Assembly: GCF_900099925.1 (NCBI RefSeq)
Contig: NZ_FNDE01000024.1
Coordinates: 1 to 50,194, forward strand
Length of the DNA stretch: 50,194 nucleotides
Source: Aneurinibacillus thermoaerophilus
GTDB taxonomy: Bacteria; Bacillota; Bacilli; Aneurinibacillales; Aneurinibacillaceae
Reading direction: 5' to 3'
Under the pieces are notes generated by a model. That model ran no database searches. It was not told the origin of the DNA and saw only the letters and a program-made list of their open reading frames with translations. Every line of letters begins with the position of its first letter. Position 1 is the first letter of the stretch. Position numbers and translations under genes: made by a program. Positions 1 to 50,194 of the stretch are shown in pieces.

Positions 1-182
1 GAACGTTATACATCGCAAACCTGTCCGGTTTGCGGGGCGAAAAAGAACGTGCGTGGTGCGGCTATACCCAACATCGGGACATTCACGGTGCGGCGAATCT
101 ACTGTCCAAAGTGTTGTATGAAAACCGGATTCAGTCCTTGCCGTTTGAAATTCAGAAACCCACGTATCTACGGATCGCCTAA
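1..182 (+). pseudogene. tnpB: IS200/IS605-type TnpB C-terminal fragment, frameshifted
   Basis: Frame 1 from base 1 reads ERYTSQTCPVCGAKKNVRG, the first half of the TnpB C-terminal zinc ribbon (CPxCG). After about base 57 the reading continues in another frame as CGYTQHRDIHGAANLLSKV and runs to TAA at 180-182. The residues expected between the two cysteine pairs are missing, so a short deletion has removed the middle of the zinc ribbon and shifted the frame. TnpB is an RNA-guided nuclease of IS200/IS605 elements. This copy should not give a functional C-terminus. The element's 5' part lies outside the window. The family assignment is firm; that the copy is dead is inferred from the deletion. 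Confidence 0.85.
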
Positions 183-364
183 GCGAGAAGTAGTAGATGG
201 TTTGTTCCGACCCACGCCCGTAAGGGTGTGTTGCTGAATGATTCCCCTCGCAGACGGCACGTGTCTGTGAGATCAGCGACAACCCGCTGATCGCCTGTTC
301 TACCGAGGTGGATAGTTCAGAAACCCCCACTTCAACCTATGGTATGGTAAGTGGGGAAGGTTCA
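183..364 (+). ncRNA. Probable omega-RNA / right end of the tnpB element
   Basis: TnpB elements carry their guide RNA scaffold downstream of, and overlapping, the tnpB 3' end, finishing at the transposon right end. Here the stretch after the tnpB stop holds nested stems: CAGAC/GTCTG (251-255 with 263-267), GATCAGC/GCTGATC (271-277 with 286-292) and a terminal hairpin CCCCACTT/AAGTGGGG (325-332 with 349-356), followed by AAGGTTCA. After 364 the sequence becomes AT-rich host DNA, so the element probably ends near 364 and the guide would begin there. Exact RNA ends are inferred. Confidence 0.5.
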
Positions 365-421
365 TATATAAATAATATTATTAAATCAATAAATTATCTA
401 TTGTCCTTCCTGTATAAACTA

Positions 422-450
422 TTGTATACTGTGGGAGAACAAATTATATA
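422..450 (+). promoter_or_regulatory. Sigma-A type promoter for the symporter gene
   Basis: TTGTAT at 422-427, a 17-bp spacer, and TATATA at 445-450, about 40 bp upstream of the symporter start. It lies just outside the tnpB element's right end. Confidence 0.45.
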
Positions 451-492
451 AATAATATTTTATATGTAAATTAGTTTGGAAGGAACATAAAA

Positions 493-1668
493 ATGAAAAG
501 ATTCGGTCTTTTACCAAGGTTAATTGCGGCAATTCTATTGGGTATTTTTATTGGAATGGTTAGTCCGCAGTGGGTGATCAAAATTACCGCGACTTTTAAC
601 AGTATTTTTGGTAATTTTCTGGGATTTGTCATTCCGCTCATCATTATTGGATTTGTTGCACCGGGCATAGGCGAATTAGGAAAAGGCGCAGGCAAGCTGC
701 TGGCGATTACCGCAGGGATCGCTTACGTTTCTACGATTGTGGCTGGACTTATCGCCTATGTTACGAGCGCTGTTGTACTTCCCAACATTTTGGAAGTCGG
801 CAGCATGCACTTGAACGCGAAAAATCCGGAAGAAGCGCTGGTACCGCCGTTATTCAAAGTGGACATGCCTCCTGTTATGGGAGTAATGACGGCGCTACTG
901 CTCGCGTTTACGCTTGGTCTCGGTATCGCCGCAATTAAAGGCGATACCCTAAAGAATCTAATGAATGACTTTCAGCAAATTGTGGAGAAATTGATCCGGA
1001 ATATTATTATTCCGCTGCTTCCGCTGCATATTATGGGAATTTTCGCGAATATGACATACGCTGGACAAGTGGCAATGATTATGTCCGTATTTGCCAAAGT
1101 GTTTGTAATGATTATTATTCTGCATATTGTCATCCTGTTGTTGCAGTACACGTTCGGTGGCGCGATAGCGGGAGCCAATCCGCTTAGAATGCTTAAAAAT
1201 ATGATGCCGGCGTATTTTACTGCAATCGGCACCCAATCGTCCGCAGCGACCATTCCCGTAACGTTACGCCAGACCAAAAAGAACGGTGTGCATGAGGGCT
1301 CTGCTGATTTTGTAATACCGCTCTGCGCGACCATTCATTTGTCAGGAAGTACGGTTACGCTGGTCAGTTGCTCGATGGCGGTTATGATGCTGAACGGCAT
1401 GAATACTTCGTTTGGTGCGTTATTCCCGTTTATTTTGATGCTTGGTATAACTATGGTAGCAGCCCCGGGCGTGCCAGGCGGTGCAGTGATGGCGGCTCTC
1501 GGCTTGCTCCAATCGATGCTGCATTTTGATCCGACGCTGCTTTCATTAATGATTGCGCTATACCTTGCACAGGATAGCTTTGGCACTGCGTGCAACGTAA
1601 CGGGCGACGGCGCGATTGCGCTTATGGTTAACAAGATTTCTGGACACAAATTGACACCGCAAGAATAA
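493..1668 (+). CDS. Dicarboxylate/amino acid:cation symporter (DAACS family)
   Basis: The 391-residue, very hydrophobic protein is a secondary transporter of the GltP/DctA type, expected to carry dicarboxylates or acidic or neutral amino acids with Na+ or H+ across the cytoplasmic membrane. It starts MKRFGLLPRLIAAILLGIFI. Family hallmarks are the serine-rich re-entrant loop (GTQSSAATIPV, about residues 246-256), a second loop around GVPGGAVMAAL, and the C-terminal DSFGTACNVTGDGAIALMV with the conserved aspartate/asparagine of the substrate site. It is slightly shorter than typical GltP proteins. The ATG is preceded by GGAAGGAA. It is a single gene ending in a strong terminator. The substrate cannot be told from the sequence. 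Confidence 0.88.
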   Translation: MKRFGLLPRLIAAILLGIFIGMVSPQWVIKITATFNSIFGNFLGFVIPLIIIGFVAPGIGELGKGAGKLLAITAGIAYVSTIVAGLIAYVTSAVVLPNILEVGSMHLNAKNPEEALVPPLFKVDMPPVMGVMTALLLAFTLGLGIAAIKGDTLKNLMNDFQQIVEKLIRNIIIPLLPLHIMGIFANMTYAGQVAMIMSVFAKVFVMIIILHIVILLLQYTFGGAIAGANPLRMLKNMMPAYFTAIGTQSSAATIPVTLRQTKKNGVHEGSADFVIPLCATIHLSGSTVTLVSCSMAVMMLNGMNTSFGALFPFILMLGITMVAAPGVPGGAVMAALGLLQSMLHFDPTLLSLMIALYLAQDSFGTACNVTGDGAIALMVNKISGHKLTPQE

Positions 1669-1710
1669 ACAAAGAGCTTCGGTTTTTTGTTTTTTGTGAT
1701 AGATAGCAGG

Positions 1711-1757
1711 AAAGCATATGCTGCTTTACAGTGATAAAGCAGCATATGCTTTTTTTC
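1711..1757 (+). terminator. Rho-independent terminator after the symporter
   Basis: Perfect 18-bp stem (1711-1728 with 1735-1752) around a 6-base loop, followed by a run of T. Confidence 0.9.
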
Positions 1758-1807
1758 CATGTAGTAAACGAGGATAGACTATAGGGTCAGGCAGTTTGTT
1801 GTTGTAC

Positions 1808-1852
1808 GGCGCGGTGACCGCCCGTGAAGTCGGCATTCCGGCCGTTTCTTAA
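1808..1852 (+). pseudogene. Possible remnant of a PEP-utilizing enzyme swivel domain
   Basis: A short open stretch reads GAVTAREVGIPAVS and then stops at TAA. This resembles the phosphohistidine swivel motif of PEP synthase or pyruvate phosphate dikinase type enzymes (THGAVTAREYGIPAVVG), but the phospho-accepting histidine position reads tyrosine (LYGAVTARE). There is no upstream start or supporting domain. If real, it is a small gene relic between the symporter and the HesB-like gene. The match is short, so the call is tentative. Confidence 0.3.
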
Positions 1853-2130
1853 CGGAATTCGATTTCATCCCGTTCTTTGTTGTATGTTACGACAAGGTCG
1901 GAATTATTTAAATACCAGGCGTCTTCTTTTTCGATATAGAATGTAATGCCGCCTTCCACGGTAGAAACGCCGATTTCTTTCGGCTGTTCTTTGGCAATGC
2001 CAAGCGAAAATCCGCTTTGCACAGTACTGCAACCGCCTAGACGGACAAAAAAGCGGACGGCGTCCCCTTTTTTCACATCCATTTCTTTGCGGAACCATTC
2101 CATGGCCGCAGGGTCGATAATTAGCTTCAT
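1849..2130 (-). CDS. HesB/IscA-like protein (YneR type)
   Basis: A 93-residue protein with the HesB/Fe-S biogenesis fold: MKLIIDPAAMEWFRKEM, then the strand motif VRFFVRLGGCSTVQSGFSLGIA, and a C-terminal DLVVTYNKERDEIEFR. Classical IscA carries three cysteines (one in the middle, a C-x-C near the end). Only the middle one (GGCS, residue 34) is present, as in the YneR subgroup, so canonical cluster transfer is doubtful and the role is unknown. The start is supported by AGGAGG about 9 bases upstream. It is a single gene. Confidence 0.8.
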   Translation of the reverse strand: MKLIIDPAAMEWFRKEMDVKKGDAVRFFVRLGGCSTVQSGFSLGIAKEQPKEIGVSTVEGGITFYIEKEDAWYLNNSDLVVTYNKERDEIEFR

Positions 2131-2227
2131 GCTTCATGCCTCCTTTGTTTTGCGGCAATGCGTGTATTTTTTATTGTACCATATTCCTTGCGCTTATTTA
2201 TTGTCTGGCTCTTACGTATGCCGGGTA

Positions 2228-2254
2228 AAGGAGGATAACAAGCAAATGAGTTGA
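2228..2254 (+). other. Orphan RBS and start codon (truncated gene start)
   Basis: AAAGGAGGATAACAAGCAA-ATG is an excellent translation start, but the frame reads only Met-Ser before TGA. The following bases are the IS200/IS605-like end at 2264-2297. The simplest reading is a gene whose body was lost or separated when the mobile end arrived. Confidence 0.4.
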
Positions 2255-2263
2255 CTTAGTGAA

Positions 2264-2302
2264 CTACCTACCACTTCCACCTCGCTTAGAAGTAGGGGGT
2301 TC
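2264..2302. repeat. IS200/IS605-like terminal hairpin, solo
   Basis: The sequence CTACCACTTCCACCTCGCTT, followed by AGAAGTAGGGGGTTCT, forms an imperfect hairpin (ACTTC with GAAGT, plus flanking C/G runs). It shares the layout CACTT-TCGCTT-GAAGT-GGGGGTT with 23911-23947. No transposase accompanies it. It overlaps the 3' end of the deacetylase gene on the opposite strand and encodes that protein's last dozen residues. Confidence 0.45.
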
Positions 2303-3145
2303 TAAAGTAAAATGATAGGTAAAAGATGTATCGCTTAATATATCAAACGAGAAGCCCTGTTTTTTTAACTCTGTAATAATAGCTGGCAGCGCTTGAACGG
2401 TGGTGACTTTGATCTGCGAATCATGCATTAAGACGATAATTTTTTTCTTGTTTCGGCTTTCCTTCATCACGGATTGAATAATAACGTCGCGTGGTTGGAC
2501 TTTTCGTTTGGCATCCTGGGAATCAACATTCCAATCGAAGTACTTATAGCCCTTCTGTACGCTTTGTTGGATAAGGATTTGCATTAAGGAATGTCCGCCG
2601 TATTTGCGGCTAATGTGATTATTGGAACCGCCGGGGAAACGCATAATTTTGGGCTTTTGGCCGGTTGCTTTGTATATCAGCTGTCTGAGTTTTTCCATGT
2701 CACTGTGGAAAGCGGTGGCAGAAGTATAAATATTACGATATTCGTGCGAGTAGGAGTGCAGGCCGAGCGCGTGCCCTTTGCTTACGATGCGCCGATACAT
2801 TTGCTTACCGAATTCGCTGTTGTTGCCGATAACGAAAAATGTCGCTTTTATCTTATAGCGATCCAGAATTGCGAGAATTTCTTCTGTATTGGTGGATGGA
2901 CCGTCGTCAAATGTAAGGTATGCTACTTTAGTGTTATTGTTTTGCGCTTGTTTCGCTTTTTCTAATTCTTGCTGCTTTTTTTTCAGTTCATTTCGTAGAT
3001 TTTCGTTTACCCGTTGTAATTTCTGGTTTTCGAGCTGGATCTGCTCAAGCATGCGCAGTGTGTCATAGTGTGCCTTTGCCTGCACGGACGCGTACAGAAT
3101 GAACAACATAAAAAAGACGATACCGACTGTAATCGCGTTTCTAAT
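2264..3145 (-). CDS. Membrane-anchored polysaccharide deacetylase (NodB/CE4 family)
   Basis: This enzyme probably removes acetyl groups from cell-wall GlcNAc or a similar glycan outside the membrane. The order is N-terminal membrane anchor, coiled-coil stalk (EQIQLENQKLQRVNENLRNE, with KQQELEKAK), then the NodB domain with the metal/catalytic motif YLTFDDGPS, FFVIGN, HSYSHEY, RFPGGSN, DWNVDSQD and IIVLMHDS. The first ATG (3109) has no ribosome binding site and cuts the anchor short. Twelve codons upstream an ATT (3143-3145) sits 8 bases after GGAGG (3154-3158) and gives IRNAITVGIVFFMLFILYAS, a complete signal anchor. No ATG, GTG or TTG exists between the upstream in-frame stop and 3109, so I place the start at ATT. 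The last 13 residues (LEPPTSKRGGSGR) come from an IS-like hairpin. The glycan target is inferred. Confidence 0.85.
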   Translation of the reverse strand: MRNAITVGIVFFMLFILYASVQAKAHYDTLRMLEQIQLENQKLQRVNENLRNELKKKQQELEKAKQAQNNNTKVAYLTFDDGPSTNTEEILAILDRYKIKATFFVIGNNSEFGKQMYRRIVSKGHALGLHSYSHEYRNIYTSATAFHSDMEKLRQLIYKATGQKPKIMRFPGGSNNHISRKYGGHSLMQILIQQSVQKGYKYFDWNVDSQDAKRKVQPRDVIIQSVMKESRNKKKIIVLMHDSQIKVTTVQALPAIITELKKQGFSFDILSDTSFTYHFTLEPPTSKRGGSGR

Positions 3146-3229
3146 GAGGGTCGCCTCCGTTTCTCTGAACGCTTATGTTTAGATATGTATGTCGGAGGCT
3201 TCTCTCTCATGACGCTCAAGCGTATTGAT

Positions 3230-3258
3230 TTGACAAGCGTGAGGAAAATCTGTAATAT
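3230..3258 (+). promoter_or_regulatory. Sigma-A promoter for the K+ transporter gene
   Basis: TTGACA (3230-3235), 17-bp spacer, TAATAT (3253-3258), 34 bp upstream of the KtrB-like start. A near-consensus promoter. Confidence 0.7.
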
Positions 3259-3292
3259 TCATCTGATGTAACAGGAATAAGGGGCAAAAGAC

Positions 3293-4645
3293 ATGCTGCG
3301 TAAATACGTATATAAACTTTCTCCAACGCAAATTATTGTCAGCGCTTATTTTACAGCCATTGTGATCATTACCGGGCTATTGATGTTGCCTATCAGTGTA
3401 AAACCGGGGGTCAACCTGTCATTGATAGATGCTTTGTTTACCGCTGCAAGTGCGGTGAGCGTGACTGGGCTTACGACAGTCAGCACAGCGGACACATTTA
3501 GTACATTCGGTTCTTTTGTTTTGATGCTAGCTTTTCAAATCGGTGGAATCGGCGTAATGACGCTGGGCACATTTTTCTGGATTTTGTTCGGTGCGCCCAT
3601 AGGGCTTTCGCAGCGCAGGTTGATTATGATCGACCAGAACCGGTACAATCTGTCTGGTTTGGTGCAGCTGATGAAGCTGGTGCTTGGGATGACGCTGTTG
3701 TTTGAAGCGGTAGGAACACTGATTTTCGGACTGTATTTCTATTTTGCTGGTTATTACGATACGTTTTATGCGTCTTTTTATTATGCGGTTTTTCATTCGA
3801 TTTCGACGTATACGAACGCAGGGTTTGATCTTTTTGGCAATTCGCTGATTGACTATTCTCATGACTACTTTGTTCAATCGGTAACCATGCTTCTCATCAT
3901 TCTTGGTGCCATCGGTTTCCCGGTACTGGTTGAAGTTCGTGAATATTTGTTCGGTGGCCATAATCGGTTTCGCTTTTCCTTGTATACGAAGATTACGACT
4001 GTGACGTTTCTGGTGCTGCTTGTGTTGGGCATGCTTGTAATCTGGATTACAGAAGATTCACGATATTTTGCTGAAATGTCCTGGTATGAGAAGTTTTTCC
4101 ATTCTTTATTTCTTTCAGTTACTGCACGTAGTGCCGGATTAACGACGGTTGATGTATCGGAGTTAAGCGTGGGAAGCCAGTTTGTCACCTCCATCTTGAT
4201 GTTTATCGGGGCCAGTCCTTCCAGTGTGGGAGGAGGCATCCGCACAACAACGCTTGCGGTTGTGATTTTGATGATTGTTACGTTTGCGCGTGGCCGGAGC
4301 GAGGTGCGTGTGTTTGGCCGTTCCATTCGACAGGAGGACATTATTAAAAGTTTTGTGTTTTTTGTAACAGCCTTGATGCTTGTGACAGGCGGCACGTTAG
4401 TTGTGCATATGTTAGAGGATCAAAGGTTTGAGTTGGTACATGTTATATTTGAAGTATGCTCCGCGTTTGGCACATGTGGCCTTTCCGTTGGGATTACAAG
4501 CGGTTTGTCTTACAGCAGCAAAATAATATTGGTGCTTTTGATGTATATAGGCCGAATTGGCATGATGCCGTTCTTGTCAAGTTTTACTTCGGGCAAATCA
4601 ACAGCGGACGTCCATTATCCAAAAGAAAAGATTATTATAGGCTAA
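3293..4645 (+). CDS. TrkH/KtrB family potassium uptake subunit
   Basis: A 450-residue membrane protein, the K+-translocating subunit of a Ktr system, expected to pair with a cytoplasmic RCK protein (KtrA/KtrC) that is not encoded here. The four M-P-M repeats show their pore-loop glycines: SVTGLTTV (about residue 55), YTNAGFDLF, TARSAGLTTV and SAFGTCGLSVGIT near the C-terminus. Length matches KtrB/KtrD (about 450). As a lone gene it resembles KtrD, which works with a distant KtrC. Start ATG 3293 follows AAGGGG. No c-di-AMP riboswitch signature was recognised upstream, but this was checked by eye only. Confidence 0.9.
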   Translation: MLRKYVYKLSPTQIIVSAYFTAIVIITGLLMLPISVKPGVNLSLIDALFTAASAVSVTGLTTVSTADTFSTFGSFVLMLAFQIGGIGVMTLGTFFWILFGAPIGLSQRRLIMIDQNRYNLSGLVQLMKLVLGMTLLFEAVGTLIFGLYFYFAGYYDTFYASFYYAVFHSISTYTNAGFDLFGNSLIDYSHDYFVQSVTMLLIILGAIGFPVLVEVREYLFGGHNRFRFSLYTKITTVTFLVLLVLGMLVIWITEDSRYFAEMSWYEKFFHSLFLSVTARSAGLTTVDVSELSVGSQFVTSILMFIGASPSSVGGGIRTTTLAVVILMIVTFARGRSEVRVFGRSIRQEDIIKSFVFFVTALMLVTGGTLVVHMLEDQRFELVHVIFEVCSAFGTCGLSVGITSGLSYSSKIILVLLMYIGRIGMMPFLSSFTSGKSTADVHYPKEKIIIG

Positions 4646-5200
4646 AAGCTACTAGGAAAATAGGTGTTTATCAGGCGTTTTCTTTTTCTGTCTAAATTAC
4701 TAAAAGAGGGAAAATGAGGAACTTTTTCTTGCGCGTATCCGTATATGATGTTGTAAATAAAGAGAAGGGAGGAAATAGAGGGAGTCGACTGGAATACTGA
4801 ATGCTGGATGAGACGAAGAGGTTCTCGGTATTTTACTGTATGATTTAATCGCTAAAGATAAGCTTGCGATTATTTTGTGAAAGATGGGATGGTCTGTGAA
4901 AAGACATCTTGTGTAGTAGAAGATTTCTGTTATGGTATTTATGAAAGTATTAGCAATCCACTCTCCGCATGTATCGCCTAGACGAAAGTGCTATAGAGAC
5001 TGATATAGAGCCTGTACGAGGGGTGGAGAATTCTTCACAGAAGAAGAGCAAAACACGATTGGGTGCTATATGTTTTCGACCTATTTCGAGAACCGGTTTA
5101 CCGGGAAAGAATCATATGCAGTAAAGCCAATTTTGGTCGGGGCAGGCGGCCGTGCAACTACTAGCCATGCACAGATTTTGAGAGGGAAGAGGAAGACAGT
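4646..5200. other. Long intergenic region, no gene recognised
   Basis: About 550 bases between the K+ transporter and the ABC operon. No ORF here has both a ribosome binding site and recognisable sequence; MFSTYFENRFTGKESY (from 5070) lacks an RBS. Two stem candidates are visible: TAATCGC/GCGATTA around 4846-4875, and AAGAT-GTCT/AGAC-ATCTT around 4881-4910. It may be a long 5' leader of the ABC operon; I recognise no riboswitch family. Confidence 0.4.
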
Positions 5201-5905
5201 GTGTTTGTAAACATTCGCAATGTAAGCAAGCGGTATGGAAAAAAACAAGTGCTGCAAGAGGTAAATCTGGAAATTGCAGAAGGAGAAATGTTTGGAGTCG
5301 CGGGTCACAATGGTGCGGGCAAGTCGACATTGCTTTCTATTGTCGCGGCTGTCATGAAGCCAAACAGTGGAGAAGTGCTTATTGGCGGACAGTCCGTCCA
5401 TATGCTTGGCTCTCAGGCCAAACAACAAATCGGGTATGTGCCGCAGGAACTGGCGCTGTATCCTTCCTTGCGTGGCATTGATAACTTGGCCTTTTGGGGC
5501 AGGATGTACGGTCTGCGTGGAAAAGAACTTGCACAGCGCATGGATGAGGTGGCGGAAATCATCCATTTGCGCGACAGAATTCGTGAGCGCGTCGAAGCGT
5601 ACTCCGGCGGTATGAAGCGACGGCTTAATCTTGGTGTGGCGCTGCTGCATCGGCCTAAGCTGCTGATTCTTGACGAACCGACGGCGGGAGTAGATGTCGG
5701 CTCCAGGAAACACATTTTAAAAGCTTTAAAGGAAATAAGCGAGCGGCGGTGCACGATTTTGTATACAAGCCACCATCTTGAAGAAATGAAGGCTTGTGAT
5801 CGAATCGGCGTTCTGAAATCGGGGCGATTGGTCGCCGTTGGTACACCACAAGAGGTGCAACATGAATTGGAGGGGGAACAATATGGAGACGAAGAAAAAG
5901 AGTAA
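5201..5905 (+). CDS. ABC transporter ATP-binding protein
   Basis: A 234-residue ATPase that would drive the ABC-2 type permease pair downstream. Walker A is GHNGAGKST, followed by the Q-loop region GYVPQELALYPSL, signature YSGGMKRRL, Walker B LLILDEPT, D-loop AGVD and switch histidine TSHHLEE. Starts GTG at 5201 after GAGGAAG. Its 3' end overlaps the next gene's start by about 23 bases, so the two are translationally coupled. Family members of this class (ABC-2/DrrA-like) usually export lipids, peptides or drugs. The substrate is unknown. Confidence 0.92.
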   Translation: MFVNIRNVSKRYGKKQVLQEVNLEIAEGEMFGVAGHNGAGKSTLLSIVAAVMKPNSGEVLIGGQSVHMLGSQAKQQIGYVPQELALYPSLRGIDNLAFWGRMYGLRGKELAQRMDEVAEIIHLRDRIRERVEAYSGGMKRRLNLGVALLHRPKLLILDEPTAGVDVGSRKHILKALKEISERRCTILYTSHHLEEMKACDRIGVLKSGRLVAVGTPQEVQHELEGEQYGDEEKE

Positions 5906-7553
5906 AAAATCAGTGATTATTGCGGTTGTCGTCGTATTGCTGGTCGCTTTCGGCGCTTACTTCGCGTATGCGTTTTTTGACGTATTCAAAAGCAACAAAA
6001 CGATTTATTTAGAAGCAGAAGCGAAAGAGATGAACAACCTATCCAAGAAAGTGGAAGAGTACAACAAGCAATACAATGAGTACATCGCTCCTTACCTAGA
6101 AGGGGCCGTGGAACAGAAGATGGAAATTTCCAATCTAAATATAGATATGGAAGTTCCGGATCCGCAAGTTCAGAAAGTCATGGACCTTCTCAAAGATTCC
6201 AGGTTGATCATGGAATCGAAGATGGATGACACAAACAAGAAAAATTACGTGAAAGTTAATTTCAACGTTAAAAACAGCAATCTTATTGGTGCCGAATTTT
6301 TCTATGATGCTGAGAAACTAGCCTTTGGTGCTCCGGCTTTGTATAACAAATACGGTTACTTCAACTGGAAAGACAAAGCAGTTATCAAGCAAAAATACGA
6401 CATGGACATTCCGGATAAAATACCTTCCCAAAAAGAATATGTGGAACTGATCCAGATTCCGAGCAAAGAATTAAAGCCGATTATACGTGAGTATGCCAAG
6501 CTTTACGCTGATAGCATTAAAGACGAGCAAGTAAGCGTGAAAAAAGGCGCGACGTTCGAAGAGAACGGCGTGAAATTGGCTGCCAGAGAAATTACAGTAA
6601 CATTCACTCCTGAACAATACAAACAGCTTATGAAAAACATTGTTGAAAAAATTTCCAAGGACGAAAAATTACAGGATCTTCTTTATCCTCGTTATCAAAA
6701 ATTAGTTGAATTAACAGGTAGTGGGAGATCGGAAGAGGATCTGCCAAAGCTGAGTAAAGAAGAATTCAAGAAGAAGTTCGCTGAGTTTAAAGAGGAAACG
6801 GATCGCTCCCTTAATAAGGCTGATTTTGGTGACGGGGTAAAAATGATCGTATACGTGGACAGAAATGATAATATTTTGAGCCGTACGATTGAATTTAACA
6901 ACAAAAACGCCGGCCAAAAAGATGTCCTAAAACTTGCTAGTTTCCAAGACAACGAGAAGCAGGATCGTGTTGTTTTTAACGTGTCTTCTACGAAGTCAGG
7001 AGATAGGGAAAGCATCTTTACCATCACATATGTAAACAAAAAAGACGGTGACAACAGCAAAGGCAATGTAAAATTGAATGTAACCGAAAAAATGGGCAAC
7101 ACTCCTATGTCCGATTTTAAAGCGGATGCTGATTTTACGCTTGCCAAAGATGGAAACAAGGAAAATCAGGACGTAAATATTAAGCTGTATGTCAATGGCA
7201 ACAATACGGATCCGATCGCGCTGGCATGGAAAGGAGCGACAACGGAGAACGACAAGGATAAAACACGTGCAGCCGACTACAAAGTAGAAATCAATCTGCC
7301 GAAAAATGATCCGACGATGCCGAAAAAAATAGGGTTTACTATTAAGAACGATGAGAAGTTCGATGTAGGAGAAGTAAAGCTTCCGGCGCTGGGTGTACAG
7401 AATAGCATTAATCTGGCAACGCTGACGGATCAGCAAATGATGCAAATTCAGCAGGAAATCCAGAGCAGTGTCGGCCAGTACGTGATGAAGAACATGCAAT
7501 TATTCCAGCAACTTGGCATTATGCCGCCAGGGGCCGGAAATATGGTACAGTAA
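5883..7553 (+). CDS. Large membrane-anchored extracytoplasmic protein of ABC operon (DUF6583-like)
   Basis: A 556-residue protein with a short basic cytoplasmic tail (METKKKSKKS), one membrane anchor (VIIAVVVVLLVAFGAYFAYAFF) and a long charged, lysine-rich outside domain with no cysteines in the parts read. The start is ATG 5883 behind GGAGGGGG, 45 bases inside the longest ORF, which would begin within the ATPase gene. The body looks like repeated beta-rich segments, with a glutamine/methionine-rich C-terminal tail (QQMMQIQQEIQ, then LFQQLGIMPPGAG). It resembles proteins labelled DUF6583 that sit with such ABC exporters, from memory only. A periplasm-side substrate chaperone or receptor role is plausible because it lies between the ATPase and the permeases, but the function is unknown. 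Confidence 0.75.
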   Translation: METKKKSKKSVIIAVVVVLLVAFGAYFAYAFFDVFKSNKTIYLEAEAKEMNNLSKKVEEYNKQYNEYIAPYLEGAVEQKMEISNLNIDMEVPDPQVQKVMDLLKDSRLIMESKMDDTNKKNYVKVNFNVKNSNLIGAEFFYDAEKLAFGAPALYNKYGYFNWKDKAVIKQKYDMDIPDKIPSQKEYVELIQIPSKELKPIIREYAKLYADSIKDEQVSVKKGATFEENGVKLAAREITVTFTPEQYKQLMKNIVEKISKDEKLQDLLYPRYQKLVELTGSGRSEEDLPKLSKEEFKKKFAEFKEETDRSLNKADFGDGVKMIVYVDRNDNILSRTIEFNNKNAGQKDVLKLASFQDNEKQDRVVFNVSSTKSGDRESIFTITYVNKKDGDNSKGNVKLNVTEKMGNTPMSDFKADADFTLAKDGNKENQDVNIKLYVNGNNTDPIALAWKGATTENDKDKTRAADYKVEINLPKNDPTMPKKIGFTIKNDEKFDVGEVKLPALGVQNSINLATLTDQQMMQIQQEIQSSVGQYVMKNMQLFQQLGIMPPGAGNMVQ

Positions 7554-7622
7554 GGAAAAAAGAGCAACGGGAAGGGACCGATAAGGTGCCTTCCCGAATT
7601 TGTATACAGGTAGGTTTTCATC

Positions 7623-8837
7623 TTGCGACTTATCACCATTATTTTGAAAGAATGGATGTTGTACTGGAGAGATAAAAAGGCGGCCCTGCTGCTTTTCCTG
7701 ATGCCGCTTTTTTTTATCTGGCTTTTTGCGCAGGCGTTGTCTCCATACTTGTTTTCCAGCCGTTACAGTCAGACGTTTGCGATCGCGTTTGTCGACGAAG
7801 ACCAAACGTTAAACACGCAGATGATTAGCCAGCAGCTAGAAGAATTGGACTACATGAAAGGATTTATTACTGTGCACCGTGTGGACAGGAAGCGCGCAAT
7901 GGATATGCTGGCGCAGAACCAAATCGCTGGCTGCATTATTATTCCTAAAGGGTTTACAGCAAGCCTATACAGCGGGGATAATTTCCCGGTGACCTTTATT
8001 GGAAATAGAAGCCAAAAGGTACAAGCCGATCAGGCAAAGAATCAGCTAATCAGTGCGACGAATGATTTGTCGGCCGGACAGAGCGGCGTGAAGGCGGTCT
8101 GGTATGCGGCGCGTGACGGAGGTGCTACCCCCCAGCAACTCGACCGCATTTTAAAAGAGAGTGTGTTTGATTTTATGACGAGGGCGCTAGGTCGCAATGA
8201 AATTTATGATGAGGTGACGCTCGCCACGATCCCCGATGTGAGTTTTCCCGAGTATTTTACGGCGGCGCTGACCATAGTATTTGTCAGTTTTCTTGGCGTT
8301 CGCGGCAGTCGTTTGCTTGCGGAAGAAAAGGAACTGGGTGTGCTGGATCGCTTCCGGACGCTTCCGGGCGGGGTTTTATCTTTGTATGTCGGAAAATTTA
8401 TCGCCATGTTTCTTTTGCTTTTGTTGCAAACGGCGCTCATTGTAGGGATGGCCAGCCTCATGTTTAAAAATTATCTTGGCGCGGCGCCGTTGTCTTTTAT
8501 TCTTGTGTTTTTCGGTACGGCATTTTCGGTTGCGACATGGTCGTTCTTGCTTGCGGTGATCGGCCTTTTTTCCAGAGGAGCGGAATTGCTCGGTTATGTG
8601 GGAACGTTTTTTCTGGCGCTGATCGGCGGTAATATTTATCCGCTTTTTTCCCTGTCGGAAAGCCTGCAGACAGCGAGTGACTTTACATTTAACAAGTGGG
8701 CGATGCACGGGATGTTAAAAGTTTTTTCGGGGAATCATTCTTTATCGGTATGGCCCGAAACAATGATGCTGTTAGCCATAGGCGGAGCATTGCTTGTGGC
8801 GGCGGTCGTGCTGTTGCCCCTGACCGGGAGGAAATAG
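7623..8837 (+). CDS. ABC-2 type permease, first subunit
   Basis: A 404-residue membrane protein starting at TTG 7623 after AGGTAGG. It has an N-terminal transmembrane helix (LLLFLMPLFFIWLFAQAL), a long outside loop of about 170 residues, then five to six helices. GSRLLAEEKELGVLDRFRTLPGG marks the cytoplasmic coupling segment of ABC-2 exporters before the second helix. It would form the channel with the next gene product and be powered by the ATPase at 5201. The stop touches the next start. The 69-base gap from the anchored protein suggests the same transcript. Confidence 0.88.
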   Translation: MRLITIILKEWMLYWRDKKAALLLFLMPLFFIWLFAQALSPYLFSSRYSQTFAIAFVDEDQTLNTQMISQQLEELDYMKGFITVHRVDRKRAMDMLAQNQIAGCIIIPKGFTASLYSGDNFPVTFIGNRSQKVQADQAKNQLISATNDLSAGQSGVKAVWYAARDGGATPQQLDRILKESVFDFMTRALGRNEIYDEVTLATIPDVSFPEYFTAALTIVFVSFLGVRGSRLLAEEKELGVLDRFRTLPGGVLSLYVGKFIAMFLLLLLQTALIVGMASLMFKNYLGAAPLSFILVFFGTAFSVATWSFLLAVIGLFSRGAELLGYVGTFFLALIGGNIYPLFSLSESLQTASDFTFNKWAMHGMLKVFSGNHSLSVWPETMMLLAIGGALLVAAVVLLPLTGRK

Positions 8838-10058
8838 ATGTACGGGGTACTACAAGTTTTATGGTTGCGTATGCGATTGATTTTACAGGATAAGATGTTT
8901 CTTGTGTTATTGCTTTTGTTTCCGGTTCTGTTTGTGTTTATTTTGGGGGCGACCCAGAGCTTTCGGAAAGAGCCGGTGATTCCAGTAGCGGTGGCGGACG
9001 AGGACAATAGTGAATATTCCAGGCTGATCGTTGATCGCTTTGCCCGAAAAGAAGGAATTCGAGTACTTCGCGTGACCAGTGACGAGGCCTATCGTCTGGT
9101 AGAAAACTACCGGGTAGAAGCGGCGTTCGTCATACAGAAAGGTTTTCAGGATGCGGTATTGGAAGAAGAGACGGATAAGACGATCAAAATGGTAAAAAAC
9201 CCCGGTTCATTGTCTTATGGGATTCTTGGCGAGATGCTAGGCAGTGAAGTTATGCGTCTGTCTGCCAATACAGGCGCGGCAAATCGCGCAGAGGAATGGT
9301 ACAGGCTCTACGGGCTGACGAGTAATGAACCGGAGAGGTTATGGGAGCGGGTATGGAAGTATGCTGATTCCCAGTGGACTCCGAAACCGTTGATGACAAT
9401 TAATTACAAAGAGATGCAGGCCGGGGGTGTGCAGTCTGTTACGCGCCTGACCCGTGTATCCGTAGCGGCATTAACTGGAATTGGCGCACTTTTGGTGTTT
9501 ATGATGATGTTCGTGGCGCTGCACAGCAGGTGGCTGATCGAAGAACGAGAAAACGGTACGCTGAAACGGATGATGTCCGTTCCGGGCATGTTTCGAACCT
9601 TCTATCTGGGCAACATTGCCATGCTGTTCACGTTATCTGTATTTCTAGCGGCGCTGTGCGAAGCTGTGGCGCGTTTTTGGTTTGATGCAAGCCTGCTATA
9701 CCATCCGCTGCAATCTATTATTCTTGGCGCTTATATTCTTGCTGTTATTGGACTTAGTATGCTTTTTGCAACGTTGCTGCCGACGCCGCAGCAATTGCAG
9801 ACCACCGCACCGCTTCTGGCTTTGCTGACAGGTTTTGTAGGCGGTTGTTTTTGGCCTTTTCTTCCGTTGAATGGATGGATTAAAACGTTATCACTGTTGA
9901 CGCCACAGGGATGGGCGTTGGACGGGATGAAGGCGCTGCTCGTTAATGATTATAGTATAGGCCAGGTTACACAAACTGCTGGAACGTTGGCAGGTATCGG
10001 AGTGTTTCTGTTGGTGTGGAGCTTCTACGTCATCCGTTACCGGGTTTTTGCCGGGTAA
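8838..10058 (+). CDS. ABC-2 type permease, second subunit
   Basis: A 406-residue partner of the preceding permease with the same plan: helix 1 (MFLVLLLLFPVLFVFILGA), a large extracytoplasmic domain, a coupling segment (SRWLIEERENGTLKRMMSVPG), then five helices ending RYRVFAG. ATG 8838 directly follows the previous TAG, with GGAGG inside the upstream gene, so the two are coupled. The two permeases differ clearly, which implies a heterodimer. Its last bases overlap the dead GNAT gene on the other strand. Confidence 0.9.
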   Translation: MYGVLQVLWLRMRLILQDKMFLVLLLLFPVLFVFILGATQSFRKEPVIPVAVADEDNSEYSRLIVDRFARKEGIRVLRVTSDEAYRLVENYRVEAAFVIQKGFQDAVLEEETDKTIKMVKNPGSLSYGILGEMLGSEVMRLSANTGAANRAEEWYRLYGLTSNEPERLWERVWKYADSQWTPKPLMTINYKEMQAGGVQSVTRLTRVSVAALTGIGALLVFMMMFVALHSRWLIEERENGTLKRMMSVPGMFRTFYLGNIAMLFTLSVFLAALCEAVARFWFDASLLYHPLQSIILGAYILAVIGLSMLFATLLPTPQQLQTTAPLLALLTGFVGGCFWPFLPLNGWIKTLSLLTPQGWALDGMKALLVNDYSIGQVTQTAGTLAGIGVFLLVWSFYVIRYRVFAG

Positions 10059-10505
10059 AATATCCCTTTTCCTTCGCGGATTGCTAACAAGTACGTCTCT
10101 TCTTTCCGGGCTTTGTTGACTTCCTGCAAAGAAGCGATTTTTATCGGCACCGCTTTGACAAAAGCGGTGTCCGCAAACGTCGATACCATACAAGCTGTCC
10201 CCGTCTGGATTATGGCTATTTCTTATATATCCATGATTCGATACTTTCGCCCACGCATGAAGTTCACCGTCATATTGAACGATAAGGGATGTGGCTGATC
10301 TGCCAACTTTGCCTTTCCATTCTGCTAGCATAGCCCCTTCGGGGAACATCTCGACATGTGCTTTGATTTGTTCACGGCTCTACTATAATTCTTCCGGGAA
10401 AGGCGGAGGAAACGCTTTCCTCTGTACATCCAGCAAGTCCTCAAAATCATCCTCCAGTGCGTAGTAATTGTCACTGTATCTTTCCCTCTCATAAAAAGAT
10501 AGCAT
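10037..10505 (-). pseudogene. GNAT acetyltransferase pseudogene
   Basis: Read on the minus strand from ATG 10505: MLSFYERERYSDNYYALEDD continues to a motif AFPPPFPEEL, then a TAG stop, then in the same frame SREQIKAHVEMFPEGAML and ATSLIVQYD, then HGYIRNSHNPDGDSLYGID. This is the N-terminal half of the GNAT acetyltransferases with the FPEG / GYIRNH-PDGD-LYGI signature (the type sometimes fused to a carbon-nitrogen hydrolase). After GIDVC the acetyl-CoA loop (RGxGxA) is missing, and another frame supplies a family-like tail ending GKGIFYPAKTR. So the gene has a nonsense codon, an internal deletion and a frameshift. It cannot make an active enzyme. Confidence 0.75.
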
Positions 10506-10613
10506 AGAGTCACGTTGACTTTGACATAGCAGCTTTCCCGCTCTGTTTTGTTATTTATTATAGTTTTTTGCTTTATACCAACAACTATGGATTATACAAA
10601 GAAAATTTACCTC

Positions 10614-10642
10614 TTGCGTTTTTATTCAGATAATTTTATGAT
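10614..10642 (+). promoter_or_regulatory. Promoter of the IclR-type regulator gene
   Basis: TTGCGT (10614-10619), 17-bp spacer, TATGAT (10637-10642), directly upstream of the palindromic operator. Confidence 0.6.
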
Positions 10643-10660
10643 AACAGATAAATAAACAAA

Positions 10661-10688
10661 TTCGGAATTGTAGTTCCGAAATTCGGAA
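10661..10688 (+). promoter_or_regulatory. IclR-type operator (TTCGGAA / TTCCGAA repeats)
   Basis: Palindrome TTCGGAA-N6-TTCCGAA (10661-10680) followed by a third half-site TTCGGAA (10682-10688). It lies between the -10 box and the ribosome binding site, so a bound protein would block transcription. IclR-family proteins commonly bind such sites in front of their own gene; autoregulation is inferred. Confidence 0.65.
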
Positions 10689-10700
10689 CAGGGGGATTTG

Positions 10701-11456
10701 ATGGGCGGAAACAAAACAGTTGTTAAATCGCTTGAAATTCTAAAGTTATTTTATGAGCATGACCGGCTTACGCTGCAAGAGATGGTAGAAATTTCAAATA
10801 TCCCAAAAACATCCGTTTATCGTCAGGTGAAATCGTTAGAAGAAATGGGGTTGCTTACGCGCGACATAGACGGTAAGTACAGGCTGGGTCTAATTTTTAT
10901 AAAACTTGGACAGCTTGTGGCTGATCGGCTTGATATTAGGCAAGTTGCGCTTCCTTTTATGCACAAGTTGCGCGATGAAATGGGAGAGGCGGTCAATTTA
11001 ATTGTGCGTGAAGGAAATGAAGCGATTTATATCGAGAAAGTGGATACAAAAAAACCGGTTCGTCTCTATACGCGTGTAGGGCGCCGCTCTCCGCTGTACG
11101 CCGGGGCATGTTCACGAATCTTGCTGGCGTTTATGCCACCGGAAGAAGCTGAACAATATATTGCACAAACAGAATTGAAAGCGATTGCTTCCGGAACAAT
11201 TACAGATAAAGAGCGTTTGCGCCAGGTGATTGTCGAGTCGCAGAAAAACGGGTACTCCGTTAGCTATTCGGAATTAGAGGATCATTCAGCGGCTGTGGCG
11301 GCCCCGATTTACAATCATAAAGGAGAAGTGGTGGCCGGATTAAGCATGGCTGGGCTTGAGGCCCATTATGCGCCTGATAAACTACCTCCGCTTATTAAAA
11401 AGATTAAACAAACCGCCCGGGAGATTTCCCTGCAATTGGGCTGGAGGGATGAATAA
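10701..11456 (+). CDS. IclR family regulator of 5-oxoproline genes
   Basis: A 251-residue regulator: winged HTH in residues 1-70 (KSLEILKLF, LTLQEMVEISNIPKTSVYRQ) and a C-terminal ligand-binding domain with the family's EAVNLIVREGNEAIYIEKVD, SPLYAGACSRILLAFMP and AAVAAPIYNHKGEVVAGLSMAG motifs. ATG 10701 follows GGGGGA closely; an in-frame TTG lies one codon upstream. It heads the pxp operon in the same direction, with only 17 bases to pxpB, so it probably controls 5-oxoproline breakdown and its own synthesis through the operator at 10661-10688. The effector is inferred to be 5-oxoproline or a related compound. Confidence 0.88.
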   Translation: MGGNKTVVKSLEILKLFYEHDRLTLQEMVEISNIPKTSVYRQVKSLEEMGLLTRDIDGKYRLGLIFIKLGQLVADRLDIRQVALPFMHKLRDEMGEAVNLIVREGNEAIYIEKVDTKKPVRLYTRVGRRSPLYAGACSRILLAFMPPEEAEQYIAQTELKAIASGTITDKERLRQVIVESQKNGYSVSYSELEDHSAAVAAPIYNHKGEVVAGLSMAGLEAHYAPDKLPPLIKKIKQTAREISLQLGWRDE

Positions 11457-11473
11457 CGAGCGAGGTGAAACGC

Positions 11474-12199
11474 ATGAAATTATTTCCCCTCGGAGACGCC
11501 GCTATTGTCGTTGAATTGGGTAGTGTGATTAATGAAGAAACCCATTGTAAAGTTCGGGCGTTATCCGAATATCTGACGCGGCATCCGCTTCCAGGCATGA
11601 TAGAATATATACCCGCATTTACGACGGTGACGGTGTTTTATGATCCATGCCGCGTATTGGCTAACAGCGGAGCGGAAACGAAGACATTTGTTTCGCCTTA
11701 TCAAAAGATGCGCGCCATGCTGGAAAATATTTTATCTGAATTACAGGATAAGACAGTGGAAAAAACGCGCGTTATTGAAATTCCGGTATGCTACGGCGGT
11801 GAGTTCGGGCCGGATCTGGGGTTTGTAGCCGAACACAATGGGCTGACTCCGGAGGATGTTATCCGTATTCACAGCAGTGCTGAGTACCTTGTATACATGA
11901 TTGGTTTTGCGCCAGGATTTCCTTATCTTGGGGGAATGCCGGAACAAATCGCCACACCGCGCCGTTCATCGCCGCGCCTGTCAATTCCGGTCGGTTCTGT
12001 TGGCATTGCTGGTAAGCAAACAGGCGTGTATCCGATTGCAACACCTGGAGGTTGGCAGCTTATTGGCCGTACGCCGCTTCCGTTGTTCATGCCGGACAGT
12101 GATCCGCCGACACCGCTTAAGGCAGGGGATCGGATTCGTTTCCGGGCTATTTCCCGGCAGGAGTATGATGAATGGAAGGAGAGGGGCGCATGCGGATAA
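11474..12199 (+). CDS. pxpB: 5-oxoprolinase subunit PxpB (KipI-like)
   Basis: A 241-residue protein of the KipI/Allophanate hydrolase subunit 1 family. With PxpC and PxpA it forms the ATP-dependent prokaryotic 5-oxoprolinase that opens 5-oxoproline (pyroglutamate) to glutamate. Diagnostic parts are LFPLGDAAIVVELG at the N-terminus and GFAPGFPYLGGMP, then PVGSVGIAGKQTGVYPIATPGGWQLIGRTP. The ATG at 11474 lies six bases after AGGTG and gives the normal N-terminus; a GTG nine bases upstream is less likely. The end overlaps pxpC by 10 bases. KipI itself inhibits the KinA kinase, but this operon context favours the enzyme role. Confidence 0.93.
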   Translation: MKLFPLGDAAIVVELGSVINEETHCKVRALSEYLTRHPLPGMIEYIPAFTTVTVFYDPCRVLANSGAETKTFVSPYQKMRAMLENILSELQDKTVEKTRVIEIPVCYGGEFGPDLGFVAEHNGLTPEDVIRIHSSAEYLVYMIGFAPGFPYLGGMPEQIATPRRSSPRLSIPVGSVGIAGKQTGVYPIATPGGWQLIGRTPLPLFMPDSDPPTPLKAGDRIRFRAISRQEYDEWKERGACG

Positions 12200-13182
12200 A
12201 AGTGCTCAGGCCCGGATTGTTGACTACCATTCAGGACTTAGGTCGTTACGGATTTCAGAAGCAGGGGATTATTGCAAGCGGAGCGATGGATCCGTTTGCG
12301 CTTAGAATGGCGAATTTGCTTGTTGGCAATGAGGAAAACGCTGCCGCACTGGAAATTACGCTGATGGGGCCGCGCCTGGAATTTGAATCCGATACACTTA
12401 TCTCGATCTGCGGCGCTGATTTGTCACCGGAAGTAGATGGCAAGCCGATTTTGTTATGGCGGCCAGTATATGTGAGAGGTGGAAGCGTGCTTGCATTCCG
12501 AGGTTGCACGTCCGGGTGCCGAGCGTATCTGGCGGTGGCAGGCGGTTTTAATGTAGAGAAGGTATTAGGAAGCCGCAGTACATATTTACGTGCGCACATT
12601 GGAGGATATAAGGGTAGGGCATTGCAGGAAGGAGATAGGTTGGAATTTGGGGAGCCATCCGAATGGGGGGCCTGGCAAATGCGGATGCTGGCCGCGGCAG
12701 GAGGAAGATCAGCGGACTGGACGATAAGCTCTGAGGTTTTTCCCGCATACGGAAAAAATCCAGTGGTACGGGTGATCCGCGGCGCGCAGTTTGACTGTTT
12801 TACCCCGGAAAGCCGGCAGCAATTTTTTGCTTCCGCGTTTCGGGTGACGCCACAATCGGATCGGATGGGATATCGGTTGCAGGGGCCGCAACTTTCGCTT
12901 GCTGATCCCCTTGAAATGATTTCAGAAGCGGTGGCGCCGGGAACGATACAGGTACCGTCTGAAGGCCAACCGATTGCCTTGCTGGCAGACAGACAAACAG
13001 TTGGCGGATATCCAAAGATCGCCCAGATTATTTCGGTAGACCTACCCGTTATTGCGCAGGTAAAGCCAGGGGAGAAAATTCGGTTTCAAGAAGTTTCTTT
13101 GGAAGAAGCGGAGATGCTGTATCTTACCCGCGAGGAACAGATTCAGCAGGTAAAACAGGGAATTGCCCTGCGCTACCAGTAG
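12190..13182 (+). CDS. pxpC: 5-oxoprolinase subunit PxpC (biotin-dependent carboxyltransferase-like)
   Basis: A 330-residue partner of PxpB (KipA / allophanate hydrolase subunit 2 family). Seen: [46 protein letters not shown], then [34 protein letters not shown] and [27 protein letters not shown]. All are standard family blocks. The start at ATG 12190 follows GGAGAGGGG. The ORF can be read from 12172, but that lacks an RBS. Overlap with pxpB implies coupled translation in equal amounts. Confidence 0.93.
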
Positions 13183-13210
13183 CACGATACACGATGTAAG
13201 GAGGAATACC

Positions 13211-13975
13211 ATGTATAGAGTAGATATCAATTGTGATATGGGCGAAAGTTTTGGCGTTTATGAGATGGGAGCAGATGAGACAATCCTGTCGTTTGTGACC
13301 TCCGCAAACATCGCCTGCGGATTTCATGCCGGCGGCCCTGCTGTTATGCGCCGGACGGTAGAAATGGCTCTTGAGAAAGGTGTAGCGATCGGCGCGCATC
13401 CGGGTTTGCCGGATTTGGAAGGGTTTGGCCGCCGCAATATGGATATTACGCCGCAGGAAGCGTATGACATGGTGGTATACCAAGTGGGTGCGCTGTATGG
13501 CTTTGTGAAAGCGGCAGGAGGTAAGATGCAGCATGTGAAACCGCATGGAGCATTGTACAATATGGCCGCGAAAAGCCCGACACTTTCGGAAGCGATTGCT
13601 GAAGCGGTATACAAAGTAGATCCTGACTTGATTCTGTTCGGGCTTTCTGGAAGCGAACTGGTGAAAGCGGGGGAAAGAATCGGGCTTCGTACAGCCAATG
13701 AAGTATTTGCCGATCGTACCTATCAACTTGATGGCTCCTTGACTTCACGACGCGAACCGAATGCACTGATTACAGATACAGAAAAAGCTGTATATCAGGT
13801 TATCCGTATGGTTAAAGAAGGGAAAGTGCATACTGTTCAGCAGCAGGATATTGATATTCAGGCGGATACGGTTTGCATTCATGGGGATGGTGCACATGCG
13901 TATGAATTTGCGAAACAGCTCCACACTCTTCTTGGGGATGCGGGTGTCATTGCGAAGGCTATTGGAGAGGTGTAG
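13211..13975 (+). CDS. pxpA: 5-oxoprolinase subunit PxpA (LamB/YcsF family)
   Basis: A 254-residue LamB/YcsF-type protein, the third subunit of the PxpABC 5-oxoprolinase. It opens with [19 protein letters not shown] and shows [38 protein letters not shown] and [18 protein letters not shown], carrying the metal-binding Asp/His residues expected of this polysaccharide-deacetylase-like fold. ATG 13211 is preceded by AAGGAGG at ideal spacing. Typical length for the family (about 250). It is followed by the transporter pair. Confidence 0.94.
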
Positions 13976-14017
13976 ATACATTTATTTTTTAATAACAACA
14001 TAGAAGGGAGTAACCGT

Positions 14018-14725
14018 ATGATCAAGTTAATAGGGATATTGGTTGTTGCACTTGGGTTTGCCTTTCGTTTTAATACCTTGCTAGTTGTTATGGTGGCCGG
14101 CATTGTAACCGGTTTAGTATCAGGGATGTCTTTGAATGAAGTTATGGCCTTATTCGGTAAGTTTTTCGTTGAAAACCGGTACATGTCCCTAGCCATTGTG
14201 TTATCACTACCTGTAATTGGAGTACTTGAGCGGTACGGGTTAAAAGAGAGGGCTGAAGCATTAATTAGAAAAGCAAAAAATGCGACAACAGGTCGTGTAC
14301 TCCTAACATACTTGCTTATTCGTGAAGCATCAGCGGCTATTGGATTGAATATCGGTGGACATGCACAAGCGGTACGACCGCTGATTGTACCAATGGCGGA
14401 AGGAGCCGCTGTTGCGCGGTATGGTAACATCTCAGAGAAGACGAGAAGTGAAATCAGAGCTTATGCAGCTACAGCTGAAAACACAGGGTGGTTCTTTGGT
14501 GAAGATATTTTTATTGCAACAGGGGCCATTTTACTCATGAAGGGATTTTTCGATTCTCTGGGTATGGATGTAGACATATGGGACATGGCGTTATGGGGAA
14601 TCCCTACCGCATTGGCCGCTTTCTTTGTAAGTTGGATTCGTTTTCATCGTTTGGATAAACGAATTGCAAACGATGCACAAAACAGTCATGCTGAGTCTGT
14701 TCAGCAGGATGAGAAAGGGGCGTAA
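14018..14725 (+). CDS. 5-oxoproline transporter subunit, DUF969 family
   Basis: A 235-residue membrane protein of the DUF969 family, seen in many Bacillota beside DUF979 and pxpABC; the pair is regarded as a 5-oxoproline uptake system. It has about six hydrophobic helices, with family blocks such as LPVIGVLERYGLKERAEALI, GRVLLTYLLIREASAAIGLN and GGHAQAVRPLIVPMAEGAA. The C-terminus is charged. ATG 14018 follows GAAGGGAG, and the gene ends two bases before the DUF979 start. Substrate assignment rests on this gene neighbourhood. Confidence 0.87.
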   Translation: MIKLIGILVVALGFAFRFNTLLVVMVAGIVTGLVSGMSLNEVMALFGKFFVENRYMSLAIVLSLPVIGVLERYGLKERAEALIRKAKNATTGRVLLTYLLIREASAAIGLNIGGHAQAVRPLIVPMAEGAAVARYGNISEKTRSEIRAYAATAENTGWFFGEDIFIATGAILLMKGFFDSLGMDVDIWDMALWGIPTALAAFFVSWIRFHRLDKRIANDAQNSHAESVQQDEKGA

Positions 14726-14727
14726 AT

Positions 14728-15690
14728 ATGAAATTGCTCACATTAGATACGCTTTACTATTTGACAGGTCTTATTATTGCGTTTATTGCGATTCGTGTAG
14801 CATTAGATAGAAATCATCCGAATCGTATAGGTTCGGGTATGTTCTGGGGAATTTTTGCTGTAACCTTTTTATTCGGCAATCAGATTCCGCCGCTTTATGT
14901 TGGGTATCTTGTTTTAGTCATGGTTGTACTTGCCTCTATTGGCAAAGTAACAAAATCTAATGAAAAAGAAGCGGATGTAGAAGAGCGTGCAGGGCATGCT
15001 GAGCGTTTGAAGAATAAGGTCTTTATTCCTGCTATTTTAATTCCTCTTCTTACAGTTGTCGGAACATTTACACTTGATAAAATTAATTTTGGTTCTGTTT
15101 TGTTAGTTGATCCGAAAAAAGTGACGTTGATTGCGCTGGGATTGGCTATGATTATTGCGACGATAACTGCGTTGCGCATTACGGGCGCAAAAGCGACTGT
15201 TCCAGTGACAGAAGGAAGCCGTTTGATGCAGGCAGTAGGTTGGGCAGTTATTTTGCCGCAAATGCTGGCTGCGCTTGGTGGTATTTTTGCGAAGGCGGGC
15301 ATCGGTGAAGTAGTATCCGGTATTGTGGGCGATATTCTGCCTACTCAATATGCGTTTGTTGCTGTAGCTGCTTATTGTTTAGGCATGATGCTGTTTACAA
15401 TAGTAATGGGAAATGCGTTTGCGGCTTTTGCCGTAATCACCGGGGGAATCGGAGTTCCGCTTATTGTGAATATGCATGGTGGAAATCCGGCGATTATGGC
15501 TGCACTTGGTATGTTTGCCGGTTATTGTGGTACGCTGATGACACCGATGGCTGCTAACTTTAATATTGTTCCAGCGATGTTGCTTGAACTGAAAGATAAG
15601 AATGCGGTTGTAAAAACGCAATTGATGACGGCAATTCCTGTTTTTATTATTAACATGCTGTTAATGTATTATCTTGTTTATCATTTCTAG
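14728..15690 (+). CDS. 5-oxoproline transporter subunit, DUF979 family
   Basis: A 320-residue protein with around nine membrane helices, DUF979 family. Seen: LYYLTGLIIAFIAIRVALDR at the N-terminus, SIGKVTKSNEKEADVEE as a charged cytoplasmic loop, GWAVILPQMLAALGGIFAKAG, and VMGNAFAAFAVITGGIGVPL with GTLMTPMAANFNIVPAMLLEL near the end. It is presumed to act with DUF969 to bring 5-oxoproline into the cell for PxpABC. It starts just after the DUF969 stop, with GAAAGGGG upstream. Confidence 0.88.
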   Translation: MKLLTLDTLYYLTGLIIAFIAIRVALDRNHPNRIGSGMFWGIFAVTFLFGNQIPPLYVGYLVLVMVVLASIGKVTKSNEKEADVEERAGHAERLKNKVFIPAILIPLLTVVGTFTLDKINFGSVLLVDPKKVTLIALGLAMIIATITALRITGAKATVPVTEGSRLMQAVGWAVILPQMLAALGGIFAKAGIGEVVSGIVGDILPTQYAFVAVAAYCLGMMLFTIVMGNAFAAFAVITGGIGVPLIVNMHGGNPAIMAALGMFAGYCGTLMTPMAANFNIVPAMLLELKDKNAVVKTQLMTAIPVFIINMLLMYYLVYHF

Positions 15691-15724
15691 TCATTTAAAT
15701 AAAAGGCGATAAGGGGATGCAGCA

Positions 15725-16372
15725 ATGAAACACGTGTTGATTACAGGTTTTGAGCCTTTTGGTGGGGAAACGGTAAACCCGTCGCTTGAAGCCGTGAAAC
15801 AGTTAGACGGTAAGAAGATTGATGATTATGTAGTGGTGGCCCGTCAGCTTCCTACTGTATTTCATGAATCAATAGCCGAATTAGAAAAATATATAGAAGA
15901 GTTAAAGCCGGAAGTTATTATTTGTGTGGGACAGGCAGGTGGTCGTCCGGATATTACGGTCGAACGTGTAGCAATTAACGTGGATGATGCGAGAATAGCA
16001 GATAATAGAGGCAAACAGCCTGTGGATGTGCCGGTTGTGATGGGAGGCCCGGTTGGATATTGGGCGACGCTTCCAATTAAGGCTATTGTTAAAAGGCTAC
16101 GTGAGCAGGGGATTCCGGCTTCGATTTCACAAACGGCAGGTACATTCGTCTGTAATCATGTATTTTATGGATTAATGCATATTCTGAATACATCGGAAAA
16201 AAAAGCGCGCGGAGGATTTATTCATATTCCATATCTTCCACAACAGGCTGTCGCCCATCCAGGACAGCCAAGTATGCCGCTTAATATGATTGTAAAAGGA
16301 CTGGAACTTGCTGTCGAAACGACTCTTACTCATGAGCAAGATATAGTAGAGGTGGGCGGACAGACGCACTGA
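15725..16372 (+). CDS. pcp: Pyroglutamyl-peptidase I
   Basis: A 215-residue cysteine peptidase (family C15) that cuts N-terminal pyroglutamate from peptides and releases free 5-oxoproline. The catalytic triad is in place: Glu80 ([10 protein letters not shown]), Cys143 ([12 protein letters not shown]) and His167 ([12 protein letters not shown]), at the spacing known for the Bacillus enzymes. N-terminal [17 protein letters not shown] is typical. ATG 15725 follows AAGGGG. As the last gene of the operon it adds a peptide-derived source to the uptake and ring-opening steps encoded upstream. Confidence 0.95.
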
Positions 16373-16396
16373 TTTTCATTATAGATTAAGATACGA

Positions 16397-16429
16397 AAGG
16401 TCATGACAAATTGTGTCATGGCCTTTTTT
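16397..16429 (+). terminator. Terminator of the 5-oxoproline operon
   Basis: AAGGTCATGACA pairs with TGTCATGGCCTT (one G-T pair) and is followed by TTTTTTC. Confidence 0.88.
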
Positions 16430-16508
16430 CATGTGGAGCGTGTAGCACGTCGGTCGAACCGGCAATTCCTGCAAACTTTTCTTTTTATTTAAAATTATTA
16501 TAAATTTG

Positions 16509-16537
16509 TTGACATTGTAAAGACGATAAATTAAAAT
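16509..16537 (+). promoter_or_regulatory. Sigma-A promoter of the MFS gene
   Basis: Perfect -35 TTGACA (16509-16514), 17-bp spacer, TAAAAT (16532-16537). The next 20 bases are AT-rich with ATNATT-like hexamers that could hold a regulator such as Fur, but the match is too weak to claim. Confidence 0.75.
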
Positions 16538-16589
16538 GATTACAAATAATATTTATAAAAATATCCTGTGGAATCATGGGGTGACATGA

Positions 16590-17819
16590 ATGAAGGGTGT
16601 GTTGCGGGATTCACGTTTTCAAAAATTAATATTCGCTAATATTCTTTCCTCTATCGGCTCAGGTGTGACTATGATCGGAGTTCCCTGGCTTCTGGTAAAT
16701 CGGGAGGACGGTGCTCAGATTTACGGATATGCGGCATTCTGCATGACGGCTTTTCTTTTTTTTGCGTCACCGTATATCGGTGTATTTATTGATAGAATGT
16801 CGCGGAAGAAGGTGTTGCTGTTTAGCGAGGGATTTGGCTTCATAGCCGCCGCTTTTTTTGCAGCATGGGGTTTTGGAGCTGGAGCCTATGAAACATGGCA
16901 CCTTCTCGGCATATACGCCGTCAGTTCTTTTTACTATGCGTTGCATTATCCGGCCCAGTTCGCGTTTAACCAAGAGATTTTCACGAAAGAGCAGTACCAA
17001 GAATTGAACAGCGTGATGGAAATTCAGAATCAGGTCGCTTCCATGCTGGCGGGCGGCCTGACGAGCGTATTCATTGAAAGGATTGATTTTTTCTGGATTT
17101 TATTCGCGAATGCGTTGACCTATGCCGGAGGATTTGCACTGCTTTCCCTTGTTCCCTACAGGCTTTCCGGACAGCAAATGAATGTATCGAAGGCTTCTGT
17201 TTGGTTAACGATGAAAGAAGGATTCTTTTATCTTAAAGATAAGCCGCTGTTCATTGTTTTTTACGTAAGCTCGCTTATGCCCTTTGTCGGTGTTATGGTC
17301 GGCAATTATCTGTACCCGGTGTATATTGCGAAGACGCTCGGAGCGGACGGTACGGTAATGGGATTGGCGGATGCGATATATGCGGTTGGTGCGGTTTTGG
17401 GCGGATGTATCATTCCACTGATGCTAGGTAGAATAGGGCCTTTTCGCACGGTTTTGTTTACGGTTTGCGCTTATACGGCTGGTACGATTCTTATCGCTAT
17501 TTTTCCCGCGGTTCTTCTTTTTCTTGCGCTGGATGTCATTCTAGGTTGGGGAAATGCCGGTTCTCGTGTCGCGCGGAACACGATTATGATGAATGAAGTA
17601 CCTAATGAATTTATGGGACGGGTGAATAGCTTTTTCTCGGCGATAGGAATGTTACTTAGAATTAGTTTAATCGGGTTGTTTGCGCGGACGGTTTCCTATA
17701 CAGGCGCTTCCTTTTCGCTTTTGGTAATGGGAGGGCTGCTTCTTATAGCTTGCATCGGTGTTTTGATAAGCCGGAGTTTATTTGCGCGAAATGTACCGGC
17801 TCTGTCAAAAACTTCGTAA
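16590..17819 (+). CDS. MFS transporter (EntS-like drug/siderophore exporter type)
   Basis: A 409-residue, 12-helix major facilitator protein. N-terminal FQKLIFANILSSIGSGVTMIG and the loop motif GVFIDRMSRKKVLLF after helix 2 are characteristic of the MFS_3 branch that contains EntS and macrolide exporters. The central charged loop is short and the C-terminal half repeats the fold (NEVPNEFMGRVNSFFSAIG). ATG 16590 lies behind GGGG. Monocistronic behind a strong promoter. The substrate is not predictable. Confidence 0.85.
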   Translation: MKGVLRDSRFQKLIFANILSSIGSGVTMIGVPWLLVNREDGAQIYGYAAFCMTAFLFFASPYIGVFIDRMSRKKVLLFSEGFGFIAAAFFAAWGFGAGAYETWHLLGIYAVSSFYYALHYPAQFAFNQEIFTKEQYQELNSVMEIQNQVASMLAGGLTSVFIERIDFFWILFANALTYAGGFALLSLVPYRLSGQQMNVSKASVWLTMKEGFFYLKDKPLFIVFYVSSLMPFVGVMVGNYLYPVYIAKTLGADGTVMGLADAIYAVGAVLGGCIIPLMLGRIGPFRTVLFTVCAYTAGTILIAIFPAVLLFLALDVILGWGNAGSRVARNTIMMNEVPNEFMGRVNSFFSAIGMLLRISLIGLFARTVSYTGASFSLLVMGGLLLIACIGVLISRSLFARNVPALSKTS

Positions 17820-17869
17820 TAACGTTTGCTATAATGAGAATAAGATTTTCTAAAGCAAAGGAGAGAGCC

Positions 17870-18244
17870 ATGGCACGTATTTTTATTATTCTTGGCAGTA
17901 TAAACCTATTTTTATCGGTAGCGCTCGGCGCGTTTGGCGCCCATGGATTGGAAGGAAGAATCGCAGAACGACTGTTTGAAGTTTACAAAACAGGTGTCCA
18001 TTATCATATGGTACATGGTCTTGGCCTGTTGGCGGTCGGTGTGTTCGGAGAACGCCTGACCGCCGGGATGAAGCAGTTGAGGCTTGCCGGCTGGTTTTTG
18101 CAAGCCGGGATTTTATTCTTCTCATTTAGCTTGTATGCTTTAGCCTTGACTAATATTGGCTGGCTCGGAGCGATTACGCCTATCGGCGGCGTTTGCTTCC
18201 TGATCGGCTGGATTTTTCTGGCGGTTGCCGCAGCAAAAAAATAG
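17870..18244 (+). CDS. DUF423 family membrane protein (YwdK-like)
   Basis: A 124-residue protein with four membrane helices, DUF423 family: MARIFIILGSINLFLSVALGAFGAHGLE, YKTGVHYHMVHGLGLLAVGV, GILFFSFSLYALAL and ITPIGGVCFLIGWIFLAVAA. The family's function is unknown. The real start is ATG 17870 after AAAGGAGAGA; a longer reading into the MFS gene lacks an RBS. Its end is two bases from the end of the convergent heparinase-like gene. Confidence 0.9.
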   Translation: MARIFIILGSINLFLSVALGAFGAHGLEGRIAERLFEVYKTGVHYHMVHGLGLLAVGVFGERLTAGMKQLRLAGWFLQAGILFFSFSLYALALTNIGWLGAITPIGGVCFLIGWIFLAVAAAKK

Positions 18245-18245
18245 C

Positions 18246-21245
18246 CTATAGCCATTGTGCCCAGTAATGTTCTGCCACATCCACAATATCGAATGCTTCT
18301 CCGACCATGAATGGGGCAAGAATATGGGCCCGTATCGTTTTTACATCGGGTATGTCTTCGATAACGGCGCGTCCACCGTTTTTCCCGAGCAGGAGTTTGC
18401 CGCGGAAAGAGGCAGCGAGCGGCAACGGGTACAAAGAACGGATGACATCTTTTTGACAGGTGGCGACCGCGCCTTGCGAAAGGCTGAAAGAATCCCTTGT
18501 GATGACGAGTATGCCGTCTTCGCGTTGCAAAATTTCTTTTACCGAATAGAGAGCAGCAGGAGCTTCAGGCGATGGAGCGATTCGGATATATTTCGCATTC
18601 TTCGGCGGAGAATGCGGATGGAGCCGGATCGTTCTTTTTTTGTAGTTTAGCTCTTGAACTTGTACCCATGGTCGGGCGTTTCCTTCGATTTTCAGACCCT
18701 GGAATGTCATGACGTCGGCTTCGATGCAGGCGCTGGCGAGAATTTTGCCGGTGCGGTCGGTTCGGATAAAGCCGCAACGTCCGCGAATCCGCCATTCTCC
18801 GAATCTCGTGTGGATGCACATCGTCTGCGTCAGCGGGCTATAGGCCCAGAAGTCAAGCCAGCCATTTGTAAGTTCAGTGGCAAACGCCATAACTGCACTT
18901 CCGCGCGTGGCTAATCTGTGTATAGTTTGAATACGTAAAGCACTCTTTGTTTTTCTGGTATGGATAAGGGCGACGTATTGCTTGGCAGGGCGGCGACTGC
19001 GCACGATAAGAACAGGATGGTGTTCTTTTCCTGACAGCGTCGGATACGTTCCGATAATGATATGATCGTCCGGATCGGTGAGGCCGTGCCAAGTCAACGT
19101 AAACCCTTCTTCAGATTCCCAGCAGGCCTTTACACAGGGGAGAAGTGGCTCGTATTGCCGGATTCCATAGATAAATCCGTATCCGTTATTCGGCGCTGGT
19201 GTCCAGTATTGTGCTTTTTCCTCTTCGAGCAGCGGCGAGAACGTCTCTCCTATTGTAAGTCGTTCTCCGAAGCTGTTTCCGGGTGTGTCGAAGTACGGTT
19301 TTTCCCGGGCATTTATCCCGGCAAGCGTCCAAGCGTCATTCGTTTTGCATTCTTTTACGCCGTCGAGCCGCAGTTCCGCCTTTTCATGAAAACTACGCCA
19401 TGTATAGTCGCATATTTCAGCTCCCTGAATATAAAATAAGTCAACCAGGTAGGAAGAACCGTCAGGCAGCGGCGCAAGCGCTGCCATGCGCTGATAAGCA
19501 TCCAGTCCATAGAGACCGGGCGCTTTTCCTTCGTATGCCGCTACGTGCGGCGATTCGTAGAGAAGCGAAACCTCTCCGCCGGGAAAAGGTTTGTAAAGTT
19601 GCCCTTTTTTCATCTCTTGATCTTCATTAACAACAACGGTATTGTGGGCGATGGATTTGGTTGCCCATCCGTAATGTCCGTTGGAACCGTATGTGCTGTA
19701 GCCGATATCGGCAGAGATTTCTTTTCCGTACACATAATAATTATAGGCGAGTATATCGTCATGCGCGTGCGTATGATTGGCGCCCGTTCTCATCAGGATG
19801 GTTGTGTCATTGGCGTCCCTGAGAATGCCGACGCCTGCTTGCCCTGCGAGCGTTGTTCCAGCAGGCCAAGTAAAACGTCGAGGTGTTAAGCACGGGTGGA
19901 ACAAAAATAAATCCATCCCTTTGTCCCCCAGCTCTGGGCGGGCAGATGTACAAGTGCGCTGCAACATGTCAAAAGCTTCTTTTTGGATGGCCGGATCCGG
20001 AGAATAATGATAGAAGTGAAGCGCGGCGCGGTATATGTCAGCGGCCGTCTTAGGATCAAGCTTGCGGTTGCGTCTTCGGTCCTGTCCCCAGTCGCCGTAG
20101 CAGGGCAGGTGGCCCTGACACAGCATTTCTGCGGGATTTTGTACGGCGAAGCGGAAAAAGCGTTCACTGGCAAAAGGATGAAATGCGCGCAATTGCTCCG
20201 GGGAGGCGGCCCGTATCGCAAGAAGCGCCATGTCGAGGAAGACGGTAATCGTAAACATGGAATAGCCATAGGAGCCTTCGAAGTACATACCGTCCCGACC
20301 GACCGCGTTGGAAAGGAAGACTTCCGTCGCTTTGATGCCCCACTTTTGATAATCTGGCTGTTCCGTGACAAGTCCTACTGCTAGCATTGCCCGGACACCG
20401 TCGGCTTCATGGTTATGCAGTTCAGTTAGATTTCCTCCTTTCAGGTCGTATGCTGGGCCTCCGAGTTCTGTCAACATATAATCATTCAGCATTCGTTCGA
20501 TGTTTTCCCGGAATGTTCCCGGTCGTCCGAGCAACGCGAGTGCCGGAGAGGGGGTATCCATTTCTTCCAGGTGATAGAGCCAGTCATAATTATGGGCGAG
20601 AAAAACTTTAACCCGATGCACCACGCTAGTCAAAAGGTGCAGCCGCCCCATTTCCGCCTTGCTCTGGAACGGAGTAAAATCGCGCGGGCCGATCGTTTCC
20701 GGGAAAATGGCCGCAAATGCATCCAGAATGACGAGCGCTTTTTGAGCGTACTTTTTTTCTCCAGTCAGCATGTACGCATATGTCAGCTTGGTGACCATTC
20801 CTTCATGATCGCGCACGCCTCCAAGCAACCATCCCGCAGTGTGAAAATTCCACACCCCGATAGGATAGTAAGCCTTACCTTCCCGCAGGAATCCTGCTCC
20901 ATCATCCGGAGAATCTTGATTCGGCAGAATGGAAGCACAGGACGGGCAGGTCAGATTTTTTTCTGGAAACCGGGAAAGAAAGCCACCGCCTATTTCCGGA
21001 GAGGAAGGAAACGCTCCCTTGCAGTAGGGACAGCCGGATATGCCATAAGCAAATGCCTGTCCCTGCATAGAGAGCACGCACCGGTAAATGTCTTCATCCC
21101 TGTATTCGGATAGAAAATGATCGCAATGCTTGTGTAACGTTTCAAGCCGCTGCTTTACCCAGGGATGATTCTGGCTATTTTTTTGCGCCATCGTAATGTT
21201 TTCGGGCGTGAAATAGAAGCCTAGCTTTGGGATTGGCTTTTGCAT
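18246..21245 (-). CDS. Heparinase II/III family protein, 999 residues
   Basis: A large polysaccharide-lyase-like protein. The N-terminal half (about 40-430) looks like the alpha/alpha toroid domain, with two CxxC pairs near residues 77 and 99 (GCPYCKG, LTCPSCAS) that could bind zinc. The middle holds the heparinase II/III core beta-sheet: ILMRTGANHTHAHDDILAYN (His/Asp near 490), EISADIGYSTYG and KSIAHNTVVVNE. The C-terminal 250 residues are a further beta-rich region. No signal peptide is seen, so it may act in the cytoplasm on imported oligosaccharides. It stands alone, without transporter or sugar genes, which leaves the uronic-acid polymer unknown. ATG 21245 follows AAAAGGAGGG. Confidence 0.85.
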   Translation of the reverse strand: MQKPIPKLGFYFTPENITMAQKNSQNHPWVKQRLETLHKHCDHFLSEYRDEDIYRCVLSMQGQAFAYGISGCPYCKGAFPSSPEIGGGFLSRFPEKNLTCPSCASILPNQDSPDDGAGFLREGKAYYPIGVWNFHTAGWLLGGVRDHEGMVTKLTYAYMLTGEKKYAQKALVILDAFAAIFPETIGPRDFTPFQSKAEMGRLHLLTSVVHRVKVFLAHNYDWLYHLEEMDTPSPALALLGRPGTFRENIERMLNDYMLTELGGPAYDLKGGNLTELHNHEADGVRAMLAVGLVTEQPDYQKWGIKATEVFLSNAVGRDGMYFEGSYGYSMFTITVFLDMALLAIRAASPEQLRAFHPFASERFFRFAVQNPAEMLCQGHLPCYGDWGQDRRRNRKLDPKTAADIYRAALHFYHYSPDPAIQKEAFDMLQRTCTSARPELGDKGMDLFLFHPCLTPRRFTWPAGTTLAGQAGVGILRDANDTTILMRTGANHTHAHDDILAYNYYVYGKEISADIGYSTYGSNGHYGWATKSIAHNTVVVNEDQEMKKGQLYKPFPGGEVSLLYESPHVAAYEGKAPGLYGLDAYQRMAALAPLPDGSSYLVDLFYIQGAEICDYTWRSFHEKAELRLDGVKECKTNDAWTLAGINAREKPYFDTPGNSFGERLTIGETFSPLLEEEKAQYWTPAPNNGYGFIYGIRQYEPLLPCVKACWESEEGFTLTWHGLTDPDDHIIIGTYPTLSGKEHHPVLIVRSRRPAKQYVALIHTRKTKSALRIQTIHRLATRGSAVMAFATELTNGWLDFWAYSPLTQTMCIHTRFGEWRIRGRCGFIRTDRTGKILASACIEADVMTFQGLKIEGNARPWVQVQELNYKKRTIRLHPHSPPKNAKYIRIAPSPEAPAALYSVKEILQREDGILVITRDSFSLSQGAVATCQKDVIRSLYPLPLAASFRGKLLLGKNGGRAVIEDIPDVKTIRAHILAPFMVGEAFDIVDVAEHYWAQWL

Positions 21246-21372
21246 GTGTGTTCCCTCCTTTTGGATATAGAAAAAAACGCGACACGTGTGGAACAGAGAA
21301 AAGGTAGATAGGCAGCATACGCGAGTTTTTCTTAATAGATTAGGAACATGGCTGTTGAAACGGCACAGTTAG

Positions 21373-22218
21373 CTAGCATCGGTCTTCGTCCATATATTTT
21401 TGGAGCATCGCATTAATCTGTCCGCCTAAAATCAGGATCATTGCCGAAAGGTAAAACCAGATCATTAAGATAATCACGCCCCCGAGACTGCCGTATGTTA
21501 GCGAATAGTTGCTGAAGTTATTTACGTAGTAAGAGAAACCGTACGATACGGCAAGCCAGCCAAAACCGGCGAACAGCGCACCGACAATGGCTACTTTCCC
21601 ATTCACGTTGCATTTTGGTGCAAAATAGTATAGGAAGGCGAATAGGCTGAACAGGAATAGAAGACTGACGACCCAGCGCAACAAACGCCAGGTAAACAAA
21701 ATGTAGTAAGGTATATGCATTCGCGAAGTAAAAAACGTCTCAATCATTTTTCCGAATACGGGTAAAATCAGCGTCATAAAGATAGCCAACACCATGCCGA
21801 TGGTAAATAGAATTGCCAGCAGGCGCGACGTAAAATAAGAGCGCTCGTCGGCTACTCCGTATGCCCGATTCAGCGCCACAATAATCGCATGTATGGCGCT
21901 CGACGATGTCCATAGTGTGCCTGCCAGGCTGAGAAACAGCAGCCAGCCGCGCCGTGTGTTTAGAAAACTGTGCAGATTGCTTTCCAGCAGTTCGGTCACT
22001 TTTTCCGGGGCGATAATCCGAATGATTGTCAGCGCATTTTCCGTTGAAATTGGCATATATCCGATCAGCGTAAAGGCAAAAATAAAAAAAGGAAAAATAG
22101 AAAGCAAAAAATAATAGGCCAACTGAGCGGACATACCGGAAACATCGTCCTTTATAAAACGGTCCACCAATTCCTGGCCAAACTGGATAAGCCGGTGTTT
22201 TTTTCGTTTTTTATCCAT
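21373..22218 (-). CDS. YihY/virulence factor BrkB family membrane protein
   Basis: A 281-residue protein with six membrane helices. The family signature is present: DRFIKDDVSGMSAQLAYYFLLSIFPFFIF, LWTSSSAIHAIIVALNRAYGV, and GGVIILMIWFYLSAMILILGGQINA near the end. These proteins were once misnamed RNase BN; a transport role is suspected. Starts with a basic segment MDKKRKKHRL. Monocistronic. Confidence 0.9.
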   Translation of the reverse strand: MDKKRKKHRLIQFGQELVDRFIKDDVSGMSAQLAYYFLLSIFPFFIFAFTLIGYMPISTENALTIIRIIAPEKVTELLESNLHSFLNTRRGWLLFLSLAGTLWTSSSAIHAIIVALNRAYGVADERSYFTSRLLAILFTIGMVLAIFMTLILPVFGKMIETFFTSRMHIPYYILFTWRLLRWVVSLLFLFSLFAFLYYFAPKCNVNGKVAIVGALFAGFGWLAVSYGFSYYVNNFSNYSLTYGSLGGVIILMIWFYLSAMILILGGQINAMLQKYMDEDRC

Positions 22219-22350
22219 ACCCGATCTCCATTGACATGTAGGGTTATTTATAGTTATTTTACCACTATGCTCATTTTATGCCATTAGGTTTATGTTCATT
22301 ATTATGCTATTCGGTTACAGGGTAGAAGATAAATACGGAGGGACATTATC

Positions 22351-23633
22351 GTGACAAAAGTGTTTCTTGTGCGGAACCGCCGCAAACGCCTAGAACAGGG
22401 ACATCCTTGGATTTTTCGGAGTGAAGTGGAAAGAATCGAAGGGGAATTCACGCCAGGTGATATTGTTGAAGTGGTAAATCATCAGGGTCACTTCCTCGGT
22501 AGAGGATATATCAACCCCGAGTCGCAAATGATTGTACGTTTACTTACGACAAAGCAGGAAGAAGAAATCAATCAGGAGTTGTTCATATCTCGCATCCGGC
22601 AGGCATGGAGCTTCCGCCGTCGGTTTCTTCCGGACATTCGTTCCTGCCGCGTATTATACGGAGAGGCTGATTTTATGCCAGGTCTTGTAGTGGACAAGTT
22701 CGAAGACGTACTTGTTGTCCAAATTCTTTCTCTTGGAATGGAAGTGCGTAAAGAGTGGATTTTACATGCACTTTTGGAAGTATTCTCCCCGAAAGCGATA
22801 TATTTGCGCAATGATGTGTATGTCCGCGAGCTTGAAGGGTTGGAACAGGAAAAAGGGTTCTGGTACGGCGAATCGGAAACGGAAATCCAAATCGAAGAGA
22901 ACGGGTTGAAGCTTATCGTTGATATTGAACACGGTCAGAAAACCGGCTATTTCTTCGACCAGCGTGAGAACCGCGCCTCCATCGCTCCGCTCATGACCGG
23001 TTGGGGAGAGGCGCACGGTATCCGCATGCAGGAAGTGGAGATTGATGGCAAAAAAGAAATGTGGCCGGTGGATCGCCGCGGAAAGATTGTAAAAAATCCG
23101 TTCTGGGACGGTGCCGAGGTGCTGGATTGTTTCACACACACTGGCTCTTTTACATTGAATGCTTGCAAGTATGGTGCCAAAAAAGTAACCACGCTTGACA
23201 TTTCGGCTCACGCGATTGAGACAGCTAAACGTAATGTTCAGTTAAATGGGTTCCTGCACCGGGTCGAGTTTGTCGTGGCAAATGCGTTTGACTACCTGCG
23301 GGAAGCGGCACGAGAGGGAAGGCAGTGGGACGTTGTAATTCTCGATCCGCCCGCGTTCGCCAAATCGCGCAGTGCGGTAAAAGGTGCAAAGATATTAACT
23401 TGAACGGCCTTAAGCTTGTGCGGGACGGCGGCTATTTAGTAACAGCCAGCTGTTCTTACCATATGAGTCCAGAATTGTTCGAGGAGACGATTCAGGAGGC
23501 GGCGATGGATGCGAAAAAAATTCTCCGTCTTTTGCGTTGGAGCGGTGCAGGCGTTGATCATCCGAAATTGACGGGCGCTGATGAAGGCGATTATTTGAAA
23601 TTTGCCATTTACGAAGTACGGTCAAGAGTATAG
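22351..23633 (+). pseudogene. RlmI-type rRNA cytosine methyltransferase, frameshifted
   Basis: Class I SAM-dependent methyltransferase with an N-terminal PUA domain (KVFLVRNRRKRLEQGHPWIFRSE) and Rossmann domain (VLDCFTHTGSFTLNACKYGAKKV, LDISAHAIETAKRN, VVILDPPAFAKSRSAVKGA). Relatives of RlmI methylate 23S rRNA m5C. At about 23385 the frame breaks: frame 1 ends in ILT-stop at 23403, while the rest of the protein (KDINLNGLKLVRDGG, ending EGDYLKFAIYEV) continues in another frame to 23633. Relatives read GAYRGYKEINL here, so about 13 bases encoding YRGY are gone. This removes part of the substrate region after the DPPAF motif. GTG start after GGAGGG. Inactive unless this is a sequencing error. 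Confidence 0.85.
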
Positions 23634-23757
23634 GGCTTTTCCCATTCCACTTTTTACATTTACTTTAAGCTTTCACTGGCAGATTTATGAGGAGATCTAC
23701 AAATGTATGCTCCTACTTTTTCTTATACTTTTCTAATGTTTAGCTCTTTTTTGTTAC

Positions 23758-23790
23758 TGGGTTGAGTCCATATAATGGTGTAAAAATGAT
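23758..23790 (+). repeat. Possible IS256-type terminal remnant
   Basis: GGGTTGAGTCCATATAATGG followed by TGTAAAAATGA resembles, from memory, the terminal repeats of IS256-family elements. No transposase is present nearby, so it would be a solo end. Confidence 0.3.
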
Positions 23791-23910
23791 CAGTTTCAAA
23801 AAAGAAGAGCCATCATCAGAAATTCACGTAGAATAGAAGTTGGCAAAATTCATATTACGAAAAGGAGATACTAATATAGCTTAATATCACATTACTATAG
23901 GTTGTGAACG

Positions 23911-23947
23911 CTCCCCCACTTAGCTATCGCTTGAAGTGGGGGTTTCT
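23911..23947. repeat. IS200/IS605-like terminal hairpin, solo
   Basis: CCCCCACTT (23913-23921) pairs perfectly with AAGTGGGGG (23934-23942) around a 12-base loop, then TTTCTTGG. This is the usual look of an IS200/IS605/tnpB element end. It resembles the hairpins at 2264-2302 and 325-356, but no tnpA or tnpB lies beside it. Confidence 0.55.
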
Positions 23948-24150
23948 TGGTTGTTCAGTTACATTTTATTTTCGTTGATCGGGAGTCGTGCAAAAATTCC
24001 GGGGGATCGACGACATTTTTACTTTAAAAAGAAGACAGGAGAATGTGTGAGAAAGAAAGGGGATGATGCGAAAAAAGAAGTGTTGTTTTTGTGGAATAAG
24101 AAGGATTTTTTGAGGATATGAAGAAATGAAGTTTCTAGCGCTAAAGAAGC

Positions 24151-24183
24151 AGCCCGGCATATAGTAATGTGCCGGGCTTTATT
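24151..24183 (-). terminator. Terminator of the EamA gene
   Basis: AGCCCGGCA (24151-24159) pairs with TGCCGGGCT (24170-24178). It lies 62 bases beyond the EamA stop; T-rich sequence follows on both strands, so it may work both ways. Confidence 0.7.
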
Positions 24184-24244
24184 CATTGTAAGTCTATTCT
24201 GATTTCTTCTTAGACTTTACGATTAGTACTTCGACTTTTGATTT

Positions 24245-25180
24245 TCATACATTCTTTTTTGGCTTTGCGTCGCTTCGTTCGTGCAAGCTTTCCCGCACCG
24301 GGAGCGACATGAAAAGCACAGCGAACAAAATTAACGATCCACCAATGAAGAAAGAGGGGCTCAGATCCTCTTTCAGCAATAACCAGCCTAGCAGCGCGCC
24401 GACCACCGGTTGAAAGAAGAAGAACATGGAACCGGTGCCCGCTTCCACGAGCTGAAGCCCTTTATTCCATAAATAGAATGCGCCCGCCGTAGACACAATC
24501 CCAACATACAACACAGCAAACCATGTAGACCATTCATCCAGATTTTGCACTGGCAAGAAGCCCCACTCTACCACCATCACCGGCGTCGTGAACGTAATTG
24601 CCCAAAAAATGGAATATGTCGTTACCACAAGCGGTGAATAATGAAGCGATGCCTTCTTTGCCAGTACTGACAATAGCGCCCACGTAATCGCAGCTCCAAT
24701 GAGGCAGAGGTTCCCGATAAACGTTTTTACATTTCCGGTTAGATTGTTTTCCCAGCCAACTACAATAACGACACCGATCATCGCAAGCAGCAGCGATACC
24801 AATTTGCGCAAGGTGATGGACTCTCTCAGCATCCGAAACGCAAACAGCACGATAAATACGGGACTTGCGGATGTCAAAATCGCACCCATATGGGCCGAAG
24901 ACAGCCAGGTTCCGATAAATTGTAACCCAACGGACAAAAAGTATCCGACAAATCCGATCGACAAAAATAGACGCCAGTCCTTGGATAGCGGCTGTTTCTC
25001 GCCGCGCTGCGCTACAAAATACCAGAGAAAAACAAATCCTATTACATAACGCAGCCACAGCAGTGTAAATGGGGGAAGAGAATCGAGAACCATTTTGCTG
25101 ACAACGTACATGCCGCCCCAGATGCTTGCGGCGGTGCCTAAAGCGAGATATCCTAGCCATGCTTGCTTATTTTTGTTCAT
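24245..25180 (-). CDS. EamA/RhaT family (DMT superfamily) exporter
   Basis: A 311-residue, ten-helix drug/metabolite transporter with two EamA repeats: AAIWGGMYVVSK-like N-terminus (ALGTAASIWGGMYVVSKMV), first repeat ending near VVIVVGWENN, second repeat GAAITWALLSVLAKKAS to FIGGSLILFAVLFMSLPV, then a charged tail. Many relatives export amino acids or other small metabolites. ATG 25180 follows ACGGAGG. The gene has an unusually long leader with a possible 16-codon upstream ORF and hairpin (25203-25291). Confidence 0.9.
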   Translation of the reverse strand: MNKNKQAWLGYLALGTAASIWGGMYVVSKMVLDSLPPFTLLWLRYVIGFVFLWYFVAQRGEKQPLSKDWRLFLSIGFVGYFLSVGLQFIGTWLSSAHMGAILTSASPVFIVLFAFRMLRESITLRKLVSLLLAMIGVVIVVGWENNLTGNVKTFIGNLCLIGAAITWALLSVLAKKASLHYSPLVVTTYSIFWAITFTTPVMVVEWGFLPVQNLDEWSTWFAVLYVGIVSTAGAFYLWNKGLQLVEAGTGSMFFFFQPVVGALLGWLLLKEDLSPSFFIGGSLILFAVLFMSLPVRESLHERSDAKPKKNV

Positions 25181-25207
25181 TATGGTAATACCTCCGTTCG
25201 CTTATTT

Positions 25208-25249
25208 CTTTTTTCGCGTAACGGGGTATCGCTGTCCCCGTTACATTAC
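25208..25249 (-). promoter_or_regulatory. Hairpin between leader ORF and EamA start
   Basis: On the minus strand GTAACGGGG pairs with CCCCGTTAC around ACAGCGATA, and outer CGCGTA/TACGCG bases can extend it. No T-run follows in the gene's direction, so it would affect translation or RNA stability rather than termination. Confidence 0.5.
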
Positions 25250-25291
25250 GCGAACAGCGGGTACATCACATTCTTGGCGAACCTGCTTCAT
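25241..25291 (-). CDS. Putative 16-residue leader peptide upstream of EamA exporter
   Basis: MKQVRQECDVPAVRVM, 16 codons plus TAA. ATG 25291 lies seven bases after a strong AGGAGG, better than many real genes here. The stop falls at the foot of a GC-rich hairpin, about 60 bases before the exporter start. Leader ORF plus hairpin plus efflux gene is the layout of translational attenuators of resistance genes. That this one works so is inference; no experimentally known leader with this sequence comes to mind. Confidence 0.45.
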   Translation of the reverse strand: MKQVRQECDVPAVRVM

Positions 25292-25651
25292 ACATATTCC
25301 TCCTTCGACATAACTTTCCATTCCTTTACATTCTCTCATGTTTCTCGTTTTCTTCCAACAAAAAATTCTCTTGATCGCGCAATCTAACAAGATCAGCGCC
25401 TACAATTGCGTGAATTGTCGCACGATTTTTGTTTTTTTTCGCTTCCTTTTATTTTATACTAAAGTCACCAACAACAAATAAGCAATGTCTAACCTATCAC
25501 TGAGACTATATAAAAACAACGAAAAAACAGGTATATTCCCCCGTACCTTTTATTTATAGATAATATGACCGATAATAAGCCGTCATGCGACAGTTTTGAT
25601 AGGGATAAGTCAAACGTTATGATGAAGTATACTTTAGAGGAGGAATGAAAA

Positions 25652-25915
25652 ATGAATCACGATTTCAATGAGGAAGTTTTTACTTACTACAAAGAAGGTG
25701 TACTGACCGAGATTGGTCTGAATGGAAGGGTTAGCCGTGAAGAAGATGATTCGTTGTATTTGCACCTGAATTATAGTGAAGACTTACGAAAGGCAACATA
25801 TGAGTCTTGCGTGATGCGGACGGACAGACGGGGAGCTGGTGAAGAGATGGCATGGTTCATGGTGTCAGTGGAAGCTTATGGGAAGGCAGGAATGGAGTAC
25901 TGGGATACAGGTTGA
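25652..25915 (+). CDS. Small hypothetical protein
   Basis: An 87-residue acidic, soluble protein (MNHDFNEEVFTYYKEGVLTE, ending AGMEYWDTG) behind GGAGGAATGAAAA-ATG. No family recognised and no membrane segment. The good RBS, the clear space on both sides and codon use like its neighbours support a real gene. Confidence 0.7.
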   Translation: MNHDFNEEVFTYYKEGVLTEIGLNGRVSREEDDSLYLHLNYSEDLRKATYESCVMRTDRRGAGEEMAWFMVSVEAYGKAGMEYWDTG

Positions 25916-26045
25916 ACGAAAGACAGGCCTTTCTTTTTCTTGTCCTTTTACGGACCGTTTGTGAATGCCTCCACAGGCGAAGCCGAGCGTTTAATCTTTC
26001 CCCTCCTGCTTTTTCCAAATTTTATCCTTTTCACCTTTTCCTCGT

Positions 26046-26076
26046 TTGTATAGCTTTTCGGACGATTTGTTATAAT
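26046..26076 (+). promoter_or_regulatory. Candidate ecsA promoter
   Basis: TATAAT at 26071-26076 with TTGTAT at 26046-26051; the 19-bp spacer is long. It lies 26 bases upstream of the ecsA start. Confidence 0.45.
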
Positions 26077-26102
26077 GGAAGAAAAATTGTCTGGAGATGG
26101 CT

Positions 26103-26855
26103 ATGAATCCAATTTTACAGGTACAAAACCTTACGGGTGGGTATAGTCGAAAACGCCCGGTCATCCATAATATTACGTTTGATATTTATCCGCGCGAAAT
26201 GATTGGACTTATTGGCTTGAACGGCGCGGGCAAAAGCACAACAATTAAGCATATTCTCGGGTTGCTTCAACCGGCGGAAGGGTCGGTTCGTATTCACAAC
26301 CAAACGCTGAAAGAAGCGCCGGAGTTATACCGCGCGTCTTACACATACGTTCCAGAGACACCGCTTGTGTATGATGACTTGACGCTGTGGGAGCATCTTG
26401 AGCTGACAGCGATGGCGTACGGATTGGAACGCAAGGTATTTGAAGAGCGGGTCGAGTCATTGCTTGCAGAATTTAATATGCAGGACAAAAAAAGGATGTT
26501 TCCGCAGCATATGTCCAAAGGGATGCGGCAGAAAATGATGATCATGAATGCATTTCTTGTCCGTCCTGTGCTTTATATTATCGATGAACCGTTTGTCGGA
26601 CTTGATCCGCGCGGAATCCGTTCGCTGCTGGAATTAATGGTGAAAATGAAGAATACGGGCGCGGCGATTCTGATGAGTTCGCACATCCTTTCAACCGTTG
26701 AGCGGTATTGCGACAAATTTATCGTACTTCATAATGGCCGTATCCGCGCTGCAGGTACGCTGGAAGAGATTCGCCGACAGGCGGGAATGGCAGCCGCTTC
26801 GTTGGACGATGTGTTTTACGAACTGACAAAGGATGGGGCCAATGATGGACGCTAG
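26103..26855 (+). CDS. ecsA: ABC transporter ATP-binding protein EcsA
   Basis: A 250-residue ATPase matching Bacillus EcsA block by block: VQNLTGGYSRKRPVIHNITF, Walker A GLIGLNGAGKSTTIKHILGL, TYVPETPLVYDDLTLWEHLE, signature MSKGMRQKMMIMNAFL, Walker B LYIIDEPFVGLDP and SSHILSTVERYCDKFIVLHNG. With EcsB it forms an exporter needed in relatives for secretion, regulated membrane proteolysis and competence. I choose ATG 26103 because GGAG lies six bases upstream; ATG 26097 is too close to it. It overlaps ecsB. Confidence 0.93.
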   Translation: MNPILQVQNLTGGYSRKRPVIHNITFDIYPREMIGLIGLNGAGKSTTIKHILGLLQPAEGSVRIHNQTLKEAPELYRASYTYVPETPLVYDDLTLWEHLELTAMAYGLERKVFEERVESLLAEFNMQDKKRMFPQHMSKGMRQKMMIMNAFLVRPVLYIIDEPFVGLDPRGIRSLLELMVKMKNTGAAILMSSHILSTVERYCDKFIVLHNGRIRAAGTLEEIRRQAGMAAASLDDVFYELTKDGANDGR

Positions 26856-28047
26856 GCATCTTTGGCGCAGGCGGATAGAAGCGTTCCAGAAGGAAGCGCT
26901 TGGCTATGCTCGTTATGTTGCAAATAGCGGAATGATTGCTTTTCTTGTCTTCGCGTTTATTTTAGCGGCGTATTATTATTCACAGGCACTTGGGAAAATT
27001 CCGCGCTCGTATCCGGTTGAATGGTTGATTGCGTTCTTGTTTTCTGTTCTTATGACAGCAGGGACGGTACGTACGTTCTTGAAAGAAGCGGATTTGGTCT
27101 TTTTATTGCCGATAGAGAGCCGGATGGGCTCGTATTTCCGGGCTTCTATCATATATACATTGTTTTGGCATACGCTGTATATATTTTTGTTTCTGCTTGC
27201 GGTGTGGCCTTTATATACGCATCGGATGGGGGAAAAAGCGGAGTCGTTTCTTGCACTGCTTGTTTTCTCGCTTGTATTAAAGGGTGTAAACTTGCTTTGC
27301 AAGTGGCAGGAGGAGCGCCTGCGAGAACAAAGCAGGAGAGCTTTATGCATGCTCGTTCGCTGGATAGCGAATGCGGCTATTTTATTTATGCTGTTCTCAC
27401 ACGGGTTTATCCCGGTTGTTATGCTGGTTACAGGCGCGTTTCTTTTGGCAGCTTTTTTCTGTTATAGGGGCTTGGCGCATCAGGCGATTCACTGGGAGCG
27501 CCTTGTACAGATCGAAAAAAGAATGCAGGCGAGATTTTATACGTTTATCACCCAGTTTGTCGATGTGCCGCACATTGCAAACCGGGTGCAACGCCGTTCC
27601 TGGGCAGCGGCTTGGGCAGACCAGCTGCCGTTTACCAGGGGAAATGCATATGCTTATCTGTACAGAAAAGTGTTCGCGCGTTCCGATTTGTTGCCGATGT
27701 TTCTTCGTCTGACAGTTATCGGCTGGATCGTGATCGCATTCATTGGCGAAGCTTGGGGAAAAGTGGCTGCCTATTTTATCATCTTGTCCCTGACAGGGGC
27801 GCAGCTTTCGATGCTACGCCAGTATTATCGGTATGTATTCTGGCACCATATTTATCCTGTTCCGGCTGGGACAAGGCAGGATGCTGTTGTGCGTGTGGTA
27901 TTTATGCTTTTACTTGTACAGGCGCTGGTTTTGTATACTGCGGTGTTTATCCCGTTTATGCCGGGGTGGCACTGGCTGGCTGCCCCTGTTATTGGCGTTA
28001 GTTTTTCTTATGTATACAGCTGGAGAGTGTTACGTAAAAAGGTGTAA
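26842..28047 (+). CDS. ecsB: ABC transporter permease EcsB
   Basis: A 401-residue membrane protein with about eight helices in two clusters, the EcsB family. It begins MMDARHLWRRRIEAFQKEAL, with basic segments typical of EcsB before the first helix (SGMIAFLVFAFILAAYYYSQ). It starts inside ecsA (overlap 14 bases), so translation is coupled. ATG 26842, 26845 and 26833 are all possible; spacing from AAAGGA favours 26842. No ecsC follows; instead a manganese exporter gene is next. Confidence 0.88.
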   Translation: MMDARHLWRRRIEAFQKEALGYARYVANSGMIAFLVFAFILAAYYYSQALGKIPRSYPVEWLIAFLFSVLMTAGTVRTFLKEADLVFLLPIESRMGSYFRASIIYTLFWHTLYIFLFLLAVWPLYTHRMGEKAESFLALLVFSLVLKGVNLLCKWQEERLREQSRRALCMLVRWIANAAILFMLFSHGFIPVVMLVTGAFLLAAFFCYRGLAHQAIHWERLVQIEKRMQARFYTFITQFVDVPHIANRVQRRSWAAAWADQLPFTRGNAYAYLYRKVFARSDLLPMFLRLTVIGWIVIAFIGEAWGKVAAYFIILSLTGAQLSMLRQYYRYVFWHHIYPVPAGTRQDAVVRVVFMLLLVQALVLYTAVFIPFMPGWHWLAAPVIGVSFSYVYSWRVLRKKV

Positions 28048-28077
28048 GCAGAATAACGGAAAGCAAGACAACAATTT

Positions 28078-28112
28078 GTTTCCTTTAGGCAAATTATTTG
28101 CCTTAAACGCAA
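28078..28112 (+). promoter_or_regulatory. MntR-like box upstream of CDF exporter
   Basis: GTTTCCTTTAGGCAAA (28078-28093) differs at one base from the reverse complement of the B. subtilis mntH MntR site as I recall it (TTTGCCTTAAGGAAAC). An overlapping half-site TTTGCCTTAAA follows at 28097. A -10 TACAAT lies at 28129-28134 with no good -35, which fits activation by a bound regulator. Confidence 0.5.
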
Positions 28113-28222
28113 TAAGTTTTATTTACCCTACAATGCTAGACCTCGGCAAAAAGGTTTCTCTAGACCCACACAAAATTTTTCTGGTAGCATATTTATACAG
28201 GAATGGCTGGAGGTCTAGTTGC

Positions 28223-29095
28223 ATGGAAGAGCAATACAATAACTTGAAAATAGGGGAACGAGGTGCCTGGGTTAGCATTATTGCTTATCTTACGCTATCT
28301 GCTCTTAAGCTGATTATAGGATATCTATCCAACTCAGAGGCGTTGATGGCGGACGGTTTAAACAATACGACTGATATTATAGTGTCGGTTGCGGTGCTAA
28401 TCGGCCTTCGTTTTTCCCGCAAACCGCCGGACGAGGATCACCCTTACGGCCATTGGCGCGCGGAGACAATTGCTTCATTGATGGCTTCGTTCATTATGAT
28501 GGTGGTAGGGATGCAGGTATTGTACAACGCCGGGCGTTCCATTGTGGATTTTCGGGCAGAGACGCCGGATGCATTGGCGGCGTGGACGGCTGTAGGATGC
28601 GCCCTGGTGATGTATGGTGTGTACCGTTTTAATTGCAGGCTCGCTTTGCGGATTAATAGTCAGGCTATGATGGCTGCGGCGAAAGACAATCTATCAGATG
28701 CTTGGGTAAGCATTGGCGCGGCTGTTGGTATTTTTGGTTCTCAGTTTGGTATGCCTTGGCTTGACCCGCTAGCGGCGGTCGTTGTCGGGTTTATGATCTG
28801 TCGTACAGCGTGGGAAATTTTTCGGGATGCGACACACAATCTGACGGATGGTTTCGATGAGCAAAAACTTATGAAATTGCGCCAGACCATTGAAGAAATA
28901 CCGGGAGTGAAAGCGCTAAACGATATAAAAGCGCGCGTGCACGGTAACAATGTGCTAGTAGATGTGGTTATTTATGTTGACCCTGATTTGAACGTTATAG
29001 AGAGTCATCATATTACGGAAGCGATTGAGAAAAGAATGCAGGAGGAACATGGCATTATCAGTGTGCATGTCCATGTCGAGCCGTGGGAGAAATAA
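28223..29095 (+). CDS. Cation diffusion facilitator, manganese-type (MneP-like)
   Basis: A 290-residue CDF exporter: six helices then a cytoplasmic ferredoxin-like domain (VKALNDIKARVHGNNVLVDVVIYVDPD). The metal-site motifs are MADGLNNTTD in helix 2 and AKDNLSDAW in helix 5, the Asn/Asp-type sites of Mn/Fe transporters rather than the HxxxD of zinc transporters. It starts at ATG 28223 nine bases after GGAGG; the frame is open further upstream into ecsB but without an RBS. With the MntR-like box this points to Mn2+ efflux as for MneP/MneS. Metal choice is inference. Confidence 0.88.
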   Translation: MEEQYNNLKIGERGAWVSIIAYLTLSALKLIIGYLSNSEALMADGLNNTTDIIVSVAVLIGLRFSRKPPDEDHPYGHWRAETIASLMASFIMMVVGMQVLYNAGRSIVDFRAETPDALAAWTAVGCALVMYGVYRFNCRLALRINSQAMMAAAKDNLSDAWVSIGAAVGIFGSQFGMPWLDPLAAVVVGFMICRTAWEIFRDATHNLTDGFDEQKLMKLRQTIEEIPGVKALNDIKARVHGNNVLVDVVIYVDPDLNVIESHHITEAIEKRMQEEHGIISVHVHVEPWEK

Positions 29096-29154
29096 GAACC
29101 AGGGAGGCGACCTGCGATGTAATTCGTGAGCAGTGTTTGGGGGGATGAGGCTGG

Positions 29155-29201
29155 ACAGGAGAAGAGAGAGGCCTTCCGTCTTTTTCTTTTCTCCTGTTCT
29201 T
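29155..29201 (+). terminator. Terminator between CDF and PlcR-like genes
   Basis: ACAGGAGAA (29155-29163) pairs with TTCTCCTGT (29189-29197) with purine/pyrimidine-rich arms inside; T-rich on the loop side. It separates two convergent genes. Confidence 0.6.
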
Positions 29202-29227
29202 TCAATGCATTAGAATAAAGGGGACAT

Positions 29228-30109
29228 TTACTTTGATATAGACTCAACTTCTGCAAGTCTTTTTCTTACATAATCCACAAAAATATTGTTTTGTTGCAGT
29301 TCAAAAATGATGATAGATTTGCGGAAGAATTCAATGGCCTGTTCCTTGTTGCACAAATGAAACAAGTTCTCTCCTTTTTGATAATGTAGCTCTCCAAATA
29401 GGTACAAATATTCATGCTGTAGACAGAGAGAAATTCCCCGTTCGCAATATTCCAGTGATGAAGAGAAATTGCCTAGTTTGGTAAGTACTTTGGCATAATT
29501 ATAAAATAGTCTGATGTATATCGTATAATCTTGAACAAGCGTCACGTTGCTCATGTGTTTGATGGCGGTCGAGAAGATTTCTGCTGATTTTGTGAATTGT
29601 TTTTCTTCACTGTAAATGATGCCGATGCTATTCAAAATTTCCACTTCTTTTTCCGTATAGTTATCCGGGCTTACAGCCATGTTAAGCGCCTGATGCAGTA
29701 AATCCAAACTTTTTTGTGTGTTCTGTTCCGTGTAATAGGCGCAAATTCCTTCATGCCAGACGAGGAATTGCCGGTTTTTCCGATTTTGGAAAATCGGATT
29801 GTTTTTTTCCGCTTTAATAAGGATAGCCACTTCCTCATAATTTCGTTCTCGGATAAGTTTGCGAATTTGATAGAGGAACTCCTGAACATAAGTAAATCTT
29901 GGATTTTCCATTCGGTCAAAAAAGTAATCGAGCGTAATTCCTAATCGCTTGGCGATATAGTAAAGAATTTCGGCGGAAGGAATCACTTCTCCCTTTTCGA
30001 TTTTGCTGATAAGTGCTTGAGTACAAATTCCTTTCGCTAGCTCTGTCTGTGAGATGTTAAGATACTTCCTGATTTCCCGGACGACTTCTCCGATTCTTTG
30101 AGTACTCAT
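29228..30109 (-). CDS. PlcR-like HTH-TPR quorum-sensing regulator (RNPP family)
   Basis: A 293-residue regulator. Residues 6-62 are an HTH_3 domain (VREIRKYLNISQTELAKGIC, ISKIEKGEVIPSAEILYYIA). The remainder is a TPR-like superhelix with five helical repeats; the last includes FGELHYQKGENLFHLCNKEQ, which lines up with the GQLYYQRGECL repeat of Bacillus PlcR. Length is close to PlcR (285). RNPP proteins bind a short re-imported peptide and then DNA. A fitting pro-peptide gene lies divergently at 30290, supporting pheromone control. ATG 30109 follows AGGAGC. Unlike B. cereus plcR-papR, the two genes diverge from a shared 180-bp region. Targets are unknown. Confidence 0.87.
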   Translation of the reverse strand: MSTQRIGEVVREIRKYLNISQTELAKGICTQALISKIEKGEVIPSAEILYYIAKRLGITLDYFFDRMENPRFTYVQEFLYQIRKLIRERNYEEVAILIKAEKNNPIFQNRKNRQFLVWHEGICAYYTEQNTQKSLDLLHQALNMAVSPDNYTEKEVEILNSIGIIYSEEKQFTKSAEIFSTAIKHMSNVTLVQDYTIYIRLFYNYAKVLTKLGNFSSSLEYCERGISLCLQHEYLYLFGELHYQKGENLFHLCNKEQAIEFFRKSIIIFELQQNNIFVDYVRKRLAEVESISK

Positions 30110-30147
30110 GCATAGCTCCTATATAAATATTTTTATAGATTATCGCG

Positions 30148-30194
30148 TATTTTTGAGAAAAAGCTAAAAAAAACTATTTTTTTCTCGAAAAATA
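30148..30194. promoter_or_regulatory. AT-rich inverted repeat in plcR-like/papR-like intergenic region
   Basis: TATTTTTGAGAAAAA (30148-30162) faces TTTTTCTCGAAAAATA (30179-30194), complementary except for one extra base. It lies 39 bases upstream of the regulator start and could be its operator or an early RNA hairpin. Confidence 0.5.
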
Positions 30195-30231
30195 CTCTAT
30201 TAGCCTAAATTCGTAAATATATGTAATATAT

Positions 30232-30249
30232 TATGATAGTACTAACATA
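30232..30249. promoter_or_regulatory. PlcR-box-like palindrome before the pheromone gene
   Basis: TATGATAGTACTAACATA is palindromic except at one base pair and has the TATG...CATA ends of the PlcR box (TATGNANNNNTNCATA), though two bases longer. CATAAT at 30255-30260 can serve as -10, with no consensus -35, as expected for an activated promoter. Confidence 0.5.
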
Positions 30250-30289
30250 TGTCTCATAATTTTCCAAGTTGAAAGGAGGGTATAAGACA

Positions 30290-30439
30290 GTGAAGAGGAA
30301 AATTTTTTCACTAGGAATGACGGCCCTTTTACTTATTAGTATTAACGGAATTTTTAATAGCAAAGAAGTGGAAAAAGAATCAGTAAAAAATGCTCAGGAC
30401 ACCTCAGCCGTTATGCTTCGTCTTCCTTATCAACATTGA
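30290..30439 (+). CDS. PapR-like secreted signalling pro-peptide
   Basis: A 49-residue ORF starting at GTG 30290, nine bases after GGAGGG. It has an export signal (MKRKIFSLGMTALLLISING), a charged middle (KEVEKESVKNAQDTS) and the C-terminal end AVMLRLPYQH. PapR, the precursor of the PlcR pheromone, is 48 residues with the same plan and ends in LPFEF, LPFEH and similar; here the end is LPYQH. The mature signal would be about LRLPYQH after export and cutting. It sits next to, and divergent from, the PlcR-like gene. Identification rests on plan, length, C-terminus and neighbour; activity is inferred. Confidence 0.72.
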   Translation: MKRKIFSLGMTALLLISINGIFNSKEVEKESVKNAQDTSAVMLRLPYQH

Positions 30440-30470
30440 TGGGCTGCTAGCTGAAGGGGGAGGAAAAGAA

Positions 30471-30626
30471 ATGAGAAAAAAGTATTCATTGGAGTTTAAA
30501 CGTGAAGTGGTCAAAGACGCACTCTTGCAAAAAAGCTTGAGCCTGGTGGCGAGAAAATATAGATTAAACAGCAAAATGATTTATCGTTGGGTTCATGAAT
30601 ATAAACAAGGAAAATTCAGTTCATAA
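30471..30626 (+). CDS. 51-residue transposase-derived HTH protein
   Basis: MRKKYSLEFKREVVKDALLQ and the rest match only the N-terminal HTH_Tnp_1 domain of IS3-type OrfA (compare MTRRKYSIDFKKQVVKEAKE at 49963), then end in a normal stop after HEYKQGKFSS. It has its own strong RBS (GGGGGAGG), lies 31 bases after the pro-peptide gene in the same direction, and is followed by a terminator. No inverted repeats or OrfB remain. It is either an IS relic or a captured DNA-binding protein co-transcribed with the pheromone gene. Confidence 0.6.
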   Translation: MRKKYSLEFKREVVKDALLQKSLSLVARKYRLNSKMIYRWVHEYKQGKFSS

Positions 30627-30638
30627 ATGATAGGCAGC

Positions 30639-30676
30639 AAGCGGTGAAACACATAGTTCACCGCTTTCCGTTATTT
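30639..30676 (+). terminator. Terminator after pheromone/HTH genes
   Basis: AAGCGGTGAA (30639-30648) pairs with TTCACCGCTT (30657-30666), followed by TCCGTTATTTT. Shared region with the convergent asnO end. Confidence 0.65.
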
Positions 30677-32515
30677 TACAATTACTTTATACTCACGCAT
30701 CCAATGATCAAGCTGGATGAGGTAAGCGAAGAACTGCGGCACGTTCATGAGCTGGCCGAACCACGGCATATGGATTGAAGCCAGATCGAGCGCCGCAAAT
30801 TCTTTTACTGCCCGTACGTTGATGAACGGTAAAATGGGAGATGTATTATCGTCCAGAATTTGCAGCGTTTTTTTGCATACTGCGGCCAAGTAGGACGGAT
30901 TATGCGTTTTTGGATACGGGCTTTTGCGCCGCATTAGTACATCGTCCGGCAGCAAGCCGTGCAGTGCCTGACGTAAAATACCTTTCTCACGCCCGCCGTA
31001 CGTTTTCATTGACCATGGCACATTCCACATGTATTCCACCAATCGGTGATCGCAAAATGGCACACGTACCTCTAAGCCGACAGCCATACTCATGCGGTCT
31101 TTACGATCCAGCAGCGTTGGCATCCAGCGCGTTAGATTGAGATAGAACATTTCGCGGATTCGTGCGTCTTTCGTGTTTTCCCCCTTAAGGTGCGGCACTT
31201 CGTCGAGCGCTTCTTGATACCGCATTTTTGTATAGTCCTCTAGGTCGATTTGCGAAAGCAGGTCAGACGAGAAGAATTGCATTTTTTCTTTGAGGTTTCG
31301 CGCCCACGGAAATATGGTTGCCGTTAGCGCCTCTTCGCGGTGGAACCAAGGGTAACCGCCGAACAATTCGTCCGCGCATTCACCGGATAGAGCTACCGTT
31401 GCTTCTTTTTTAATTTCACCGCAGAACAGATAGAGCGAACCGTCGACGTCGGTCATTCCAGGAAGGTCGCGGGCGCGTAATGCTGCTTGCAAGGAGTCGA
31501 TAAGGTGTGGCGTGTCGAAGTATACATTGTGATGTATTGTGCCAAGATATTCGGAGACGCGCTTTGCCCAGGGAGCGTCTGCGTTCGGTTGGAACTCATT
31601 CGGATGAAAATGAATGTCATTGTCCACATAGTCAATGGAGAAGGTGTGCAACGGCCCGTAGCCTTTTTCTTTGAATGCCTGCGCTGCAAACGCGGAAATG
31701 GCGCTGGAGTCAATTCCCCCCGAAAGCAGGGTGCAAACCGGAACGTCAGCCACTAGCTGGCGTTTAATGCTGTCGCCAAGCAGGTGTCGGATCGTAGCGA
31801 TTGTCGTTTCCAAATCGTCTGGATGTTCGTGGCTTTCTAGCGCCCAGTAGGATTTGATTTTCATGTTGTAACGTGTATACAGGAGGCAGGAAGCCGGAAG
31901 CAGTTCGAATATATTGTGAAAAACACCAATACCGGGTGTACGCGCTGGACCGAGTCCGAAAATTTCTCCGAGTCCTTCCTGGGTAATTTCTGGCTTTATC
32001 GCTGGATGCGCGAGTAGCGCTTTAATCTCCGAAGCGAAAATAAAACTGGTACCTTGTTGCGTGTAGAATAGAGGTTTGACGCCGAGGCGATCCCGCGCCA
32101 AAAACACGCTTTTTGTGTGATGCGCCCAGATGGCGAAGGCGTAAATGCCATTGAGGTACTTAAGGCATTCCGGGCCCCATTCGATGTATGAGACAAGCAA
32201 TACTTCTGTGTCAGACGTCGTTTGAAAGCGATGACCGCGTGCGATAAGTTCCTTGCGTAGATCGTCTGTATTATAAAGTTCTCCGTTATATACGATCGTA
32301 TACGTTTCGCCCGCGTGTGTCCGGGTCATAGGTTGGACGCCTCCTTCCGGGTCGATCACAATGAGACGGCGATGAGCGAACCCGGCATGCGTTGATGTCC
32401 AGATTCCTTCGCTATCAGGTCCGCGTGGAATCAGTGTTTGGGCCATATCTTGAAGTACGGCTTGTTGCTTGCTGATATCCACCTGCCAATCGATCCATCC
32501 TGCGATTCCGCACAT
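30671..32515 (-). CDS. asnO: Asparagine synthase, glutamine-hydrolysing (AsnO/YisO type)
   Basis: A 614-residue enzyme that makes asparagine from aspartate, glutamine and ATP. Its N-terminus is MCGIAGWIDW, whose Cys2 becomes the glutaminase nucleophile after Met removal; then RRLIVIDPEGGVQPM, NGELYN, TTSDTEVLL, and the synthetase part with pyrophosphate loop LLSGGIDSSAISAFA and ALSGECADELFGGYPWF. The start is ATG 32515 after GGAGGG; a 25-codon longer reading has no RBS. Length equals the B. subtilis AsnO class, whose expression is tied to sporulation. Monocistronic. Confidence 0.92.
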   Translation of the reverse strand: MCGIAGWIDWQVDISKQQAVLQDMAQTLIPRGPDSEGIWTSTHAGFAHRRLIVIDPEGGVQPMTRTHAGETYTIVYNGELYNTDDLRKELIARGHRFQTTSDTEVLLVSYIEWGPECLKYLNGIYAFAIWAHHTKSVFLARDRLGVKPLFYTQQGTSFIFASEIKALLAHPAIKPEITQEGLGEIFGLGPARTPGIGVFHNIFELLPASCLLYTRYNMKIKSYWALESHEHPDDLETTIATIRHLLGDSIKRQLVADVPVCTLLSGGIDSSAISAFAAQAFKEKGYGPLHTFSIDYVDNDIHFHPNEFQPNADAPWAKRVSEYLGTIHHNVYFDTPHLIDSLQAALRARDLPGMTDVDGSLYLFCGEIKKEATVALSGECADELFGGYPWFHREEALTATIFPWARNLKEKMQFFSSDLLSQIDLEDYTKMRYQEALDEVPHLKGENTKDARIREMFYLNLTRWMPTLLDRKDRMSMAVGLEVRVPFCDHRLVEYMWNVPWSMKTYGGREKGILRQALHGLLPDDVLMRRKSPYPKTHNPSYLAAVCKKTLQILDDNTSPILPFINVRAVKEFAALDLASIHMPWFGQLMNVPQFFAYLIQLDHWMREYKVIVK

Positions 32516-32672
32516 AGTAATCCCTCCACTTCTCATTATATAGCCCAGTATTACACTATGCCCGGAACGGATCGATGGGTGCCTGACCAAGCAAAAACAA
32601 TCGAAGAGTAAGCGGACGGAAAAAGGTAAACACTATGTATATTCAAATTTACTCTAGACAGGAGGCGAGATA

Positions 32673-33038
32673 GTGGCAAATGAGAATAAAAAAGCAATCG
32701 GGCAGGAGCCGGCTGAAACGGCGATGCCGCATCAGATAGACGCGCCGGAGCGGGCGGAAGCCGAACAAAAGCTTGAGAAACCGTTTGTAAACAGATATGG
32801 TGTTATGATTGGCGATAGCTTCTACGATTCAGCAAATTCCCCCTTGAACAATTGGAGCAAAGATACAGATCCGGCCATTATGGCTGGAGACGAGTGGGTG
32901 CACCCGACCAATGATATCGGCTGGAATACTCCGGCTAACCAAGAGCTTCTTGAAGGAGGTTACATTGAAGAAGGTTATGTGCCACAGAGTGGGCGGTTCA
33001 TGCATCCGACCAAGGACGTAAGTTATCGCAAAGATTGA
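32673..33038 (+). CDS. DUF3905 domain protein
   Basis: A 121-residue soluble, acidic protein. N-terminal 35 residues are low-complexity (Ala/Glu), then a conserved core: NRYGVMIGDSFYDSANSPLN, WSKDTDPAIMAGDEWVHPTN and GWNTPANQELLE, closing with SGRFMHPTKDVSY. The two HPT motifs repeat. I recognise it as DUF3905, found in spore-forming Bacillales, with no known function. GTG 32673 follows GGAGG at seven bases. Confidence 0.8.
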   Translation: MANENKKAIGQEPAETAMPHQIDAPERAEAEQKLEKPFVNRYGVMIGDSFYDSANSPLNNWSKDTDPAIMAGDEWVHPTNDIGWNTPANQELLEGGYIEEGYVPQSGRFMHPTKDVSYRKD

Positions 33039-33041
33039 AGC

Positions 33042-33115
33042 ATCAGGGTAGGCACAGCCATCGTTTTCTTCTGAATGAAGAAGGAAACCAGGCTTTTGCC
33101 TGCCCTGATTTTTTA
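33042..33115 (+). terminator. Long-stem terminator after DUF3905 gene
   Basis: ATCAGGGTAGGCA (33042-33054) pairs with TGCCTGCCCTGAT (33097-33109), with an inner TTCTTC/GAAGAA stem, followed by a T run. Confidence 0.8.
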
Positions 33116-33287
33116 TTGCATAGGAACAGAACCGTGCTCCTCCTTGGCGAAAAAGGATGAGCAATTGCGTCCGCGTATTTTTTTGTCAGCTGCAAAGTGG
33201 ACGGAGCGTGCAGAAATGGATGCAAATGTGGTATGATGATGAAATGAACAAAGCATGCTTAAGGCAGTATCGAGCAAGGAAAGGAAC

Positions 33288-33518
33288 ATGGGTATGGGCA
33301 ATGAATTTCGCGTATGTGATGAGTGTAAGATGATTAACATAAAAACACTGGTACCGCGGCTAAAAGAAATTGATCCCGACGCTGAAATAGAGATGGGATG
33401 CCAATCGTATTGCGGGATTGGATTCAAAAAACATTTTGCTGTGGTGAACGGACGCTATTTGACAGGGGTAACGGAGGACCAGCTGATTGAGAAAGTAAGG
33501 AAGCATTTGAAAAAATAA
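33288..33518 (+). CDS. YuzB-like DUF1450 protein
   Basis: A 76-residue protein with four cysteines in two pairs, VCDECKM and GCQSYCGIG, then [20 protein letters not shown]. This is the DUF1450/YuzB pattern; the cysteines suggest a metal or Fe-S site (thioredoxin-like ferredoxin resemblance), function unknown. ATG 33288 and 33294 both follow AAGGAA; the first is used here. Confidence 0.88.
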
Positions 33519-33528
33519 ACCAAAACCC

Positions 33529-33560
33529 AAAAAGCCGGTGCCGTGGGCATTGGCTTTTTA
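33529..33560 (+). terminator. Terminator of yuzB-like gene
   Basis: AAAAAGCC-GG-TGCC pairs with GGGCA-TT-GGCTTTTT; strong and U-rich on both sides, so it may also stop the convergent gene. Confidence 0.85.
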
Positions 33561-33589
33561 CTTGCCAGAGCTCTGTTATTCGTTTTTGT

Positions 33590-33997
33590 TTATCTTCTGG
33601 AATACGTTGCCCTTTTTTTTCTTTTCCCCTTAGATGAGGCTCGCTTAGCGGAACATTCCCATTCTGAGAGCCAAATGACTGAAGACAAAGTTAAGGTCGA
33701 ACATCGTTCGTCAGAGGAATGTGAAGTGTTGCTTTCTTTTCCCCAGACGAAGTTTGCCCAGCGGAACATTCCCATTCCGAGGGCCAAATTACTGAAGACA
33801 AGATTAAAGTAAAACAGCACCCACCAAGCGAATGTAGAATCTGTTTTTGGTGCGCCTAATGGAAGTATTTCTGGAAGATACATCCACATCGCAACAATGA
33901 ACGGCAATTGCAGTACACTCAGGACTTTCTGGTTCCAGCGCCAAAACAATAACGGTGCTACGCTGGCAAAGAGCAGGTTAATCATTAATAAGTCCAT
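33590..33997 (-). CDS. Small membrane protein with altered C-terminus
   Basis: A 135-residue ORF. The first 85 residues are a plausible membrane protein: helix MINLLFASVAPLLFWRW, then VLQLPFIVAMWMYLPEILPL and AWWVLFYFNLVFSNLALGMG. The remaining 50 residues are polar and unlike a membrane protein. They arise because a second, degraded copy of the 3' end, 113 bp away, is read in a different frame; in its own frame that copy reads FVFSHLALRMGMFR and stops. ATG 33997 follows AAGGAGG at good spacing, and a cre-like site precedes it. Family not recognised. Confidence 0.65.
   Translation of the reverse strand: MDLLMINLLFASVAPLLFWRWNQKVLSVLQLPFIVAMWMYLPEILPLGAPKTDSTFAWWVLFYFNLVFSNLALGMGMFRWANFVWGKESNTSHSSDERCSTLTLSSVIWLSEWECSAKRASSKGKRKKRATYSRR
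33628..33815. repeat. Degenerate 113-bp tandem duplication
   Basis: The sequence GCGGAACATTCCCATTC occurs at 33648 and 33761, with matching flanks for about 75 bases (GAG-GCCAAAT-ACTGAAGACAA). The copies have diverged by several substitutions and a 2-base length difference. Confidence 0.8.
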
Positions 33998-34029
33998 CCG
34001 AAAATTCCTCCTTCTTTGTTTTTAAATGT

Positions 34030-34044
34030 AAGAAAGCGCTTGCA
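34030..34044. promoter_or_regulatory. Catabolite-responsive (cre) site candidate
   Basis: AAGAAAGCGCTTGCA fits WTGNAANCGNWNNCW at all but one defined position. It lies 33 bases upstream of the small membrane protein start, where CcpA binding would block transcription. Confidence 0.5.
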
Positions 34045-34270
34045 TATATATTACTGCTAAAGTGCGACGGCTATTGTACGTAGTTTTATGTGGTTGTGAA
34101 AAATAATTAATTATATCATACAATAATCGGATGAAAATTTTAATTATTTTTGACAATTTTATGAGAAATAAGTTTTTTGGATGATGATTTCATTTGATAT
34201 GGGTTCAGAGGTTTATTTGCCATCCATTTTTTTCTGGCATAGTGATGATGGGAGCTCTGTTTTAAGTATT

Positions 34271-34310
34271 GAAAAGGCATCTTTTTCCCTGACTGGAAGA
34301 AAAAGATGCC
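34271..34310 (-). terminator. Terminator of the CPA2 antiporter gene
   Basis: GGCATCTTTTTC pairs with GAAAAAGATGCC (34276-34288 with 34299-34310), followed by TTTT on the minus strand. Confidence 0.85.
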
Positions 34311-34328
34311 AAGAAGCTAAAGAGCTTA

Positions 34329-36173
34329 TTATGACAGCTCATTTTCCAGAGAGGCCAAGCTTTCAAGCGATCCGGTTACCAGTAGACGGTCGCCAAGCTG
34401 AAGCCTGGTATCCCCGTGCGGAATGATGGAATCATTGTTGCGGTAGATACGCAGGATAAGTGCGTCACCGAGAAACGGCAATTGTTTAAGTTGGGTCTCA
34501 TGGTAATAACGGTTGCCCATGATAATCGTTTGTATAGCGTCTTCCGTTCGCGCGATGAGGTCAATCGCGTTTGGTGCTTCGATTTGCGCTTTAAGCAGCG
34601 TACTTGCCGAGAAAAGGGTAGAAAATAAGATGAAGCCGTTCTTTTGCACTTCATCATGCCGCGTCGGGTTTTCCATGCGCACGATGATTGTTTTTTTGCC
34701 CAGTTCTTGCGCATGCCGGGCAAGTCTCATATTCGTGTCATCGTCGTTTGAAACAAATGCCAGCACATCGCGTTCAAACAGGCCTTCTTCTGTCAATGTA
34801 TCCTCGGAGAAATCGTCAACGATATGCACCGCTTTAAATTTGTTGTAGAAAGTCTGGCTGTTTTCAATGACATCCTTATTCTCTTTAATTTGCCGTCTCT
34901 GTGTGTATACTTCCACATCAAAACCGGCCTGTTGTACTTCAAGCGCTACCGGCATCGTAATGGTATTGAGGCCTACAATGCCGACTCTGATGGTGCGGTC
35001 GGCCGTTTTTGCAGGAACCAATCGGTTAAAGGCTACAGGAGAAATAAAGCAGGAAAGAATCGCGACCAAAATCAATCCATCATGCAGGGATTGCACGATC
35101 AGATTTTCCTCCAGCGCCAGCGCGGCTGCCGCAATAACAAGGCTGAGCGTTGATGTCAGCAGCATGCCAGCACCGATAGTTTCCCGCCAATTAAACCACT
35201 TCTTAAGTATGAGCAGCGGAATGACTTTGGATACATACAGCGCCGCCAACAGAAGCGGAATGAAAATATATACTTTTGGATCGCGAATTAGCGCCCATAG
35301 ATCAAGTTTGACTCCTACCATTACAAAAAAGATAGGAATCAAAAAGCCGTAGCCGAACGCGTCCAACTGGCGAACGAACTGTTTGCGTGGTCCCAGCATG
35401 GAAACGATAACGCCTGCGAGGAAAGCGCCGATAATGTTTTCTGCTCCCATGTTTTCCGCAAGGGCTACGAAAAGAATAATCAGCAGAAACACGCCGCGTG
35501 TACCGATTTGTACAGTTCCGGTAGATAGCTGTTCAAAGCTGGACAATTTGCGGACTCGCCGGATAATCCGGTATAGCACGAAAGTGACCGCAAACAGCGC
35601 AAGCAAAAGCAGCGGTTTGGTAGAGTCTTGCGAGCGCAGAGATATAAACACCGCCAGTAAAATCATCGTCATGAAATCAGAAATAACAGCAATAAGCAGG
35701 ATGACTTGCCCAAGAAGCGTTTCGGTTAATCGCCGTTCTTTTAATACCGGAACGACTACACCGAGCGAAATGGTCGAAATGATCAGCGTCATAAAAAAGG
35801 TCTGCTCAATAATGCCAAGACCATTTAGCACGAGTGAGACGAGATAAGAAGCACCGAATATGAGCAAAAACGCAAAAGACGCAATCGCGAACGGATTTCC
35901 GCCTTCTTTCTTTTTTTGCGAGAAGGTGTCAAAGTCGATTTCCAACCCGCTTAGAAACATCAGAAAGATGAGCCCAAGCAAAGAAAGAATCGAAAGCCAG
36001 TTGTCTTCCTGTACAATGTTAAATCCGCTCTTGCCGATAATCATACCGGCCAGAATTTCCGCCACGACAAACGGTATCATTGTCCAGCGTAGGCGTTGTA
36101 GCAAAATCGGCATTAGAAACGCGACGGAAATGACGATGAGCAGTGAAATCGGAGAATGCGCATTTTCGCCCAT
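34329..36173 (-). CDS. CPA2 cation:proton antiporter with RCK (TrkA-N/TrkA-C) domains
   Basis: A 614-residue K+ or Na+/H+ antiporter of the KefB/GerN type. About 12 membrane helices (residues 10-390) include AEILAGMIIGKSGFNI and FLMFLSGLEIDFD, with the antiport acidic site. Residues about 400-520 form a TrkA-N NAD-binding fold (VGIVGLNTITMPVALEVQQA, VHIVDDFSED, FVSNDDDTNM), and the last 80 residues a TrkA-C domain (IMGNRYYHETQLKQLPFLGD, GDRLLVTGSLESL). The RCK part suggests gating by a nucleotide such as c-di-AMP or NAD(H). ATG 36173 follows AAAGGAG. A longer reading to 36263 lacks an RBS. Confidence 0.9.
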   Translation of the reverse strand: MGENAHSPISLLIVISVAFLMPILLQRLRWTMIPFVVAEILAGMIIGKSGFNIVQEDNWLSILSLLGLIFLMFLSGLEIDFDTFSQKKKEGGNPFAIASFAFLLIFGASYLVSLVLNGLGIIEQTFFMTLIISTISLGVVVPVLKERRLTETLLGQVILLIAVISDFMTMILLAVFISLRSQDSTKPLLLLALFAVTFVLYRIIRRVRKLSSFEQLSTGTVQIGTRGVFLLIILFVALAENMGAENIIGAFLAGVIVSMLGPRKQFVRQLDAFGYGFLIPIFFVMVGVKLDLWALIRDPKVYIFIPLLLAALYVSKVIPLLILKKWFNWRETIGAGMLLTSTLSLVIAAAALALEENLIVQSLHDGLILVAILSCFISPVAFNRLVPAKTADRTIRVGIVGLNTITMPVALEVQQAGFDVEVYTQRRQIKENKDVIENSQTFYNKFKAVHIVDDFSEDTLTEEGLFERDVLAFVSNDDDTNMRLARHAQELGKKTIIVRMENPTRHDEVQKNGFILFSTLFSASTLLKAQIEAPNAIDLIARTEDAIQTIIMGNRYYHETQLKQLPFLGDALILRIYRNNDSIIPHGDTRLQLGDRLLVTGSLESLASLENELS

Positions 36174-36623
36174 TATACCGCTCCTTTCTTGTATATGATG
36201 TGTACGCTGTATATGTATTGCGCGTCGCGCGGCACACAGGAAAGCTGTATATGATAAAGACAAACAAGCGGTAAGAATGTGTTGGTTCTTTTACCTTGTA
36301 TTATGCTTAAAAATAATGTTCTACGCGCATAGCTGTAAAGACAAGTGTACGAATAACTTTTACCATTATGCCATATTATTGCTGAACCGAGTAGTGTTAA
36401 TCAATCGGTTTCATTTTTTGTTTCACCCGTTCTCTTTTATTCATGGTAACGCATTGTTAGTATGTTTTTTCCGCATAAAAAAGGGGCATGAAATGACGAA
36501 AGCGTCAAAAATGTCAGGGAGAAAGGAAAAATAAGGGCGACCAGAGAAATACATATGTATGAATCGATCGCTGCCGGGTTTCGTATATACAGATAATGAC
36601 ACTTTATAGGAAGGATGGACATT
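36174..36623. other. Intergenic, no gene supported
   Basis: About 450 bases between the divergent antiporter and spo0M genes. AT-rich, containing their promoters presumably. The open frame from 36277 (MCWFFYLVLCLKIMF...) has no ribosome binding site and unusual composition. Confidence 0.5.
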
Positions 36624-37391
36624 ATGCTAAATAAGTTTCTTGCGAGTTTTGGAATTGGAGCAGCGAAAGTTGATGCCCGCCTGGCTGATTCAAAGGTTCA
36701 CCCCGGTGGCGAATTACGCGGAGAAGTGCATGTTAAGGGGGGCAATGTCGAACAAGCGATTTCACAGATTTATATGTATTTGTATACTGAATACTATAAA
36801 GAAACGAATGATACTAAGACGAAGCATAAAGAAGTGCTTGCCTCTTATCGTGTAGCGGACTCCTTGCTTATTAGGCCGGGGGAGGAGAAGATCCTTCCCT
36901 TCCAGTTGCGTGTTCCGTATCATGCTCCCATTTCTTTCGGCCGTCAGAATGTGTATTTGAGTACCGGGCTTGATATCGAAATGGCAGTTGATCCGAAAGA
37001 TACGGATGTGGTGACAGTATTGCCGGACCCGCTGGCGGCTCAATTGCTGGCCGAGATGGAAGGCATGGGTTTCCGCCATTCATATGACAGCGGTATATGC
37101 GAATATAAGAAGCATATTCATAGGATGGTACCGTTCGTACAGGAATTCGAATTAAAGCCGACATCTATGTTCCGTAATGAGTTGGATGAGATTGAATTAA
37201 TTTTTGACGTATACCCTGAAGGTATAGATGTGCTGATGCAGGTGGACAGACGCCCATCGAGTTTACGCGGCATTTTTGAAGAAATGCTGGATTTGGATGA
37301 GCAGTACGTGCGGTTTACGATTGACCGGCAGCGCGGCGTCATTCCGGGTGAATTGGAGAGGAGAATTCGTCAAGCGCTAGTTCGCCGATAA
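36624..37391 (+). CDS. spo0M: Sporulation-control protein Spo0M
   Basis: A 255-residue arrestin-like protein of the Spo0M family, which affects stage 0 of sporulation. MLNKFLASFGIGAAKVDARL and VHPGGELRGEVHVKGGNVEQ at the N-terminus, LPFQLRVPYHAPISFGRQNV in the middle, and LIFDVYPEGIDVLMQVDRRP then LDLDEQYVRFTID at the end are family blocks. ATG 36624 is chosen to match the usual N-terminus; ATG 36615 is possible. The next gene begins 31 bases later. Confidence 0.93.
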   Translation: MLNKFLASFGIGAAKVDARLADSKVHPGGELRGEVHVKGGNVEQAISQIYMYLYTEYYKETNDTKTKHKEVLASYRVADSLLIRPGEEKILPFQLRVPYHAPISFGRQNVYLSTGLDIEMAVDPKDTDVVTVLPDPLAAQLLAEMEGMGFRHSYDSGICEYKKHIHRMVPFVQEFELKPTSMFRNELDEIELIFDVYPEGIDVLMQVDRRPSSLRGIFEEMLDLDEQYVRFTIDRQRGVIPGELERRIRQALVRR

Positions 37392-37422
37392 CAGCGTGCG
37401 AAACGAAAAGTGAGGGAAAAGT

Positions 37423-38370
37423 GTGACAGCATGGAGAATGGACGGAAAATGGTTGGAATATGAGGTGGATGAGGCGTGTGCCGGCATGACGCTGGAATCT
37501 TTGTTAAGGAAGCGGCTTATGGTGTCGGGCCGTATGCTCCAGCGGTTGACAAGAAAGAACGGATTGTTCCTGAATAAAAAGCGACCGTTTTTGCAGAGAA
37601 AAGTAAAGGCGGGTGATCGAGTAAAGGTACTGATTGCAGACGAGGCGGAGACGTCGCTCGATCCGGTGCCGATGGACATTTCCGTTTTATACGAGGATGA
37701 TGCGGTGCTTGTCGTGAACAAACCGGCCGGTATAGTTGTTCATCCGGTGCGGGAAGGGCAGAACGATACGCTTGCGCATGGTATTGCTTATTATTGGCAG
37801 GCGAAAGGCAAAGCGCGGGCGATCCGTCCCGTGCATCGGCTGGACAAGGACACAAGCGGGGCATTACTTGTCGCAGGTAATAGCTTTGTTCATAGCCTTT
37901 TGGATAAGCAACTTCGCGAACATAAGATCCGGAGAACATATCTTGCCTTAGTGTCCGGCTATCCGGGTGGACAAGGAGAGACAGGCACATTTTCGGAACC
38001 AATTGCGCGCGATCCGCATCACCCGATCCGGCGTAGAGCTGATGCCGGAGGTGATCCAGCAGTTACTCATTATCGGGTGCTGGAGAAGTTTGTCGCTTTT
38101 CCGGGCATTGCGGAACATGCGGTTTCCCTGGTGGAAGTGGAATTAGCGACGGGGCGCACCCATCAAATCCGCGTTCATTTCAGTCATCATGGTTTTCCGT
38201 TGCTTGGCGATACATTATACGGCGGTCCGCGGATCAAGGGCTTAGCAAGACAGGCGTTGCACGCGCATCGCATTGAGTTTTGTCATCCGGTAACGGGGGA
38301 AAGGCAAGGATATACGGCGCCATTGCCGGAAGATGTGGAGCGCTTGTTGAAGCGCTTCCGCCAAATGTAG
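37423..38370 (+). CDS. RluA family pseudouridine synthase
   Basis: A 315-residue enzyme converting uridine to pseudouridine in RNA. It has an S4-like N-terminal part (GMTLESLLRKRLMVSGRMLQ), VLVVNKPAGIVVHPV, the catalytic motif PVHRLDKDTSGALLVA with Asp, and C-terminal EVELATGRTHQIRVHFSHHG, GDTLYGG. Starts GTG 37423. Similar B. subtilis paralogues are YhcT, YjbO and YlyB; which one cannot be said. Two genes (spo0M upstream, HD protein downstream) are close enough to share a transcript. Confidence 0.92.
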   Translation: MTAWRMDGKWLEYEVDEACAGMTLESLLRKRLMVSGRMLQRLTRKNGLFLNKKRPFLQRKVKAGDRVKVLIADEAETSLDPVPMDISVLYEDDAVLVVNKPAGIVVHPVREGQNDTLAHGIAYYWQAKGKARAIRPVHRLDKDTSGALLVAGNSFVHSLLDKQLREHKIRRTYLALVSGYPGGQGETGTFSEPIARDPHHPIRRRADAGGDPAVTHYRVLEKFVAFPGIAEHAVSLVEVELATGRTHQIRVHFSHHGFPLLGDTLYGGPRIKGLARQALHAHRIEFCHPVTGERQGYTAPLPEDVERLLKRFRQM

Positions 38371-38381
38371 GAGGTGTCTAT

Positions 38382-39680
38382 ATGGTGGGACGTTTACATG
38401 AAGAGAAAGTATTTAAAGATCCTGTTCACCGTTATGTACATGTACGGGATAAGTTAATCTGGGATTTGATAGGCGCGACTGAATTTCAGCGCCTGCGTCG
38501 GATTCGTCAGCTTGGCACTTCTTATGTAACGTTCCACGGCGCGGAACATAGCCGTTTTAATCATAGTCTCGGCGTATATGAAATTATGCGACGCATTTTG
38601 GAGCAGTTTGAGCAGCGGATTTCCTTTGCTTTTCTTGAAGAGGAACGCCTGCTTTGCCTAAGCGCAGCGCTGATGCACGATATCGGTCACGGCCCGTTCT
38701 CACATTCGTTTGAAAAAGTATTTCACACAGACCATGAAGAATGGACGCGGCGTATTTTGGTTGGGGATACGCAGGTGAATCGCATTTTGCGGAAAGTTTC
38801 CCCGGACTTTCCGCACAAAGTAGCGGCCATTATTGGAAAAACATATGAAAATCCATTAATTATAAGCCTGATTTCCAGCCAGATTGATGCTGACCGGATG
38901 GATTATTTACTGCGGGATACATACTACACAGGCACGAACTACGGATTTTTCGATATGGAACGTATTCTGCGTGTGCTGCGGCCGTATGAAAACAAAGTGG
39001 TCGTGAAACATACGGGAATGCACGCGGTTGAAGACTATATTGTAGCGCGTTATCAGATGTACTGGCAGGTATATTTTCACCGGGTGACGCGCAGCGCGGA
39101 GGTCGTTCTCCGCAAGATCTTTGAACGGGCCCGCGATCTGTATTGGAGAGGGTATAAGTTCCGGTGGGAGCCTGTACACTTTATTCCACTGTTCGAGCAA
39201 GATATTACATTAGAACAGTATTTGGACTTGGATGAACCGACGGTTATGTTTTATATGAGCGAATGGTGTAAGGAAAAGGATGATATTTTGCGTGATTTGT
39301 CGCAGCGGTTTATGAACCGCCGTCTCTTTAAGTATGCAGAATACGGCGAGCGGGTCGGAAGCGTGGAATGGAAACAGGAGATTGATGAGTTGTTTCGAGA
39401 GATTGGCATTGACCCGACATACTATCTCGGAGTGGATTCTCCCTCCGATTTACCGTATGATGTTTATCGAAGCGGTGAAGATGGAGACAAGATGCCGATC
39501 TATTTACTGATGCCGGACGGCGGCTTAGAAGAGCTTTCGAAATGCTCTGTCATTGTGGAGTCGATTTCCGGCAAGCGACGGTATGATCACAAGCTTTATT
39601 ATCCGCTTGATTTTCTGGAGGATGGCACGCGTAAGCCGCATGTTGTTCGCGAGATCAAACGGCGGTTGCGTGTTCAGTAA
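38382..39680 (+). CDS. HD domain phosphohydrolase (YwfO-like)
   Basis: A 432-residue HD-domain protein of the dGTPase/SAMHD1-like group. It begins MVGRLHEEKVFKDPVHRYVH. The metal site is seen in HSRFNHSLGVYEIMRR, the HD pair ALMHDIGHGPFSHSFE and ISSQIDADRMDYLLRDTYYT. The B. subtilis relative YwfO has the same length and is reported to hydrolyse nucleoside triphosphates. The start ATG 38382 follows TAGGAGGTG, 11 bases after the previous stop. The longer ORF from 38280 overlaps the pseudouridine synthase and has no RBS. Confidence 0.9.
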   Translation: MVGRLHEEKVFKDPVHRYVHVRDKLIWDLIGATEFQRLRRIRQLGTSYVTFHGAEHSRFNHSLGVYEIMRRILEQFEQRISFAFLEEERLLCLSAALMHDIGHGPFSHSFEKVFHTDHEEWTRRILVGDTQVNRILRKVSPDFPHKVAAIIGKTYENPLIISLISSQIDADRMDYLLRDTYYTGTNYGFFDMERILRVLRPYENKVVVKHTGMHAVEDYIVARYQMYWQVYFHRVTRSAEVVLRKIFERARDLYWRGYKFRWEPVHFIPLFEQDITLEQYLDLDEPTVMFYMSEWCKEKDDILRDLSQRFMNRRLFKYAEYGERVGSVEWKQEIDELFREIGIDPTYYLGVDSPSDLPYDVYRSGEDGDKMPIYLLMPDGGLEELSKCSVIVESISGKRRYDHKLYYPLDFLEDGTRKPHVVREIKRRLRVQ

Positions 39681-39699
39681 ATATAAGGAGGGTTGTATT

Positions 39700-40197
39700 A
39701 TGGATATTTTTAAAGGCAAACAGGGCGGGTTCAATATCATTAGCAACAAAAACCAGGTACACGGTGGCTATGGCGCGGGCATGATTGATTTGAGTAACGT
39801 GTCTTCTATTATTGTGGATGAAGAATCTGCTGTGATTGACCTTGGTGCTTTACATGCCAAGAGTGCAGTGGAAAAGGGCGTGAAATTTTCCATCAACAAA
39901 GAAGACGTTCCGAACGGCAAACGATACTGGCTTGTGTGGGTTGCGGTGGACATTGGTGACAATGGTCCATACTATGCGGGCGTAACTGCCTGCGAAATGT
40001 TGATCGACAAAGAAGCGCGCCGCGGCTGGAAAATTCTTGCCGATCATGTAAATAAGATGGACTACGCGATGAAACGTCGCTACATCTTAGATGGTATGAA
40101 TGAAAAAGAAAAGAAAAATCTGCGTGAATTGCTGATGACGCATAATGAAAATATGTGGAAGAATTCGCCGGATGAGCTAAAGGAAAAACTCGCGTAA
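39700..40197 (+). CDS. YwhD family protein
   Basis: A 165-residue protein matching YwhD: MDIFKGKQGGFNIISNKNQV, HGGYGAGMIDLSNVSSIIVD, KGVKFSINKEDVPNGKRYWL, WVAVDIGDNGPYYAGVTACE, then a helical tail with NEKEKKNLRELLMTHNENMW. The function is unknown. It keeps its usual position next to the pbp and spe genes, as in B. subtilis. ATG 39700 follows AAGGAGGG. Confidence 0.92.
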   Translation: MDIFKGKQGGFNIISNKNQVHGGYGAGMIDLSNVSSIIVDEESAVIDLGALHAKSAVEKGVKFSINKEDVPNGKRYWLVWVAVDIGDNGPYYAGVTACEMLIDKEARRGWKILADHVNKMDYAMKRRYILDGMNEKEKKNLRELLMTHNENMWKNSPDELKEKLA

Positions 40198-40306
40198 TTT
40201 ACGATCGTTTTTAAGCTTGTTTTAAGAATGAACATGGTGTGAATTTTTTTATTGATTGGTTTAGTAAGGCTAGGTTTATTATATACATCTTTTACTAAGA
40301 CGCACA

Positions 40307-40369
40307 AAGGGTGTCCCAAAAGTGAGGGACACCCTTCAGTTTGAGAGCGGGCACACTGCCCGCTCTTTG
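40307..40369. terminator. Double bidirectional terminator between ywhD and pbp
   Basis: Two perfect stems: AAGGGTGTCCC/GGGACACCCTT (40307-40336) and AGAGCGGGC/GCCCGCTCT (40344-40366), in the gap between convergent genes. T runs lie on both sides. Confidence 0.88.
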
Positions 40370-42394
40370 CTAATTCCAGAACTTCAGCTTATCCCAGAAC
40401 GACTTTTCTTTCTTTGGTTCCTCGTATTTTTCCTGTTTAGGTGCTTCATAGTATTCTTTTGGCTCTGTGCCCGGAATAAAGTACATTAATTCCGGGTTTC
40501 TTGAATCTTTGCCTGCCAGCTTGCCGCTGGCAGTGTCGATATATGCTGGCACGACTCCAGGTGGGACGGGGAAGACAGCAGCCGGTTTCCCGGTAAGTGC
40601 TTGTTCCATGAAGTCGGCCCATATTGGAGCGGCCTGTCGCCCGTCAGCGAAATTATCAATGCGACGGTTATCATCATAGCCAACCCAGACACTGGCAGCC
40701 AGCTGTGGCGTAAATCCTCCCAGCCATGCGTCGTAGTCGGTTGTTCCGGTTTTCCCGGCTACTGGCCGGTGTAACAGCGGGCTGACCCGATGGGCCGTGC
40801 CGCCGGGCGCAAATATTTTTTCCAGCATATGTGTAAGGATAAACGCATTTTCCCGGCTAACGACTTGCTGAACCTGGGGGTGGGCTTCGACCAGTAGCTT
40901 GCCTTCCCGATCCAGAATTTTGACAATAGCGAGTGGCTCAATTTTTTGCCCCTGGTTGGCAATGGTTGCGAACATACGGGTCATCTCTAGGGGCGTAACC
41001 GGATAGCTGCCGAGCGCCAGCGAAGGAAGTGGCTTAAGCGGCGAGTCGATACCCAATCGTTTTGCCATTGTTACCATTTTATCCGGTCCAATTGCCAGAT
41101 GGGTTTGAACGGCGTAAATGTTGTCCGAGCGGGCGATTGCCTCGCCCATCGTAATGTAATCATGGGCATACTGCTCACCGAAGTTTCTCGGAATATAGGT
41201 TTCGTCGTTGCCGAACGTAAATACGGTCGGCTCGCTTTTGATTTTTGTTAGCGGTGTAAAACCGTTTTCCAGCGCAGCCATATACAGCGCCGGTTTCATG
41301 GATGAACCAGGTTGGCGGCGGGCAAGCGCCCTGTTGAACTGGCTTTCCTTATAATCGCGACCTCCGACCATAGCCCGAATATAGCCGGTCTGTGGTTCAA
41401 TGGCCACAAGTGCGGCCTGCAACGGGCGATCTTTTGGTAGATACTTGTGCACTGCCGATTCCGCTTTCTGTTGCATAACCGGGTCGAGCGTTGTATAGAT
41501 TTTCAGTCCGCCGTGTTCGATAAGCTCTTCGTCAATCCCATATTTTTCTTTTGCCTGTTTTACAACATAATCGCGAAAATACGGTGCGATCGTTTGTCCT
41601 TTTATGCTTTCCGGCGAGGCCAGTTTCAGCGGTTCGGCTAATGCGGCGTCCGCTTGTTGTTGAGTGATGTAGCCTTCGCTTACCATTGCTTGCAGAACGA
41701 TACGTTGCCTGCTCTTAGCCGCTTTCATGTCGCGGAACGGTGAGTAGAAACGCGGGCCTTTCGGTAATCCAGCCAGCATGCTTGCTTCCGCGAGCGTCAA
41801 TTCGCTTGCGTTTTTGCCAAAGTATGTTTTTGCCGCCGCCTGAATACCATACGCAGCGTGGCCGTAATAAATTTGGTTCAGGTACATTTCCAGAAGCTGC
41901 GGTTTCGTATAATTCAGCTCTAATTGAATGGTCAAGATCGCCTCTTTAAATTTCCGTGTCCATGTCTTGTCAAGACTAAGATAGAGGTTACGAGCGAGCT
42001 GCATGGTGATCGTGCTGGCACCTTCGCGTTTATTCATATGGCGCAAATCTGTTAATGCGGCACCCGCAATTCGTTTAATATCGAAGCCGGGATGCTCGTA
42101 GAACTTCCGGTCTTCAATCGCAACGGAAGCCTGCTGCACGTATTTCGGAATTTGTGAAAGGGGCAGGAAAACGCGGTTTTCGCCTTTATAGAGCGTAGCG
42201 ATGACCGAGTGATCCGTTCCGTAAATGGTTGTCGTTTCATTGATGGTTGTTTCGGGCAAAGGCTGGGAACGCAAATAAAGAATAAACAACGCGAATAAAG
42301 CCGCGAGAACGATGAGAGCGATAAAAAAGTATTTCGTTGTTTTTCCGACAATTTTTAGCCAGCGGATAAGCTGATCTTCCTGTTTAATTTCCAC
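40370..42394 (-). CDS. Class A penicillin-binding protein (PBP1A-type, PbpG-like)
   Basis: A 674-residue bifunctional peptidoglycan synthase. It has a cytoplasmic tail, one anchor (YFFIALIVLAALFALFILYL), a GT51 glycosyltransferase domain (QASVAIEDRKFYEHPGFDIK with the catalytic Glu; EGASTITMQLARNLYL; KEAILTIQLELNYTK) and a transpeptidase domain with SxxK (PGSSMKPALYMAALE), SxN (ARSDNIYAVQ) and KTGTT. The C-terminal tail is charged and Lys/Glu/Trp-rich (KSFWDKLKFWN). Position between ywhD and speE equals that of pbpG in B. subtilis, a spore-wall PBP. ATG 42394 after GGGAGG. Confidence 0.92.
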   Translation of the reverse strand: MEIKQEDQLIRWLKIVGKTTKYFFIALIVLAALFALFILYLRSQPLPETTINETTTIYGTDHSVIATLYKGENRVFLPLSQIPKYVQQASVAIEDRKFYEHPGFDIKRIAGAALTDLRHMNKREGASTITMQLARNLYLSLDKTWTRKFKEAILTIQLELNYTKPQLLEMYLNQIYYGHAAYGIQAAAKTYFGKNASELTLAEASMLAGLPKGPRFYSPFRDMKAAKSRQRIVLQAMVSEGYITQQQADAALAEPLKLASPESIKGQTIAPYFRDYVVKQAKEKYGIDEELIEHGGLKIYTTLDPVMQQKAESAVHKYLPKDRPLQAALVAIEPQTGYIRAMVGGRDYKESQFNRALARRQPGSSMKPALYMAALENGFTPLTKIKSEPTVFTFGNDETYIPRNFGEQYAHDYITMGEAIARSDNIYAVQTHLAIGPDKMVTMAKRLGIDSPLKPLPSLALGSYPVTPLEMTRMFATIANQGQKIEPLAIVKILDREGKLLVEAHPQVQQVVSRENAFILTHMLEKIFAPGGTAHRVSPLLHRPVAGKTGTTDYDAWLGGFTPQLAASVWVGYDDNRRIDNFADGRQAAPIWADFMEQALTGKPAAVFPVPPGVVPAYIDTASGKLAGKDSRNPELMYFIPGTEPKEYYEAPKQEKYEEPKKEKSFWDKLKFWN

Positions 42395-42507
42395 TGTGAA
42401 GACCTCCCTATGCCTTCTACTATCTTGCAGTATCAGTATAGGGAAATCTAGTAAAATCTATACGTTACGCAAAAAGACAGGAAAACGGAATGTTGGACGC
42501 AAAATTC

Positions 42508-43332
42508 TTAAGATAAAAATCCTATTGCCGCTGCTCTTCCTTGCCATTCATTATAGACTTGCAATAGGGATTTATATTTTCCTTCCTCGAAATACTGTTT
42601 GAATTCTTCTTTTTCTACCAGACTAAGAATTTCGAATTTATACATTTTCTTAAATCTTTCTTTATTCACTTTGTTCTCAAGGTATTTGGCGCAGGCTTCT
42701 TCATATGCGCTAATGCTATTTTCGATAAGTGATACCAAAATCTCATTTTGCTTTTCTTTTTGCTCTAAGCTTGCCTCGGTTTTGGATATCTCGTTTAGAA
42801 AATCTTCGATTGCTTTTTTGCTTGAGGATATATGTTGTCTGATTAATAGCTCTGTTTGTCCTTCAATTAAATTATATTGTTCTAAAGCAAAGCTATTTTG
42901 CTTAGACATTAAGTCATTATACTTTCCTACCAGTTCATTTTGTCGGACAACCAAATCATTTTGTAAGCTGATTACTTCATTTTGCTTGGAAGCCAAGTCA
43001 TTTTGTCGGGCGATTATATCGTTTTGGCGAGTAGCGAATTCGCTTTGTTTGGCCTCTAGTTCGTTTTGACGAGAGACTAGTTCATTATGCTTTGTAGTTA
43101 AATCGCTTTGGCGTTCGGCTAAATCTTCTTGCTTGCTAAGCATATCACTTTGTTGAGAAGCTAATTCACTTTGCTTGTTGACAACTTCATTATACTTTTC
43201 AAGCAAAGATACTCCCCTTTTAAATGCACGGCTTGCTATAGAGATGGCAGTTCCGGCTGCGATTAAACTTACAATGGCTAATAGTAAAGCAACCATTGTA
43301 TAATTTGATGTAGATGCAATCAAATTAGACAC
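42508..43332 (-). CDS. Membrane-anchored heptad-repeat coiled-coil protein
   Basis: A 274-residue protein of unknown family. One membrane helix near the N-terminus (MVALLLAIVSLIAAGTAISI) is followed by some 17 consecutive seven-residue units of the form xRQNDLx / SKQNELx (about residues 50-168), e.g. ARQNDLA-SKQNEVI-SLQNDLV-VRQNELV. This is a long uninterrupted coiled coil with glutamine-asparagine in fixed positions. Residues 170-274 are a helical, charged C-terminal part (KKAIEDFLNEISKTEASLEQ, ending AAAIGFLS). It is AT-rich compared with its neighbours, suggesting later arrival into the pbp-speE interval. No phage or toxin genes are beside it. Confidence 0.75.
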   Translation of the reverse strand: MSNLIASTSNYTMVALLLAIVSLIAAGTAISIASRAFKRGVSLLEKYNEVVNKQSELASQQSDMLSKQEDLAERQSDLTTKHNELVSRQNELEAKQSEFATRQNDIIARQNDLASKQNEVISLQNDLVVRQNELVGKYNDLMSKQNSFALEQYNLIEGQTELLIRQHISSSKKAIEDFLNEISKTEASLEQKEKQNEILVSLIENSISAYEEACAKYLENKVNKERFKKMYKFEILSLVEKEEFKQYFEEGKYKSLLQVYNEWQGRAAAIGFLS

Positions 43333-43712
43333 AATATCCTCTCCTTTTTATTCCTTAATCTCCATATTTTATGAACGTTTTTATTTTATTTAAAGTTGCG
43401 CTTAAAAGCAAAAATAATTGAGCTTCTATAAAATCAAGCAGGTTATCAATTTATATTGTTTTTTTTAACTATTCTATCAAAATGAATGGTATACTGGTAA
43501 AATAAAGAAAAAATATGGTCGTTTTTAATGTTGATTCGCCTGAAATAATGAAAAGGGATAGGGAATACTAAAAAAATGGATGCTTGATTTTTGAGATGAG
43601 TCCTATATAATTTACTTGTTTTAAAGTAAAGTATTGTCGTGAACACAGGTCGAGAAAATGAAGTTCTTTGCGTAACAAAGCGCAATGAAACGTGAAAGGA
43701 GATTAGGCGAAG
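43333..43712. other. Intergenic; holds the speE promoter
   Basis: 380 AT-rich bases. The only clear signal is the promoter at 43584-43611. A 79-residue minus-strand frame (from 43685) is basic, lacks an RBS and is not supported. Confidence 0.5.
43584..43611 (+). promoter_or_regulatory. Sigma-A promoter for speEB
   Basis: TTGATT (43584-43589), 16-bp spacer, TATAAT (43606-43611), about 100 bases upstream of speE. Confidence 0.6.
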
Positions 43713-44543
43713 ATGGGTGGCTTATGGTTTACGGAAAAGCAAACGGAAAACTTTGGTATTACAATAAAAGTTAACAAAACTTTACATACAGAGCAAACTG
43801 AATTTCAAAAACTTGACATGGTGGAAACCCCCGAATTTGGCAACATGTTGTTTCTTGACGGCATGGTAATGACATCGCAAAAAGACGAATTCGTATACCA
43901 TGAAATGATGGCGCATCCGGTTTTGAACACGCACCCGAATCCGGAAAACGTGCTTGTAGTCGGCGGCGGTGATGGGGGCGTTATCCGCGAAATCATGAAG
44001 CATGAGAAAGTAAAGAAAGCGACACTTGTTGAAATTGATGGCAAAGTGATTGAGTATTCCAAAAAATACCTGCCTGAAATCGCGGGCGAACTTGATAATC
44101 CGCGCGTTGAAGTGAAAGTGGACGATGGCTTCATGCATATTGTTAAAAGCAAAAACATGTATGATGTCATTATGGTTGATTCCACGGAGCCAGTAGGGCC
44201 CGCTGTTCCGTTGTTCGAGCGCGGTTTCTATCAAGGTATTTACGAGGCGTTGAAAGAAGATGGCATGTTTGTCGCGCAGACAGACAACCCGTGGTTCAAG
44301 GCGGATTTAATTCGTAAAGTAAACAAAGATATTAAAGAAATTTTCCCGATTACGAAAGCGTACCATGCGAATATTCCAACGTACCCGAGCGGCATATGGA
44401 TTTTCCAGATCGGTTCCAAAAAATATGATCCGGAAGCGGTGGATATAAACAGTATTCCGGAACGTGAAACGAAATACTATACACCTCGCCTCCACCATGC
44501 GGCATTTGTGCTGCCGAAGTTTGTGGAAGATCTAGTGAAGTAA
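43713..44543 (+). CDS. speE: Spermidine synthase
   Basis: A 276-residue aminopropyltransferase joining decarboxy-SAM to putrescine. Seen: [80 protein letters not shown] and [17 protein letters not shown] with the catalytic Asp. ATG 43713 follows AAAGGAG. It forms an operon with speB (13-base gap), as in B. subtilis. Confidence 0.96.
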
Positions 44544-44556
44544 GGGGGGGATTCTT

Positions 44557-45423
44557 GTGCATTTCTTTAACCCGTCTTACAGTGGACATGCGTTTTTTGA
44601 AGCCCAGAGTACATATGAAGATGCTAGGGCGGTTATCTATGGTATGCCGATGGACTGGACGACCAGTTTCCGTCCAGGTTCCCGTTTCGGTCCGACCCGC
44701 ATCCGCGAAGTGTCGATTAATTTGGAGGATTACAGTCCATATGCGGATCGTGAACTTGGCGAAGTAGCGTATTTTGACGCCGGCGATATTCCGCTTCCGT
44801 TCGGCAGCGCACAGCGCAGCCTTCAGGTGATTGAAGAATATGTACGCAAGGTTGTAGCGGATGGCAAGTTTCCGATCGGCCTTGGCGGTGAACATCTTGT
44901 AAGCCTTGCACCGATTAAAGTGATGGCTGAGAAGTACCCTGACCTTGTCCTTATCCACATTGATGCGCACACAGACTTGCGTGAAGAAATGGAAGGGGAG
45001 GCGCTATCTCACTCGGCGGTTATTCGCCGCGCGCTCGACTATGTAAAACCGGAAAACGTATACCAGTTCGGAATTCGTTCCGGTTTGAAAGAAGAGTTTG
45101 AGTTTGCCAAAAAGCATCTGCATCTGTATAAGTTCAAAGTGATTGAACCGCTGAAAGAATGCCTCGAAGAGTTGAAAGACCGTCCAGTGTACGTAACATA
45201 CGACATTGATGCGATTGACCCGGCCTACGCTCCAGGAACGGGTACAGCCGAGCCAGGCGGTATCACGGCTGCGGAGGCGATTGAATCGATTTATTTGTTG
45301 TCGCAACTGAATGTGGTCGGCTTTGACCTTGTAGAAGTCGCGCCGGTGCTTGACCAGTCCGAAAGAACGCAGATTTTGGCTTCCAAAATGATTCGCGAAG
45401 TGATTTTGACAATGGTGAAGTAA
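44557..45423 (+). CDS. speB: Agmatinase
   Basis: A 288-residue ureohydrolase turning agmatine to putrescine and urea, supplying SpeE. The manganese-binding motifs are IGLGGEHLVSL, VLIHIDAHTDLRE and YVTYDIDAIDPAYAPGTGTA, followed by GFDLVEVAPVLD. Starts at GTG 44557 behind GGGGGG. Follows speE directly, in the same operon. Confidence 0.95.
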   Translation: MHFFNPSYSGHAFFEAQSTYEDARAVIYGMPMDWTTSFRPGSRFGPTRIREVSINLEDYSPYADRELGEVAYFDAGDIPLPFGSAQRSLQVIEEYVRKVVADGKFPIGLGGEHLVSLAPIKVMAEKYPDLVLIHIDAHTDLREEMEGEALSHSAVIRRALDYVKPENVYQFGIRSGLKEEFEFAKKHLHLYKFKVIEPLKECLEELKDRPVYVTYDIDAIDPAYAPGTGTAEPGGITAAEAIESIYLLSQLNVVGFDLVEVAPVLDQSERTQILASKMIREVILTMVK

Positions 45424-45441
45424 GAAATTTAAACATAAATA

Positions 45442-45477
45442 AAAAAGATGCGGTCAAATTGCTGGCCGCATCTTTTT
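45442..45477 (+). terminator. Terminator of speEB
   Basis: AAAAAGATGCGG (45442-45453) pairs with CCGCATCTTTTT (45466-45477). Confidence 0.92.
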
Positions 45478-45743
45478 AGGTATAGGAAAGCATAATGTTG
45501 CTAATGTCGCTTTACTTTCTCTCCATGATTAGCGGCGGAAAAAGGACGAACAGACAATGCTCGCGCATTTTTCTTATGATAAAATATAAAAAATAGATAT
45601 GATAAGAATCAGTATTTTCGATAATTTGTCGATTGACTTGGGCATTATTCTTACAGATAGGTCAGGAATTTTTCTCATTTGTTTTGTTCGATGAAACGTC
45701 GTAGAATAAGGTGATAAGTAACGATGGATATCAGGTGATACAT

Positions 45744-46172
45744 GTGGCCCCTGTACAGGAGATCAAAATTGAACTTACGAGCGCTTTTTCTATGAACATG
45801 TCGCCGCCCGATATGTCTCAATTCGTCTATTCAGGTCAATTGTATTTTGTGAATGGGGCCTGGTACATAAAATATGTTGAGCAGGAAGAAGATGGGCAGA
45901 CGTATACTACGCTTAAAGTGAAAGAAGACGAAATCATGGTCATTCGCAACGGGCTGGTTACCATGCGTCATTCTTACCGCCCCGGAATAAGAACGAGCGG
46001 TTCGTATGCCGGCCCTGGGGGTATGATGTGGATGGATACAGCAACGAAAGAAATGCAAGTATGTTATGACGAAGAAGGGGATTTATCCGCTGTTGTCTGG
46101 ACATATGATTTGTATTTAAATGAGCAAAAAGTCGGGCGTTATAGGATAAGCTGTCGCCTTATGCGTATATGA
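45744..46172 (+). CDS. DUF1934 beta-barrel protein (YwiB-like)
   Basis: A 142-residue protein of the DUF1934/YwiB family (calycin-like fold, function unknown): QEIKIELTSAFSMN, YSGQLYFVNGAWYIKYVEQE, TLKVKEDEIMVIRNGLVTMR, MMWMDTATKEMQVCYDEEGD. I take GTG 45744 because AGGTG lies six bases before it and the length then equals YwiB; a GTG at 45711 without an RBS would add 11 residues. It precedes argS, as ywiB does in B. subtilis. Confidence 0.87.
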   Translation: MAPVQEIKIELTSAFSMNMSPPDMSQFVYSGQLYFVNGAWYIKYVEQEEDGQTYTTLKVKEDEIMVIRNGLVTMRHSYRPGIRTSGSYAGPGGMMWMDTATKEMQVCYDEEGDLSAVVWTYDLYLNEQKVGRYRISCRLMRI

Positions 46173-46356
46173 TAAATTGTGAACTGTTCGCCAATAAATT
46201 GGCTGAGTTTCTCGTCATCGGATGGTCTGCCGTCCTGCCCTCCTCGAAGGCTCATTCCAAGCCTCATAATCGTGTTCCTAAAAAGAGTGATTATGTTATC
46301 AACTTGCAAAATTGTGTTTAAGCAATAAGTTACACGTATATCTAAGGAGGATTATT

Positions 46357-48027
46357 GTGAGTATAGTTGAGCAAACGAAAAATAAAATCATTGATCAGAT
46401 TAAGCAAGCGGTTGTTGCAGCCGGCATTGCAGAAGCGGAGAAAATTCCAGATTTTGTTTTGGAATTGCCGAAAGACAAGCAGCACGGCGACTACGCGACC
46501 AATGTGGCGATGCAACTGACGCGCATTGCGCGGAGAAACCCGCGCCAGATTGCGGAAGAAATCGTAGCGCAGTTCGATAAACAGGCGGCCAGCATTTCCA
46601 GAATTGAAATTGCGGGGCCAGGCTTTATTAATTTCTTTATGGATAATAGCTATTTGACCGGCGTGATTGGCCAGATTATTGAAGCAGGAGACAATTATGG
46701 CCGCACGAATGCCGGTAAAGGCAAGAAAGTGCAGGTCGAGTTTGTGAGCGCGAATCCGACCGGCAGCCTGCATCTGGGACACGCCCGTGGCGCGGCGTTT
46801 GGCGATGCGCTATGCAATGTGCTTGAGATGGCGGGTTACAATGTGTCGCGCGAATATTACATTAATGATGCTGGCAACCAGATTGCTAATTTAGCGCGTT
46901 CGCTTGAGGCGCGTTACTTCCAAGCGCTTGGCATGGATGCGGAAATGCCGGAAGACGGCTATTACGGTCAGGATATTATTGAATTTGGGAAAGAGCTTGC
47001 GGAAAAGGACGGCGACAAATATGCCAGAATGTCCCCGGAAGAGCGCTTTGCGTTTTTCCGCAACTGGGGCCGCGACAAAGAATTGGAAAAGATTAAAAAA
47101 GACCTTGCTGATTTTCGTGTGAAATTCGATGAATGGTTCAGTGAGACTTCACTGTATGAGAGCGGTGCAGTCGAAAAGATCGTGGAGATGCTTCGTGAAA
47201 AGGGATACGTATACGAAAAAGACGGGGCGGTCTGGTTGCGTTCAACTGCGTTTGGTGATGACAAAGATCGCGTGCTTATTAAGCAGGACGGCACGTACAC
47301 ATATTTGACGCCGGACATTGCATACCACGAAAATAAGTTCCAGCGCGGTTTTGATCAGCTGATTAATATTTGGGGTGCTGACCACCACGGTTATATTCCA
47401 CGGATGAAAGCAGCCATGCAGTGCTTGGGTTACGATCCGGAGCGGCTTGTCGTATTGATCAACCAAATGGTAAGTCTCTATCAGGGCGGCGAAAAAGTAA
47501 AGATGTCTAAGCGTACTGGTAAAGCAGTCACAATGCGCGACTTGATGGAAGAAGTAGGAACGGACGCGACCCGGTATTTCTTTACGATGCGTAGCCAGGA
47601 TGCTCACCTCGATTTTGATATGGATTTGGCCGTATCAAAATCGAACGAAAACCCAGTATTCTATGTACAGTATGCTCACGCTCGCATTTGCAGCATTTTC
47701 CGCCAGGCGGATGAGCAGGGAATTACGCTCGATACGACAAAAGCTGACTTTAACCGCATGACCGGCGAGAAAGAGATTGATTTGCTGAAGCATTTGGGCG
47801 AATTTCCGGAAGAAGTGGCCGGAGCCGCAGAAATGCTTGCACCGCATCGTGTTGTGCGCTATGCGCATGATTTGGCGTCTCTGTTGCACAGTTTCTACAA
47901 CGCGGAACGCGTGATTACAGACGATGAAGGACTAACGCACGCGCGTCTCGCGCTGATGAAAGCAGTAAAAATTACGCTCGTCAATGCCCTGCGCTTAATC
48001 GGTGTCTCCGCACCGGAAAGAATGTAA
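46357..48027 (+). CDS. argS: Arginyl-tRNA synthetase
   Basis: A 556-residue class I synthetase charging tRNA-Arg. It has the N-terminal additive domain ([20 protein letters not shown]), HIGH-type motif ([20 protein letters not shown]), KMSK loop ([20 protein letters not shown]) and the anticodon-binding DALR domain at the end. GTG 46357 follows TAAGGAGG. The 184 bases before it hold no recognisable T-box; a CATAATC/GATTATG pair is seen near 46260-46295. Confidence 0.96.
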
Positions 48028-48037
48028 GTTATTCCAG

Positions 48038-48152
48038 AAAAACAGGTAGAAACATTTGTCTGCATTTCTTCTACAAAGAGGTAACGCTTTTACCGCAAAA
48101 TGATGTAACAAATGGAAGGAGTGAGGACTTTATCGTTCTACCTGTTTTTATT
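48038..48152 (+). terminator. Probable argS terminator with long loop
   Basis: AAAAACAGGTAGAA (48038-48051) is perfectly complementary to TTCTACCTGTTTTT (48136-48149), with T-rich sequence after. The 84-base loop is unusually long for a terminator. Confidence 0.6.
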
Positions 48153-48372
48153 TTGGTATAGGAAAGCATATGTCACAAGCGTTGATTAACTAATCATTTC
48201 CTTTCGATATACGCTGGATTATTTCTTTGTTCTATGCATAAAAATTCAAAAATACTTATTCTCACTTCAGCCGGCAAAAGGTTTCGTTTCCACAAACGAG
48301 TAAAGTGTAAAAAGGAAGCTGCTCTAGTCCGCAGGATTATTTCCAATAAAAGCAAGGTTATGACCTATTTTT

Positions 48373-48548
48373 AGGGGTAGAAGTAGCATCTATTGATTTT
48401 GGGGCCATCTCCTTAGTAAAACGCTAATTTACCACGCTAGTCCTCGTTAGTAGCTTCTGTCGGCCTTAACGTGGTAAATCTGCGTTTTGCTGGTGCTATT
48501 TCTTTTTCACGCATGGCCCCAAAATGGACGAATGCTACCTCTACCCCT
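48373..48548. repeat. Long imperfect palindrome, about 176 bp
   Basis: Five matched stems nest: AGGGGTAGA (48373-48381) with 48540-48548; GTAGCAT (48383-48389) with 48532-48538; ATTTTGGGGCCAT (48396-48408) with 48513-48525; AAAACGC (48418-48424) with 48482-48488; ATTTACCACG (48427-48436) with 48470-48479; loop 48437-48469. Internal loops have equal or similar lengths on both sides. It fits a non-autonomous palindromic element or a structured RNA. No target duplication is clear. Confidence 0.75.
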
Positions 48549-48752
48549 TTTACACGTATCTCGGTTGCGCTTTATGCAAATGTATCAAGTCACATACTAA
48601 ACATTTGAAAGCAGAACAGGAATTTTTGTTTAGGTACTCCAACACCGTGTAAACACAATATATTGACCTCTTACTACTTCATGGCAATCATTCCTTTCTT
48701 GTTTATGCGTCTGCATCCCGACTGCATTTATCAACGCATTTTCCCTCCCAAT

Positions 48753-48786
48753 AAAAAAGCCGCATCCAAAGGGAAGCGGCTATTTG
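48753..48786 (-). terminator. Terminator reading leftwards
   Basis: On the minus strand AGCCGC pairs with GCGGCT, then TTTTTTAT. It is placed to end transcripts from the immunity-like gene (stop at 48958). Confidence 0.65.
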
Positions 48787-48957
48787 ATTTATTCGGTTGT
48801 CCTTAGTTTATCATGCTGTAATCTAGACAAGTAAAAAGTGTCGGAAGTGTCGGTTTTTAACACTCGTCGCGAGAAAGTTTTTTTGACTACAATAAATACA
48901 TGAGTAAAAGTTGTAGTACCTATTTATCAAGGTGAACATTCGAATCAAAATATAATA

Positions 48958-49545
48958 CTAATACTCATTGGTTATACTATGTAAATCGGAAATTCTAGAA
49001 ATAAAGGAATCCTTCTTATCTTTAGAAAATAATATATGAACGTATAAACCATCCATATCCCTAACTAGTATATAATCGAGCTTTTTTAATAATATAATTG
49101 TTTCTGATAAACAAGATTGATTCGTGGGATAGAACTTTGCTAAATCAAAGGATACTTCTTCTTTTGGTGAGTATAACCAAATATCGTACTCATATTCTCC
49201 TTTCCAAGTATATTGAAGAAATTCCCAGAGTCTTTCTTTAGGAATCCTATATTGAAGAGTATGAATATGACCATAAGGTTCAATAGAATTTACGTGGTTC
49301 AGCAAGTCAAAATGAGATAAATCCTCACGTATTGTAACCATATCCTTATCTAGGCAAGAAATTACAAAAATATAGCTGTTTTCATTAAAAATCCTTTCCA
49401 TAATAGTTACTAGTTTATTTATAGTTTTTTCATCCGATACTAGGTTACCTTGCTTATACCCAAAATCAATAGTAAGTACTTGTTGATCCTGAAAATTTGT
49501 AAAGTGACTAGGATAGTAAAAAATGGGTTGGTGTTCATTATTCAT
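48958..49545 (-). CDS. Putative immunity protein, unknown family
   Basis: A 195-residue AT-rich soluble protein: MNNEHQPIFYYPSHFTNFQD, FVISCLDKDMVTIREDLSHF, WEFLQYTWKGEYEYDIWLYS, DYILVRDMDGLYVHILF. I do not recognise the family. Its place right after a toxin-like C-terminal stub in the same direction, its size, composition and the tyrosine/aspartate-rich surface fit the immunity genes that follow polymorphic toxins. A good GGAGG lies about 9 bases before ATG 49545. Function inferred from context only. Confidence 0.6.
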   Translation of the reverse strand: MNNEHQPIFYYPSHFTNFQDQQVLTIDFGYKQGNLVSDEKTINKLVTIMERIFNENSYIFVISCLDKDMVTIREDLSHFDLLNHVNSIEPYGHIHTLQYRIPKERLWEFLQYTWKGEYEYDIWLYSPKEEVSFDLAKFYPTNQSCLSETIILLKKLDYILVRDMDGLYVHILFSKDKKDSFISRISDLHSITNEY

Positions 49546-49582
49546 AATTTTTGATATGCCTCCTCTCCATGTAAACCGAAAA

Positions 49583-49612
49583 TAGAATCATAGCACTTAT
49601 ACTATGATTCTA
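49583..49612 (-). terminator. Hairpin between toxin stub and immunity-like gene
   Basis: TAGAATCATAG pairs perfectly with CTATGATTCTA (11 bp), followed by TTTTCGG on the minus strand. It could stop or weaken transcription between the two genes, or separate the immunity gene's own promoter. Confidence 0.55.
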
Positions 49613-49634
49613 CCATTTTTCCTATATTATTGAT

Positions 49635-49906
49635 TTAAAAAGGCCATCCTGGAAAGGAAGGAATAGAAACTTTACCAAGATCGTTATGCGTGCTCATATT
49701 CGGTGCAATATGATAATGGAACCAGATTGATTTACCATCTGTTGGGTGATTCAAATATTTTGCATCCAAACGGAAAATTTGTTTTCCCTTATACGCAAGA
49801 GCAAAGACTGTATAATTATCTTCTGATTTATTTCTGTATGAACCAATAAAATCTAAACTATCATATTTTTTAATCAGTCCATCTCTCTTTAGCCCTCTAG
49901 AGAAGT
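49635..49906 (-). pseudogene. C-terminal stub of a probable secreted toxin, cut by an IS
   Basis: About 90 residues: from NFSRGLKRDGLIKKYDSLDF through FALAYKGKQIFRLDAKYLNH to GKSIWFHYHIAP and a stop after FPGWPF. The tail with W-F-H-Y-H and a short polar end resembles the small toxin domains at the tips of polymorphic toxins, although I cannot name the domain. Upstream coding is replaced by an IS3-type element whose end lies at 49907. The MKSIEYFLLV start read further upstream is IS sequence, not native coding. No RBS belongs to it. Confidence 0.55.
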
Positions 49907-50194
49907 TGGACACTAAGGGTGTATTTTGATTACACTTATAGTGACAGAGGGGGAAGACATCAATGACAAGAAGAAAGTATTCGATTGATTTCAAAAAACA
50001 AGTGGTGAAAGAAGCGAAAGAGACCGGTAATTTAGCAGCCGTTGCCCGCCGTTATGAGTTATCTGCTAACATGGTGGGGCGCTGGAAGCGAGAGTTCGAG
50101 AGCGGAAAACATGGAGAAATTGATTTCTCTATGGTTCCGGTCCTTGATGCCGAAGAAGTTGTGAAAGAAAACGAACAACTTAAACGGTTACTTG
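49907..50194 (+). mobile_element. IS3-type insertion sequence, left end (runs off window)
   Basis: The end begins TGGACACTAAGGGTGTATTT at 49907, directly where toxin coding stops, and a transposase gene starts 56 bases in. The right end, OrfB and the target duplication lie beyond the window. Confidence 0.7.
49963..50194 (+). CDS. IS3 family transposase OrfA (partial, 3' end outside)
   Basis: 77 residues visible: MTRRKYSIDFKKQVVKEAKE, then ETGNLAAVARRYELSANMVG and RWKREFE, an HTH_Tnp_1 domain, then EEVVKENEQLKRLL, the start of the leucine-zipper segment typical of IS3 OrfA. OrfA binds the inverted repeats and is normally fused by frameshift to the OrfB integrase. ATG 49963 follows GAGGGGGAAG. 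The reading frame is intact to the window end. Confidence 0.85.
   Translation, partial: MTRRKYSIDFKKQVVKEAKETGNLAAVARRYELSANMVGRWKREFESGKHGEIDFSMVPVLDAEEVVKENEQLKRLL

Follow-up and report, generated by a model that had tools for sequence, protein, structure and literature searches.

The long palindrome that follows the argS gene in Aneurinibacillus thermoaerophilus raises a simple question: is it a mobile element, a structured RNA or something else? In a 50,194-nt stretch of this genome (hereafter, the window), a preliminary description based on the nucleotide sequence had noted a multi-stem palindrome of 176 bp at positions 48373-48548, assigned it to no known family and suggested either a palindromic MITE or a structured RNA. 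We reanalyzed this locus and compared the palindrome with the genomes of the same class, with plasmids and with phages. The element is very probably a non-autonomous miniature transposon of the Tn3 family, that is, a MITE of the TIME type, and, by sequence comparison, its stems consist of the ends of Tn3-family transposons arranged in two tiers, with the inner tier enclosed by the outer one.

The palindrome and its surroundings

The palindrome itself is real: the predicted RNA fold of positions 48373-48548 contains 65 base pairs and has a free energy of -80.8 kcal/mol compared to a mean of -42.95 (sd 4.13) for shuffled sequences (z -9.16), with none of the 200 shuffles being equally stable, and the DNA fold reaches -41.5 kcal/mol. 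The perfect 13-bp stem ATTTTGGGGCCAT is present as described, and no ORF of at least 60 aa, the minimum length in the ORF list, overlaps the palindrome, in agreement with the original claim that it contains no ORF. The internal loops, in contrast, had been described as balanced, which the arms are not fully: when these are aligned to each other, the right arm shows a 17-nt insertion and the left arm a 2-nt insertion, a net difference of 15 nt. A scan of the whole 50-kb window for inverted pairs with arms of at least 24 nt located at most 400 nt apart reported four pairs, two of which belong to the palindrome: its outer arms are 36 nt long and 83% complementary, and its inner arms measure 25 nt with 84% complementarity.

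An exact 5-bp duplication, TTTTA/TTTTA, is located immediately outside the GGGG...CCCC termini, and therefore we take the mobile unit to consist of 174 bp (48374-48547), slightly less than the 176 bp originally delineated, with the outermost A/T pair of the palindrome being part of the target duplication. The probability of such a 5-bp match arising by chance is 0.0014 as estimated from nucleotide composition and 0.0017 as estimated empirically (220 of the 133,156 place comparisons within the intergenic flanks).

The element lies approximately 345 bp past the end of argS (48027); on its other side, an ORF on the opposite strand (48958-49545) yielded no match to Pfam at E 0.001. The closest argS locus detected is that of Aneurinibacillus danicus, whose gene shares 92% identity with the one in the window in the best segment; in the search for an empty site, nothing downstream of argS was alignable in either A. 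danicus or a MAG. The MAG contig (L014:4500-8645) contains argS twice, in opposite orientations, probably an assembly artefact.

Several other repeats were observed in this window. A second long hairpin, with the arms AAAAACAGGTAGAA / TTCTACCTGTTTTT, is located just past argS (48028-48225; -52.9 kcal/mol for the whole stretch) and might represent the terminator region of argS. A short repeat around AGGAAAGCATATG adjoining TTTTATTTTGGTATA (48142-48174) is found also at two sites elsewhere in the same genome (G000:C16:24897 and G000:C44:29004) and at one site in a congener (G002:C224:6940), and the same AGGAAAGCATATG core is contained in a 29-nt inverted pair at 1700-1763; these repeats have the appearance of a small family of palindromic repeats in this genus.

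Two types of Tn3-family ends

The preliminary description knew of no family with this sequence, but one can be named: the arms correspond to two types of ends from transposons of the Tn3 family. A pattern derived from the outer arm (type A; up to 2 mismatches) matches 10 of the 398 genomes of the class, including the host of the element, with 0 matches for the reversed control. In four of these genomes, type-A ends form close inverted pairs that bracket 7,254 (G212), 13,046 (G292), 3,892 (G301) and 7,298 bp (G256). Exact 5-bp duplications flank three of the four pairs (TTTGC in G292, TAAAA in G301 and TTACA in G256); the pair in G212 is flanked by AGTTT and AAACT, with no matching duplication. 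Compared to the eight ends of these longer elements, with 2,000 dinucleotide shuffles per comparison here and for the inner arms, the left outer arm yields alignment scores of 32-45 (highest shuffle score, 27) and the right outer arm scores of 33-55 (highest shuffle score, 26), such that, for either arm, none of the shuffles reaches any of the eight observed scores.

Of the four known longer type-A elements, the two that were compared to Pfam both encode a Tn3-type transposase, a 989-aa protein in G212 and a 993-aa protein in G256, which match DDE_Tnp_Tn3 (PF01526) with E-values of 1.4e-139 and 4.3e-137, respectively, as well as DUF4158; the plasmid proteins that best match the G256 protein are mostly annotated as Tn3 family transposases. 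Both elements also carry a tyrosine-recombinase (PF00589) gene, a fragment of which is present in the G301 element. In their gene content, they thus resemble the Tn3 transposons with TnpI-type tyrosine resolvases, which are represented by only 3 of the 190 Tn3 members surveyed, Tn4430, Tn5401 and TnBth4, according to the available part of that survey (PMC7157771); the miniature element differs from these transposons in having neither a transposase nor a recombinase gene. The 3.9-kb G301 element (G301:C4:61483-65374), as judged by eye, contains no transposase-sized Tn3 frame but includes a 706-aa metal-ATPase-like frame and an ArsR-like frame; a nested 38-bp Tn3-type end is located on its right side. 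The motif TAAG, which closes type-B and related repeats, is absent from the end of the type-A repeat. For solo type-A ends (21 ends at 19 loci), no inverted partner was clearly above 20 simple shuffles each, with three ends exceeding the highest shuffle by 1 point only.

The inner arms are similar to a different repeat (type B). In the congener G002, the inner arm matches contig C48 twice, in opposite orientations, at the ends of a 7.9-kb element with inverted ends of 234 nt (88% complementary), an AAAAA/AAAAA target duplication, a serine resolvase and a Tn3 transposase domain (3e-155), the frame of which is apparently split over two overlapping frames. The 38-bp repeat of this transposon, GGGGTACCGCCAGCAAAACGCGGATTTACAACGTTAAG, can be aligned with both inner arms, over 35 nt in the case of the right arm and 25 nt in that of the left. 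The right copy scores 48 (highest of the 2,000 shuffle scores, 26), whereas the left copy, in which erosion has affected the outer ~11 nt, shows by itself only weak similarity to type B. A 38-bp Tn3-repeat pattern also matches the right copy, with 3 mismatches; however, at this threshold, approximately one reversed-control match per genome is obtained, and because 31 real matches were found in 7 genomes compared to 8 for the reversed control, such a match alone proves little. The assignment of the inner tier is based, accordingly, on the alignment, the shuffle scores and the inverted-pair scan. Unlike the G002 transposon, the palindrome retains the ends only, with altered tips: the right copy has GAAA in place of the GGGG tip and the left one is eroded, so that cleavage at the inner ends is probably no longer possible. 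An inner 5-bp duplication is not recognizable when the sequence is inspected by eye.

Table 1. Coordinates in the window of the parts of the 174-bp element and its target duplication
Feature	Position	Strand	Basis
Target-site duplication TTTTA, left	48369..48373	+	Sequence reading and comparison; chance 0.0014 / 0.0017
Outer inverted repeat, type A, left copy	48374..48408	+	27-30 of 35 positions identical to eight ends of four longer elements
Inner inverted repeat, type B, left copy	48415..48439	+	Score 25, shuffle maximum 22 (2000 shuffles)
Central stretch between the inner arms (apical loop region)	48440..48464	.	Sequence
Inner inverted repeat, type B, right copy (38 nt)	48465..48502	-	Alignment to the 38-bp repeat of the G002:C48 transposon
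Outer inverted repeat, type A, right copy	48513..48547	-	27-32 of 35 positions identical to the eight type-A ends
Target-site duplication TTTTA, right	48548..48552	+	Sequence reading, comparison and chance estimate

Type-B ends appear to be widespread, given that the 68-nt end of the G002 element has matches in 400 plasmid records, 267 of these from Enterococcus. Inverted pairs of the inner-arm match were also observed at G372:C49:3103-9076 (~6 kb) and G248:C1:267742-268730 (~1 kb); these are probably further type-B elements.

Distribution and recurrence of nested ends

The exact 174-bp element is known here only once. The host genome, a draft of 103 contigs, contains one complete copy and one partial match of 35 nt, which rules out a dispersed high-copy repeat. 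A second complete element was detected neither in 60 relatives nor in 23 genomes of the family of G301, although the sensitivity of the latter search with the whole element as the query was limited because it missed the known type-A ends in G256 and G336; the same query against 10 genomes of the family of G212 similarly missed the type-A carriers G212, G203 and G292. A strict pattern combining both types of ends was matched by the window element but by none of the 397 other genomes of the class. Phage sequences yielded no match to the element, and plasmids only short partial matches in 5 records.

The preliminary description proposed a test in which multiple copies would speak for mobility and a single copy against it. 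The element is indeed single-copy, but this logic is misleading because the 5-bp duplication and the homology of the ends to those of transposons both point to past mobility and because TIMEs are reported to be present, as a rule, in a single copy (PMC4133298).

In the host draft genome, we found 0 matches to the Tn3 transposase domain PF01526, which was matched in 6 of the 10 other genomes included in that domain search, and a type-A protein query also returned 0 matches. The same genome contains a solo type-A end (G000:C7:39072) and two 38-bp Tn3-like repeats, G000:C95:43616 (1 mismatch) and G000:C44:2988 (2 mismatches), suggesting that Tn3-family elements probably once visited it.

Composite ends, in which a type-A end is followed within 250 nt inward by an equally oriented 38-bp repeat resembling type B (up to 5 mismatches), account for 4 of the 18 type-A ends scanned, a set that includes both arms of the window element and a count made without a shuffle control. 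These four are the right arm of the window element, one end in G301 (0 mismatches) and two copies in G005, which we count as one lineage. The G005 copies (C4:2092682-2092822 and C4:4122728-4122868) share a 141-bp stretch, 97% identical between the two sites, in which the type-A end comes first and is directly abutted by the 38-bp type-B-like end; no inverted partner was found for either copy (20 simple shuffles each). Given the recurrence of composite ends in G301 and G005, Tn3-type ends seem to have become nested on more than one occasion.

A probable nested miniature element of the Tn3 family

The combination of Tn3-homologous terminal repeats, a 5-bp AT-rich direct duplication, short length, absence of a transposase or any other gene, presence in one copy and a long stem-loop predicted in silico links the 174-bp element to TIMEs, which the accessible portions of the two reports (PMC4133298, PMC13367494) describe as miniature derivatives of Tn3 transposons that contain no ORF, have 38-bp repeats and 5- or 6-bp duplications, and are predicted to fold as RNA with free energies between about -70 and -115 kcal/mol. 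In contrast to the TIMEs described there, in which one repeat pair surrounds a core, the element from A. thermoaerophilus is almost wholly palindromic because a second, different Tn3-type repeat pair lies inside the first one. The hosts differ as well, Bacilli in this case and mostly Pseudomonas and Enterobacteriaceae in the case of the TIMEs covered by those portions. A limited search of the literature found no open-access paper on TIMEs together with Bacillus and Firmicutes; a paper on Bacillus cereus mobile elements (PMC6542083) is available, cited here for its subject. Among the open-access matches listed in this search for Tn3 miniature elements, for pairs of Aneurinibacillus, MITE and Tn3, and for nested or palindromic Tn3 MITEs, the titles and abstract openings do not describe this element.

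From the duplication and the end homology, we infer that the element moved in the past and propose the following order of nesting. Binding of the outer repeats by a type-A Tn3 transposase provided in trans would have led, through replicative paste-and-copy transposition, to insertion of the element into the T-rich sequence that separates argS from the following gene. The two ends that form the inner tier would be left over from a type-B element that was formerly located between the type-A ends and whose middle was lost later; as a result, the two tiers would now read as one long palindrome. Considering that no Tn3 transposase gene is detectable in the draft genome, this copy is now probably stranded. 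A different history of the same kind of element, in which a complete type-B TIME jumped into a type-A TIME such that two independent miniature elements were combined, is compatible with the organization of both tiers as inverted pairs and with the recurrence of type-B-like ends within type-A ends in G301 and G005. Nevertheless, we consider this history unlikely, if well worth keeping in mind, because the inner unit lacks GGGG tips and a recognizable duplication of its own, and because the repeats in G005 abut directly.

Explanations unrelated to transposition fare worse. A structured non-coding RNA or a regulatory element downstream of argS, such as a large terminator, an attenuator or an sRNA, would be consistent with the very stable fold and the intergenic location, but is very improbable given that, in a search against Rfam 15 in the E-value mode, the best two matches in 47900-49200 (E 0.29 and 4) miss the palindrome and are far under the gathering scores. 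Furthermore, a scan of the region 47900-49600 detected no intrinsic terminator (a short GC-rich stem with a T run), with 0 terminator-like sites compared to 1.2 expected, and two promoter-like sites, fewer than in the shuffles; the sequence following argS cannot be aligned in A. danicus, and the arms are already accounted for by transposon ends. Thus, of the two options in the preliminary description, the palindromic MITE appears to be the right one, whereas the Rfam search, the terminator scan and the A. danicus locus lend no support to the RNA. It is even harder to believe that the palindrome is a cruciform-forming or integron-type recombination site, or a palindromic repeat of the REP/BCR kind, unrelated to Tn3: the long, imperfect palindrome with bulges and its DNA fold would be consistent with such a site, but the Tn3-type ends, the target duplication and the lack of a second complete copy in the genome all argue against this possibility.

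Within the preferred interpretation of the palindrome as a miniature Tn3-family transposon, one could further speculate, as a rather improbable extension, that the element has dual specificity, with the outer tier cut and moved by one Tn3 transposase and the inner tier still binding a second one. If so, a gene-less element of 174 bp would respond to two Tn3 subfamilies at once or, alternatively, confer transposition immunity against both, and the A-then-B end in G005 would be a selected composite end rather than the result of chance nesting.

The element does not change the view of how transposition works, but its double-tier architecture is an addition to the TIME class. What was an unexplained hairpin can now be read as a record of Tn3-family transposons, preserved in a genome without a detectable Tn3 transposase. 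TIME-like elements are easily overlooked during annotation, and other TIMEs have been published to bracket and mobilize adjacent genes; recognition of the two repeat types helps in finding further such elements in Bacilli.
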